The position numbers were made by a program, and so were the translations under genes. The notes below the pieces were generated by a model that saw only the letters and a list, made by a program, of their open reading frames with translations, searched no databases and was not told where the DNA came from. A stretch of 64,000 nt of DNA from Gautieria morchelliformis (Eukaryota > Basidiomycota > Agaricomycetes > Gomphales > Gomphaceae): contig WHVA01000584.1 in NCBI GenBank assembly GCA_015179125.1, forward strand, positions 1 to 64,000. Direction: 5' to 3'. Below are positions 1-64,000 of the stretch, one piece after another. Position 1 is the stretch's first letter. Every line of letters starts with the position of its first letter.

Positions 1-2038
1 GATATATTCTAGGCTCTCCTAAAAAGAATTGAGGTTCTCCTCTTATTCCAAGATCTTTCTTTATTCTTTCAAATATTTCTGGAAATCTACTTAGTATCTT
101 GTTTACATCTACTTCTCTTTTCTTTTAGGACCTTCATATATTGTTAATATGAAAGGGATATCTTTACCTTTTTCTTTTCTGTCTTCTTGTCTTTCTAAAA
201 GAATCTTACTATAGGACAATCAAGACCTTTTATAACTCAATTAGTTTACTGAGATAATTGGAATCATTTTCAACATCCTCCATCCCTAGTCTAGTACATT
301 GTTCATCATCTTTTCTTCTGTTACCTTCCATCCTACTAGAGTTCTGAAGTACATATCTAATATTCTTTAAAGAATTGTAGGTATATCAATTTGTTTCTAG
401 GCGCATAACCAATCTTTTCAACTTATCAAGATCCTCCTTATATGTACCCTGTAAATATCAAATGATCCATATACTTGTACTATTTTTACTACCTCCACTT
501 TTTTTACCATAACTCTCACTATCCCAAGAACTTCTAGGTTTTTGGGGTTTCTGCATATGATTTAAATTTTTATATTTAATAAGTCTCCAATATTCCCTAT
601 AGCAGCTATACCATATCACTTTCATAATTGGTATCTAGGAATAGTACTGTCACCTCATTTATCAGTTGCTCCTGAGTTTCTTTGAAGATCTTTTCAAGTT
701 CTTCTGTAGTTTTAACACTTCTTTTTATGTCCACTATTAAAAATGTAGTACTATTTATAGTGTTATTATTCTTAGTATTATTTAGTAACAGTAAAAATCA
801 GGGATTAAATGTCTTACATTATCCTCTCATTCTATTTTCAACAGCATAAACAAATGCATGTTGAGAGTTATTATCATAGTATTGGCAAGCAACCATGAGA
901 ATTATGGTCCAAGGAGCATACCAGTAACACTCCAAGTTATTGGAATTAGTATACTGGTCTATAGCAACTTCAATAGAGGTTCTCAAAAGAGCCTTTATAT
1001 CCATCTCTATCTTCTACAAAACACTCTACTTGTATCATTCATATATTTGAAAAATGATACATATTGTGATAACATTTTATATAGCTTATCACCTTACAAA
1101 AATATAGTTGTATAAAGAGGTTTTTCAAAGCTCACCAACCTGAAAATTTTATTCTTTCTAGTATATAAACAGGGTTAGTCTAGTCAATTATTTGTTTAGT
1201 GCTTCAAATTTTTGGTTTGTTGGTATTCGAGAAATTAACTGAAAAGGCCCACATATTGGCCCCATTTTATCATAAAGGATAGTTGCTGTGCTCCCTAGAA
1301 TATCTACTGCTGTCACAACACCTTCATCTCCTCCCCAGTCATTGGATGTATAAATGTCACTTTATCTCCTACTGTAGGGATATATAGCATTGTTGATCCA
1401 GCTTGTATATTATATTAAACTCAGTTTGTATTCACTTTTTGTTTTGACAGGATTCAGCTCCTACCCTCTATTAGTTATAGAATCATATGATTATTATCTA
1501 CAATCGCAGAATAGACTTGACTCTTTTTTGTATGCCTTTTGCCATATATTTCAGCTTGTAAGTAGCTAATTATGAGATCAGTCAGTGTGAAGAACCTAAA
1601 ATTTCGGACTGACATTTCTTATAAATCGTGGTAGTCCTCTTTTCATGAGGTGGAGGAATACGTGACCCAACGGCAATAATATCAAACAGTAAGACACTGT
1701 CATGTTCAGTTACTGTATATGTGTTGGTGTCTGCTGATATGTGTAAGGGTTTCTTTCTTATCTAGAGTTCATTAACATACCTTTTTGCATGGCCTTGTTT
1801 GATAGTAAAGAGTATCTTAGCGGTGTAGATAATATTTGTTTAGTGCCTATTATCACAGAATGACATAATATTATACACTAAGCGACTATGGGCATGTAGA
1901 TAAATGCATTTCTACCAGGTTATAACTAGAACTACACAACATGCTAAATAAAAACTGATTTGACAAAGTTGTCAATCATATAGATGAAGGAGATGATGCT
2001 TGCTATAAAATGGATTATCCGTAAGATATCTGCCTTTT
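1..2038. other. AT-rich stretch without an intact gene
   Basis: The stretch is strongly AT-rich by eye and no reading frame above about 85 residues is seen. On the minus strand between about 600 and 1,400 there are short, interrupted coding-like pieces, for example one reading GDEGVVTAVDILGSTATI and another reading ECYWYAPWTIILMVACQYY. They may be the debris of one old gene or element. I do not recognise the family. Confidence 0.5.
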
Positions 2039-2596
2039 TTGGTAATAAAGGCAGGACACAAACCTTTGAAAATAAACACAGAAACCATCTTGTGTGATAA
2101 CATATATGATTTCTTGGAAAAATGGTCAGTTTTTTCTTGTGGACAACAGCTTTTCCTTCCAGAGGACTATAGTCCTGATGGGCTGTATAGATTAATAATA
2201 AAGAGCATCTCAGATTTTACAGTTTTGCAATGGGTGGTAAGTCCTGATTGCTTTTGTACAATGATTGGAAAACTCACATTAAATGGTAAAACAAAGTATC
2301 CTTTAGTTGTAGGATATGGTACATGTAATGAATGTTATATATATAATACTCTAATAAGGAGTATGATGTTTGCCTTATATCCTAAATGTCAATCACAAGA
2401 AAAAGTCACAGTCTATGGTGTACTTATACTACAAGATGGAAGGATGAAGGTTTATAAAACAAAAAATGTAGAAAGCGGTCCAACTCTGATTACTTTATAT
2501 AGAACCTTAAAAATCACAGAAGATTCATCAGAGGTCTGTGAAATTGTCGAATATATGTTTGAGTATATACTCAAACATATTACAGACCTCCTATAA
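2039..2596 (+). CDS. hypothetical protein, about 185 residues, AT-rich block
   Basis: I do not recognise this protein. The open frame runs 185 codons with no internal stop, which is long for such AT-rich sequence, so it is probably coding or recently coding. The first in-frame codon is TTG, so in a eukaryote the true start must be elsewhere, perhaps in an upstream exon; a GTAAG donor-like site lies just before it at about 2,021. The protein is mixed alpha/beta in character, with several cysteines (CDNIYDF, SPDCFCTM, GYGTCNECY) and no signal peptide or membrane segment. The last 20 codons lie inside a strong inverted repeat (2,531-2,590). A tRNA-like sequence follows 10 bp downstream on the other strand. 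Confidence 0.4.
   Translation: MVIKAGHKPLKINTETILCDNIYDFLEKWSVFSCGQQLFLPEDYSPDGLYRLIIKSISDFTVLQWVVSPDCFCTMIGKLTLNGKTKYPLVVGYGTCNECYIYNTLIRSMMFALYPKCQSQEKVTVYGVLILQDGRMKVYKTKNVESGPTLITLYRTLKITEDSSEVCEIVEYMFEYILKHITDLL
2531..2590. repeat. inverted repeat at the 3' end of the 185-residue ORF
   Basis: Positions 2,553-2,580 form a perfect 28-bp palindrome. It is enclosed by a second pair of 9-bp arms, GAGGTCTGT at 2,531-2,539 and ACAGACCTC at 2,582-2,590. Transcribed, it would fold into a long interrupted hairpin ending 6 bp before the stop of the ORF. It may be a 3'-end structure, or the scar of a small foldback element. Confidence 0.7.
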
Positions 2597-2606
2597 CATC
2601 TTTGAT

Positions 2607-2677
2607 TAACCAGACCAGGGTTCGAACCTGGGACCCCGTTAGTATATAGGGTGCTTTACCAACTAAGCTATTTGGTC
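2607..2677 (-). tRNA. tRNA-like sequence, anticodon unclear (possible pseudo-tRNA or SINE head)
   Basis: Read on the minus strand, the 71-nt sequence has a seven-base acceptor stem (GACCAAA with TCTGGTT, one mismatch), a D arm with an A-box-like TAGCTTAGTTGG, and a perfect T arm with the B-box GGTTCGAACC. The anticodon arm is poor: taking a seven-base loop leaves two mismatches in the stem and no U at position 33, and the variable loop is short. The two internal polymerase III promoter boxes are intact. It could be a decayed tRNA or the head of a tRNA-derived SINE. No CCA is encoded, as usual in eukaryotes. Confidence 0.5.
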
Positions 2678-3192
2678 TATTACGTTTTACAACTTGGTGA
2701 GGTAATCTATGAGTCATAAGATAGTGTACAAGCTTTGTTTAAAAGCTTAATTTCTACAGTTTTGATATTTATCATCAAGAATCTTAATAGAAACATTGCT
2801 AAATATTATGATTTTGACTCTTCATATAGAATGACTTATATAACCAATACATTCACTTTCATGACTAGTAATTATACTTTATTCTATCTCTAATATCATA
2901 AGATCTGATTTTCGTAGAAATACATTTATATATCAGTTACCATGGAATATGATGATAATTCCAGTACTTGAATTAGTATTTAGAAACAAACATGTATGAT
3001 ACATAATTCATCAATCTAATGGGATTTAAATTCAACTTCCCATTTAAAGTGGAGAGTGGATTCAGATTCAATGATAATAATACCATCTTATGTCTTTATA
3101 CTCTATGGGTCATTTGGAACTTCAGCTTATATGCTGTTCCAAATTTTTATATCAATGGATGGACAAGGTTCCCTGACTCACAAATGTAGAGG

Positions 3193-3990
3193 TCACAATA
3201 CCTCATCTTCTAGGATTATTGGTGGGCACCTATCTTGAAGAATATCTAACATTGATCTCTTATTATTGGAATCTAATCTATTCTGCTTGCGTATCTCATC
3301 ATCAATCTCAAATATCGATCGAGTATCAATATTTCCTTTCTCATCAAGAGTATCAAATATTGAGATCTCAGCTAGTTTTGATTGGTTATCTGGTTTTGAT
3401 CTAGTTTTATTCCTTTGAAGAGACTTAGTTACCAAAGTATCCTTTGTACGATTCTTATCTTGTTTTGTCAGGAGGTTTATTTGATTCTTATCATTGACCT
3501 CACATGATACCAGATAATTACGTGCATAATATGCTGTCAAAATGGATACTTTTTTTCCATCCATATATACATCCATGTCTGCTAACTCATAGTAATTACC
3601 TTCTGAATCGTGTATTCTACAACTTGGTGTTATTCTTTTGATATATCTAGCACAATCCAATTTATCTGGTTTTGCTGTCAGCAAATTTATTTGATTATTA
3701 TCATTGACCTCATACGATACTAGATCATCCTCTTCATCATGTGCCGTTAAAGGGGATATTTCTTCTCCATCTATAAATACATCCATGTCTGCTAACTCAA
3801 AGTAATTATCTTCTGAATTATATGCCCTACAATTTTCTGTGATACTATTGAGGAGGTCGCTCGGAAACTATAAGAAGTATCAAACTCTAATATCTCCTTA
3901 AGATCATTTAAATACTTGGAGTCTATTCTAAACATAATTTGGATTTTAAAACTTTTGGAATTTTTAAAACTTATTTGTACATCATGAAAC
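3193..3990 (-). pseudogene. unrecognised protein with two copies of a ~60-residue module (broken N-terminus)
   Basis: I do not recognise the family. The main open frame is 3,193-3,786. It contains two tandem copies of a module with the pattern DNYFELADMDVFIDG, then about 10 variable residues, then DLVSYEVNDNNQINLLT; the second copy reads GNYYELADMDVYMDGKK with LVSCEVNDKNQINLL. The first copy extends upstream of the first methionine (NSEDNYFELADMD), so that methionine is not the true start. A further open segment at 3,792-3,992 (FKIQIMFRIDSKYLNDLKEI) is in another frame and probably belongs to the same gene through an intron or a frameshift. The tail is charged and low in complexity (SLQRNKTRSKPDNQSKLAEI). 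The same module recurs at 4,486-4,980 on the same strand, so these are likely tandem paralogues. Confidence 0.45.
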
Positions 3991-4485
3991 AAAGCATCTT
4001 TTAAGAGATGAATAGATTATGAAACACTGTGGTGAGTTAGGACTTTAAGAATTTTAAAAGGTATACTCCCTTAGATAATACATTTCATACACATGTACGC
4101 CATTGACACCTTTAAATACATATGTGTTACCTTGGAATGGGTGAGTTAACTAGAATATATTTCTATTTGATTCAACATACTAAGAATACCTGGGTGGGTT
4201 TGCTTAATTAGGAAGGTTGTAGCATGAAAAATCTCCAATAATATCTTACATATTTTACATGAAAAGAACTGCAGTTTAGTTTTTAAAAAATGGAGTACCA
4301 ACAAAAGTATTAACAGATATCTATAAACAGAAGGAAATCATATACAATGGATTCTATTAAATGACCTTTAATTGTTTAGCATGCAACATGGAGAACTATT
4401 TCCCAGAATTGCTTTTTAATGATGGAATAGTTTCAGAAAAGATATCACTATTTAAAGATGGAGTTTTATGGGAACATCACTTTTA
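3991..4485. other. AT-rich spacer between module genes
   Basis: I see no convincing gene or repeat here. It separates two minus-strand genes that share the ELADMDVF-type module. Confidence 0.5.
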
Positions 4486-4980
4486 TTAGTAAACATCTGA
4501 TATTATAGTAATTCCAAACACCCTCCTGATATAAAATTTAATGTTTCTACCGCTTATTTCTTCTTGAGTAAGCTGAGATTCCTTTTGAGCATGAACCATT
4601 TGTTCTGGTTTGTGGTGTTGTTTTGTCATAAAATTTATTCGATCATCTATGATATTATATGATACCAGGTCTTTCTTTCTACGGTATACTGTAGACAACT
4701 TGCGAGGTTTTTCATCTATAAAGACATGCATATCCTCTAGACTATAGCAATTATCTTGTGAATCATAAAATATAAAACATCCACCAATCTTTCTAATTCG
4801 CAATCCTACATTCTTATTATTTTTGCTCTGCTCTCTTAATTCTATAATCTCTCTATGTTGTTCCGTAGATATCTGTTTGAGATTTGATATTATCCCATCT
4901 TTTTCTTTGATCCATTCTATGATTCTGTCAATTCTTTTAGAGAGCTTGACAATCTGGGCTTCCATGGCTACTAGACCCAA
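4486..4980 (-). CDS. unrecognised coiled-coil protein with one ELADMDVF-type module
   Basis: The 164-residue open frame starts at ATG 4,980. Residues about 1-55 (MEAQIVKLSKRIDRIIEWIK, then EQHREIIELREQ) are rich in charged residues and spaced hydrophobics, as in a coiled coil. Residues about 62-120 carry one copy of the module seen twice at 3,193-3,840: DNCYSLEDMHVFIDEKPRK, then KDLVSYNIIDDRINFMTKQ. Position-specific identities (DMxVFID, DLVSY, IN) make homology convincing although no known family is recognised. There are no membrane segments. The layout of coiled coil plus module suggests an oligomeric protein, but this is inference only. Confidence 0.5.
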   Translation of the reverse strand: MGLVAMEAQIVKLSKRIDRIIEWIKEKDGIISNLKQISTEQHREIIELREQSKNNKNVGLRIRKIGGCFIFYDSQDNCYSLEDMHVFIDEKPRKLSTVYRRKKDLVSYNIIDDRINFMTKQHHKPEQMVHAQKESQLTQEEISGRNIKFYIRRVFGITIISDVY

Positions 4981-5386
4981 TTTACAATTTCACAGAATCA
5001 ATTTTCAATACTGACTCATCTAATCTGGTTTTATAATTAAATTGTCAACTAGGTCCTAGCACTGTTGTTTAAATTACATATCATCACAAAGAATGTTATT
5101 ATAATCATGCCTGCTAACTACAAAGTTTGGTTTGATTGATTTATCTCCATCTGTTTGTGTATATGTCATCACTTATTGTGGAAGGTAATCTAGACCAGTA
5201 GTTGAGAATATAATTCCAGTAAAATTATATATTCCTTTTACGTTGTTTATGGTTTTATTTAGAGAGTTGAATAGTGAATGCAATATAAAATCGAAATATA
5301 TAAAGTCGTCATCTTATCAACGAACTCAACTATACAACACTCCTTTTTCCGACTCATAGTTGTAGCTGAGAACTTTCCTTTATAAT
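4981..5386. other. AT-rich spacer upstream of the transposase
   Basis: No gene is seen. The 5' end of the chromodomain transposon at 5,387-6,762 should lie here, but I could not identify a terminal inverted repeat. Confidence 0.4.
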
Positions 5387-6762
5387 GAATGAGTCACTCC
5401 TTGAAGAATATCAAATGTTGATAATGAACATTGGGGGTTTCTTGATGAAAAATGGCCTTTGTTGAAGCCAACTAAATTTCATAGATCAGGACTAAAACCT
5501 GTTTCTGAAATAGATCTCATCAAAAAAGAGTATTAGAGAAACTTGGACCAATACCAGTGTTCTTCTTCCTAGTAGTGTTGTTTCCATTCAAGCACCATCC
5601 AGGTCCATATCAAAATGTAGAGAAAGGACTATTAATACTCTATCATCTGCTTGAAGGTTGTACATTTGATGATATGAACAGATTTATACCTGGGAGTACT
5701 TTTCATGCGATCCATCAGAGTTTTTTTGGACATGAAAAGGACCTTAATAATGACTTAAATGACAAAGTCATTGATTTGTTGGCTCATATGTTTTCCAACA
5801 TGAGGATTCGAATATTATCTGCAAAGGATAATAATAAGGAAGAACTATTCAACACAATAACTTTATTCCTTGATGGTCATGACACAAGAGGAACAGAAAT
5901 AGGAAGATCATCTAAAGTACAATGGTCATATAAACACAGAAATTCTGGAATGAGAACTCAAGTAATTATGGATTTTCATGGGATGTCTTTGTTTGTTTCT
6001 GATTCATTGCCATATAGCCACTCTGATGGAGCAATGTTCACAGAAATGAACATAAGAGATAAGATGGATAAGGCAGATCGTATGGCTCTTGATGGAGGCT
6101 ATACACTATTTGTGAAACAAGTAGTAAAGCAAGGTAGATTGAAAGAAATGAATTTCTGTCATCCAATTCGGAAGCAGAAGAATGCTGAACTATCAGATAT
6201 GGAGAAGCGCTACAATGAAAGATTTGGTAGTTTCAGATCAAAGATAGAAAGCTTATTTGGAGAGTTAGGAATGACATTTAAGAAGTTAAATAATCAGAAG
6301 CCTGTCCAAACCTCAAATCCTAAGATATTCTCTTTGCAGTTTAGATTAGCATGCTTGCTGCTTAATATCAAACGGTTTGTTAAATTAGGAGAGCTCCAAG
6401 CACAACCTAATCATATGTCATGGATGGAGAGCCATTTTGACTATCCATCAACTGATACCCTCGACTTTGAGTCACTGAGAATCTCAACTCTAAAGGATAT
6501 TACAGAGGATGCAAAGAAAATGTCTCAGTATCAAGCACGATTATTAGCAGGTACAGATACAAATGAATCTGACCAAGATATTGAAGATACATATGAAGTG
6601 AACAAAACACTGGATCATAAGACAAAAGGAAAGAAGAGAGAATACTTAGTTCAATGGAAAAACTATGAAGATCCCACTTGGGTAAGGGAGGAAGATTTTG
6701 ATACAACACAATGCATAGAGGACTACATTAAACGTCAAAAGAAGAAGGGTAGATGCTACTAG
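5387..6762 (+). mobile_element. DDE transposase with C-terminal chromodomain (DDE_4/Harbinger-like)
   Basis: The main open frame is 5,557-6,762 (401 residues). It shows a DDE nuclease of the DDE_Tnp_4 type: first aspartate in TLFLDGHDTRG, second in ALDGGYTLF, and glutamate in IESLFGELGMT, with FKHHPGPYQNVEKG and FGSFRSKIESLFGE as family-like blocks. Residues about 346-396 form a chromodomain (YLVQWKNYEDPTW), which in other elements binds modified histone tails and can steer insertion. An upstream segment from ATG 5,387 (MNESLLEEYQML, then DEKWPLLKPTKFHRSGLKPV in another frame) looks like the N-terminal part and is joined by a frameshift or intron. Very similar DDE-chromo proteins are known, from memory, in Glomeromycota. 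Codon use is as AT-rich as the surrounding block. No terminal inverted repeats were found, so element ends are unknown. Confidence 0.75.
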
Positions 6763-7317
6763 GAGGATGTTCACATTGACAACAATGTACATTCTTCTAG
6801 GATATATTAGATATCTTTTAAAAAATCAACCATAACTGAGTTCATAATTTTGAGCAACTTGTATATTGTGGATATCCTAAATTTTTTTGAATGTTCTGAT
6901 ATTTTAAAAATATGGTTGTATGTGCTAAGGCATGGTGTGTATTCAGATAACAGGGCAATTTCAGATAGGATTTGGATGACTATATGTTAAACATATATAG
7001 CCAAATTTTTAGATGTATGATGATAGAATGTAGAGGCAAGTATGGACAATACCTATACTATATTATTATATATGGTTGATAGATCTGATTAGAAGGTACG
7101 TTTAAAATAATATGCATTTATAGTACAAAGATATATAACTATTGATGTTTAGACAATGGGGTATACACCCTTTCCTGGGGGAGCAGCAGACTGTGAGAAA
7201 GAACTTTAGGGCTAGGATTAAGCATGTCTTACAGATGCTGGCAACTGCCTCAATTGTGATATATTTTATGAAATATAGATGAGCTAAGCTATATATACAT
7301 ATATATGACACTTATAA
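6763..7317. other. AT-rich sequence downstream of the transposase
   Basis: No gene is seen. The AT-rich block ends at about 7,317, where a GC-richer interspersed repeat begins without a transition zone. Confidence 0.5.
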
Positions 7318-7669
7318 ACATCCCCCTAAGAAAACATGCCTTCCAACCTGCATACACGTTACACTCCACAGGCTCTTGGTCTGCTGGGTTGATCCCACAC
7401 GATCTATGGGTAGGACATCCTGTGAATGCATCCCAGCCATAGGAACACCCAAAGGGGGTTGAATTGGGAGGATGGTGGGGCCGGTGATGAACCATCACAC
7501 CGGGTAAAGGATGTCGATTGTGTCTGATGGCATGCCTACTGGCGAATGATGCGAGTAGTGAATGGTCATTTGGAAAATTTGGCAAAGAGTGAACGGAGTG
7601 AACATAGAGGTGGAGGGATAAAAAGAGGAAAAGGGGGTAACTTGATACAAGAATAAATGGGTCATGACA
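7318..7669 (-). repeat. TGTCATGA repeat family, copy R1
   Basis: Read on the minus strand the copy starts TGTCATGACCCATTTATTC and contains the landmarks shared by all copies: CATTCGCCAGTAGGCA-like, GATGGTTCATCAC, and GTGGGATCAACCCAGCAGAC. Related copies lie on the plus strand at 48,622, 51,414, 54,677, 55,379 and 55,622. The end at 7,318 adjoins the AT-rich block. The TG start suggests an LTR or LTR fragment, but no internal coding region or target duplication confirms this. Confidence 0.75.
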
Positions 7670-7919
7670 GTACTGTAGGTTCCTGTAGGCTGGTATAGCC
7701 CCAGTGTAGCTGCCATGTAGGCCTATGTAATGGTCATGAAGGACTATATTGGGCCATCTATGTTGATGTACTGGTGACATAGTTTCACTGTAGCGCAATC
7801 CTGCATGATGTATTTATTCGAATTGAGCTGGTTTGAAATCAATATGTCACCTATATGTCTACTATGCCTGACAGGGCCTGTAGGCAAATGAATAGGTAAT
7901 CTGGAAGTTAAGCCATCCC
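7670..7919. other. spacer between repeat R1 and the DUF6532-type pseudogene
   Basis: Nothing recognisable is present. Confidence 0.4.
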
Positions 7920-9421
7920 ATTCTCAATCCTCATCAGATTCATCAATGGCCTTTTCAGCCAGGCCAAACTTAATCAGGTTGAAGTGTGGCTTCAGGTCAT
8001 CTTGCTTGATTGGGAGCCAGGCATGAATTCTACAAATAGCAGCCCAGGTCAAGGTACTTTCTGGAGGATTAAGAAGATAGAGGGGACGTACTTCCCATTA
8101 TCATGGAGATTCTGCTTTAGTTGCGTGAGGCTCTTTGCAGATTTGGGGCTAAAAGTTTGCCAGGCTTCAAGGCCATTGAGATGGCGGGTGTATACATCAT
8201 GGAAGGAGGCCTCGGCAAAGGCAATACCTTTGACATGGCGGCCAGAGGTCCATCGTTGAATGACAAACTTGACCTAAGAGTAGATTAGAAAGTGTTCTTT
8301 TGTAAGAAGTTGGAAAGAAGCCACACCATGGTAAACACAAGGGCAATGGTGGCATCGGGGATGGGATGAAAGATGTGGCATATTTGATCCCATTGGCTTT
8401 CTTGGGATTGAACCACTGTTCATTGATTACCTCCTGCAGTATCAGGTGAGTGTAGATGCCCATGGACTTCTCCACATCCTATATATGCAACTTCAGCATT
8501 ACAAGCGGGCCTACGGCAGCACTGACCTGATACATATACCCATCATCTTCGAGTAGAACTTCTGCCAAGTCCTTGTTGGCCTGAATTGTTGTATCCTCCA
8601 TGCCATGCTGGAAGCCATAGAAGATGGCTACCTTGTCAGCAACCTTGTCCTTGACATGGCCACGAATGGTGGAATGCCACTCCATGATCTGTTGTGGTTC
8701 AGGCCAATTGGCATGGGAGGCAGATGAGTACACATGCCAGTTTCTTGTGGATGTCAGTCAGTTGAACCCTTCTGTTCACACCCATTTTCCCAGCACTCGA
8801 TGGTCCATAGCTCACTGTCCTCCTCAGAGGGGAATGTATCCACAATGCAAATGCGCACTTGGAACTTTGTTTATGCCACTTTCAGGACTACTTGCTCCAC
8901 CCTCTCAAAATCTTGGGCCTTTGGCCTGACTTTCCTGATAAGGCTCATTTGCCCTGGGTCCTCCCATTTAGTCGCTGTGTGACTGCAGCCAAGTTGCACA
9001 CCATCAGCTCAAATCAGGTCCTCTAAAAAATCTGGGATGTTGGGCTCTGCCAGTCCCTTGGTTGTACGTTGCTATTTCAGAAGATATACGTGAGGGATCA
9101 CACACAATTCACTCACACTGTTGTGTCCTTCACGTCTATTTTCTTTCTCTTGACAGCACTCCAGGCTCTTGCCAGTGTATGGCCTTTTGTTCCCAGACAT
9201 GCCAGTGGGTTCGCATGGATGAAAATCCGGGAGAGTGTTTGAACAGGGGGTCCCAGCATGTGTGATATCACCGTGCAAGCATTTGGGTGGTCTGTTCAGC
9301 TAGTAGCAATGGATTCTGAGCAGGTTATTGTTCATGAACCGCAAATGTAAAGTACCAGATGAGGAATATACTAATTATCAACATCAACCTGTTCAGCTCT
9401 CTCATTGCAGGATGCACATTC

Positions 9422-9671
9422 TGTTGGAACTCTAACAAGCTGATTACATGTCCATTCCGCTTATGTAATCAAAGGCTTGGGTGTACCATTGTCAAGCCCT
9501 TTTTTTTTTCCCCTTTTTCCCTTTGTTTCTACTTTCTTATTGTTCTGAGAACATATATATATCCTTACATTTCATGTATGTATCCATCTGTTTTCCCCAA
9601 TGAGCTCACAGGACAAACGATATTCATATACACTCGTGTGTTCTTACTCGTACATCTCACTTATCTTAACA
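9422..9671 (+). repeat. TRIM 5' LTR
   Basis: The 250-bp repeat begins TGTTGGAACTC and ends CTTAACA. It shares most of its length with 10,115-10,361, including CATATATATATCCTTACATT and AGCTCACAGGACAAAC. Confidence 0.85.
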
Positions 9672-9759
9672 CAAACAGATCTCCCGTTGCCGGATCACCG
9701 CAACTGTCACCAGACACAAATTGGTACCCCCTCACAGCCTCTGTCTTGGACACACCAGA

Positions 9760-9976
9760 ATAGTCTGCGGACTCACAGTCACTGCTGCGGCACACTGGAA
9801 TACTGTCACAGTCCCTACTCAGAAAGTACACCCGAAATCATCGCCTAGTCTGCAGACTCACAGTCACTGGTGTGGCACACTGGAATACTTTTGTCACAAT
9901 CCCTACTTGTATAGTACACCGGAAATCATCACCTAGTCTGCGAACTCACGTCACTGCTGAGGCACACCGGAATCAC
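9760..9976 (+). repeat. tandem repeat inside the TRIM, ~87-bp unit, 2.5 copies
   Basis: Units begin AGTCTGC(G/A)GACTCAC at about 9,760, 9,847 and 9,934; each continues with GGCACAC(T/C)GGAAT, and the full units end with GAAATCATC(G/A)CCT. The third is truncated. The tandem occupies about half of the internal region. Confidence 0.8.
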
Positions 9977-10114
9977 CTCCCCCCTTCATTTCTTATCTGA
10001 TCATGCCAACCACTGGACCCAACTCCAAAGGCACCAGAACCTTCTTGGAGAAGCAACACCTTGCTCACTCCAAAATTATCCTTGCCATAGAACGCTTCAC
10101 AGCTTGCGGAGGAG

Positions 10115-10361
10115 TGTTGGAATTCTAACAAGCTGATTACGTGTTCGTTCCGCTTATGTAATCAAAGGCTTGCATGTACCATTGCCAAGCCCTTTTGTTC
10201 CCCTTTTCCCCTTTGTTTCTACTTTCTTATTGTTCCGAGAACATATATATATCCTTACATTTCATGTATGTATCCATCCGTTTTCCCCAACGAGCTCACA
10301 GGACAAACAATATTCATATACACTCTCACGTTCTTCCTCGTACATCTCACTTATATTAACA
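10115..10361 (+). repeat. TRIM 3' LTR
   Basis: The 247-bp repeat begins TGTTGGAATTC and ends ATTAACA, preceded by the purine-rich GCGGAGGAG. Confidence 0.85.
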
Positions 10362-11148
10362 CATTCAGGGCCAGGAGATGACAGAGTCATCTGCTGTTTG
10401 GCTTGAAGAATCTGGGTAGTACATGCTTGACTTGCAATTGGAGAGCTCTGGACAAATCCTGGTGCCCTCTGACAGGCTTTCAACACTGACATGGAATATG
10501 TGGCCTTGGGTGTAAACTGCTAGTGAAGGAACTCTCAGCCACAGTGAATGAGGACGAACCTTGTGTTCAATAGTGTCTTGCAGATTGTTGGTGTACTCTA
10601 AGGAGACAAATAGGGTCCCTTAGTCTGTACATGGTCCAGGGGTGAAGGAATACACACCAATGCTATCCATGCCATTCTCAGAATCTGCAGAATCTGCATG
10701 AGGATTGTTGAGATACTCTTGGATTTCCTTGGTAGAGAGGCCTTTGGCTACCATGGTTTCGATGGTTTCCTGCTGCTTCTGTGATTTCACATGTGCCACT
10801 CCCTGGGCCTCAGCTTGCTTGGCCCAATGTTCACATGCCAGCTGAAGTTTCATGTGTGGAGTTCTGGAGAGCCACGTCAGTGCAGTTTTAATGTGTTAAA
10901 GCATGGGATACTCACTCCACTCTTGTCCCTTTTCAGTCATCCCAGGAGCCACTCCCTGCACTTGAGATGACTCTGCATGCCTGGGTCCCCCAGCAATGGG
11001 ATGAGCATTAGAGCTCATCTTGGGGGGCTTTGTTCATAAGCAAAGGTGAGGGCTTATCCACTTCTGGCTTTCGCAGGGCTGCATTGCAGGTAGAGAGCTG
11101 GCATAAGTCTATTTCCTTCAGTGCTCACCATTTGGGCTTCATCATGGT

Positions 11149-12575
11149 GTGGGATCAAGGAGGAAGGTGTTGAGTCTGGTGGAGAGTGGTGGTTTGAGAC
11201 AAGTGGGAACCAGTCACATGACTGGCAGTGACGCAGATTGTAGACTGAATGGAAAAAAAAAGTACGGATACTGTCCATACCATCCAGAGCATGCAAGGGC
11301 CAGCTCCTCAACACTGTTCAGCTTTGAGGCCTACAGGAGGACCTATGCTATGTGCAAAGGCCTTAATATTCATGTCTCCAAAATGGCTACATGTCATGCA
11401 GTGTTGTGAGCCCGGTTCAGTCACCAGGCCTGTCAGGATACCTCAGTCCCTCATGCCGATTTGGAGGAGGACCCACCTATGGCCTTGCATATGGCTGAGG
11501 ATCCCCCAGATGAAGAGGTGGCAGCTTACTGTGGTTACCGTCATGCACTCCAGGAAGAGAATGCATCCAATGATGAGCCTCACACTCAAGGTTATGAGGT
11601 GCACATTGAGGATGCGCCTGAAGATGATTTATTCCATGAGGAATTCCCTGGCCCTGGAGGCCAGATGTTAGGACATGCCCCAACATTGTTTGAGGGGTTG
11701 CATGACCAACAATGCCAGGGGCTATTAGATACCTGAGGGCCATTTGCATATCAGGCTGATTGGGAACTGGTGACCTGGTTGATTGACAGCAGTGCTAGCC
11801 AAACAGAAATTGACAAATTTCTCAAGCTCAATGTTGTGAGTTTCACCAAATCAAGTTATGTCTGGGTTACTGACCATTTTCCCTGGTGATTGTGGAAATA
11901 AGACACGTGAACAGACACATCCTTCCTATGCAGGAAAACGTGACCTGCTACAAAAAATAGATGCCTTACCGTTAGGACTGGGTTGGACTTGTCACACCTT
12001 TGTCATTCATGGTGACCAGCTTGATTACAATGGTGAGAAATGCACCAAGGAGCTGGACATCTGGTATCGCAATCCAGTGGCTTGTGTCAGTGAACTACTT
12101 GCCAACCCTTTGTTCCGTGAACACATGCAGTTTTCCCCAGAGAAGCTCTTCACAGATGACAGCAAGGAGGAGCAAATAATCAACGAGATGTGGACAGCAC
12201 AGTGGTGGTGGGACCTGCAGGCATGTGGGATCTGTAGTGGAATACTCAATTCATAGCACTGACTAAGTTTGCAGAAACTGCCTCCAGGGGCAATGGTCGC
12301 TCCAGTTATCCTGGCATCTGACAAAACTCAGTTATCATGATTTAGTGGTGATAAGGAAGCTTGGCCTGTCTATATCTCCGTTGGGAACATATCTATGTCA
12401 GTTCATTGCCAAACATTGAAACATGATATTGCTGGGCTACATTCCCATCACCAAACTCAAATGCCTCTTGGCAGGCACACGCAAAGACCAGGCATACAGG
12501 CTGTTCCACTATTGCATGTCTTACATTCTCAAACTGCTGATTGAAGCCGGCAAAGAAGGAGTCTTGATGACATGT
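11149..12575 (+). pseudogene. Plavaka transposase, N-terminal half
   Basis: Plavaka is a CACTA-related transposon family typical of Agaricomycetes. Family-like blocks appear in order: YGYCPYHPEHARASSSTLFS (11,271 on), an acidic stretch LHMAEDPPDEEVAAYCGYR, PFAYQADWELVTWLIDSSAS near 11,740, WYRNPVACVSELLANPLF with EMWTAQWWWDLQ (11,858-12,256), and HYCMSYILKLLIEAGKEGVL (12,423-12,575). These blocks are spread over different frames with stops between them, so the gene is broken. It ends abruptly at 12,575, where the LTR of a Gypsy element begins. The C-terminal half reappears in the same orientation at 25,156, beyond the inserted elements, and the segment that should join them is missing. Confidence 0.8.
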
Positions 12576-13094
12576 TGTTACGATACGATCCTTCGTAAGG
12601 TTGACCAAGCTCGGGGGCGAAACCCGAGGTAAGGTCTGAGGTTACGGGGCAAGGTTCTGATAGGGAAGTCGGAGAGGGACTAGGCTTCAGCTTATGTGCT
12701 GCGCTGACCCTATGCACGAGTCCCAACTTCGGAGGCAAACGAATAAGAGGCGAGGTTTAGAAACTAACTAGGGATCAAAGTATACGATGGTTGATTTTCA
12801 GACTGAGGAGTAGGAATGCATACAAGGGGGTTTATATACGAGCGAGGGTACGAGTCAGGGGCAAGCATATTAGGGAGGGTTAGGGTGAGGTAATATATGA
12901 ATGATGTGTGATGGAGCGGAATCAGTAACTAAGGGGATGCGGGCATGGGATCAAGGTTGGATATGAGCTCTAGCTCAGGCTCGGGCTCGGGTGCAGGATT
13001 AGAATCACAAGTACTCGGGCACGAGTATCACAAGGCTCGGGCTCGGAAGAAAGGTTATACCAGTAAGTAACTGGCCTTTGGCCGGGTTCTTACA
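12576..13094 (-). repeat. Gypsy A 3' LTR
   Basis: The 519-bp LTR, as read on the plus strand, begins TGTTACGATACGATCC and ends GGGTTCTTACA. A purine-rich tract AAGGGGGGGATAC lies just inside on the minus strand, as expected before a 3' LTR. Its outer end abuts Plavaka coding sequence. Confidence 0.9.
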
Positions 13095-13266
13095 GTATCC
13101 CCCCCTTATGGCTGAGACCCTTGAGGCCGTAATATGAACAAGGTTTGCCTATCCTTGAATCTAGATCCCGGCCCAATGTTAAGTAGCCGGAAAGGCGAAG
13201 CTTATATCGTAGCCGAGGTTAGATAAAAGGCTGGGTAGGAGGCAGCAACCCCAAGTGCCAACGACT

Positions 13267-14412
13267 ATGGTGCGCCCTCAAGCACTCTTCAACTCTGCTG
13301 TCGATGAAAACGGCATGAACAACGCCTTCGACCAGACCTTGCTGTCTGAGGAGGACGGTCCCTCAGGAAAGGTTGGGCCTGAGGTTCGACCCGAGGTAGT
13401 CCAGTGGCCCATCGAGGATGTGGGGGCCATAGACATGTGGGAACCGTGGCAGGAAAGGCCGAAAGGCAAGAAGGTGAGTAACGTTGTAGTCTCGTCATTG
13501 ATCAGTGCTGATTTGAGTAGTACAAATGGATGCTATTTGCATATCATCCATCAGACTTGACCCTATACGGGTACAAGCTCGCCGACGGGGGGCCCCGAGA
13601 GTGGCAACTCGTGACCAAGGCCGAGGCAAGGTGCACGTGCTGCGAAGAGCGCGACTACACGTGCCTTCGCACCGTTAGCCTCGACTTCGGCATCGCCAAC
13701 CAGGGTGCCTGCGTATGGTGCAGGACGCGATCATTGGGCTGTAGTATAGCCCATGGTCGTCACAGCAAGGCAAACCCGGGAAAATGTCAGGTGAGTGAGG
13801 CGGGTAAGAAGCGGGTGAGGAGCGGGGACAGCGAGGACGGACCGAGGCCGAGGAAAGAGGCCAAGGTTCGGGACGAGGTTGAAGATGACGACAACTCAAG
13901 TGATTGGGTCGAGCGGAACTTGGAGGCGAGGGTGGAGCGGATGGAAGCGAGGTTGAGCAAGGAGAAGGGAAAGGAGGCTGGGGGAGTGAGGCAGAGTGAG
14001 GGGAGAGAGGTTGGGGAGGTGAGGCAGAGTGAGGGGAAGGAGGCCAAGGTGGAGGAAGGTCGGAGGTAGAAGAAGGACAAGAAGATGAAAAGGTCAGAAC
14101 GAAGTGCCGAGATGAAGGAATTGATAGCGGCGGTGAGGGATGTGGGGAAGAAGGTTGGCGAGGTTGGAGAGAAGGTTTGTGAGTTACTGGGGGAGTTTAG
14201 GGCAGTGAATGACAGGATGAACAGGGTGGATGTAGAGTTTATGAGGATAAGGAGGAGGTGAAATTACTTGAAGCGGATGCAGGGGGCGAGAGACTGGGCG
14301 AATTATGGGGGACATGGGGATCTAGTGGAGCGAAGTAGTAGTAGCAATGAGGAGGAGTCAGGCGAGGATAGCGAGGGAAGCGAGGTGGAGGACATGAGGA
14401 TGTTGGACTAAC
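13267..14412 (+). CDS. antisense accessory gene inside Gypsy A, cysteine-rich with coiled coil
   Basis: This coding region runs opposite to gag-pol and lies between the chromodomain and the 3' LTR. The N-terminal part from ATG 13,267 is acidic (SEEDGPSGKVGPEVRPEVV). The middle has a cysteine cluster, EARCTCCEERDYTCLRTV followed by GACVWCRTRSLGCSIAHGR, which resembles a small zinc-binding domain. The C-terminal part is rich in Glu, Lys and Arg with heptad-like spacing (NLEARVERMEARLSKEKGKE) and ends with an acidic serine-rich tail (SSSSNEEESGEDSEGSE). A splice-like GTGAGT site suggests introns. Extra antisense genes are known in some plant Gypsy lineages; I know of no assigned function for this one. 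Breaks are present, so treat it as a fossil. Confidence 0.5.
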
Positions 14413-14532
14413 TACTAATGGAATAATGGAAATTTCTTGGTGTTTTTCTTTGCTTTGTTGTTTTGTTGTTCAATTGCGAGGGGTTTTTTGTCATCTAACT
14501 ACTGGGGGTCATGGGGGTTAACGAGGAAATGA

Positions 14533-17500
14533 TCATAGAGCAGTCAAAGGTCCCGGCTTGCCCGGGTAAGACTCCTGGAAGTCAGTGACCAGCTCCGAGG
14601 CATGATCAAGCTCGGAAGCGAGGATCCACGAGGTTTCTTCGTCGGTACCTTCGTAACCAGTCCACCTAACGAGATAGAGCAGCTTGCAGCTCTTCCGTCT
14701 ATTATCGATCTTGGAGTCGAGGGTTTCCAAGACTTCGAACTCGGGCTCGCCGTCGATAAGGACTGGGGGCAGAGGTGGCTGAACTCAGTTCGGGATGGTG
14801 TTGGGTGAGGCTGGTTCGAGCATGGATACGTGGAATACTGGATGGACTGAATGCATGTGTTCTGGAAGTGGAAGGGTGAAGGAGTGAGTACCCACTCGGG
14901 AAATGATCTCAAAAGGACCCAAAAACTTCTCAGCAAGCTTCTTAGTGGGCCAAGTTGTTTTGAAGTACTGTGCCTTTACAAAGGCAAGGGATCCTACTTG
15001 GAAATCAGGGGCGGGCTTGCGACGAACATCGGCCGAGGCTTGGTAGGTCTTCTGAGCCTTGAGGATGGCATGGCGAAGTTCTTGGTGAAGCTCGTCCAGG
15101 TCAACCATGAAGTCTTGAGCTTGTGCCAAGGCGAGGTTGCGCTCGGGGTGAACCGCGAGGTTCAGGTGGTAACCCTTGTTAGCAAAGAACGGGGATATAC
15201 CAGTGGTTGCGCTAGGCGCATTGTTGTAAGCTAACTCGGCTAGGGGAAGGAGCGAAGCCCAGTTGGACTGCTGATAGTTGCAGTAAATCCTGAGGTACTG
15301 TTCCAGGGTCTAGTGAGCACGCTCAGTCTGACCGTCACCCTCGGGATGATATCCCGAGGTGAAATGCAACCGCATGTCCAAGGCTTTCCCTAGAGAATGC
15401 CAGAAGTGCAAGACGAACTCGGAACCCCTGTCCGAGGTGACGTGTGAGGGGACTCCATGCTTGGAAAAGACATGGAGGACGAAGAGGTGAGCGAGCTCTT
15501 GCGAGGTTATCTTGTCTGTGGTTGGAATGAAGATAACCTGCTTAGTGAAGCGGTCAACAATCACTAGTATGGAGGTGAACTCGGATGAAGGGGGAAGCTG
15601 CTCAATGAAATCCATAGAGATGGAATTCCAAGGCTTCTCGGGAACGGGGAGTTGTTTGAGGAGACCATAGGGCTTGTGACGTTGCGGCTTGCTCCACATA
15701 CAAGTGGTGCAAGTCTTGCAATACTCCTTGGCAAAGGATCTAATCCCTGGCCAAGTGTAGTCTCATTGGATCAGCTCCAAGGTCTTGTTGACCCCGAAGT
15801 GTCCCGAGAGAATGTGATCGTGCTTGTGTTGCAGGATGCGAAGTCGAAGGTCTTGGGCCACTGGAACATAGGTTCAGTTGTCAAGCTTGAGAAAGCCCTT
15901 GGGGTCTGTGGTCCACCTCGGGTCATTAACCAAGCCGAGGTGTGACTTGGCTATGGGGTCCGAGGGGAGGTTCACTAGTATGTCAGCTCGGATCTGCTCG
16001 GTATCAAGCAGCGAAGCAGCTCGGAGTACGACGGGAGCGAGGTTAGTAGCTCTAAGGGACGATGCGAGCTGGTGTTGAGTGAACACTGGCCGTAGGTTCT
16101 GTGGGTTTATGGTGGCATGTCGCTATTCCCCTCTTTAAGGTAGACGTCCCATCGTCTAGTGAGAGAGTCAGGCTTCGTTCCGAGGCGACCAGGTCGGAAA
16201 CGGATGGCGAGGTTGAATTGGGAAAGGTATTCTGACCACCGAGCTTGTCAACAGGTCAAGAGCTTCGTTGTTGAAAAGTATTTGAGGTTCTTATGATCGG
16301 TGATAATGTCGACAGGGTCTCCAGAACCCTCAAGGTAGTGTCGCCAGCGTTGAAAAGCTTCAAAAATTGCTAGAAGCTCCTTGTCGTGAACATCGTAGTT
16401 GAGCTCGGTAGAGGTGAATGTGCAGGAGTGAAAGGCGACAGGATGAAGTTCGCCTTCCGAGGTTCGCAACGATAAGATTGCCGCTAAGGCATAATCTGAA
16501 GCATCAGTCTCTACAATTAGTGGAAGGTCAGGAATCTAGTGGGTAAGGATAGGAGCAGTGGTGAACGCCTTTTTCAACAAGTTGAAGGCTTGTCGACAAT
16601 CCTTGGAAAAGTTCCAATGGGTACCCTTGCAGGTAAGTCGGGTTAGGGGAATGGTGATGTCTGAGTAGTTGTGAATGAAGCGTCGGTAGAAATTGGCGAA
16701 ACCGAGGAAGGATTGGATGTCACAAACTTTGCGAGGTTCAGGCCAGTCTTGAATGACCTTGACCTTGTGGTCTGCCATAGTGATGCCCTCAGGAGAGAGT
16801 ATGTAGCCGAGGAATTCAACCGAATCGCGATGAAACTCACATTTGTCCTCTTTGGCGAAGAGGTTGTTGAGTCGCAGTCGTCGCAAGACTTCCTTGACAT
16901 GTTCAACATGTTTGGAGGGGTCACTGGAATAGATTAGAATGTCATCCAAGTATACCACCACACAAACATCCAAAAGGTTGGTGAAAATCTTGTTCATGAA
17001 TCTCTGGAAAGCAGCAGGACCGTTAGTAAGACCAAATGGCATAACCAACCATTCAAACGACTCATAGCGAGTCCTGAAGGCAGTTTTCCATTCGTCACCC
17101 TCGGCCACCCGTACGAGGTGGTAAGTGTGACGAAGGTCAATCTTCGTATAGATGCGAGCATTCTTTGGGGCATCAAGTAAGTCAGCAACCAATGGCAATG
17201 GATAACGATCTTTTTTCGAAATCTTGTTTAAACCTCGGAAGTCGACACACAACCAAAGTGAGCCATCTTTTTGCGAACAAACAATACCGGTGCACCATGA
17301 GGTGAGGGTGTAGGTCGGATGAAACCAATGTTCAAGTGCTTGTCGATGAACTCGCGAAGTGCTTTGAGTTCGGAAGCTGAGAGAGAGTAGATGGGGCCAA
17401 TAGGCTGCGAGGTCCCTTCTTCAAGGTTGATCTTGATATCGTGGGGTCGGTGGGGAGCTAGAGTGTCAGTGTGTGCTTTGCTGAACACATCTGCAAATTC

Positions 17501-17824
17501 ATGATATACTTCGGGAACATGTTTCTTAACGTTCTCAGAAAGCTTGGGAGCACTTTCTCCCAATGTTGCTCGTCGAGTGAGGAGCTCAGGTGAAGCCAGA
17601 TTGAGCTGAAACACTTCAGACCCTTCTAATCTGGATGCGCACATGAAAGCGGGTGCATTGATTAGGGAAACGAGCGGTGCTTGCAACTTCGGAGGCGAGG
17701 TCGAAGGCGGAGGTGAAGATGCCGTAGGTGAAATCGATGTTGTAGCCGAAGTTGAGCGGGCTGAAGTCGCCATGGTCGCTGGAGTCGTAGTCAAATTGAT
17801 GGTCTTGAAAGTAATACTGCCCAA
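14533..17824 (-). other. Gypsy A pol region: RT, RNase H, integrase, chromodomain
   Basis: Reading right to left: a linker and RT start (KINLEEGTSQPIGPIYSLS), reverse transcriptase with VVYLDDILIYSSDPSKHVEH in place of the YVDD-type motif, RNase H with DYALA-like and HDKELLAIFEAFQRWRHYLE, integrase core with SMDFIEQLPPSSEFTSILVI and SDRGSEFVLHFWHSLGKAL, the integrase C-terminal region (GPFEIISRVGTHSFTLPLPE), and a chromodomain (LYLVRWTGYEGTDEETSWIL). All domains of a chromovirus pol are recognisable. The region is broken in a few places. Confidence 0.9.
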
Positions 17825-17856
17825 TAGAGTATATTAGTTTGTAGTAGAAATTATGT

Positions 17857-17885
17857 ACGATAATCTCATATTATCGTACAATAAT
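17857..17885. repeat. short hairpin near the left end of the Harbinger element
   Basis: Arms TGTACGATAAT and ATTATCGTACA are separated by 5 nt (CTCAT). It lies about 30 bp inside the element and may be a transposase-binding or structural site; this is inference. Confidence 0.6.
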
Positions 17886-18506
17886 ATTGCCACCCAGGGA
17901 AATAATCTTTCCCACAGTTATTAGATGCACGTGACTGACACGTGTTTAGGACCATATATTCCAAACACGCTGCTCCATCCTCGCTGCTTTCCTTATGCCT
18001 ACTGTCAACCTCCACCAGCAAAAGACCCTTCTTGCCACTGTTGTGCCCCTCCTCCTCCTGCAACAATGTAATCCTGGCTCTGGATGGAATGAGGAACACA
18101 CCTGACACCAATGAGAAGAAAGCAGACATGTTCTTCGAAACATTCTTCCCCAGCACTTGACACATAAAACGTGAGGTTGACAGAACTTGTTACCGCGAGC
18201 TTTGTGACATGGAGTGCAATTGGAACTTGTTAGCACAGAGGCAGAAGCATTTTGAACTGATGGCACAGTGGCCTGAGCTCCAGGAGCTTGAGGTTGCACC
18301 AACGGGACTCCAGGAGTAGGTGCCATTTGGTGGTGGACATAGATGGCGTTGCATTTGTTGCACTAGCATGACATGAACAGTGAGTTATTCCCATAATAAA
18401 GACACATACATTCTGATATACTTTCCCCCTAATCTTGGATGTTGGTGATTCCGATATACTTGGGATCCCTAACTGACCTCCACAACTGAAAGCCTCCCCA
18501 GTTTTT

Positions 18507-19420
18507 TTGCGTGGACAAAGCTGTCTGACATCAACCCGACGACATGGATTCGTTCCTCTTATCACAGCCTCTGGGAGCCGTGCAAGTGCCCTCGAGGCGA
18601 TCTCACTTCTTTGTGCACGCCTGCGGAGCCCAGAGGACCAGTGGTCCTTATCCACAAAGTACCACCGTCCTCAGTCCACTATCTCCCAAATCACCAACGA
18701 GACGGCCTCTTTCATCAATGCCCGGTGGGGCTTTCTCCTTGACTGGGACTGGCACGGGCTTCTGTCCCTGGAGAAGCTCGGCAAGTACGCCGATGCCCTT
18801 TACGAGTTTGGAGCACCCTGTCGCAGCGTCTTCGGATTCATTGATTGCACGATCCGGCAGACGTGCCGGCCAGGGATGTATCAGGAGCTTGCCTACACTG
18901 GTTATAAAAATGTCATGGGATGAAGTTTCAGGGAGTTGTCGTCCCCAACGGGTTGATTGCGCATCTAGCTGGCCCATACAGGGCCCCACAGAATGATGCT
19001 GGAGTCCTGAAGGAGAGCTCACTGCTCCAGCATCTCGAGCGGTATGGGATTCAGCCTGGGTCACGGGAAGGGGATGCACCCGGGGATCGTTATTTCCAGG
19101 TGTACGGTGATTCAGCTTATGGGGTGAGCCCCTTTATCATGAGTCCCTATTCCACCGTGAATGCGCTTACCCCAGACCAATGCGCATGGAACACTGCAAT
19201 GGGTGGGGTATGGATATCGGTGGAGCACGGCTTCGGCCTCATTTTGCAAGATTGGCCATTCCTCCATGCCTTTTGGAAGCACAAGATATGGGAATGTGTG
19301 TGGGACCATGTACAGGGTTGGTGTACTCCTCACCAACACGCATTCGTGCTTGGAGCCGAATCAGACTTCTCTTCGTTATTCATGTCCTCCCCCTTTCCTC
19401 CAACAATACTTCCATGAATA
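18507..19420 (+). pseudogene. Harbinger transposase (DDE_Tnp_4 nuclease)
   Basis: The first segment (18,507-18,920) has the helical N-terminal region SLLCARLRSPEDQWSLSTKY with INARWGFLLDWDWHGLLS, then FGFIDCTIRQTCRPGMYQ, which holds the first catalytic aspartate (FIDCT). The next segment (18,920 on) reads YTGYKNVMG then MKFQGVVVPNGLIAHLAGPY and VYGDSAYGVSPFIMSPYS, which holds the second aspartate (GDSAY). The glutamate lies in GGVWISVEHGFGLILQDWPF. The end, RVGVLLTNTHSCLEPNQTSL, PPPFLQQYFHE, is in another frame (to 19,421). At least two frame changes separate these parts; some may be introns. The second Harbinger gene is convergent, with a 274-bp AT-rich gap between stops. Confidence 0.85.
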
Positions 19421-19469
19421 GTCATGTTCTCTAGCAGTTTATGCATGTATGCCACCCCTGTCCCTGTTT

Positions 19470-19693
19470 GTAGAGCCAACAAACAATTTTTAGGTCTTTT
19501 TTTTTTTTTAAGAAAACCTTTTTTTTTGTCAAGAAGAAACTATTTTGTCAAATTTGTCAAGAAAACAAATTTTTGGGCCAAGAAAACAATATTTTGCAAG
19601 TGAGACATCTCAAACTAATTTTTTTTTGCCAAGAAAAAAATAATTTGTCAATTTGGTCAAGAAAACAATACTTTGCAAGTGAGACATGTCAAA
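19470..19693. repeat. AT-rich tandem duplication between the convergent Harbinger genes
   Basis: The gap has T-rich runs and two copies of a unit of about 80 bp ending AAGTGAGACAT(C/G)TCAAACTAATT at 19,600-19,623 and 19,677-19,700. It may provide the 3' ends of both transcripts. Confidence 0.6.
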
Positions 19694-20943
19694 CTAATTA
19701 AGGAGCCCCTGCCGCAAGATATCCAGGAGCGCTGTGCTTGTCCTCTCCTGCTGGTCATTCGCACGACGTGTCTCCTCAAGGAGAGCCTGGCGTGCCTTCC
19801 TCTCCTCCTCAAGTTGCGCCTCACGCATCTCGCGGTCTGCCTCACGCATCTTGCGGTCCGCCTCACGCATCTGGCGGTCCTCTTCACGCATCTTGCGTGC
19901 CTCTGCACGTGCTTCCTCCAGGAGCTCAACCAGTCATCTACTTTCAGTCCTCCGCCTCCCTCCCACACAAGATCGCTTCTGTCCGAGGCTCTCACGCGTA
20001 TCTGTCCCAGATATGCTTGCCAATTGACTGCCGTCATTCTCCTTCTCAGAAATCCCGACTGAAGGAGATGGGGAGCGTCCTCGCTTCTTCTTAGGTCGCT
20101 GGCATATCACCATGGCGTCTCGCATAGACTCACCCACATCCTTCGCCGCGTTCTGGACCTGTTGAATAAATAGTTAATAGAAAATATATATCATGAACAA
20201 AGCCCTTCACTTACCTGTTTTTCACGCTCCTTCTGTTCCTCCTTGGTCCCTTTCGCCTCCAGCTTGAGATGCTGCATGGCATCCAGCTTCCCTGAGAGCG
20301 ACGCGAACAGGGCAGGGTCGCGCTCCCACTCTTTACCAAGGGCAGACCGGGGAGTCTTCTTTTCCCCCCCCTACTCTCTTCTAGTCAGCGCGCAACGATA
20401 GATAAAATAAAAATGCTAGGACGCACCTCCACCCAAGTGAGCAGTGATTCCACCTGGTTCTTGAGTGTGTCTGACTCACGGTTCAGGCAACACCCACTCT
20501 CTTGCACACGCCTGGCCACTTCTTTAATGTTCACCAAGCTTCGCACGTGGTGCCATGTACGGGTTGACCTCAATCACAGCGCGGAGGAGTTGATCGAGGT
20601 CATGCAAAGAAAAGGCTTCACGCGCCTTGCGTGAAGATATGGGTTGTGAGCCAAGACCCTTAGACGATGTGTCCAACCTGTTGTTCGAAGACTCGTCAGG
20701 TGTGCTAGGGGGTGCAGTGACAGAGGTAACGAGGGAGGGGGCGACAGCCGGTGGATGGGGCGCATTAGTAGAGTTAGAGAAAAGGGCGGGACCGAGCCTT
20801 TCCTCAATCCCACCTGCTTGTGACGTGGTCGGAGTGCTAGGGGTGTTATAAAAGACAGCGGGCGGGATTGGCTGCATACTCACATGCAATGCGGTGGTGG
20901 GCTGGAATGGATGCGTGGGTGTGGGCTGGAGTGGACGCGACAT
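19694..20943 (-). CDS. Harbinger second protein (SANT/MADF-like, spliced)
   Basis: The minus-strand gene starts at ATG 20,943. A proline-rich N-terminus (MSRPLQPTPTHPFQPTTALH) is followed by FSLHDLDQLLRAVIEVNPYM and, in the next open segment, WHHVRSLVNIKEVARRVQES then LKNQVESLLTWVE; this is the usual trihelix-like layout of DNA-binding partners of Harbinger transposases. Further segments read LEAKGTKEEQKEREKQ and RPKKKRGRSPSPSVGISEKE, a likely nuclear localisation signal. The C-terminus (19,694-19,891) is a Glu/Arg-rich helix with a repeated MREADR motif and ends STALLDILRQGLLN. Segments are separated by plausible 50-70 nt introns. Partner proteins of this type help import the transposase and bind the element ends. 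Confidence 0.55.
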
Positions 20944-22593
20944 TGATAATATTTTCTCACGTGCTTGTAGGATAGGATTAGGAGTTCGGCGTAGTCCGCA
21001 ACTAATATATATTCCAAACTAATATTGCCTAATACCCAGTCAATCGACAGATTGTAGTGGGTGAGCCAGTTGTGGCCAAGTACCACCGAGCAACTCAAGT
21101 CAAGTGAGGTTACGTAGAAGGTAACCCATTGTTGTTCGCCACTCGGAAAGCAGATACAGAGGTCTAGAGCTTGGGTAATGGTAGTTAGTACTACCGTCAA
21201 ATAGTTTCAAGGGTATAGGAGAGACCGGATAAGCAGGCATAGAGTACTTCTAGACAAATCTGGATTCAATAAAACAATCGGAAGACCCGCAGTCAACTAA
21301 TGCAACAAAAGAGACGTCGGGAAGCGAAGGTGAGGTTAGATCTACATTAAGGGAATCTTTGGACAATCAATGAGAAGTGGCACTGAGTCTGAGCACACGG
21401 GTGAGGTTACCGCAATCCTCGGATCGTGTGGTTCTGAGGTTGCTACCTATTTTTTCACCTCCGTAATGGAGGCTGAAGTCCCCTCATTAGGAGTCTTCGC
21501 TGCCCGACCTTTAGAACCGCTACCGTTGGTAGACTTGTTCTTCAGGCAGTCCTTGAAGATGTGGCCTTTGGTGCCGCAAAGCAGACAAAGGCCCTGGTCG
21601 ACCCGACGTTGGCGTTCCTCGGGAAGTAGTTTACCGTCCTTCCCAAGCTTGCTCAATATGTCAGGCTGACTCTTGTTGTTCGAAGAGTTGTTGTTGGAAC
21701 CCTTGCCATTGTTGTTGGTCTTGTTGCGGTTCTTGTTGTTATTGGAACCGCTGGAAGACTGGTTGTTGTTAGTGGCATTGCTGCTGGACTGATTAGCGGT
21801 GCGCGCGGGCTGGGAGCTACGACCATTGATCATAGCGTCATATTCCTTACGCTCCCAGTAACGGCTGTCGCATTCCAGCGCAAAGTTCCTAAGCTCAGCA
21901 AGGCTACGGAATTGAGGGAAGTGAAGTAGATCGTCCTTGATTCGTTTGGCCAAGCCCTTGTAGGCGAAGTGTCGGAGGGCCGCATTGTTCCACTGAGTCC
22001 GAGTCGAAGCTCAGGCGAAGTCGATAAAGAATCGCGCGGCCTTGTGGTGCTCTTTCATAACGATCTTCTCGAGGTCGATCTCGGCTTGAGCAGTGTTGTC
22101 GTATGGGCCGAAGTTGAGCTCAAGCTCGGCCTTGAAGCTGTCCCAGTCCTCGAGCCAATCTGGCTCAGGTTGGACTTCGCTGAGGATCGCCGGTTCAAAG
22201 TACTGGAGAGCTGAACCAGACAGGTAAGAGATAGCATACTGTACCTTCGAGGCCCCAGTTTTGAAAGCTGAGGGGCAATCTCAGAAGTTGAGTATGCATT
22301 GGAGGAAGAAGGTGCGAAGCTTGGCCTGGTCAGTACCATCATAACTATCTGGTTCCTTGACCTTGGCTCGTGCTTCGGACTCGCGAGGTTTTGCAAGCTT
22401 GATGAACACTTGACACATCAGCTCGTTGTCCTCGAGGTCACCGAGGTCCTCGGCTGGCAGGCTGGGGAGGTCCCGATCATTGTCAGAACCTCCAGAGCCA
22501 TCACCTGGATCACCTGAAGGGTCACCGGGGTTAGGCCTACCTTTGCCTTTGTTACTAGGCTCGGCAGGGTCTGCGAGGGGTATCCCCGGGGAC
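20944..22593 (-). other. Gypsy A gag and protease region
   Basis: Gag is seen as LAELRNFALECDSRYWERKE followed by an Asn-rich low-complexity run, then a zinc knuckle CLLCGTKGHIFKDC. The protease-like part includes CSVVLGHNWLTHYNLSIDW near 21,060. The same blocks occur in element B at 62,014-63,600. The gag part continues on the far side of the solo LTR at 22,594-23,966. Confidence 0.85.
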
Positions 22594-23315
22594 TGTTTTG
22601 GAACCCTTCAAGACTTTGGTGTTATTGCTAACACTTCAATCTATCAGAACATGTCATTTACGAGACTCAAAGAATATTAAACAATGCTGCAGCACAACTC
22701 CGGAAATAATTTAATATTTGTACCTTGGTTGCAATCCATGTAAGAACTAGTCCAAGTTAATACAGATGGAAGGCAATGCGTTTCTTAGCAGCACTGAACA
22801 ATAAACTAAAAGACTGTAGGTTCAAGGACACTATCGGGGTCCAAGCGTATTCCAAAATATAAAGGAATGTACTTGGCAGGTGAGTTTATAAATAGACTGC
22901 CCTGATAATCTACCAGCGCACAGCAATAAAATGAGGGACGAGTTTTGTGAACAAAGCGACTTGTGAAAGTCTCTAATCAGGAAAATCAACTGACTAGATC
23001 GTCTCGGGTATTGGAGTGCGAATGGCAAGACTTTCAATTGACAGACTCACTCTGTAGAATTACACCTGGAGGATTAGTCCAAGTGGCTAAGCAGTAAAGT
23101 AACTACTTAACAAGGAATTAGACACTAAAGTAAGTGAATAACCCTAGCTGGGATTAGCAGCTTAGTAAGATGCAAGTCACACAAGGTCACGTGTAGGATA
23201 GAAGATGGGTAGATTGGCTGATGAAAGGCAGGCAAAAAGGGCCTCCTTTTATATCGTATTGTACAGGCGCTTAACTAAGCGGTAGGACCTTCTATCTATT
23301 AATGGAATGGGGGAA

Positions 23316-23538
23316 TGAGTCACGAAGAAGCTTTCGGAATGTGTAGGAAGGTTCTGTCTGACTCATAATGACTCACAGTGACTAGAAATGACTCCTACTG
23401 GTGACTCCACTAGGTTTTCCACCAATCAAGGCTTGATTTGTCAGGAATGAGTCATTAATTGGGCCCATGTGATTCATGACAGCTTGGGTGAGTCATAAGC
23501 ATGTGACTCACCAAGGTGTGCATGAGTCAGTTGAGTCA
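23316..23538. promoter_or_regulatory. cluster of TGASTCA (Gcn4/AP-1-like) sites in the solo LTR
   Basis: Eight exact TGAGTCA or TGACTCA heptamers lie at 23,316, 23,359, 23,369, 23,448, 23,489, 23,504, 23,523 and 23,532, with two further TGACTCC variants between them. This is the core site of bZIP regulators such as Gcn4/CpcA. The density is far above chance for 223 bp. Regulation by such a factor is inference. Confidence 0.6.
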
Positions 23539-23686
23539 TTGAGGCTGTACAAGCAAATGACTAGGCTTTTCAAACTCAGAGGCTGAGTCTGAAGGAGCCA
23601 CTTGACCGGATTTGTGGGTGACCACGGGTACACAAGCCGCGAGTGACGCGAGCGTCCTGTCGGAGTTTGAAATTGGGAGTCCGAAA

Positions 23687-23720
23687 CAGAGTTGTGGGGA
23701 CGTGTGTACCCACAACTCTG
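23687..23720. repeat. hairpin in the solo LTR
   Basis: Arms CAGAGTTGTGGG (23,687-23,698) and CCCACAACTCTG (23,709-23,720) are perfect inverted repeats with a 10-nt loop. Confidence 0.75.
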
Positions 23721-24098
23721 CTGCACAGAAATAAGTGAGTTTGAGTGAAGACAGCCTCGGAAAAATAGGTAAAATTCATAGATAATTAGAGGGATGTTTG
23801 AATAGGCCTTATGAGGACAGTAGACATTTTATGATAGCGATAATTGGTTGTTTTTAAAGGCCTTTGATGCAGACTACAAATTTACAATAAAGAGACATTT
23901 GAATGCTGGTTGAATAGCTTGACCTGAGACCATATAGTATGCTGGTTGAACAGCAGTTCCCATACAGGGATGGGGGTGAATCGTCGGGGGCTTCCGAGAA
24001 ACATCATTGTTCTGAGATACCCCGAAGGGTGCGGGAACGGGTTATCATGGACATAGTGAAGAAAAGGGATACGTAGGGTGTAAGCAGTCTGAAAATAC

Positions 24099-24287
24099 TG
24101 TTATGATACGATCCTTCGTAAGGTTGACCAAGCTCGGGGGCGAAACCCGAGGTAAGGTCCGAGGTTACGGGGCAAGGTTCTGATAGGGAAGTCGGAGAGG
24201 GACTAGGCTTCAGCTTATGTGCTGCGCCGACCCTATGCATGAGTCCCAACTTCGGAGGCAAACGAATAAGAGGCGAGGTTTGGCTTA
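24099..24287 (-). repeat. Gypsy A 5' LTR, truncated
   Basis: It begins TGTTATGATACGATCC on the plus strand and matches 12,576 onwards for about 180 bp, with four C/T differences. Element B's LTR continues past this point, so the outer part is lost. Confidence 0.85.
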
Positions 24288-24592
24288 AGGGACCACCTGT
24301 TCTTCCTTTTATTTCCTTTTATTTCCCTTCCTCACATCTCCTTCATTGTATCCTCCACTACTCCTTCCTGTGTCACTGCCGGTTGTGTTGGCTTGCTTAT
24401 ATCATTGTGTAGCAGCTATATCGTTCATAGCTGAGGTAAGGAGATCCTCACTCTGTTCTCTTGGGATCTTCTCTACCTCAGGTGCACTTGTATTTACCTG
24501 CTCACTGTTGACTCATTATATACTGCTTTGGATCTCCTCTACCTCAGGTGCTGCTCTAGGGAGTAGAGCACCTGGTAGAGTCACCCTTACAG
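24288..24592. other. unassigned sequence beyond the truncated LTR
   Basis: The stretch contains a repeated CTCTACCTCAGGTGC motif (about 24,472 and 24,540) and an inverted repeat CAGGTGCT/AGCACCTG near 24,550. No gene is seen. Confidence 0.4.
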
Positions 24593-25151
24593 GATGCTCG
24601 CAGCTTTTTATTACATGTAGCTTCACCCATTTTATTCTCAGATTATAGAAAAGAAGAGGGTGAAAGTATCTGGCAGTTTTATTGTTGGGATATAAATAAT
24701 TCTATGTTGTCCCTCCCTGAGCAACGGCTCTGCTGACGAGAATGCCTCTTTTTATTCTTACACATCTTCTTATTTTCTCTACCAACTTCTAATATGCACT
24801 ATATCATTATAACTATTCATATTAATACTCCTTCTCATATATATTACAAATATCTAGACAACTACTATTACTTCATATTGTAGTCTAATACCCTCTCATT
24901 ATAACTATTCATACTAATACTCCTACTCATATCTGTTAGAAGTATCTGTCCAAGTATCTGTTACTCTATCTGGTAGTCTAATACTCTCTCATATGTATAT
25001 ATATATCCAAGATGTTTAAATATATACAGAATCTTCTAATAACATCTATTATTCTCCTTATAAATACTACTATATATTCCTATATGTTGTTATTAATACT
25101 CTTATAATATATATTATATACTCATATATGCTGTATCACATGACCTTTTTG
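24593..25151. repeat. AT-rich interspersed repeat B, copy 1
   Basis: It starts GATGCTCGCAGCTTTTTATT and ends CACATGACCTTTTTG. Copy 2 at 50,756-51,205 has the same two ends and the internal block TTCTCAGATTATAGAAAAGA. Copy 1 is longer because of extra internal tandem sequence such as ATTATAACTATTCATA. No coding capacity and no clear terminal inverted repeats are seen. It separates the Gypsy remains from the Plavaka C-terminal half. Confidence 0.75.
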
Positions 25152-25155
25152 TATC

Positions 25156-26364
25156 CTCCATGCCCATTTGCAGTAGTCTTGTACCATTGTGCGGAGGAGT
25201 GGCCAAGTGTAGAATAGACTTCACAAAAGGCATTTTGACCATTTTGAAATGGACTGGACATGAACACAAAGAGATGGAGTGTGTCTTTGCCAGCCTGATC
25301 TATGGTGCTGTGCCCCCACATATCACTGCAGCGGCTAGAGCTGTCATTGACTTTATTTATTATGCATCTTTTCCATCCCATTCTACTGAAATGTTGTGAC
25401 AATTGCAGGATGCACTTGGCACCTTTCATCAGAACAAGCAGGTCTTCATTGACCATCACATTCAGACTCATTTCCAAATACCCAAAATCCACATGATGGA
25501 GCATTATGTGGCTCTCATCCATTCCAAAGGCTCCACTGATGGCTTCAATACCAAACTATCTGAGCACCTGCACATTGACTGTGCCAAGGAAGGCTACCAT
25601 GCTAGCAACAAAAACCATTACACAGAGCAGATGATCAAGTATCTCACCTGCCATGAAGCTGTTGATGCTTTCAAGCACTTCCTTGCCTGGTCAACCTAGA
25701 CACATCTACGTACTCAGACTCAGACTCGCAAATGACCAATGGTCTTAGTGACCATGAATCTGACAGGCCTGCTGACATTGCAGTTCCCCTGTTGTCACCT
25801 CATTCCACAAAGTGGCAACTCACCAATGAGCCTCCATATCCTAACGTGTCACTGGAATTTCTCAAGGATAAGTATGGGGCTGTGAATATCGTCCTGGCTC
25901 TCACAACATACCTGGTAACCAAAGTTCCTGGATGCCATGTGACCCCATCCAACTACGATCTTGTCAATGTCTATGCCCAGATCTTGAGGTCACGCCTCTC
26001 CCCCCAATGCCTCACCGATGAGACACAAAAGGATAGCATCTGTGCCACTCCTTTCTGGCATGAATGCACGCAAGCCATCCCACAGCACTTCGACACTGCC
26101 CTTGTGCATGATGACCTGGAAGCACAAGATGTAGGTCTCAAGGTGAGTCAAGATTCAATCCGCAGTATGCTACAAAACTCACACACACCCAAGGCTATCA
26201 TGTCACCCGTGTCTGAGTCATTTTCAGGCTCCCATATTGGTTCCATTGTGATCATACATTGGCCTATATTGAATGGTTCAGACAAATTGGAGACCCTAAT
26301 GAACCACTGCACATGTCACTGGTATCATATGCAGTATGAGAAGGATATCGCCATGTGGCCATAG
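25156..26364 (+). pseudogene. Plavaka transposase, C-terminal half
   Basis: Recognisable Plavaka blocks in order: CRIDFTKGILTILKWTGHEH with KEMECVFASLIYGAVPPH (25,160-25,399), ALGTFHQNKQVFIDHHIQTH with IPKIHMMEHYVALIHSKGS and LSEHLHIDCAKEGYHASN (25,403-25,699), then SLEFLKDKYGAVNIVLALTT (25,732 on). A GTGAGT donor at 26,143 and a TTTTCAG acceptor near 26,229 suggest one intron, followed by WPILNGSDKLETLMNHCTCH. It continues the transposon interrupted at 12,575, in the same orientation. The segment between the two halves (probably more than 100 residues) is absent, so a deletion accompanied the insertions. I could not identify the CACT-type terminal repeats of the element. Confidence 0.8.
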
Positions 26365-28956
26365 TGCCCATTCAGTCAATTCTGCGGAGTTGCCATTTGA
26401 CACCAAAATCCAGTCATCAGCACAATGCAACTTGGACAGCAGAAAATGTTCCAAATGTGCGACGGCAATTTTGTATTAGAGGACAATCCTGACTAGTTTT
26501 AACAAAAGAAAGCATGACAGGGCCGAAGAGGATGGTGCTGCTGACCTGTCCAAACCACAGCGACCACATTGCGAGCAAAGCTTCTGCACCAGAGGCCCCC
26601 AGGACTGTTAGTCCAAACCCTGAACTTGAGATACACATCAATGTGATCCCGGAATCAGACATACGTTTGCTTCATGAACCCCTGCACCCAGTTGAGCTGT
26701 GGCACATTCTTGAGTATGATGCCGCTATAAGAACTGGTCATCACTCAGGATGTAGCATACTTATCTCACCATATCTCATATGTGTAACTTACTTATATCA
26801 TGGCCTTTGTTAGTGACCAAGCCGCATAGACTATGTTGATCCATGGCATTAGTATGTCAGCCTATGCAGCTTACACAGGCATCTGCACTCTGTGTGGCCC
26901 TAGTTACATGGCCAGCAGTAGCACCCATCGGCTGATTTATTTTTGGGCTCGGCTACCAGGTTTTCAGCATTTTCCTGATGATGTCAGGGGACACCCTGTT
27001 TTCCAGTTCTGACTCCATGCCAAGTTCTGACTCCATTTCCGACTCCACTTCCAGTTCCGCTTCAATTTCCAACTCCGCTTTTGGAAATGGATCCGCTTCT
27101 GGGGGAACTTCCACCAGTTCCATTCACCTTGCCAATTCCACTCCACTCTCCAACTTCCACTCTCAGAACAGTGTCAGGCGTCAAGTGACTTGCATAGTAG
27201 GTGGTATCAACGGTTGATAAAGGGTCAGGGAGGTCAGGGGGATGCAGGGTTGATGGTGAGTGCCAAGTGTTGTCCCTGGCTGCAGACTAGTGCAGTATAA
27301 TACAGGCTCGCTGACATTGGGGGTCCATGGACTTGTCTCTGCGGATTTCCCCTTGTCAGTTGTGTGGTAGTGTGACCTCCACAGCCAACAAGGGTTGCCC
27401 TTACAGATGACCCATGAGTCAACCCCTGAATCCAACTCATTGAAACAAAACTTTTCCACTGAAACTGATTCATTGAATTTTCAATGGGTTCTATTCATAT
27501 TTACACTAACTATAGTGGTTTATATACTGAATCCTCAGTGGGTCCACCCAATAGGATTCACTGGGTTGACTACCCATCGTAGCAGCAGCGGCTGCCACCT
27601 CAGTCCCCAACTCTCTCAGGTGAGTGTAAAATAGGGGGAGTTACAATGTTAACAAACCCCTCTCTATCGGAGAGACACTGGCATGCCCCCACCTAAGATG
27701 AGTCATGGCCATGCAAGAAATTGCAACTCAATGAATCATACTCAGACAAATAGATATGCGCTGCACAAGTTGGCTGGCACAGACACCTTATGGACCATCA
27801 TGGCGAGATATCACTGTTTTAGGATGTTCAAACATCTCAGGGTGACAAGCTATTAGTGATCCCTCACCTCACAGGAATGCTTCCAGTCATAGGGACTTGC
27901 TGCCGGGCCCTTTGCGTTGATTCCGCAGCCCTGTGCGGTTCAAGGGTGCACCAACCCCTCCAGCGCAGTGGGCAGGCAGGCTCCGCAATCAGATTCAGTG
28001 ATACATGTACAGTATAACCCAGCGATACCAGTTACCAGTCCTTAGCAGCCTAGGAAACAGGCAAGTAAATCTTTATTACTCTAATACACACATTGATATT
28101 GCACTGCAGAGCCACAGAACCTCCAAACCTTCCAAAAAGGTCCTTGAGGTGCGTTTGCCCATGTTGGCTTGAGCTTGAGTCTATCAAGCATTGATATTGC
28201 TGGTTATTATTACATGGCACTAGATGAACGATGCACCTTCTGATTCCACATCCAAGAAGAGATGACCGCTATGTATCTCTGGCCATGACCCTCCAACCTT
28301 TGTCCGCATTTGCAATAAATTTATCTATGTCCCAACTCGCACTCACACTAATGCATTACTGCAGTTGATGACTCGAATCACAGCCTCACCCCTCACACGA
28401 CAGATGTATGGCTGGCTTCTCACTCTGAACTTATTATGCTCTTGACTCACATCTGCACTCGTTCTTACACTCTCTTGGCTCTCTTCAACTTGCACTGGCT
28501 TTCAAATCGTGTTCTTGCCTCGACTCTCCAGCATCGACTCACACTGGCATTGTGCACTTACAGCTCTCATTGACTAGACACATTGGTGTTGGGTTGGGAT
28601 TATGAGGATATCCAGCTCTGTATCCAGTTACTGAATTATCAAAGTTCAGGTCCCGTGCTTCCTGAAGTGCAGTGTAAACAATGCCACCCCCACAACTGAG
28701 AGGAAAGGACTTGGGATGGAATCAGTTCATGGTCGGGGATAGAGCCAAGTAAGCAAAGGAAGGAATAAACTGCCAGAAAACAGCAGGACACGCCACTAAG
28801 AAACGCAAAGAGCAGCAGTGGTTGCGCCAACCAAATGACAAAGGGCCTTTACAGAGCACCGAGCACAAACTGGCGGGAATCCCTGGCAAAGAAGCCACCA
28901 GGGACCTCACAGACAGTTGAAAGTGAAAGTGTGGCAAACCAGCAAAGATGGGGAAA
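26365..28956. other. long stretch without a recognisable gene
   Basis: The first 450 bp may be the decayed tail of the Plavaka element. At 26,995-27,150 there is a degenerate purine/pyrimidine microsatellite built on TTCC(A/G)ACTCC. At about 27,445-27,580 there is a cluster of CACTGAA, CATTGAATTTTCAATGGG and TCAGTGGG motifs like those in the ends of the TIR element at 34,893-37,362. A small hairpin CTCTCTATCGGAGAG lies at about 27,661. Between 27,700 and 28,956 I see nothing. Confidence 0.4.
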
Positions 28957-29344
28957 CACTAGGTGCAAGTCACTGTTTGTTTACCATAACCTATGGCAAC
29001 AAATAGTGAAAAAAAAAAGAGGAAATCTTATAATAATTTGAACTATGGCAAATGGTGAAGAATACTTTTTTTTTGTTTACAATTTAAAACTTCAAGAAAA
29101 TCTGAATAATCACAGGTGAACATTTATAAGAAATAAATTGTGACAAAATAAATCCTATTTGCTGCATAAGATGCAAGAAATTATTCTTTGCCTTTATTCA
29201 GATTCTCTTGGTGTTTTAAATTGTAAACAAAAAGAAAGTATTCTTCACCATTTGCTATAGTTTCAAATTATTACAAGATTTCCTCTTTTTTTCACTATTT
29301 GTTGCCATAGGTTATGGTAAACAAACAGTGACTTGCACCTAGTG
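28957..29344. mobile_element. CACTA-type foldback MITE
   Basis: The 388-bp element begins CACTAGGTGCAAGTCACTG and ends with its reverse complement, flanked by 3-bp AAA duplications (28,954-28,956 and 29,345-29,347). The inverted arms extend about 155 bp each with few differences, leaving a central loop of roughly 80 bp, so nearly the whole element is one hairpin. CACTA ends with a 3-bp duplication match the CACTA superfamily. No coding region is present, so it is non-autonomous. Confidence 0.85.
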
Positions 29345-30119
29345 AAAGTGAGACATGGTTAGCTTAATAATAAAATGCAACGGAAACCTCCCCCCTAAGA
29401 TGAATCACAGGGCTCGGAGGGCAAACCAATAGAATAAGCGGACGAATAAAATTAAGAGGAATAGTTCCACATAAGTGGAGTGCCGCATATGTTGCAGCTC
29501 CCCTCTCCTTCGGAGAGAGTCGGGAATAGTGACATGCGGCCGCAAGCTCCTGCGAGAAGGAAATGACAGGGAGACCCAGTAGGGACTCGCGACTTCATAT
29601 CATTCGACTTGCTGCTATGTCAAAGTATTGTTGTGTTCTCATCAGACAGCCGCATTAATTGCTAACAAGGGACGAAATGCCAGGCTTGGATGACGGATGT
29701 ACGCCTGGTCGATAAACTTTCCTACAGTAAGCATAATGCTCCAATATTCAGACTTAAATTAGTTAATTTAATGCTGCGATCCTTCCCATGCGCCTGAACC
29801 GAGAACGTATAGCAGCGGCTGGAAGCCTGTCTATCTCTTTCATCCATATTTTCAAAATTCGAGTCGACCGTGGTCCGTGGCAGGTAGCCGATGCGAATAT
29901 TATTATCACCATCTTTTAACAAGCACAAGCTAAACCGCTGAATAAGATGGATCTAAGTGGTTCGTCCATGTAAAACACTAGCGTAAGTAGTACCTGAGGC
30001 CTGAGCGCTCATGAGCCATCATGCATCATCGCGTCGGTGGGCCCGTGCAGTGTGGACGCGACGGCTTCTCTCAAAGTTCAGTGCATCCGGGCACGCGCTC
30101 ATGATAGACCCTAGATATT
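29345..30119. other. no recognisable gene
   Basis: A small hairpin CTCTCCTTCGGAGAG at about 29,504 resembles the one near 27,661, which hints that both stretches belong to one unrecognised repeat family. Nothing else is seen. Confidence 0.35.
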
Positions 30120-30961
30120 ATTCTAAAACCTATTAAACGCAGGTCTCTCAAGATCTATTGGGAGCACTTCGACCGCCTCCTCCGTTACATAATTGCTGTA
30201 ATGTGTCGAAAGAGAAAGTTGACCATTCCAGTAAGCGCAGAGCATCCCGCCTATCTTCCTCGCTGATACCAGCGAGAATTCAATCATACGTCTCATTGGA
30301 CATGGTCTTTTATGCCCTGCTTCCAACCAACGACATCCTCACTTCACTGGCTATGCTTGGCAACCTGTTCCTGCAACGTTTCGACCCCGCTATCTGTCTT
30401 GAGCGTCAAGCGTCTGTCTGGAACATCAGCATGGAATCGAAGGTAGCTGGGGCAACGTACGTCTGATCTCGTTCAATTTCCATAAGCAACCCTTTGAGCT
30501 TCTTCATACTGTTCACAACCTCTAGCGGCGATGTCAATGTTTGCACGCAATCTTTCCGTCCAAGGTCCTTTCCCAGACCTTCCATCTCGCGACCCGGCGT
30601 CGCCTCGATACTCTGCGTCTTCTCACCCAGCGCTGCGCCGAGTCGTTCCAGTCCGCCGTCGCATTCATCGAGTAGCTCATTCAAAGCCGGCAAACGAGAG
30701 GACTGTCCTGACTCCAATTGGGACAACGGTCCTGCCTCCATAATTGCCATCGCCCAAGCACGTGTTAGCATCCCGTACAGTCCCTCCAACTCTGTCATGA
30801 GCCCATCTTGGTCTTTGGGTGCGTTCTTGGAATACAGGCAGTTCATATTCGATAGCGCGAGTTGATGGACGGCCTGGACCTTCTCTGATTGGTTTCTTTA
30901 GCATGCTACCAGAGGTGCTGGTTGTCAACGACTTGCCTAGTACCTGCGGATTTACTTCCAT
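30120..30961 (-). pseudogene. NLR pseudogene 1: STAND N-terminal domain joined to post-NACHT region
   Basis: A short first exon starts at ATG 30,961 (MEVNPQ) and ends at GTACTAG; the next exon continues with KVQAVHQLALSNMNCLYSKN, APKDQDGLMTELEGLYGML and PLEVVNSMKKLKGLLMEIER, matching the N-terminal domain of the intact NLR at 41,022-44,984. Instead of a NACHT domain, the sequence passes within about 150 bp to ILAGISEEDRRDALRLLEWS and a degraded copy of the following region, equal to residues about 535-580 of the intact protein. A stop lies in this part. So the whole NACHT core and ankyrin repeats are absent. The upstream 230 bp also match those of pseudogene 2. Confidence 0.75.
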
Positions 30962-31900
30962 AGCGTCGTGTTGGTTTTCTCTAGGTCGAAGTAGTTTTTA
31001 GAATAGTGAATTAGACTCTGGGGAGCAGCGACAAAGGTCGCGGCCTCAAATACGTGAAATCATGTTCTAATTATATTCTAGATCTATTGTCTGCAGAGTG
31101 TTCACTATGTTTATTGTCCACTGCGTCCACCGTTCTTTTGTCCCCCTGCACCGAAGTGCCGTGCATGCCGTGTTACCTAACAAATCGACAGGCGCTTGAT
31201 ATTATTCTAAAACCAATTATGTAAACACAGGCCGTCAAGTTCTCAAGGTCCCATCGCAAGTGTTGTGATTCGGAGTTCGAATCACACCCGCGTCGTGACC
31301 AAGCGCCCGCCGAAGTCATGACCCGAATCGCACGAATCACAGTTTTGAGCCAGAAGTCTGCGTGAATCACGATCTGAGCCCCAGTGAATCACGGTTCAAC
31401 GGAGCCTAATCACGAAAATAATCACAACTTTTACCCCCGTTTCCCAGACTTCTGAACATTTTAGGTGTGCCCATGCTACCGGCGTCAATACTTGCGTCAA
31501 ACAACTTGTAATTACAATACTTCGTGCTACTCTTCTCGAGGGGGAGCACTACTGAGGCTTTGATAACCTGCTGTAATTATTTTCATAACACACTAAATAC
31601 ATAACTAACTGGGAACATCGGACTGTGTCTGCTAGACTGAAGCTGCTTCTACGGTACCATCGCTGTCCGCCATCCTTTTCCCTTTCTTCACCTGTAGATA
31701 TGTCACAAAAAACTTTGGCAGTCTGTCATTACCGCGCATTTCATCCAGCGTTGCAATGGCTTCAGTGGTTGACTTCCCCTGCTCAATCTCCAGCTGTATT
31801 CTGTTGACGATGGCCGATGAACTGATGCCATTTTTCGCACCTGTACAGTGGACGGTGCAGCATGAGGATCGGGTGACAGAAGGTATACGTCAGTGGCTAC
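30962..31900. other. duplicated NLR upstream region and AATCAC-rich sequence
   Basis: The first 230 bp are shared with 34,730-34,890, upstream of NLR pseudogene 2 (for example GAAATCATGTTCTAATTAT and GTGCCGTGCATGCCGTGTTA). A stretch at 31,186-31,250 repeats the far end of pseudogene 1 (GATATTATTCTAAAACC). Between 31,265 and 31,425 there are seven AATCAC/GTGATT hexamers. No gene is seen between 31,430 and 31,900. Confidence 0.5.
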
Positions 31901-31919
31901 CCTTCTTCGTCCCTACCCA

Positions 31920-32092
31920 CCCACTGTACTGTGAGATAGTGTACTGTGAGATAGATAGTGGCGTAGCGATGAGCAGCAACACAAACTGGTGTGCAGCGTG
32001 TCGCAAACTGTTGCGCAGCGTGTCACAAAAATTAGAAGCTCACCTCGCTGAGCCTGAACCTTTGATGCATCGGTTGCCGGGCAGGCTACTTC
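31920..32092 (+). repeat. direct repeat flanking the MUB1-like fragment, left copy
   Basis: The copy shares blocks CACTGTACTGTGAGATA, GCGTAGCGATGAGCAGCAAC and GCATCGGTTGCCGGGCAG with 33,077-33,212. The left copy has two small internal tandem duplications. Confidence 0.85.
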
Positions 32093-32960
32093 ACCCGCGC
32101 GCCCGCCGCCGACGGTGCCGCTGCGGTTGCGGGCGTGGATGGCAGCGGGGACGGGGGCGGCGCGGGTGGGGGTGCTGCCGCCGTGCGGGGTCTCCGTGGG
32201 GGAGGTGTCGTTCGAGGTGTCGCTGGAGCGCAGGGCGCGCGTGGAGGCGGCGTCCTGGTCCGGGTCCTGGTCCTGCTCCGCGTCGCGCATCTCCTCGTCC
32301 TGCGAGGACAGCGCCAGCGTCAGCGGGGTGGCACACGAAAAGCCAAGACAACGCAACACACCTGGTCCTGGTCCTGGTCCTGTCCGCGGCGCGCCCGCAA
32401 CCTGGCGATGCAGCGCCCTTGCGAGCTCCTCCGCCTGCACCGCCTGCACCTCCCGCTGGCGCACATCCGCCAGCGCCATCCTCCTTGCATGCCGCTGCTC
32501 ACGCGTCTCCCGCGGCATCCCGCTCGGCGCGACCGCGAAGCCCTTGCTCGCGAGCCACGCCTCGAGCACGCACCCCACGACGTCCAGCGTGCCTGCCTGC
32601 ACGACGCGCGCGTGGATCGGCTCCGAGCCGCGCACGCCGACGTTGACGACGCACTGCAACGCGGGGCTGAAGCGGTACGCGGCCGCGCGGTCGAAGGGGC
32701 GCTTCGGGTCGGGCGGCGTGAGGGGCGTGTGCGTGTGCGGCGGGAGGACGGGCGCGGGCGCGGCGGCGGGAGGGGCGGGAGGAGCCCGTAGAACTGGGCG
32801 GCGGACTCGGGCGGGGGCGGGTGCGCGCAGAAGTCGCGGAGGAGGCGCTCGAGCCCGCCGTCCATGGTGAGGATCTCGCGGATGCGCGGGGAGGTCGACG
32901 TGAGGTGCGTGAACAGCGGGAGGGGCGACGTCGTGTCGAGTGCTGTTATCAAGTTTGCAA
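32093..32960 (-). pseudogene. MUB1/SamB-like gene fragment (N-terminal armadillo-like region only)
   Basis: Read on the minus strand, the fragment encodes LTSTSPRIREILTMDGGLER with LLRDFCAHPPPPESAAQFYG (from 32,952), then FDRAAAYRFSPALQCVVNVG, RGSEPIHARVVQAGTLDVVG and CVLEAWLASKGFAVAPSGMP. From memory this order matches the N-terminal part of basidiomycete MUB1/SamB proteins, ubiquitin-ligase adaptors that end in a MYND zinc finger. A frame change lies between the two parts. An intron with GTGTGT and CTCGCAG borders (about 32,276-32,340) precedes an acidic repeat EQDQDPDQDAASTRALRSSD. The MYND finger and the true start are missing, and the fragment is cut off exactly at two direct repeats. 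It is very GC-rich, unlike the flanks, so long frames on the other strand here are shadows. Confidence 0.6.
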
Positions 32961-33076
32961 GTTTGCAAGTGGGAATAACTCCTCGTTCGTGTCTGCTGGC
33001 TGGCTCCTTTAGCGTCAGATTTTCCTATCAAACGCGGGATTTCACAAGAGAGGCTGTGACAGAGATATGATTAGTT

Positions 33077-33212
33077 TCTGTCCACTGTACTGTGAGATAG
33101 ATAGCGGCGTAGCGATGAGCAGCAACACAAACTGGTGCGCAGCGTGTCACAAAAATTAGAAGCTCACCTCGCTGAGCCTGAACCTTTGATGCATCGGTTG
33201 CCGGGCAGTCTA
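33077..33212 (+). repeat. direct repeat flanking the MUB1-like fragment, right copy
   Basis: Same sequence and orientation as 31,920-32,092, without the internal tandem duplications. Confidence 0.85.
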
Positions 33213-33424
33213 CTTCCATAGCGCAGTACAGTGCTCAACTCACACCAGCTACCTGTGTTTGAGGGTGAAGAGAGCTAATGGCGGTGTCTGACGGTTTGAT
33301 TTTTGCTTCCGCTGCGCGAAAAACTTGGCAGCATAGAATCGGACATTATGGAAAGTCACACGCTCAGTGTGATTTGCTCTGTCGGTCACGGCCCCACTTG
33401 TGTGATTTCCCCTTATTGACTTGT
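33213..33424. other. spacer before NLR pseudogene 2
   Basis: No gene is recognised. Confidence 0.35.
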
Positions 33425-34700
33425 GATAGGGTTTGTAGATCTATTCCGAGCACTTCCACCGCCTCCTCCGTTAATTACTGTGATGTGTCGAAAGACTCGG
33501 AGATAGCTAAGGGCGCGTTCGGTAACCAGACCACGAAAATCTGATCTGGAGAAGTTACAAAATCTGCAACCCAGTCATTACCTGATCTTTTTTTGCGTGA
33601 AATCAGTATCGAATCGAGCCGAACGCTCTGTGATTTTCTGCGATCTCAAAATCGTAACTTCCGCTATGACTAAGTGTGCCTGGTCTTGGCAAAAGGTGTC
33701 AATAACACTTACCCTAACCCTAGTCAGTCACACCTCAAGATAACTTGCCCAGTATCTCTGCTTGTTACCCCATTACTGCAGCCAGATTAATAGATAAATA
33801 TTACTTCTACATGTGTATAATTTAAATACATTGATCTACAAGAAATCTCAACCAGCTGTAATAGCTGGCTCCCAGATGTGACATGTTGTGTGCACGGGAC
33901 AGCGGTCGTGCGGTTGCCAAGACAGCAGCCAAGAGCACGGAAAGAAGACGGCAAGGCGTAGAGTCGAGAATATCATTTGAGATACAGCTCTGAGCTGTAT
34001 CTCAAAAGTATAGGGAGATCACGCGTGGTCAAAATCTTTTTAGATTGAGATTTCGTGAGCCGAACGCCCCAAAATCGAAAAAGATTTCGCAAGATTGCGA
34101 AATCGTGGTTTCTTCACTTTTTGGTGAGAGATCACCAAAATCCATTTTCGTGGTCTGGTTACCGAACGCGCCCTAACCATTGCAGTAAGAGCTGCTTATC
34201 GACCTCGTCGATACCAGCGGCGAGAAGTCGTTCTTCAGGCAACCCTTCCATCGCCGACATCAACGAGCCTTTGATATTCTTTACTGTCCACAGGACTTCG
34301 GCCATCTCTAGCGGCCATGTCAATGCTTGCGTCGCCTCGATACTCTCCATCTCGTAACTCAGCGCTGGCCGGAGTCGCACCATCTCGCCGTCGCATCCCT
34401 GGAGTTGCTCATTCGAAGCCGACAAACGAGAGGACTGTCCTGGCTCCAATTGGGAGGACCGTCCTGCCTTAACATTTGCGACCACCAAAGCATGTACTAG
34501 CACCACGTCGGGCCCACCAGCTCTATTGTCCTGAGCCTATCTCGATATCTGGATACGTTCTTGGAACACAGGCCGATTATATTCGATAGCGCGAGTTGAA
34601 GGACGGCCTTGACTTTCCTGATCGGTTTCTTTAGCATGCTACCAGAGGTACTGGTTGTCAACGACTTACCTACTTACTACCTGCAGATTTGCATCCATGG
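33425..34700 (-). pseudogene. NLR pseudogene 2, NACHT-less, interrupted by a MITE
   Basis: The first exon reads MDANLQ from ATG near 34,699, followed by a GT...AG intron as in pseudogene 1. The next part includes LVVANVKAGRSSQLEPGQSS and PLEMAEVLWTVKNIKGSLMS, which are N-terminal domain blocks. It passes directly to ERLLAAGIDEVDKQLLLQWL, the region that follows NACHT in the intact NLR; a MITE then interrupts the frame, and the remainder (TEEAVEVLGIDLQT) lies at 33,425-33,510. As in pseudogene 1 the NACHT core is absent. The two pseudogenes therefore share the same deletion and probably one origin. Confidence 0.7.
33511..34173. mobile_element. Harbinger-type MITE with 30-bp TIRs and TAA duplication
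   Basis: The 663-bp element has perfect 30-bp terminal inverted repeats starting GGGCGCGTTCGGTAACCAG and TAA on both sides (33,508-33,510 and 34,174-34,176). The GC-rich GGGC start and TAA target duplication fit PIF/Harbinger non-autonomous elements. It contains a near-perfect 31-bp palindrome at 33,976-34,006 (arms TTTGAGATACAGCTC) and no coding region. It interrupts NLR pseudogene 2. Confidence 0.88.
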
Positions 34701-34892
34701 CGTCGTGTTGGTTTTCTCTGGTCGAAGTAGGTTTTAGAATAGTGAATTCGACTCTGGGGAGCAGCGACCTTCAATACATGAAATCATGTTCTAATTATGT
34801 TCTATATCTGTTGTCTGCAGCTCTGTTCATTGTCCACTGCTTCACCGTCCGAAACTTAAGTGCCGTGCATGCCGTGTTACCTACTAGGTAAT

Positions 34893-37362
34893 CTCAGCTC
34901 ACTGTGGATAGCGGAACCACTGAAAACCTTTAGTTTCAACCATTGAAATTTCAGTGGCTAATTCACTGCGTTCTGTGCATAATCCACTGAGTTTCCGAGA
35001 TAAAGCCACTGAATTGTTTTCAGTGGAAAAGTGTTCATACCTGTGAGTTTATTTCAGTGTGCATATCATGTAATTTCAGTGAGTTATTATGGTATTTCCA
35101 TGTTTAAATCATTGGATTTAAGTAGTAATATCATACAAATTCAGTGTTTATATCATGGACACTATAATGAGTTATCACCGAGGTTTCATGGGGTAATCAC
35201 GGAATGTCGGCTCAAATACACCAATAACTCAGCGTAACAAGAGTGGAAATACCCATGGGTGGCTCCCTGCATTCCCGTGATTTCTTTGCCGTTTTTCATT
35301 TGTTAGAGCCTGAGCTAGAAGGCGGATTTTCTGTGACTTGGGCACCCAAAGCCAGTGAAAGATCCAATGAAATATAGTGAAATAGCAGTCTATTTCTGGA
35401 TGATATTCTAGTAATAACAGGCATATAAGATGTAAAATACCTGCCAAGTCATTGAATTTCTACGGAGATACCACTGTATTCCAGCGTCCGGCGGGTTGGG
35501 GAAGGCGGCCGCGAGCGTGGCGTGCGGATAGCGCTCCGCAAGAGACGTGCCCGGGGCGCACGGCATCATGGCGCGGGGTGGCGGACGCAGACCTGGTGTG
35601 GGTGCGGTGGTGGACTATTGTTGGGGAACGGCCACCAAGAAATACTGCAGCTACCAGTGCAGGAACTTTGCATACAGCTTCGGGGTGTGCGTCTCATTGA
35701 CCAATGCCGCGGGCGACAAGAGCACCTAGACGAAGCGTGTGACGAGTGCCACAATGCGCGCGTGCTGCTCCATGTCCAACAAGGCCGCGAGCTCGGGGTG
35801 CAGCATCCACAACAACATCATTCAGAACACCCGCAGAAAAAAAAACGGCAGCCAACGCACCTTGAGCAGGAACACGCGCAGAACTCACCCATCACGAAGA
35901 AGCAGTCGAGCGCATATCGCAGGATCTCCAGTGGCGCATGCATGTCGATCAAATGCTTCACGACTGCGGTTGCGGCTTGCAGACACTAACAAGAGAGAAA
36001 GACGCGCATTAGTCCAGCCAGCCCATCCCGTCCACCCCACGCACCGTTGCGAAGATGTCCCCGCCTCGACGCCGCAGCGCTTCCACGCCGCCTCGAAGCC
36101 GAACGAGTACATCACAAGACGCATATAGTAAGTTTACAGCGTCGGGAAAAAAAAACAAAAACACGACGACTCACCGACAGTGGACAAAAACGGACATCAC
36201 TCATACACGCTGGACACCTTATGCAGCACCGACCCGAACGGCTGCGTCGTGTCATCGTCACTTCGTCAGTCCGCAGTCCCAACACCCCGCACCGCACGTG
36301 CTGGCAATCAAGCGTAAGTGCGAGACAGAGCAGAAACGCGCCACAGAAACCGCCCACCGCATACACACAAGGACAAAAAATAAAAGCAACATTGGCACGG
36401 CGGAGAAAACAGCATGAGAATGTAGCAAGAAACTTATACCCACCACAATGGGCGAGGTTGGTGTGGATCTGGAAACCAGAGACAGGTTGCCAGCGTGTAC
36501 CATCCATGGGTGGTCGTGGCAGTAAGAAGGTAAACGAAATGTCACGTGATTACATAATCACGTTCTTGTTACCACAGCGAACCTACGATAATGAATTGCT
36601 GCGTCAGATTCTCCCATCCATCTCATAGAGAAAAATGCCCGCCATAGAAGGCGCGTCCCAGAATGTGTCCTATAGGCAGCTTGACTTCATTGTGGTTCGC
36701 ACTCTGCCTGCGTCGTGTGCGATTGGACTGGAGCACCCCGCTACGTACATCCTCATTTGAACTTGTGCAAACATCAAGAGTGAGCCACTTGACGGAGATG
36801 TCGCTAGGGATGCGGTGTCGAACGGGCTCGAGGCTAGGTGTAGGACAGAGCCGGTTAGTATTGTGAGTTATCAGTTGATTTTCATTTCCTTACCATGGTG
36901 TTTTCAGTGCCATTATCACATCCTCTCTCCCCTATATTCAATGCCCAGTCACGGAATTTCACCTACCGACTCAACGACATCCAGCGTTCTTCATCCATTA
37001 TTTTCCCGGCCGACCGCACGGATTTTCAGTCAAGTTTTTGCGGACTTTTCATTGGTGTTACTTCCTTTTTTTTCTGTGACTATATCCTGGAGTTCCCATG
37101 CCTTGTTCACTGAAATTTCATGAGGTTGGGCATGTAAATTACCAGTGCATGTTACACTGAAATGTCATTAAAATATCATTGAAATTTTCAATGCCTAAAC
37201 CACCTAAAATACTTCAGTGATAATTTCAGTGAACATATTTACTGAAAAATTTTCAGTGGGTTTTTCATTGGGTGCTGTTTCAGTGGCAGAAGCCGTGAAA
37301 ATTGAAATCCAGTGGGTTGGCCTATATGTTTTCAATGGTTCCGCTATCCACAGTGAGCTAAG
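34893..37362. mobile_element. 2.47-kb TIR element carrying a host gene fragment
   Basis: The ends are CTCAGCTCACTGTGGATAGC at the left and the reverse complement of CTTAGCTCACTGTGGATAGC at the right; the inverted match extends 35 bp with two C/T differences. AAT flanks both ends (34,890-34,892 and 37,363-37,365), a 3-bp target duplication. Both end regions, about 550 bp each, are crowded with ATTTCAGTG/CACTGAAAT-like subterminal motifs, as in CACTA-type elements. No transposase is seen; the middle holds GC-richer exons of a transcription-factor gene. It is therefore best read as a non-autonomous, Pack-type element. The superfamily is uncertain, because the ends do not begin CACTA. Confidence 0.75.
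35590..36510 (-). pseudogene. fragment of a Zn2Cys6-family transcription factor (C-terminal regulatory domain)
   Basis: Minus-strand exons encode DDTTQPFGSVLHKVSSVYE (near 36,220), then RLVMYSFGFEAAWKRCGVEA (near 36,100), CLQAATAVVKHLIDMHAPLE with ILRYALDCFFVMG (near 35,930), FLLKVLLHPELAALLDMEQH and HTPKLYAKFLHWQLQYFLV (down to about 35,640). The order and spacing match, from memory, the C-terminal half of the fungal-specific transcription factor domain in Agaricomycete regulators. Splice-like GT/AG borders of 60-100 nt separate the segments, so the copy kept introns and came from DNA rather than mRNA. The DNA-binding Zn2Cys6 cluster is not present. It lies wholly inside the TIR element. Confidence 0.6.
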
Positions 37363-39229
37363 AATGTCTCTGAAGATCATGCTATAGAATATACTCATGC
37401 GGAAATCGTCACGTCCTCCACTGACCGGCTTCTGGTTAGCACTGACGTGAAACGCTTCCACCAGGTGTACGACTCGGAGCCGGGCGCGACCGTGCATCTC
37501 TGTACTCGTTGCTCAATGTCTCAACCGGTGGCTCAGTTTTTGTAAGCCGTCGTGCCACGCTTACCCGAATTCTCACCGCTTGTTTAGCGCGTTGGCATTT
37601 TGTGAAATTTAAGTCGTTTCAACCAGTGGCGCGTTAGGTACACGATAACCAGTGGCTCAATTGTTTTAAGCCGTCGTGCTACTCTAGCTCTTACCCGAAT
37701 TTAGCGCGTTCGCCTTTTGTGAAAGTTAAGTCGTTTCGGTTGTCTCGGACAGCATCAGGGTCACTCATAGTCGCAAGTGGTGGGGGAGGTCATAAATGTA
37801 GATTATTGGCCAATGATCATCGACCAGAGCCCAACTTGGAGGATCCAGTGCCTGGTAATATTCTGCTAGTCCATGGTCCTCTTCACTGCCCCACGATCAC
37901 CCCACGAACACACCTGCAATGCCTGACAGGTACGATACTTGTAACTATACGGCAGCGCCAGCTTGCTCATACACTCAACTATCTCCAGTTTAACAATCTA
38001 GGTACGTGGGATCATGATGATCGCATCTCGTTCGTCTTTGAAAATGTCGAATGGAGATTGTCTTGCGGTCAGAGATTTCAGAGAATCGGGGATCATTGGA
38101 TCGACCTCGCTCTAAGGATTGAGCTTCCATATAGAGCTAATTAATCGACAAGTCCAACGCTATATCGCGTCATTCCTTACAAGTGCAGCAATCACGCTTC
38201 GGCACCTGTGTAATGGGTATACCGTCACCCCTGGCAGGCAATATAGCAGGACGTCCACTTAATGTCGTTTCTCGTACATCCCTTTTTGGTTCGCCTTGTC
38301 ATTAATTCCAGCGGGAGCTTGCGGAGGTAACGGAATGCTGAAATATTTTCCCCAGTGGCACCCAGAGACAATGGTTTGACGTGGCACGGTTCTCTCGCGA
38401 ACTGGTATTGCATACGAGTCAATATCCTGGAACAAATGGATGAGCTTTGCATACTCACTCGCGATTAGACTCGGTATTGGACAAGTCCGTCCACCGTCAA
38501 ATTCTGTTAGGAATACATCTCGACCGCAACCCTCCCCGTCACCAGTATGACTGATCTAGTGATCATTCCCAATTTCCGGCCGTATACTACGCAAGCACCA
38601 GCAGTAAATAAATCTATGTACAGGTCACATTTTGGAGTTGCACCCTGTCTTGACTCATGGCAGTAGGCTACGACAGAGCATGCGCCGATGGTCATTCAGT
38701 CTACGTTTGCCATAAAGCTAGTGGATCGAACAAGCACTTCCTCATATAGACAGCGTACACTATACATGCATGTCACGGGCGACGGAAGACGAATTGACGG
38801 CTCACACCTCAGGTTAAGATATGCACGGTCGAACTTTTGTGCCATGCGTCCGGTGTGCGGGATCCTGAGTGCGCTCGACTTGCGGCTCATTTCGCGGGTA
38901 GCGCCACTTGGTGCTGCCCCGTTTCACGAATCTCATCTCACGAGGGAGCGACTATAGAAGTGAATGCTTCGCGCTGTGTCGTGTAACGGTAAGTTAACTG
39001 CATCTAGGCACATGCATCACCTGGTATATGAAAAATGAACAAGAAATGAAGGATAATGGTGCAAACAACAGCTTATGTGAGCCAGTCAACTCAAGCATAG
39101 ATACAAGATAAAAGCCAAACCCGAATGGGAATGACAAAAGTGAGAGACATCCATGCACTGTCATTGTTCAATGCCGTATAATTTACAACGCTGTCAATAC
39201 AGCGTTTGATAGCTCCCTGCGAATTGACC
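37363..39229. other. no confident gene; contains a tandem duplication
   Basis: At 37,520-37,617 and 37,649-37,737 two copies of a ~95-bp unit share TAAGCCGTCGTGC and TTAGCGCGTT, and each ends TTAAGTCGTTTC. An open frame of 141 codons follows at 37,719-38,144 (plus; HGPLHCPTITPRTHLQCLTG, RISFVFENVEWRLSCGQRFQ) but has no ATG start and matches nothing I know; it could be an exon. From 38,150 to 39,229 nothing is recognised. Confidence 0.4.
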
Positions 39230-41015
39230 CGTCAGCGTCAACATGATTTTTCTGCGTAAATGAGTGACAGGTGCGCACATAATTTCGCGACCCCACGCGC
39301 GTCGCTGGTAGCGAGCATGCCCCCTTGCCGGCTCAGGTCGACAGAAAGAACTACAGGTCAGTGCATACACGCACACATTAAGCAATGAGAAATGAGTCGC
39401 ACGCACGCATGATACAAATGGTCTGGGACATACCGGAATCCTTGTGTCCGTGCAGTATGAGTACCGCTTCCCCGGTGCGTAGGTCCCAGAACCGCACGCT
39501 CCGGTCATCCGAACCTGACACGACCCACTGGTCGTCCTGGGATATGGCAATGGAGAGCACCGCACCCTATATTCACAGTAATAAGTACCACTATGGAAGA
39601 GTGAAGATTTACAAGCGCCAACAGTGCGCAAAGGAGGGTAAAAAGAAGCGCAGGCGGAGTGGCCTGCCACGCACCGTATGTCCCGTAAAATTGACCGTAC
39701 ACACGCACACCCCTTCATTCTGGCTGCCCTCCTCCCTTAGCGCCGAGTCGGTGTCCTCTACACCCTCTTCACCCAGCTGCCTTGATGCCCTTCTCTGCAT
39801 ATTCCTTAGCAATGGCCTCAAATCCCAATGCTTCAGTGTCTGATCACCACTCCCGCTGACAAGACCCTTTCCGTCAGGTGTGAACGCCACGCTGAGCACC
39901 CTGTCAGTGTGACCCACGAGGCACTGGACAAGTTGCTCGGTTTGGACATCCCAGAGGCGCACAATAGAGTCGTGGTAGCCCGCGGCGACTAGGTGCCCGT
40001 TGGGAGAGAAGGCAACAGAGAATACACCGGCGCTGAGCTACATATTGCCAGCCAAAACCAACACAAGACACACCATACCCAGGTGCCAACACCCCACATA
40101 AGCACAACAATGTGCATCAGCATGCCACACGCGATGACAAGGGAAGATAACACGCACATCCTCTGGTACTGTGATCGACAACGTCTTATGATGCTGCCTG
40201 GTCTTCATGTCCCAGATGCACACAGTGTTGTCCAGGGAGCCAGAAACGAGGAGGCGGTTATCACGTGAGAAGTCAAGGGAGGTAACTTGACGCTTATGAC
40301 ACTTGTAGGTGGAGATGATGTCCTGGGCTGCAATGTTCCATATCTGACAATGGCGTGGTGATGGGATATGCGAGGGATAAATGTGCAGGTGAAGGAAACA
40401 CATAGGCCGTGGGTGAGCGTGGAATCAGGTGAATAAGAAGTAGACAAAGGGGTCAATGGAGAATGTCAGCGCATGATATGAGGAAACATGCACCCTAATG
40501 TGGTTGTCTTCTAGGCCTGTTGCGAGGTGGCGCCTGTTTGGGCTAAAGCGCACAGTCCTGACAAGGATCTCCCCATACTGACCATTGGGGAGGTAATTAC
40601 TGTCATGGAGGAACACACTTTGTTCAAGTGTGGACAATGTGCAGGGGAGATGAAGGAAAGGGGGAGGATCAGGGGAGACAAAGCAAAAGACAAGGCAATC
40701 ACCCACTGTTTCCTTTCCCCGGTGACCGTGTCATATATCTCTGCCGAATCTCGTTCAGTCCCAGCTGCGAGGTACCGCCCTTTGGCTGAGAAATGGACAG
40801 AGAATATCCGGCTAGAAGGTGTGAGGTTAGTATGGAACTGCTAGACAGACAAGAAACAAGTGAGATGAATCAACTCAAAGCTTCTTCCAGCCACTGATCA
40901 AGCTCCACAACCAAACAAACTCGGCTACCCCAACTCACCGGTAAAACCGATCTTTTATTAGTGTATGCATCAAATCCACATCTACTCGGCTGAAAGTGGC
41001 TACCCATCCTGATCT
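39230..41015 (-). pseudogene. Tup1-like WD40 propeller exons
   Basis: Minus-strand segments encode successive WD40 blades in the order of Tup1-type corepressors: RVDVDLMHTLIKDRFY (40,955-41,015), RIFSVHFSAKGRYLAAGTER (40,716-40,843), TVRFSPNRRHLATGLEDNHI (about 40,505-40,626), RQVTSLDFSRDNRLLVSGSL with TVCIWDMKTRQHHKTLSI (about 40,160-40,346), FSVAFSPNGHLVAAGYHDSI and LSVAFTPDGKGLVSGSGDQT (about 39,690-40,037), LSIAISQDDQWVVSGSDDRS (about 39,430-39,567), and VLSVDLSRQGGMLATSDARG (about 39,340). Short GT...AG introns separate them. Tup1 blocks transcription together with Ssn6. The coiled-coil N-terminus is missing, one exon junction does not keep frame, and the copy starts right after the NLR stop codon. 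I call it a truncated copy; transcription as a short gene or as an NLR tail is possible. Confidence 0.7.
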
Positions 41016-41021
41016 CTGTTA

Positions 41022-44000
41022 TCAAAGAGGGGAGTGAGCACATGTGCGGATGAAGCAGGGCCAGCAACACACCAACTTCAACTCTGACAATGCTGTTCTG
41101 GGGTTCATGTTGGGGGCTGCTGCAGCCGTCTCCAGCAGTAACGAGGCAATCACATCATGACCTTTCACAACTGCTAGCTGCAGTGCACAACCATACTTTC
41201 CTCCTTGGGCATTGATGTCGGCACCCTTATCTATGAGCAGTCGGACAGTTGCCTCATGACCCCAAAACACTGCCTCCTGCAGTGCACTCCCATAGTATCC
41301 TCCCTGAGCATTCACGTCTGCACCCTTGTCTAGGAGCAAGCGGACAATTGTGTCATGACCTCGTGATGCAGCTGCCACCAGTACACTCTTATTGCTTGCT
41401 CCCTGCGCGTCTGCACCCTCCTCCAGGAGCAAGTGGACGATTGTATCATAACCCCATAATGCCGCCACCTCCAGCGCACTCTCACCATGTGCTCCCTGGG
41501 CATTCACATCTGCGCCCTTCTCTAGGAGCAACTGGGCAATCACAGCATGACCCTGTGACACTGCTGCCTGCAGTGCATTCCCATGGATTCCCCCCTGAGG
41601 ATTCACAGATGCACCATTCTCTAGGAGCAACTGGACTATTGTGGTCTCACCCCATGACGCTGCAGCTTGCAGTGCACTCCCATAGTGTCCTCCCTGTGTA
41701 TTCACATCCACACCCTTCTCTATGAGCAGCTGAACAATAGTATGGTGCCTGTTTGCCACTGCTGCCTGCAGCACACTCCCATACACTCCTTCCTGAGCAT
41801 TCATGTCTGCACCCTTCTCGAGGAGCAACTGGACGATTGTATGATGACCCCGTGACGCTGCCACCTGCAGTGCACTCTCATTGTGACTTCCCTGCACATT
41901 TTTCACATCCGCGCCCTCTGCTAGGAGCAGCTGGACTATCTTGACCAGACCCTGTGATGCTGCAGCCTGCAATGCACTCCCATACTTTCCTCCCTGAGCA
42001 TTCACATCCGCACCCATCAATAGGAGCAGCTGGACTATCTTGACCAGACCCTGTGATGCTGCAGCCTGCAATGCACTCCCATACTTTCCTCCCTGAGCAT
42101 TCACATCCGTGCCCTTCCCTAGGAGCAACCGGACAATTGTATCATGACCATTTATCACTGCTGCCTGCAGTGCATTCCCATAGAATCCTCCCTGAGAATT
42201 CACATCTGCACCCATCTCTAGGAGTAACTGGACAGTGGTATCATGACCCTGTGAAGCTGCCACCTGCAGTGGTGTGCCATAGTATCCTCCAGGTGCATTC
42301 ACATCTGATCCTTTATCCAACAGAGCTTGGCATGCTCGATCCAACCCAGTTGCAGCAGCAATGTAAAGAGGAACAATTCCAGGCTTCACCACTAGACCAT
42401 GATTATTGTAAATCCACATCCAGTTAACATAAGCAGCACTCATGGGCTCCAGGAGAGTCATGGTCAGTCCATGTAGATCAGCACTGCCACCAGCAGCATC
42501 CCACAGAGCATGGCCCATCCAGTGTACTGCAGCATAGTGAGATAGTGGATAGGATCTGGCAGTATTCCGGTTTACACCATTATCCTGGTTGAATTGCAGC
42601 AGGTATGCCAGACATGTCTTCGCAATGAACACATGTGCAATCTTTTCGTTAAACCAATAATACGAAAGTGTGGTTGTGCTTGAGCGAAGGTGTTCCGAGA
42701 TCAGATATTCTCGCACGGAAAAGTGTGCCAGTCTGATGTCAGTGATGAGTACACTGTCATCATGGTGGCCAATGCTGCCTTCAAAATCGCTGCCATCGTA
42801 GTTGGTATCCGAAGGGTTGCTGCCCGCATAGGGACTACTCTCTGTGTTGCTGCCCTCCGGGGGTGTAATAGTGACAAGACTTGAGCATATAGTCACTATG
42901 CTGCTTGGATCCAGAAGCCGCCGACGCTCGTCAAACAGAGGTCCTTCTCTTGCATCAGGATCTGTAGCGAGCACCTCCACAGCCTCGTCCATTGATAATG
43001 TGCCTACAGAGAATGCGAGCCATTGCAGCAGGCTCAGAGCATCCCGCCTATCGTCCTCATCGATACCAGCAAGAATTCGATCGTACGTCTCATATAGCGT
43101 CCTTGGTAGACGGATGAGTGCTTTCTCCAGCGCCGCAGGTGTTCGGCACTTTTGTAGTGCATCCATTTGACAGACAACCCATCGAAACCTTGCTGTTCTG
43201 TCAGAAAGCATTCACACAGGTAAATAACTACTCACATCCCATGTGCACCCTGCGTCAAGGTAGTCTCAACCATGACCCTCTCAGCTGCAGAGCACATCTT
43301 AAACTCAACATCCCCCGCAAGTCTCCTGGAAATATAGACTTGGATGTCACCATCGACGAGACTCTCGTCCATGGATACCTCATGTGAAACCAAGCCACTC
43401 AGCGCCTTTGCAATATCGCGCTCATCCCGACTTGTTGCCAGCAGGTGTAATGTATCCAGCTCCCAATCGTGAACCTCTCCAAGCACTTCCAGAAATCCAG
43501 ATCGCTGCGGGCATTCGTCAAGTGCATCAAAAACAATATATACGGCTTGGAAGCTGCTGATGATTGTTTTTAAGGTTGACATCAGGTCCTCTTGACCTGG
43601 GGCCTGGCGTGCCTGCTTGTTCTTAGAAAACAGTGATTCCAGGGAAGGGGGGGTGCTCGCGCATTGGGAAGATAACTGCTCAATCAACGATCGAAGCACA
43701 GCATTTGGAAGGGTGTCCTTGTTGTTAAAGTCAAAATAGAAAAATGCCAATGCACGGGAGTGGTCAGAACGGCAGTGAGTTGAAAGTGCGTCAACGATGG
43801 TCGAGCTTGACACGTTCACTTGTTAGATAGGCGCAATTTCATGACGATTATGATATACATACCAAAGGATCGTTTTTCCAGCGCCAGCTGTGGGCATCTA
43901 TCAGATAAGAGCAGAAGAATGCTGCTTAGCTGACTCACGTATTCCGAAGAGCCAAAGGAACGAATGAGGGTCATCTCGCCATTCTTGGAAGGATTCTCCC

Positions 44001-44984
44001 TCAACAAACCATGATCCTGTCGTCTCGTCTCGCATACCACGGGACGTCGTATGCTTTGATAGGTGACCAGGAGCCGCTAACCAGGCAGAGATTTCCCGAC
44101 GGTGCTCTTCTACATAACGAAGCAGTCAGAATCCCCTCACCCCTTAGGCGGCAGTAAGGGCAAGGGACGCACGCAATTGGGCCTGCTCCATAACCTCACT
44201 AATATGAGCATCATCTCTCTGCATAGATTGGAAATTGCCGCTTGTTTCCTGCATGTCACCAGCAATATCACCGATGTGCGATCCTGTATTCTGAATTGAC
44301 TGATTGATCGCAACGCCTTGAGCCTGCAAAGCTTCGACCCCGGTATCTATATTCAGTATCAAGCGTCTGCGTGGGTCATCAGCATGGAGTCGAAGGTAGC
44401 TGCTGTAACGTACGTCTGATCCACTTCCATCGCAGCATTCAACGAGTCAACGAACTTTCTAATGCTGCCTACAGCCTTGTTGACTTCCGCCTCACTTAGC
44501 GGCCACTTCCATTCTTCCATCCGGCTGTTCTGTTCAAGGATCTTTTCCAGACGCTCCCTCTCGCGAGATAACTCGATGTAGCCATCCGGCGCCGCCTCGA
44601 GACTCCCCATCTCGAAGCTCTCCATCTCCTCACCGAGCGCCTTCCGGAGACGCCTCATCTCGTTACCGCAATCATAGAGTAGCTCATCCAAAGCCGACAA
44701 ACGAGAGGTCTGTCCTGACCCCACTCGGGAGGTACGTCCTGACTCCTCATTTGCCAGCTGCAAAACCTGATCCAGCACTGTGTACAGTGCCACCAACTCT
44801 GTCCTGAGCCTATCTCGATCTCTGGGTGCATTGTTCACGCCAACGACGTATCTGTAACACACGGCGAGAGTCGATCCCGTGATTTGAAGGACGGCAATGA
44901 GGTTCGCTGATTGGTTTCTTTAGCATGATACCAGGTAGTTGTTGTCAACGACTTGCCTGCTTTCCCGACGTTATCCAGAGTCAT
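41022..44984 (-). CDS. NACHT-ankyrin NLR (fungal STAND receptor), 7 exons, intact
   Basis: Joined exons are 44,984-44,957, 44,906-44,414, 44,366-44,173, 44,109-43,939, 43,887-43,863, 43,805-43,236 and 43,197-41,022; their 3,657 nt give 1,218 residues with every junction in phase. Intron 1 has a GC-AG border (GCAAGT). Residues about 10-190 form the fungal STAND N-terminal domain (ANLIAVLQITGSTLAVCYRY, APRDRDRLRTELVAL). EEHRREISAWLAAPGH-type linker sequence precedes the NACHT NTPase: Walker A GIPGAGKTIL at 294-303, split over two introns, and Walker B YIVFDALDEC at 393-402. The region DRRDALSLLQWLAFSVGTLS follows, then 13 ankyrin repeats from about residue 770. Such receptors act in fungal self/non-self recognition and programmed cell death; the ankyrins are the likely sensor. 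Two NACHT-less relatives lie 7-14 kb away. A Tup1-like WD40 segment follows directly. Confidence 0.88.
41090..42330 (-). repeat. ankyrin repeat array, ~99-bp unit, 13 copies
   Basis: The units encode the pattern SALQAAASxGxxxIVQLLLEKGADVNAQG with a 33-residue period. Two neighbouring units are identical over about 85 bp (41,930-42,014 and 42,029-42,113), evidence of recent duplication or gene conversion. Others differ mainly at the exposed positions of the helices and loops. Confidence 0.85.
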
Positions 44985-47164
44985 AGCGTTGTGTTGGTCA
45001 GAGTAAAGAAATTTAACAAAAAATACAATGGGCGAGAACACCTTCGTGGGCTGATTGCAGCGCCTATCGTGGGCATTACCATCATGTTCTGGGAAGAGAA
45101 ACAGACGCGTCTACATGGACCCACACAACCCATCGATCGGAAGTTACGACATCGGCCAGCGCTCACACAGCATGATGTTAGGTAATTCCCGTTTCGCCGA
45201 TTTTTGTCACAGCTTCTTCTTCCGAGAGGTCCAAAGCTGTGCGTCGGGGTGATGTCCACGTTTGATGCCACGATAACCACGAGTTGAACGTTGATTCGTC
45301 GTCCGTCTAGCAGTTTCCGTACTAACCCCGCACCCGCTTCTCCGCCGACGGGCGCTCCCGACAAGATGCGTGTTCCCCGTGTGGTTCGCAGACATCCTTC
45401 ATTTGCACCTTCGCTTACTCCTTGGTTCCGTCTTATTCCCGCAATACGCGTTCGTTTCCCCTCACCCCCAAACCACCATCGGATATGGGACATTGCGAGG
45501 CATTATGTAAAGCTCCCAACCCAACCTATTGCCGATTATAACTACGCCCACAGAGCCTGTACCCACATCGTCTAATGTACCTTGCACATGCACGCCGACA
45601 CAGTCACAGACACGTTCCTTACGGACATATCAGCCCCTTTGACTTTATCTGATATAGCATCTCGCGCTCGATGACACAACACTCGATGACACATCACCGA
45701 CCTCCGCTCAACAGTGATCCTAGAGCAAGACGAGCACACCATCCACAGCGAGCATTCTGTGTCCGCTTCTGCGCGTTATAGCGTGCATTCGGAACGGGGG
45801 AGGAATGCGGCAGGACGATTTTGGCGTTTAGCGTGTTGAATAAGGGGAGGATGCAGAGTGTGATGGATGGGGAGCGTGAACGGGAGGGTGATTTGTACGT
45901 GAGTAGGAGGGGGAACGACGAAGCTGGGCGGTAGGGAGGAAGGGCCGCCGTGTCCATCTGATACACCGATGCCGGTGATGACAACATTGGTGATGTGGAT
46001 GGGGGCGGGGGCATTACCTTTACGAGCTGCATGCGCTGTCTGAGGCCTACATACTAGGCATTGAGAGCCGGGGTTTGGGGTGATAATCTGTAAGCGATAG
46101 AACGCGGGGACTTCATCCTTCCATATGTCCACGCTCACCCACCCAAACCTACCACCTCCACAAACAGCTACATTCGCCGACAGAGGCCGTTCGCACGACG
46201 AATACCGATAAGGATGCTTATGTGACAGCTGGTGAGGGGGCCCTAGTGGGTGATTTGAAGGGAAAGTACGACTGTGGATGCGATGAGGCGGACACACAGC
46301 AACAACGACCGCGCTGCCTTCAGCCACCACGGAAGAGGAGAGAAGTGGCGGTGGCAGTGGCTTCGATTTTGAGGCGACGGCGACTATTCCCGGGGATAAG
46401 GGTTGGAAGCGCAATGGCGGGGTGGGACAGCAACGTTCAACGGCGACCGGGGAACTAATATTTCATTCACAAAGGTGACGAGGAAAGTTGTTCCTGCCAT
46501 CGGTCCTTCGCCGTCTACTCTCTCGTGTCCAATGTGCATAGTCCGCCACAGCACCTGCCGCATCGCACTTGTCTCATTCTGCATATACGTGTCCTGCCCT
46601 CCAAGTCTCTTTTCCCCAAGCCGTATTTTGCATCTGCGGCGCTCTGAAGAATGGCAAAACATAAGGTTCGAAACTACCAAACCAGGGATATAATTACAAT
46701 ATGCTCTGAGCCTTTTCTTGGCTAGTAAGCTGGGTAGACTGCACATGATGTACACTTACCAGCTTTACAAATAATTAATAAAACTTCACCAAGCCCCGGC
46801 ACATGCTGTGGACGTGGCTAGGGTCCAATTTCTGCTTCTAGGTATTCACCGCATTTTAGGTCTGAGGTCCTGCAAATATCCCAGGTCCCACTGGGCTTAT
46901 ATAGATACTTGGCAAAAGAGTATGTGAGGTACACAGATGACCAAATAGGTCTGACAAGTAAGAATATGCTTGCATTTTTTATATGCGCATCATTCATCGT
47001 GCGTCTGAATATACCACCTATTTGGACATTTAAAAACCTGAGTTCATAGTATTCCAAGTGGCCCTCTTAGTCAGATGCTGAGTTTGCCAGAACGGCCAGG
47101 CATATAGTCTACTTGGAGTGCATCCACACCTGCTTGTAACAGGTAATTCTATTCCAAACTGCTA
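44985..47164. other. NLR upstream region and unassigned sequence
   Basis: The first few hundred bases must hold the NLR promoter; no TATA box stands out. On the minus strand an open frame at 45,776-46,414 (212 codons; FGWVSVDIWKDEVPAFYRLQ, then ITNVVITGIGVSDGHGGPS) could be part of a gene, but its proline-rich, low-complexity ends and lack of any known domain make this weak. From 46,450 to 47,164 nothing is recognised. Confidence 0.35.
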
Positions 47165-47910
47165 TGAGTTACATTCTATACTGCCCTTAGCTGCATGCTC
47201 TGGACTTGCCACAGCAGCTGCATCAGCATCTGGTTGAGGCTCCCACTCACAAGCACCTTGCCATCTGATGTGAATGGGAGTCTGCACACTGTCCTTGTGA
47301 CCCATGACACAGTCCATCAGCTGCCCCGTCTGCATGTCCCACAGCCACAGGATCATTTCCAGCAAGATCACCATGACACATGCACTGACCTGTGTGTGAA
47401 GAGCAAACATGATCAACACCCCACCATCTGCCATGCAAAAAAAAAAAAAAAACAGGACCCACTCACATCTACCAGCTCCATAATCGACAACGTAATTGAC
47501 AATGTACTATGCACCCCCGGCTCCATATCCCACATCCACACCACAGCAGCACTGCACATGTGCACACACCTTATCCCCAGACCCAGACGTGATAATCCAT
47601 CTGTTGCGTGAAAAGTCAAGTGAGTGGATCCCCTGCTGGTCTCCCTCAAACACAGTGCAGATGTGCTTCTTCGTGATGTCCCAGATCTGTGGGTGTGGGT
47701 GTGGGTGTGGTTTGGTGGGGTGTATTTATGAGGCTGAGTTCATGTATGCATTCATCTGCGAGATCTGTGAGACACAGGTAAAAGCTAAGGAGCTGTAGAG
47801 TCAGCACTGCTCACCCACCGCCTGCATGACTCACCTGTATCTACTTATCCTCAGCGCCCATCACAAAGAGCTTCCCGTTGGGGCTGAAGCACAGCTGCAG
47901 ATGTCTAGGT
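47165..47910 (-). pseudogene. second Tup1-like WD40 fragment, decayed
   Basis: Minus-strand pieces read LQLCFSPNGKLFVMGAEDK (near 47,890), GIHSLDFSRNRWIITSGSGD (near 47,610), VVWMWDMEPGVHSTLSITLS (near 47,520) and LWDMQTGQLMDCVMGHKDSV (near 47,310). They correspond block by block to the copy at 39,230-41,015 (FSPNRRHLATGLEDN, SLDFSRDNRLLVSGSLD, WDMKTRQHHKTLSITV, LWDVQTEQLVQCLVGHTD). Stops and a 15-bp A run interrupt it. It supports duplication of the Tup1-like fragment in this locus. Confidence 0.7.
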
Positions 47911-48621
47911 CCCCAAGCTTAGTGAAACAAAAACTACCAACACATCAGCCACACCCAAATAAACAAAACAACACAACACAAAACAGCTACACGGCCTGAC
48001 CACATGCCACTCACCAGGTCTTCATGCCCATATTCATGTCACATATATGGTTGCACCCCTTCACCAGGTACTTGCCATCCTGCCAAGAAGCACATGCAGT
48101 ACACCAAACTGGGGAGGGGGGGAAAGGGTCAGGTTAAGTTAGCAGGATACGTCATGTCAAGTTAGTGCAGGGAGAAGAGCAGCGCATTTGTGCTAGAGCA
48201 TATGCATGAGGTTGACATTGAGCTGTTGCTGCTGCAGGACATGCTTGCTAAACATGGTGCACCAGTCCAAGCCCACAGTCAATAATATGTGGTACAAAGA
48301 GATAACAGCTTAGGCAACACACCTTCTTCAGTTCACTCAGCATAGTGCTCAGGTCTAGCTCATCTGAGAATTACCTTGGTGTCATGATGCGTGTATTCCT
48401 CATAACTCAGTTGCTCTGTCCTGCCATTTCTCACCCCATTTCTGTGTTCGTTCCGATCGCCATTGTCATGTTCAGCAACCGATGTTTGCTGATTCGCCCC
48501 CGTTACCATCGCCACGCCGTTAAACGCATGACCAACGGCTTTGGACTGACTTGACAAGTCATCACTGGGTCTACCACCTCCTCTGCTCGACCCTCTCCCG
48601 ATAGTGTTCTGATAGTTGGAT
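47911..48621. other. no recognisable gene
   Basis: A short GT-rich run (GTGGGTGTGGGTGTGGGTGTG) lies just upstream near 47,690. Further WD40 debris may extend to about 48,110. Nothing else is seen. Confidence 0.35.
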
Positions 48622-49080
48622 TGTCATGACCTGTGTATTTCCTGCACCTTGGTATCCCCATTTTCCCTTTCGCTACTCCTCCTCAGTGTTCGCTCGGCTT
48701 TGCCCTCCACCTCGACCTCTCCTCCCCTATGTCACCTCTGTTCACCCTTCCTTGCATTTTGCTGAACGGCTATTCGCTGCTCGCATCATTCGCCAGCAGG
48801 CACACTATCAAATACGATCGATACCATTCACCTGGCATGATGGTTCATCATTAACCCCATCATCTTCTTAATCCAACCCCATTGGGCGTTCGTGTGGTCA
48901 AAGTGTGTTCGCAGGGCATCTCTTCCATAGGTCGTGCGGAATCAACCCAGTAGACCAAGAGTCCGTGCAGGGTAGCATGTATGCAGGTCCCAAGACATGG
49001 TTTTGTCCATAAGTGCCTTCGCCACCTTTACTCTCCGTCGTTTCATGTTCCCCCTCTTTTCACATTCTATTGTATGTTTA
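48622..49080 (+). repeat. TGTCATGA repeat family, copy R2
   Basis: It starts TGTCATGACCTGTGTATTTC and holds the landmarks CATCATTCGCCAGCAGGCAC, GATGGTTCATCA and GCGGAATCAACCCAGTAGAC. Beyond 49,080 the sequence continues with a TATA-like GATATAAGTAG (about 49,169) that could be the LTR promoter, so the real end may lie further right. Confidence 0.7.
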
Positions 49081-49624
49081 TTTCATCTATGCTGTATCAT
49101 GACTGCGCACCCCTATCCAACCCTGACTTGTGACGGCCTCTTTCCTATTGGCCGATACCTTACGAGCATTTGATATAAGTAGTTTACATTCGCATGTATA
49201 TTCCCCAGTTCAATTATCATACGTCGTTTATCTTGTGCAGCTTTGACCTCGCCGTGGTCATCATCCTAAGCCTTCTCTTGGAGATTCCCATCTTTGACTA
49301 GCAAAGGACTTAGGCATCACTGGTGAGTTCTCATACTTCATCTTCGTTACCTTAGCCTTCGAACCATTTTCTGTGCTGTTGGCGAAGGGCTCCGAAGGAG
49401 CACCTTCACCAGTGAAGGGATTGTCGAGACTTAGACAGCCCTTCTGTGAGACCTTGCACGTTACATCGTCAAGAGTCACGGGCTATTTCGCTACGACTGT
49501 AGATAGGGTGAACCCCATTTAGGCAAACCCTCTTACCTTGTGAACATTCATTGGTTCACCTATTCGCCGAATGGCATACTTATTCGCACAAGTTATTCGG
49601 GCATTCGCTGTGTTCACTAATACA
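49081..49624. other. sequence between repeat R2 and the LINE fragment
   Basis: It may be the distal part of repeat R2. A 72-codon minus frame (SKAKVTKMKYENSPVMPKSF) is unrecognised. Confidence 0.35.
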
Positions 49625-51410
49625 CGATATTAACACCTAAAACCCAATCTTGACACTTGGAATGCCCAGTGTGCTGCCCCTGGTGATGAGCTCAAGGGCT
49701 TCTGACAAATGATCAGCCCCTGGGTTAGAACCGTACTGGCATTCTCTGTGGTGGAGAATGTTAGCAAGGCATGACCACATGTCTGACCTTTCGATCTGTG
49801 ATGGATCGGCTTCAGCCACCTGGCTTTGGTGATGGAACCCCGAGATAAGTTGTTGTCCATTTCTATACCTTGGAGTTCACCTATGCGCTCTGGCCCAAAA
49901 TGTAGAGGGATGCACTGAATGACAAGGGAGAAGGATTGAGTTTCGATTGTGGCATTGGGAGTGAGTAGCTCTGTAAAGTTAGTTTTTCATGTGGAGTTGC
50001 TAAGCCAGTTCACTGTGTCATCCAACTCAAATTCAAACAAGATACTGCCATTGGTGAGACATTGTAAACTGATAACTCTGTGGTGTGTGGTGGCATTGAT
50101 GGATATTGTTGCTTCATTCGCCATCTTCGTGAGCCCAGCATTGTCCATGCAATCCAGGATCTGGCTGCTTGGTGCCACCATGTTGACCAGGATCTGCCTA
50201 CCTTTGATTCCCTCCCTTGCTTGCACCCAGGCATTAAGGCTGATAGGTTGGACAGGTGCTTTTGCGGTGGGAGGGGGAGAGAAACCATTCTTTGTAGGGC
50301 TTGTTTGTAGGTGGAGGCAATTTCCATTGAGCTGGCAGTTGAAACTGCTACTGAGTCTAATGTGGCAGCAATTTCTTGAATGGTCGCAGTGGTGATCTCA
50401 GCAATTTTCTTCAAGAGGGTGGTCATTGCCTCAGCAGCAGCATGGGTGGTAATGTCCTGGGCCATCGTCATCAGAGCTCCAGTCTGTTCAGACATGTGCA
50501 TATCAATAAGGGTAGTGATCCTTTCACATTGTGTCCATATCAAGGTGTGTCAGGATGAGGGCAACTAATCTCAGTACATTGTTGACTTGAAGAGAGCTGT
50601 TGGGCAGTTGCATGGCTTGAAGCAGGGCAGTTGACAGGGCCTCGATAGTCCAAGGCTCACCAGGAACTGTCAGCAGAGTCTGTTCTAGGTATTGCTTACC
50701 TCCTTCAAAGTCAACGATCTCCTGGCCCAGGAATGCTACTATCTCATCGTGGGTGGATGCTCACAACTTTTTATTACATGTAGCTTCACCCATTTTATTC
50801 TCAGATTATAGAAAAGAAGAGGGTGAAAGTATCTGGCAATTTTATTGTTGGGTTATAAAACGAAAACACCTCTTCTTATTTTTTCTACCAACTTTTATAC
50901 CCTATATCATTATAACTATTCATATTAATACTCCTTCTCATATATATTACAAATATCTATCCAAGTACTATTACTTCATATTGTAGTCTAATACTCTCTC
51001 ATATGTATATATATCTCCGAGATGTTTAAATCTAATACTCTCTCATATGTATATATATCTCCGAGATGTTTAAATATATCCAGAATCTTCTAATAACATC
51101 TATTATTCTCCTTATAAATACTATTATATAGTCCTATATGTTGTTATTAATACTCTTATAATATATATTATATACTCATATATGTTGTATCACATGACCT
51201 TTTTGATTAAACTCCATGGGAGAGGGGTTCGGGTGTGATTGTTTTGCCTCATGTTCCTGATCTGCCTGATCTTCCCTTCTTGGTGGCCACCACAGAATGT
51301 GGCTGCTTGGCTGCTGGGTCAGTGGGGAGGATATGTCCTTGAATGTCGAGCTTTGTCTGAGTGAGGTTCAGGGCGGTTGTCGTCAGTTTGGAGATAGAGA
51401 TGGTGTGGCC
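49625..51410 (-). pseudogene. LINE ORF1 (gag-like) fragment, interrupted by repeat B
   Basis: Minus-strand segments read LNLTQTKLDIQGHILPTDPA (51,300-51,400), then after repeat B: TDEIVAFLGQEIVDFEGGKQ and NNVLRLVALILTHLDMDTM (50,560-50,750), AAEAMTTLLKKIAEITTATI (50,380-50,440), and the RNA-binding-like region QAREGIKGRQILVNMVAPSS, ATISINATTHHRVISLQCLT, SITKARWLKPIHHRSKGQTC (49,640-50,226). The order resembles ORF1 proteins of basidiomycete non-LTR elements, which coat the RNA; the zinc knuckles expected at the C-terminus and the reverse transcriptase ORF are missing. Several frame changes occur. The family call is from memory and moderate. Confidence 0.5.
50756..51205. repeat. AT-rich interspersed repeat B, copy 2
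   Basis: It starts GATGCTCACAACTTTTTATT and ends CACATGACCTTTTTG, the same borders as copy 1 at 24,593-25,151. Within it a unit of about 45 bp (TCTAATACTCTCTCATATG to GAGATGTTTAAA) is duplicated in tandem at 50,985-51,075. It interrupts the LINE ORF1 fragment, so repeat B is mobile. Confidence 0.75.
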
Positions 51411-51413
51411 CTT

Positions 51414-52110
51414 TGTCATGACATGTTTATTTCCTATACCAAGTCACTCTGTCCTTTCACTCCTCACTACACCTCTATATTCGCTCCGATCGCCCTTCGC
51501 CGAGTTCAGCAATTTGTCTTCGCTGTTCACATCATTCACTACAGCCACGTCATCAAAGAACGATCAACGCCCTCTGGCCGGCTTGGTGTTCATCACTGTC
51601 CCTATCACCTCCCTGTCTCAAACACCTTTCAATATTCCAATGGTCGGGTTGGCATGCCTCGTATATTTCCTACACCCAGATATCCCTGTTTCCCCTTTCA
51701 CCACTCCTCCTCCGTGTTCGCTCGGCTTCGCCCTCCCCTCGACCACTCCTCCTCTATGTCCTCTCCGTTCGTCCTTCGCCACATTTGCCGAATGGCCATT
51801 CGCTGCTTGCATCATTTGCCAGCAGGCACACCACCAAACGTGATCAACATCCTCTACCCGGCGCGATGGTTCATCACTGGCCCCATCACCTTCCTAATGC
51901 AACCCCTTTAGGTGTTCATATGTCCGGGATGCATTCGCGGGACATCCTACCCGTAGGTCGTGTGGGATCAACCCAGCAGGCGAAGAGTCTGTGCAGGGTA
52001 GTGTACATGCAGGTCCCAAGGCGTGTTTCCGTACATAGGTGCCTTCGCCCTCTTTCCTCTCCATTGTTTCATGTTCGCACCCCTCTTCCATTCTATTGTA
52101 TGTCCGTGTT
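51414..52110 (+). repeat. TGTCATGA repeat family, copy R3 (with an internal partial duplication)
   Basis: It starts TGTCATGACATGTTTATTTC. The 5' half is present twice, around 51,414-51,600 and 51,650-51,830, each with a TTCGC-rich stretch and a GTTCATCACTG block. The 3' half has GTGGGATCAACCCAGCAGGC and ends near CATTCTATTGTATGT. Confidence 0.7.
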
Positions 52111-52450
52111 TACATGAGCAGCATGAAGAGCTGTTTGCTCGATCTATGAAAACTGTGTGATGGCTGCTGGGTCATTATTCTGGATGTATTTTGGTAAGAC
52201 TGGTGGCACCTGAAGCCTTGGAGGCCCACTTACATCTCAGGCCATGCGGAGCCAAAGAGCTTGCCAAGCGTCCACATGACATGCCCTTGAGTCACAGTAT
52301 TGTTATTGGATGTATCACACACCTTCTTATCCAGTGTCATACTTTATTCTCACTGAGGTGATGCAATGTAGCCTTGTAAATTTGACTAGTGGCTGTTACA
52401 TATTGAGATTTCCACAAGTTGGAACTAGAAAGGACAACGGCTTCAACTTA
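52111..52450. other. no recognisable gene
   Basis: Nothing is seen in this spacer to the left of the pogo element. Confidence 0.4.
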
Positions 52451-52854
52451 CAGTCGGACCCCCAATAATGCATACTACCAATAATGCATAACCCCTGGTA
52501 ATGCATAGAAAAGTTGTCCACCAGCGTGGTAGTTAGAAAATTACTTAGAGCCTTGCATAATGCATAATGCATAACATATTTGACAAATTTAATCATAATA
52601 TGCATTATTGCAGGTGCAGTTTCAGCGCTTCAGAAACCCAAACTGGGACAAACTCTTCGCATATGGACCTCAGCAAACCAGCCGGATGGGCATGTGGCTC
52701 TAACGGAGAACTTCTTGATGCTTCTGAGATGGAATGGGATGAACCAGATGATGGACCAGCCATGCCTGGTTGTGCAGCCGACCCATCGGAGCTCATGCCA
52801 CCGGTTGTTAGGGAATCCAAATAGCAAGAGCATGATCATACCGGGAATGTAAAG

Positions 52855-53403
52855 ATGATCCAACAGAAGCCAGTGCATCATAGAAGGACAGTATCCTCAG
52901 CTATTGTAACAGCCAAAATGAGGCCTCGGTCAAATCTTACTCTTAAGGACAAGATTGACATTATTCAGTTCATGGTTGACAAACACTATCCACAGATTAC
53001 CCAAAAGGCCGTCATCAAACATTTTCACTCAAAATTCCCTGGTATAAAACAGCACACCATCTCAAGGATCTGGAATCAGCATGCCCAGCTCCTTAAACAT
53101 GTGGCAAAGAATCCAAGTGACTTGGCGTTTACCCGTAAACGTCAGGTGGAGCACCCTGAGCTTGATGATGCATTGAAGAAATGGGCACTGCAGGCACTAG
53201 GGAAAGGGTCAAAGTTGACAGGCGATCTCATACGGACAAAGGCATATGCCTTTCAAGAACTTCTCGGCATGCCAGTTACTGAGAGGCTGTTGTTCTCTAG
53301 TGGTTGGCTTGATTCTTTCAAGCAACGGATCAATTTAAAACAATTCAAGTCACATGGCAAGGCAGGATCAGTAAAAGAGACAAATGTAGCAGCATCAACG
53401 TTT
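52855..53403 (+). pseudogene. pogo transposase N-terminal part (CENP-B-like DNA-binding domain)
   Basis: The frame from ATG 52,855 encodes a first helix-turn-helix (RSNLTLKDKIDIIQFMVDKH, QKAVIKHFHSKFPGIKQHTI) and a second CENP-B-type domain (HPELDDALKKWALQALGKGS, LFSSGWLDSFKQRINLKQFK). The homologous sequence stops at about 53,403 (SVKETNVAAS); the remaining open codons to 53,466 read antisense to the inverted core and are not real. In active relatives the DDE domain would follow here on the same strand. Confidence 0.85.
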
Positions 53404-54297
53404 CTCCCTCCATTTCAACCATTTCTTCTGCTTTCAATTTGTTGCATTCTCCTATCTTGCGCTTAGCTAAGTCATCGATGGCCTGTTGCAGCAAATCAAT
53501 CGACGTTTGGACCGAACTGACAACGATTGTGGTATGGGGCAGTGAGGGGGATTGGTGTGGAGTGGACTGCCATCCAAAGCTCAAGGGGTCACTATTTTGG
53601 TATGTTTCCAGCAGGCTGCAATTGTTTCAGTGGTTATCACTCCCCAGGCTTCATCTGCCATCCTCATCGCCATCAGCTGGTCAATCCTCCATATGTCCTG
53701 CTCACCCCTCTCCTCTCTTTCGATCACATGCCTAATGTAGAACCTACGATAGTGGGATTTGAACGCCACTATGATTCCAGCATCACACGGCTGAATCCGG
53801 GACGTCATATTCGGGTCCAGTAATTCCACTCGAACATGGGTAAGTGTTGTAGAGTCCCAGATGTGTGAAGGTGTATTATCAATCAACAACAGGATCTTGC
53901 GTTGCTGACGTTGCATATGTCATTTAAGCCTGACAGCCAACTAGAAATCCAGTGAGCCACATTTTTTTTCTTCCTTGTAAACACCATTACTCACTGCTGA
54001 AATATGCTCCCAACCATCCAGGCCTTTTTGTTCCAGTAGTAATTGAAGCCAAGTTGTGCACCGGTCTTTTTTTGGAAGCACCGAGGCCATTGTGCGTGCC
54101 CTATAACTAGAGGCGCCAACTTCATACTGCCATCTGCACTCACTCCAAAGAGGTAAGTGATCTGAGTCTTGTCTCCTTTAATGCCTGACATATGTTCTAA
54201 TGCCAGTCCACGGTCTGGTGGCATACGAAAAAAAGCCCTGTTTCATCTGCATTAAATATGTCCTTGAGTGCGTATCCATCTGAGAAAAGGAGTGGAG
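53404..54297 (-). pseudogene. pogo transposase DDE core, inverted
   Basis: On the minus strand the core reads LFSDGYALKDIFNADETGLF (first aspartate in NADETGL), GIKGDKTQITYLFGVSADGS, APLVIGHAQWPRCFQKKTGA, WNKKAWMVGSIFQ, then QRKILLLIDNTPSHIWDSTT (second aspartate in LIDNTPSH), RIQPCDAGIIVAFKSHYRRF (third aspartate in QPCDAG). A homopolymer-length frameshift lies after ETGLFF, and a stop-containing stretch lies near 53,920-53,990. It ends DDLAKRKIGECNKLKAEEMV near 53,404. All three catalytic acids are kept, but the segment is on the strand opposite to its N- and C-terminal partners. Confidence 0.85.
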
Positions 54298-54568
54298 AGA
54301 TGAGGACATCGTTGAGCAAGCGATCACCGATGTTTCTCCTGAAGAAGCTATGGAAGTCAGCGATGATGAAGAGCACCCACCTCTCATGGCACCAGCGCAA
54401 GCCTTGCAGGCTGTAAGGGAACTGCAGTGCTATGCCCTAGCTCACAGCGGTCCAGAATGGGATGATGCAACCCAGCTGCTTCCCAAACTGACATGAGTTC
54501 TGCGCCAACAGCGAGAGGAGGCGCTTATGCAATCAACCCTAGATTCGTTTATCAATCGTGCGGTTTAG
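54298..54568 (+). pseudogene. pogo transposase C-terminal tail
   Basis: The plus frame reads DIVEQAITDVSPEEAMEVSD, then APAQALQAVRELQCYALAHS, and after one stop REEALMQSTLDSFINRAV. The final QSTLDSF block is the usual end of fungal pogo-type transposases (PIP-box-like). Being on plus, it fits the N-terminal part and not the neighbouring minus-strand core. Confidence 0.75.
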
Positions 54569-54676
54569 AACGGTCTAGAGAATATTTAGACAATTTTCAT
54601 AATTTTTTTGGGATAATTCAACATGTTTTCACACCCTCTCTGTGATAATGCATTATTGGGGGTCCGACTGTATATG

Positions 54677-55035
54677 TGTCATGACCCATTTATTTCTTGT
54701 ACCAAGCTATCCCTATTTTCCCTTTCACCACTCACTCCTCCTCTATTTTCGCTCCATTCACCCTTCGCCGAATTCGCCAAATGACCATTCGCTACTCACA
54801 TCATTCGCCAGTAGGCACACCATCAAAAACAATCAACATCCTTTACCTGGTGTGATGGTTCATCACTGGCCCCATCATCTTCCCAACTCAACCCCCTTTA
54901 GGTGTTCTTATGGCCAGAATGCATTTGTGGGACATCCTACCTGTAGATCATGTGGGATCAACCCAGCAGACAAAGCATCCATGCAGGGTAACATGTATGC
55001 AGGTCTCAAGGCATGTTTTCTTACATAGGTACCTT
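54677..55035 (+). repeat. TGTCATGA repeat family, copy R4
   Basis: It starts TGTCATGACCCATTTATTTC only 6 bp after the pogo element and holds all landmarks to GGCATGTTTTCTTACATAGG. Another truncated start (TGTCATGATTCGTTTATGC) follows at 55,037. Confidence 0.75.
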
Positions 55036-55378
55036 TTGTCATGATTCGTTTATGCTGCAAATCATCCCTCAACACACAGCGAATGACCTCCTGAACCAGC
55101 GAACAACTTCCCGAACCAGCGAATATCTTGCCAAAATATTTGTCGCCATACTGCTTTTGCATTCGCTATTCACATCATTCCTGCCAGGACCCCAGGTGTT
55201 GGGGCCATCATCCATCATAGAACCCATCATCTGTTAAACTCCCACTCCACGACAGACCCACATGCTCAGGACGCATTCGGATAGTGTCAGTTGCAGCCTC
55301 TGTGCAGGTTGGACTCAATGGGACTCATACCACTGCAGGGCAGGACAAATTAGCTTCGCTGAAGTTTTCACTATACAG

Positions 55379-55600
55379 TGGTCATGACTCATTCATTTCT
55401 TGTACCCAGCTATCCCTGTTTTCCCTTTCACCACTCTTCCATGTTCGCTTGGCTTTGCTCCATTCACTCTTTGCTCCATTCACTATTCACCACATTTGCC
55501 AAATGACCATTCGCTACTCGCATCATTCTCCAGTAGCCATGCCATCAAACACGATCGACATCCTTTACCCGGATTGATGGTTCATCACTGGTCCTATCAT
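55379..55600 (+). repeat. TGTCATGA repeat family, copy R5 (5' part)
   Basis: It begins GGTCATGACTCATTCATTTC and stops after GGTTCATCACTGG, just before copy R6. Confidence 0.7.
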
Positions 55601-55621
55601 GAATCGCAAGGAGGTGCAGGC

Positions 55622-56106
55622 TGTCATGACTCGTTTATTTCTTGTACCCAGCTATCCCTGTTTTCCCTTTCACCACTCTTCCATGTTCGCTCGGCTTCAC
55701 TCCATTCACTCTTTGCTCCATTCACTCTTTGCTCCATTCACTCTTTGCTCCATTCACTCTTTGCTCCATTCACTCTTTGCTCCATTCACTCTTTGCTCCA
55801 TTCACTCTTTGCTCCATTCACTATTCGCCACATTCGCCAAATGACCGTTCACTACTCGCATCATTTGCCAGCAGGCACGCCATCAAACACGATCGACATC
55901 CTTTACCCGGATTGATGGTTCATCACTGGTCACATCATCTTCCCAACTCAACCCCCTTTGGGTGTTCCTATGGCCGGAATGCATTCGCGGGATGTCCTAC
56001 CCGTAGATCATGTGGGATCAACCCAGCAGACCAAGAGTCCGTGCAGGGTAACATGTATGCAGGTCTCAAGGTGTGTTTGGTACCTTCGCCCTCTTTCCTC
56101 CCCGTC
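55622..56106 (+). repeat. TGTCATGA repeat family, copy R6
   Basis: It starts TGTCATGACTCGTTTATTTC and runs through GTGGGATCAACCCAGCAGAC to CTCTTTCCTCCCCGTC, where the LTR of Gypsy B begins. It carries an expanded 15-bp minisatellite. Confidence 0.75.
55699..55831 (+). repeat. 15-bp minisatellite, 8 units
   Basis: The unit CTTTGCTCCATTCACT-like, period 15 bp, occurs as eight CTCCATTCACT cores. Copy R5 has only one or two units at the same place, so the array expanded within this repeat copy. Confidence 0.85.
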
Positions 56107-56200
56107 TGTAAGGACCCGGCCTTTGGCCGGTTACTTACCGGTATAACCTTTCTTCCGAGCCAAGCCTTGTGATACTCGTGCCCGAGTACTGGTGATTCTA

Positions 56201-56698
56201 TGTTGTGTGCATTTATGCTCCTGCACCAAAATCAAGCATAATATATTCAATTTGTTATATGGTTTTTCAATCTCTTCTCGCATTGTTCTTGTCCCATGCA
56301 TCCATTTCTCTGATTATTTTCGAAATTTTCCTGCCACTCCTTACCTCTCCATTTCATCTTGTTATTTCTATTTTCACAAGCGGCTGCACCCAGCGGAGTC
56401 TGAAATGACTTCGACGCGCGAGCTCTTGGGCGCTAAAGGGCCGGGTAGTAGTACATGCACAGTGAGACAGATTTCCCCCTCTCTCAGTGACAACTAAATT
56501 CACTGAGAGAGGCGAGTAAATTAGTCTAGTATTCTTTCGATTTATTGACCTAGAAATCCTCTGTAGTGAATTGTTTTCTAGGTAGTGTATAATATATTTA
56601 TAGTGACAACTAAATTCACTGAGAGAGTGAATTGTTTTCTAGTCTATTCTTTTGAGCAACAAGTCCATACCTACTGCCTATAATTCCTGTCCTCTACA
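56201..56698 (+). repeat. Copia 5' LTR
   Basis: 498 bp, beginning TGTTGTGTGCATTTATG and ending TCCTCTACA. It contains two copies of GTGACAACTAAATTCACTGA with the palindromic core of the AGAG-bounded motif near 56,485 and 56,601. Confidence 0.95.
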
Positions 56699-56703
56699 GG
56701 GTT

Positions 56704-59700
56704 ATGGGCCCCAGAGACACTTCTGAGAAGCTATTGGGTGTTGAGAAGCTTGCTACTGATGGAAGTAATTGGCCATTGTGGCGAGCCACTCTCATCAGCT
56801 ATTTCGAGTCCAAAAATCTACTCAAGCATGTAGAAGGGAGAGTCACTCGACCTCCTGATCCTCCAGTCATGCCCCCAGGCCATATTCTTACAGAAGCTGA
56901 GGAAACTCAGATGGATAAGGCCGAGGAGAAGCTGGAGAGATACCTTGCTAGAGAAGGACTAGCCAAGACCCAAATCATCGTCTCAGTGTCAGAGTCATTA
57001 GCCCTGATGCTACAGAAGCAGAAGACAGCAAAAGAGACTTGGGATGCACTGGTCAATGAAATGACCAAAAAGCCCAAGATGGTCCTCACCAGCCTGCAGA
57101 GACAACTCTGCAGTATGAGATGTCCTGAGGATGGAGACTTGAGAGATCATTTGGACAAGGCCCAAGACCTATATGCTCGTCTTAATGAGATGGGAGCCAG
57201 AGTTTCTGAAGAAGAATTCATGGACATTATCCTTGCGTCACTTCCACCATCCTATGAGGCAGTCATGAACGCCCTTACCAATTCGCTTGAAGAATGCGGG
57301 ATGCCATTAGTCCCTGATAATATTATTAGGGTACTAAAGGCTCAGTATGACAGGAAGAAAACACTCCCGCAAGAAGAGCAGGTGTTTATTGGTTCATCTA
57401 CTAAGAAGGACCAGAAGGCGCAGAAGGTGCATGTATGCACCAACTGCAAAAAGCCTGGACATTCCATCGAAAATTGCTGGGCTAAAGGAGGTGGTAAAGA
57501 AGGTCAAGGACCATGTCAGAAGAAAAAAGCCAAAGGCAAGAAGAAGAAGGGTAAAGCAAAAGCGAATGTTGCCGAAGAAGAGTCCTCTTCTGAGGAAAGT
57601 GATGATGGGCATCTTGCCTTCACCAATTTCGACGAGTGCTCTAATTTCAATCTGAGCACATCCTCAGGAGTTATAGTCATACTCGACACCGGAACGACAT
57701 CACATATGACTCCTCACAAAAATTTATTGAGGAACTACTGTCAATTCTCACAGCCGAGGACTATCCGAGCAGCCAACAAAGGCACCTTTGATGCCTTCGG
57801 TTCAGGACTGCTTGTATTATCCAATAAGGTTGGAGATAAAACAGTAGAAGTCACGTTGCAAGATACATATTATGCTCCAAAAATTGCTGCTACCCTCGTC
57901 TCGATCGGTCAGTGCGATGATGCTGGCTACGATATTCCACTCGGTGGCCAGAAATGCACGATATCTAACGCTGCTGGAAAGGTATTGATGCAAGAACCGA
58001 AGGTCAATGGTTTATATCGACTAGACCTCCAGTCACCAAGTGCTCAAGCCCATATGTGTTTGTCTGCCATGGAAATTCATCAGAAAATGGGGGACATCTC
58101 ACAGAAGTCCCTACAACATCTATTAAATCATGGCATGATATTGGGCATTGAACTGAGCTCCACAGGCGATAGAATTGTCTGTGATGCGTGTATTCAGGCC
58201 AAGATTGCACGCAAACCTCTTCCTCGAGAACCCAGAGACTGAACATCAAAATTCGGTGACAGAATTTATTCTGATGTCTGGGGACCTGCAAGACACCTCA
58301 CGATCGATAAAAAGTCATATTATGTCTCTTTTATCGATGACTACTCAAGAGAATCGGTGATCTATCTCATGGCCAACAAATCAGAAGCATTTTCAAAGTA
58401 CAAGCTCTACGAGGCTTTAATGCTTCGACAGAGAAATGTGCACATCAAGGCACTTGTTTCTGATCGAGGGGGCGAGTATACGAGCTCTGAATTCGAACAG
58501 CATCTAGCCAAACAAGGCACAAAGCATCAGTTGACGGTACACGACACACCAGAGTCTAATGGTGTTGCCGAACGTCTGAACCGAACTCTCACTGAGAGAA
58601 CTCGTGCCATGCTGTTAGAATCAGGCCTTCCTAAGATATTATGGGGCTATGCGATACAGCATGCCAATTATCTTAGGAATAGGACGCATACAAGAGCTCT
58701 ACCGGATAAAACGCCCTACGAGATGATTCACCATGAGAAACCGAATCTCAAAGACATTCATGCGTGGGGAACTGAAATCTACATTAAAGTCACTCAGGGA
58801 GATAAATTGGCAGCTCATGCCAAGAGAGCTCGGTGGATAGGAATTTCTGCGCAGAGCCATGGTCATTATGTTTATTGGCCTGACTCGCACAAAGTTTCTG
58901 TCGAGCAGAACGTTGTGTTTGATTCAGAGATGAAGAAGGGAAAGGTCCCAATCATTTCTATTGAGGAATCCAAGCTACCTACGTCTAGAGAAGAGAAGAA
59001 GGCCATTCCGGCATCAGTGCCTGTGCCCAGTCACTTAGTCAGTGAAGAGGCAAAAATTGAAGAAATTGATGAAAGTGCACCAGAGGAATATCTCGAAGAG
59101 CTGCAACCTATTCAAGGAGTTGATGACAGACCTAGAGAAGCTGAACCGATAAGGAGAAGCGAAAGGATCCATCAACAACAAGTGCAGCCGGCCCCATCAG
59201 GTCCCGTAACAAGATCTCAAACTCAGAGACAAGCTGGCGCACATATGACTACGCTAGCTTATGAGGACGTTGAGGACCAAAAAGAAGATTTATTCGACCA
59301 AGAATTATCCTCCGAGATTGATGGCATCAGTAGCTATGAGTGTGCCATCAGTGCGTTTCTAACCGACGGTCAAAATAATAACAAGGCGCCGGATTTGAGT
59401 CAAATTGAACCTAGAAATGCAGATGAAGCTCTGAATAATCCTATGTGGAAGAAATCAATGGACAAAGAGAACGATGCCCTAATCGACAAGGGAGTGTGGG
59501 AACGAGCCAAATCACCTCCTGGAGCCAATATTGTCGGTAATAAATGGGTCTACCTTTGGAAGCGTAATCCAGAAGGGAAACCAATAGTACCTAAATCGAG
59601 AATGGTCGCCCAAGGCTTCACGCAGAAGTTTGGAGTCGACTATGATGAGACATACTCACCTGTTGCTCGATTATCCTCCCTACGGATCATATGCGCCATT

Positions 59701-60945
59701 GCTGCTAGGAATGACTGGCCTATTCATCAAATGGACGTGGACTATGCATACCTCAATGCTACGTTGCCTGAACCTATTTACATGAAGCAGCCGTATGGAT
59801 ATGAGTTCGGAGACAAGGACGAAGTGCTACTTTTAAAGAAAGCACTCTATGGCCTCAAACAATCTGGAAGAGAATGGTACAAATGTCTAAGTGGTGAATT
59901 CCACAAGTTAGGATTCACTACGTCAGCCACAGATGGGGCAGTATTTTATAGACGTGGCGGAAAGGGGCATGTGATCATTGCAACAGCTGTGGACGACCTT
60001 ACCATCACAGCTGAGAATCAGTCAGTCCTGGATGAAGTCAAGCGAGATCTTGCTCAGGTCTTCAGTATGACAGATCTAGGCGAGATTCATTGGCTATTGA
60101 ATCTTAAAATCGAAAGAGACTGGCAGAAGAAAACTATTGCAATTTCACAACCTGCATACATCGAGAAGATCATCAAAAAATTCAATCTCGAAGATGCAAA
60201 GACTTATGCTACACCTCTTGATCCAGCCGTAAAATTATCTAAAGACCAATGTCCTTCTACAGAGAGAGGCAAGAAAGCCATGTCGAAGTTTCCATACAGG
60301 CAAGCCATAGGATCACTGATGTGGGCAGCTGTAGCCACTCGACCTGACATTGCATTTGCAGTGTCATTACTCTCGCAATTCCTCGAAAATCCAGGTGGCA
60401 CACATTGGAATGCAGTTAAACGTGTCTTCAAATATTTGAAAGGCACGAAGCATTACAAGCTCACACTTGGAAGAAATCGAGACGGCTTGATGGGGTATTC
60501 AGATGCAGATTGGGGTTCACAGAGTCATAGGTGTTCGTATTCGGCATACTTATTTCAGATTGATGGAGGCACTGTTTCATGGAGTTGCCAGAAACAGTCG
60601 ATAGTAGCCCTCTCATCAACTGAAGCCGAATTCGTCGCCCTGACCCATGCGGGCAAAGAGGCTCTCTGGATGCGCCATTTTATTTCTGAAATATTCCAAC
60701 CACTGAACAGACCCATCCAAGTTTATTCAGACAATCAATCAGCCATTACAATCACATATGGCACCCAACAACATACAAGAACCAAACATTTCGACATCAG
60801 ATTATATTTCCTTCGAGATATAATCAAAAATCAACAAGCCAAGCTCGTTTATTTGCCAACTGAACAAATGTTGGCAGATATCCTCACTAAAGGACTTCCT
60901 AGTCCTAGAGTGAAAATCCTCAACGAGCAAATCGGAATATATTAA
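56704..60945 (+). other. Copia gag-pol region: Gag, protease, integrase, RT, RNase H
   Basis: Domains in order: Gag with WPLWRATLISYFESKNLLKH; a basic zinc knuckle CTNCKKPGHSIENCW; aspartic protease with VILDTGTTSHMTPHK; the pre-integrase zinc region (CDACIQAKIARK); integrase core with VSDRGGEYTSSEFEQHLAKQ and ESNGVAERLNRTLTERTRAM; reverse transcriptase with YAYLNATLPEPIYMKQPYG and the catalytic AVDDLTIT; and RNase H with GYSDADWGSQ and TKHFDIRLYFLRDIIKNQQA, ending near ADILTKGLPSPRVK. The order integrase before RT defines Copia. Confidence 0.95.
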
Positions 60946-60958
60946 GCTTGAGGGGGCG

Positions 60959-61456
60959 TGTTGGGTGCATTTATGCTCCTGCACCAAAATCAAGCATAAT
61001 ATATTCAATTTGTTGTATGGTTTTTCAATCTCTTCTCGCATTGTTCTTGTCCCATGCATCCATTTCTCTGATTATTTTCGAAATTTTCCTGCCACTCCTT
61101 ACCTCTCCATTTCATCTTGTTATTTCTATTTTCACAAGCGGCTGCACCCAGTGGAGTCTGAAATGACTTCGACGCGCAAGCTCTTGGGCGCTAAAGGGCC
61201 GGGTAGTAGTACATGCACAGTGAGACAGATTTCCCCCTCTCTCAGTGACAACTAAATTCACTGAGAGAGGCGAGTAAATTAGTCTAGTATTCTTTCGATT
61301 TATTGACCTAGAAATCCTCTGTAGTGAATTGTTTTCTAGGTAGTGTATAATATATTTATAGTGACAACTAAATTCACTGAGAGAGTGAATTGTTTTCTAG
61401 TCTATTCTTTTGAGCAACAAGTCCATACCTACTGCCTATAATTCCTGTCCTCTACA
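60959..61456 (+). repeat. Copia 3' LTR
   Basis: 498 bp, beginning TGTTGGGTGCATTTATG and ending TCCTCTACA, about 99% identical to the 5' LTR. Confidence 0.95.
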
Positions 61457-61461
61457 TTCTA

Positions 61462-61912
61462 ATCCTGCGCCCAAGCCCAAGCCTGAGCCCGAGCTAGAGC
61501 TCATATCCGACCTTGACCCCATGCCCAAATCCCCTTAGTTACTGATTCCGCTCCACCACGCATCATTCATATATTACCTCGCCCTGACCTTCCCCCGCAT
61601 TTGATCGCCCCTGACTTGTACCATTGCTCATATATAAACCCCCCTTGTATGCATTCCTACTCCTCAGTCTGAAAATCAACTATTGTATACTTTGATCCCT
61701 AGTTATTTTCTAAGCCTTGCCTCTTAAGCCAAACCTCGCCTCTTATTCGTTTGCCTCCGAAGTTGGGACTCGTGCGTAGAGTCGGCGCAGCACATAAGCT
61801 GAAGCCTAGTCCCTCTCTGACTTCCCTATCAGAACCTCACCCCGTAACCTCGGACCGTACCTCAGGTTACGCCCCGAGCTCGGTCAACCTTACGAAGGAT
61901 CTTATCGTAACA
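61462..61912 (+). repeat. Gypsy B 5' LTR, distal part after the Copia insertion
   Basis: It contains ATCATTCATATATTACCTCG and CATATATAAACCCCCCTTG, a likely TATA region, and then sequence homologous to 12,576-12,760 and 24,099-24,287 in reverse orientation. Confidence 0.9.
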
Positions 61913-62013
61913 GTATTTTCAGACTGCTTACACCCTACGTATCCCTTTACTTCACTATGTCCATGATAACTTGTTCCCGCACCCTTCGGGGTATCTCAGA
62001 ACAATGACGTTTC

Positions 62014-63981
62014 TTGGAAGCCCCCGACGATTCACCACCGTCCCTGGGGATACCCCTCGCAGACCCCGCCAAGCCTAGTAACAAAGGCAAAGGTAGGGCT
62101 GACCCAGGTGACCCTTCAGGTGAGCCAGGTGATAGCTCTGGAGGTTCTGACAACAACCGGGACCTTCCCAACCTGCCACCTGAGGACCTCGGTGACCTCG
62201 AGGACAACGAGCTAATGCGTCAAGTATTCATCAAGCTCGCAAAACCTCGCGAGTCCGAAGCAGGAGCCAAGGTCAAGGAACCAGATAGTTACAATGGTAC
62301 TGACCAGGCCAAGCTTCGCACCTTCTTCCTCCAATGTGTACTTAACTTCTGAGACCACCCTTCAGCCTTCAAAACTGGGGCCTTGAAGGTACAGTATGCT
62401 ATCTCTTACCTGTCTGGTTCGGCTCTACAATACTTTGAACCGGCGATCCTCGGCGAGGTCCAACCCGAGCCAGATTGGCTCGAGGACTGGGACAGCTTCA
62501 AGGCCGAGCTTGAGCTCAACTTTGGCCCATACGACAATGCTTCCCAAGCCGAGATCGACCTCGAGAAGATCGTTATGAAAGAGCATCACAAGGCCGCACG
62601 ATTCTTTATCGACTTCACCCGAGCTTCGACTCGGACTCAGTGGAATGACGCGGCCCTCCGACACTTCGCCTACAAGGGCTTGGCCAAACAACTCAAGGAC
62701 GATTTGCTTCACTTACCTCGATTCCGCAGCCTCGCCGAGCTTAGGAACTTCACGCTGGAATGCGACAGCCGTTACTGGGAGCATAAGGAATACGATGCTA
62801 TGATCAATGGTCGTAGCTCCCAGCCCGCGCACACTGCTAATCAGTCCAGCAGCAATGCCACTAACAACAATCAGTCTGCCAGCGGTTCCAATAACAACAA
62901 GAACCACAACAAGACCAACAACCACGGCAAGGGTTCCGACAACAACTCTTCGAACAACAAGAGCCAGCCTGACATATCGAGCAAGCTCGGGAAGGACGGT
63001 TAACTACTTCCTGAGGAACGCCAACGTCGGGTCGACCAGGGCCTTTGCCTGCTTTGCGGCACCAAAGGCCACATCATCAAGGACTGCCCGAAGAACAAGT
63101 CTACCAATGGTAGTGGTTCTAAAGGTCAGGCAGCAAAGACCCCGAACGAGGGGACTTCGGCCTCCATTACGGAGGTGAAAAAATAGGTAGCAACCTCGGA
63201 ACCACACGATCCGAGGATTGCGGTAACCTCACCCATGTGCTCAGACTCAGTGCCGCTTCTCCTTCATTGTCCAAAGATTCCCTTAATGTAAACCTAACCT
63301 CCCCTTCACTTCCCGACATCTCTTTGGTTGCATTAGTTGACTGCGGGTCTTCTGATTGTTTTATTGAATCCAGATTTGTCCAGAAGTACTCTATGCCTGC
63401 TTATCCTGTCTCTCCCTATACCCTTGAAACTATTTGATGGTAGTACTAACACTACCATTACCCAAGCTCTAGACCTCTGTATCTGCTTTCCGACTGGCGA
63501 ACAACAATGGGTTACCTTCTACGTAACCTCGCTCGACTCGAGTTGCTCGGTGGTACTTGGCCACAACTGACTCACCCACTACAATCCATCGATTGACTGG
63601 GTATTGGGCAGTATTACTTTCAAGACCATCGATTTGACTACGACTCCAGTGACCGCGGCGACTTCAGCCCACTCAGCTTCGGCTACGACATCGACTTCGC
63701 CTACGGCATCTTCGCCTCCACCTTCGACCTCACCTCAGAACTCGCCTCCGAAGTTGCAAGCACCCCTCATGTCCCTAATCAATGCACCCGCTTTCATGCG
63801 CGCATCCAGATTAGAAGGGTCCGAAGTGTTTCAGCTCAATCTGGCTTCGCCTGAGCTCATGGCCCGAGGAGCAACATCAGGAGGAAGCTCTCCCAAGCTT
63901 TCTGAGAACGTTAAGAAACATGTTCCTGAAGTATATCACGAATTTCAGATGTGTTTAGCAAAGCACGCGCTGACACTATAG
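62014..63981 (+). other. Gypsy B gag and protease region
   Basis: Gag blocks: QAKLRTFFLQCVLNF, EPDWLEDWDSFKAELELNFG, HKAARFFIDFTRASTRTQWN, LRNFTLECDSRYWEHKEYDA, an Asn-rich run, then a zinc knuckle (LCLLCG-like, KATSS). Protease-like blocks follow: ALVDCGSSDCFIESRFVQKY and QQWVTFYVTSLDSSCSVVLG. The linker towards reverse transcriptase reads SPPKLQAPLMSLINAPAFMR and EVFQLNLASPEL. The region is homologous to 17,228-22,400 of element A. Confidence 0.88.
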
Positions 63982-64000
63982 CTCCCCACCGACCCCACAA

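Follow-up and report, generated by a model that had tools for sequence, protein, structure and literature searches.

The window analysed here is a stretch of 64,000 nucleotides from Gautieria morchelliformis (contig WHVA01000584.1 of assembly GCA_015179125.1). At positions 52451-54670 it carries a DNA transposon of 2220 bp with an inverted catalytic core. The terminal inverted repeats, at 52451-52473 on the plus strand and 54648-54670 on the minus strand, are 23 bp long and 100% complementary (23 of 23 bases, or 25 of 25 including the TA, 52449-52473 against 54648-54672). They are bordered by the TA target duplication at 52449-52450 and 54671-54672. A Pfam search placed two DNA-binding domains on the plus strand, CENP-B_N (PF04218, 52921-53100, E 1.7e-5) and HTH_Tnp_Tc5 (PF03221, 53155-53343, E 2e-11). 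The DDE_1 domain (PF03184) was found on the minus strand, split into a first part at 53994-54170 (E 1.1e-11) and a second part, with D2 and D3, at 53608-53913 (E 5.8e-18). Short terminal inverted repeats with a TA duplication, matched by an empty site with a single TA, and a DDE_1 catalytic domain accompanied by a CENP-B/Tc5-type DNA-binding domain are characters of the pogo superfamily, to which the element, judged by its sequence, belongs. An earlier note on this DNA had described it likewise, as a pogo transposon with identical, TA-flanked 23-bp ends.

The element is thus divided into three parts. The left outer part (52474-53393, plus strand) holds subterminal repeats and the N-terminal part of the transposase, and the right outer part (54283-54647, plus strand) holds its C-terminal tail and the right subterminal region; both are in the original orientation. 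Between them lies the inverted core of 889 bp (53394-54282, minus strand), which comprises the DDE catalytic region with most of the DDE domain and is opposite to the orientation in normal copies. The right subterminal region (54640-54672) lacks a 45-bp stretch that three sister copies have. This stretch is rich in copies of a terminal-repeat motif, and short direct repeats flank the loss.

The surroundings of the element include a copia-type element and other retrotransposon genes (RVT_1, Retrotrans_gag). The copia-type element at 56201-61258 has direct repeats of at least 300 nt at both ends, and is probably a young insertion, because these repeats are 99% alike. Elsewhere in the window, open frames at 41025-43822 on the minus strand contain NPHP3_N (NACHT-like; NACHT itself fell below the cut-off) and a long ankyrin repeat array in 99-base units, and one open frame of 417 codons at 5509-6759 combines a DDE_Tnp_4 transposase domain with a chromodomain.

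Sister copies and the insertion site

A whole-genome search with the element gave 74 matches, and 18 stretches were retrieved and mapped. Core sequence together with one or both outer parts is preserved in seven of the compared copies. The core is in normal order in five of them, C134, C230, C175, C374 and C604, so that the uninverted copies which the earlier note had proposed to look for are present in the same genome. The remaining two are the window copy and C179, the latter inverted at other breakpoints. C374 and C604 are older, about 82-86% identical, and retain only 344 and 44 core bases, respectively. Unrelated DNA has been inserted into the cores of C134 (about 1.5 kb), C230 (about 1.1 kb) and C175 (about 8.8 kb). 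In addition, eleven places in the genome share one common internal deletion, query position 569 being joined to 1926, and represent a non-autonomous subfamily; stretches L011-L014 are examples, and matching end repeats were seen at several places.

The comparison with C134 displays the inversion directly. Window positions 52449-53393 and 54283-54655 match C134 on one strand, both at 96%, while the block between them matches on the other strand at 95% and 94%, the longest core match covering 653 bases (95%, E 6.0e-297), far more than chance could produce. Together with the strands of the Pfam domains, this bears out the claim that the core is on one strand and the DNA-binding part and C-terminal tail are on the other. 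In the left part C134, C230 and C175 are 95.8-96.4% identical to the window copy, and C179 is 92.3% identical. Pieces of the core match those of the same four copies at 93.3-96.1% identity. For the right part the values are 96.0% (C134), 93.6% (C230) and 95.2% (C175). Differences found in the window copy only amount to 9 of 758 compared sites in the core and 12 of 919 in the left part. The right part has more, 10 of 372, with three sisters compared there instead of four. A core borrowed from another copy was also considered, but none of the sisters is conspicuous as its source. Six two-copy variants in the core, and two in the left part, are common to the window copy and C179; the identity between these two copies is 93.3-93.9% for the core and 92.3% for the left part. 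This slight lean towards a partly shared core history could be due to chance or to past exchange between copies.

C179 is normal through its left part and the initial 99 core bases, after which a block of about 670 bases is reversed. The left breakpoint of this block is clean, and the rest of the element beyond the block is missing, including the right end. The inversion falls within 4460-5231 of stretch L035. No other match was found for the roughly 485 bases after the block among the 40 candidates scored, and a repeat follows. Protein searches agree with the inversion, HTH_Tnp_Tc5 being on the plus strand and DDE_1 on the minus strand. As a control, 27 HTH_Tnp_Tc5 matches were paired by hand with DDE_1 matches within a limit of 3 kb. 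A partner was present for 19 of the 27, and only two of these pairs, the window copy and C179, lie on opposite strands, leaving 0 of 15 outside the family of the window element. Seven other HTH_Tnp_Tc5 matches are without DDE_1 in 3 kb, C537 having one on the same strand 4.7 kb off; in C175 the two domains are on the same strand about 9 kb apart. With C175 counted, two of five copies in the family are inverted against 0 of 15 pairs outside it, some of which may be near-copies of one another (p = 0.053, calculated by hand as 10/190). As the inversions of the window copy and C179 differ, inversion has occurred at least twice among the five young core-bearing copies; the excess in this pogo family is not significant and suggestive at most.

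For the insertion site, the two flanks were joined at TA and run against the genome. The segment C204:301556-301712 spans the joint unbroken at 95% identity, and a second, older site, C513:86702-86824, also spans it at 80%. Of the 592 columns of the C204 alignment, 527 are identical and 50 contain gaps, which leaves 15 mismatches among 542 aligned bases. It is unbroken at the joint and has a single TA there, corresponding to 52449-52450, as in a paralogous empty site of a clean insertion. Because C204 runs through the joint with one TA, the element most likely entered one of several related segments by ordinary transposition. A precise loss of the element at C204, instead of a gain at the window locus, would be an unlikely alternative. 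The perfect terminal repeats, the TA duplication and the empty site are in accordance with the earlier view of perfect ends and with a correct insertion.

Joints of the inverted core and state of the gene

The left joint lies at 53393-53394 and the right joint at 54282-54283. These limits are tighter than the approximate 53,400-54,297 given before. At the left joint four sisters carry 26 bases more than the window copy between the left part and the core, and at the right joint no base was lost on the side of the right flank. The joined ends do not overlap at either joint, and no bases are duplicated. Each joint was found once in the genome of 122 Mb (1113 contigs), allowing up to three mismatches. 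An amplified inverted form was looked for as well, and there is no sign of it in this assembly, since each joint occurs once.

Short inverted repeats at the breakpoints had been suggested as a thing to check. Neither a repeat search nor a comparison of the breakpoint zones found any. The longest exact inverted match between the zones is 6 bases, a length reached by 297 of 300 shuffled pairs, for which the mean is 7.2.

The reversed core opens with an A, whereas a G would be expected from the sisters. Decay of CG to TG or CA is frequent in the left part of the family, where it affects 52 of 140 cells across 28 columns. Since the joint would have created a CG, and CG is so often decayed in that part, we infer that the A is a later decay of the CpG formed by the joint. 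If this reading of the base holds, some time has passed since the flip.

The gene has further lesions besides the inversion. A stop codon, TAG, stands in the N-terminal part at 52822-52824 on the plus strand, and none of the four sisters compared has a stop here. Open reading in the core is limited to pieces that lie in different frames, and the core is frame-broken in either orientation. The stop and the broken core would have killed the gene even without inversion. The earlier statement that the inversion inactivates the gene is therefore right as to the inactive gene, but not as to the inversion being the sole cause. To judge from its frames and termini, the window copy is dead and non-coding and keeps its ends, and it might move only when a working transposase of the family is present.

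Origin of the inversion

The account that we consider probable is a chance inversion by end-joining in a pogo copy that had been inserted normally. A pogo-superfamily transposon would have been inserted at TA by ordinary cut-and-paste. Later, or during copying of the window copy, two double-strand breaks would have arisen inside the element, and end-joining would have put the piece of 889 bp between them back in reverse, the left break losing 26 bp to trimming. Joints with zero overlap and a small loss of 26 bp are what is found in end-joining inversions, and the about equal divergence of the core and the left part is counted in favour of the same account. We infer a single event of breaks and end-joining rather than copying errors. 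On the other side, end-joining leaves no unique mark, and template switching during repair could give identical joints. The slight lean of the core towards C179, the additional differences in the right part and the likeness of one core edge to the start of the terminal repeat also count against this account, and the different inversion in C179 hints that the family may be unusually prone to such events, for which pure accident would not account.

The main rival is an aborted gap repair or template switch during transposition, by which the core was copied backwards from a sister template. It had been put forward in the earlier note and is retained here as unlikely. The eleven places with the common internal deletion are of the product type that PMC2213677, in its treatment of PIF/Harbinger elements, attributes to abortive gap repair, and the core shares more variants with C179 than the left part does. 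However, the joints contain neither microhomology nor duplicated bases, and in no sister does the resemblance to the core clearly exceed that to the outer parts, a test which is weakened by the star-like shape of the family. The programmed invertible segment that the note also suggested is the least credible of the readings and can practically be dismissed. It would agree with a core flipped between intact ends and with a second flipped copy, but C179 is broken at different places and the core is frame-broken whichever way it lies. Two breaks with end-joining are preferred over it because the breakpoints lack inverted repeats, with no exact inverted match above 6 bases between their zones, the joined ends do not overlap, and 26 bp have been lost; flipping the core back would not restore the original, since these bases are missing at one joint. 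An assembly error that set the core backwards is, on indirect grounds, highly improbable. The core has no flanking inverted repeats that could have misled an assembler, and mis-joining would not be expected to produce the loss of 26 bp or the changed base at the left joint. With pieces 93.3-96.1% identical to those of four young sisters, the core was not taken over from any one of these copies, and its rate of window-only differences matches that of the left part.

A further explanation places the cause in the transposase of the family, which would cut at a cryptic, end-like internal site, so that misrepair makes core inversion a recurrent by-product. The left edge of the core coincides exactly with the beginning of a stretch similar to the terminal repeat; compared with the start of that repeat, 6 of 8, 7 of 12 and 10 of 16 bases are alike, scores that 0.3%, 0.9% and 0.1% of interior positions attain for 8, 12 and 16 bases, respectively. 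Two of the five young core-bearing copies are inverted, against none of the 15 other HTH_Tnp_Tc5/DDE_1 pairs within 3 kb. Against this, the comparison is post hoc, the likeness having been noticed before six edges were scored at three lengths; the remaining five are unremarkable, and the likeness is kept as a weak lead. The edges of C179 were judged by eye only, and the contrast of two in five with 0 of 15 reaches just p = 0.053, with near-copies possible among the 15. We therefore regard this cause as highly unlikely. That core inversion is recurrent in this pogo family, perhaps by transposase nicking end-like internal stretches, is equally a long shot; if true, inactive copies whose ends still work but whose cores are flipped would accumulate beside the deletion copies.

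With end-joining as the probable cause, the window copy is a case of ordinary decay of a dead DNA transposon copy and not a switch. It is a clean example, resolved to the exact base, of the way in which copies of a DNA transposon are lost through rearrangement and yet keep their ends, and both an empty site and sisters without the inversion support it. Copies with a flipped core would escape gene calling confined to one strand. The window copy alone raises no new question; anything further is hinted at only by the inversion in C179.

Comparison with known transposons

A hand count on the translations of the window copy and C134 gives a D2-D3 spacing of 31 residues. The ranges given in PMC7386202, where it deals with these families, are 29-36 for Tigger, 29-42 for Lemi and 29-59 for pogoR. 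The element thus has the DD29-36D spacing of Tigger and fits Tigger-, Lemi- or pogoR-like elements, but these ranges overlap, so that the spacing is not decisive for the family within the superfamily. With pogo elements of these kinds, which fall in the IS630-Tc1-mariner group, it has in common the combination of CENP-B_N, HTH_Tnp_Tc5 and DDE_1, the short ends and the TA duplication; the window copy differs from them by its flipped core and broken frame. The Fot elements, the common pogo elements of fungi, are of the same superfamily; the same account gives them as DD35D and states that some Fot clades also use TA. The spacing of 31 found here does not fit Fot.

The closest parallel to the rearrangement itself is the PIF/Harbinger element MtPH-A6-4-XIV of Medicago, for whose internal inversion gap repair is proposed in the relevant part of PMC2213677. 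There the inversion is tied to 60-bp tandem repeats, whereas the breakpoints of the window copy are without repeats. Like the window copy, MtPH-A6-4-XIV is a DNA transposon with an internal region flipped between its ends, and internal inversion is, by the description of that element, a type of rearrangement already described for DNA transposons.
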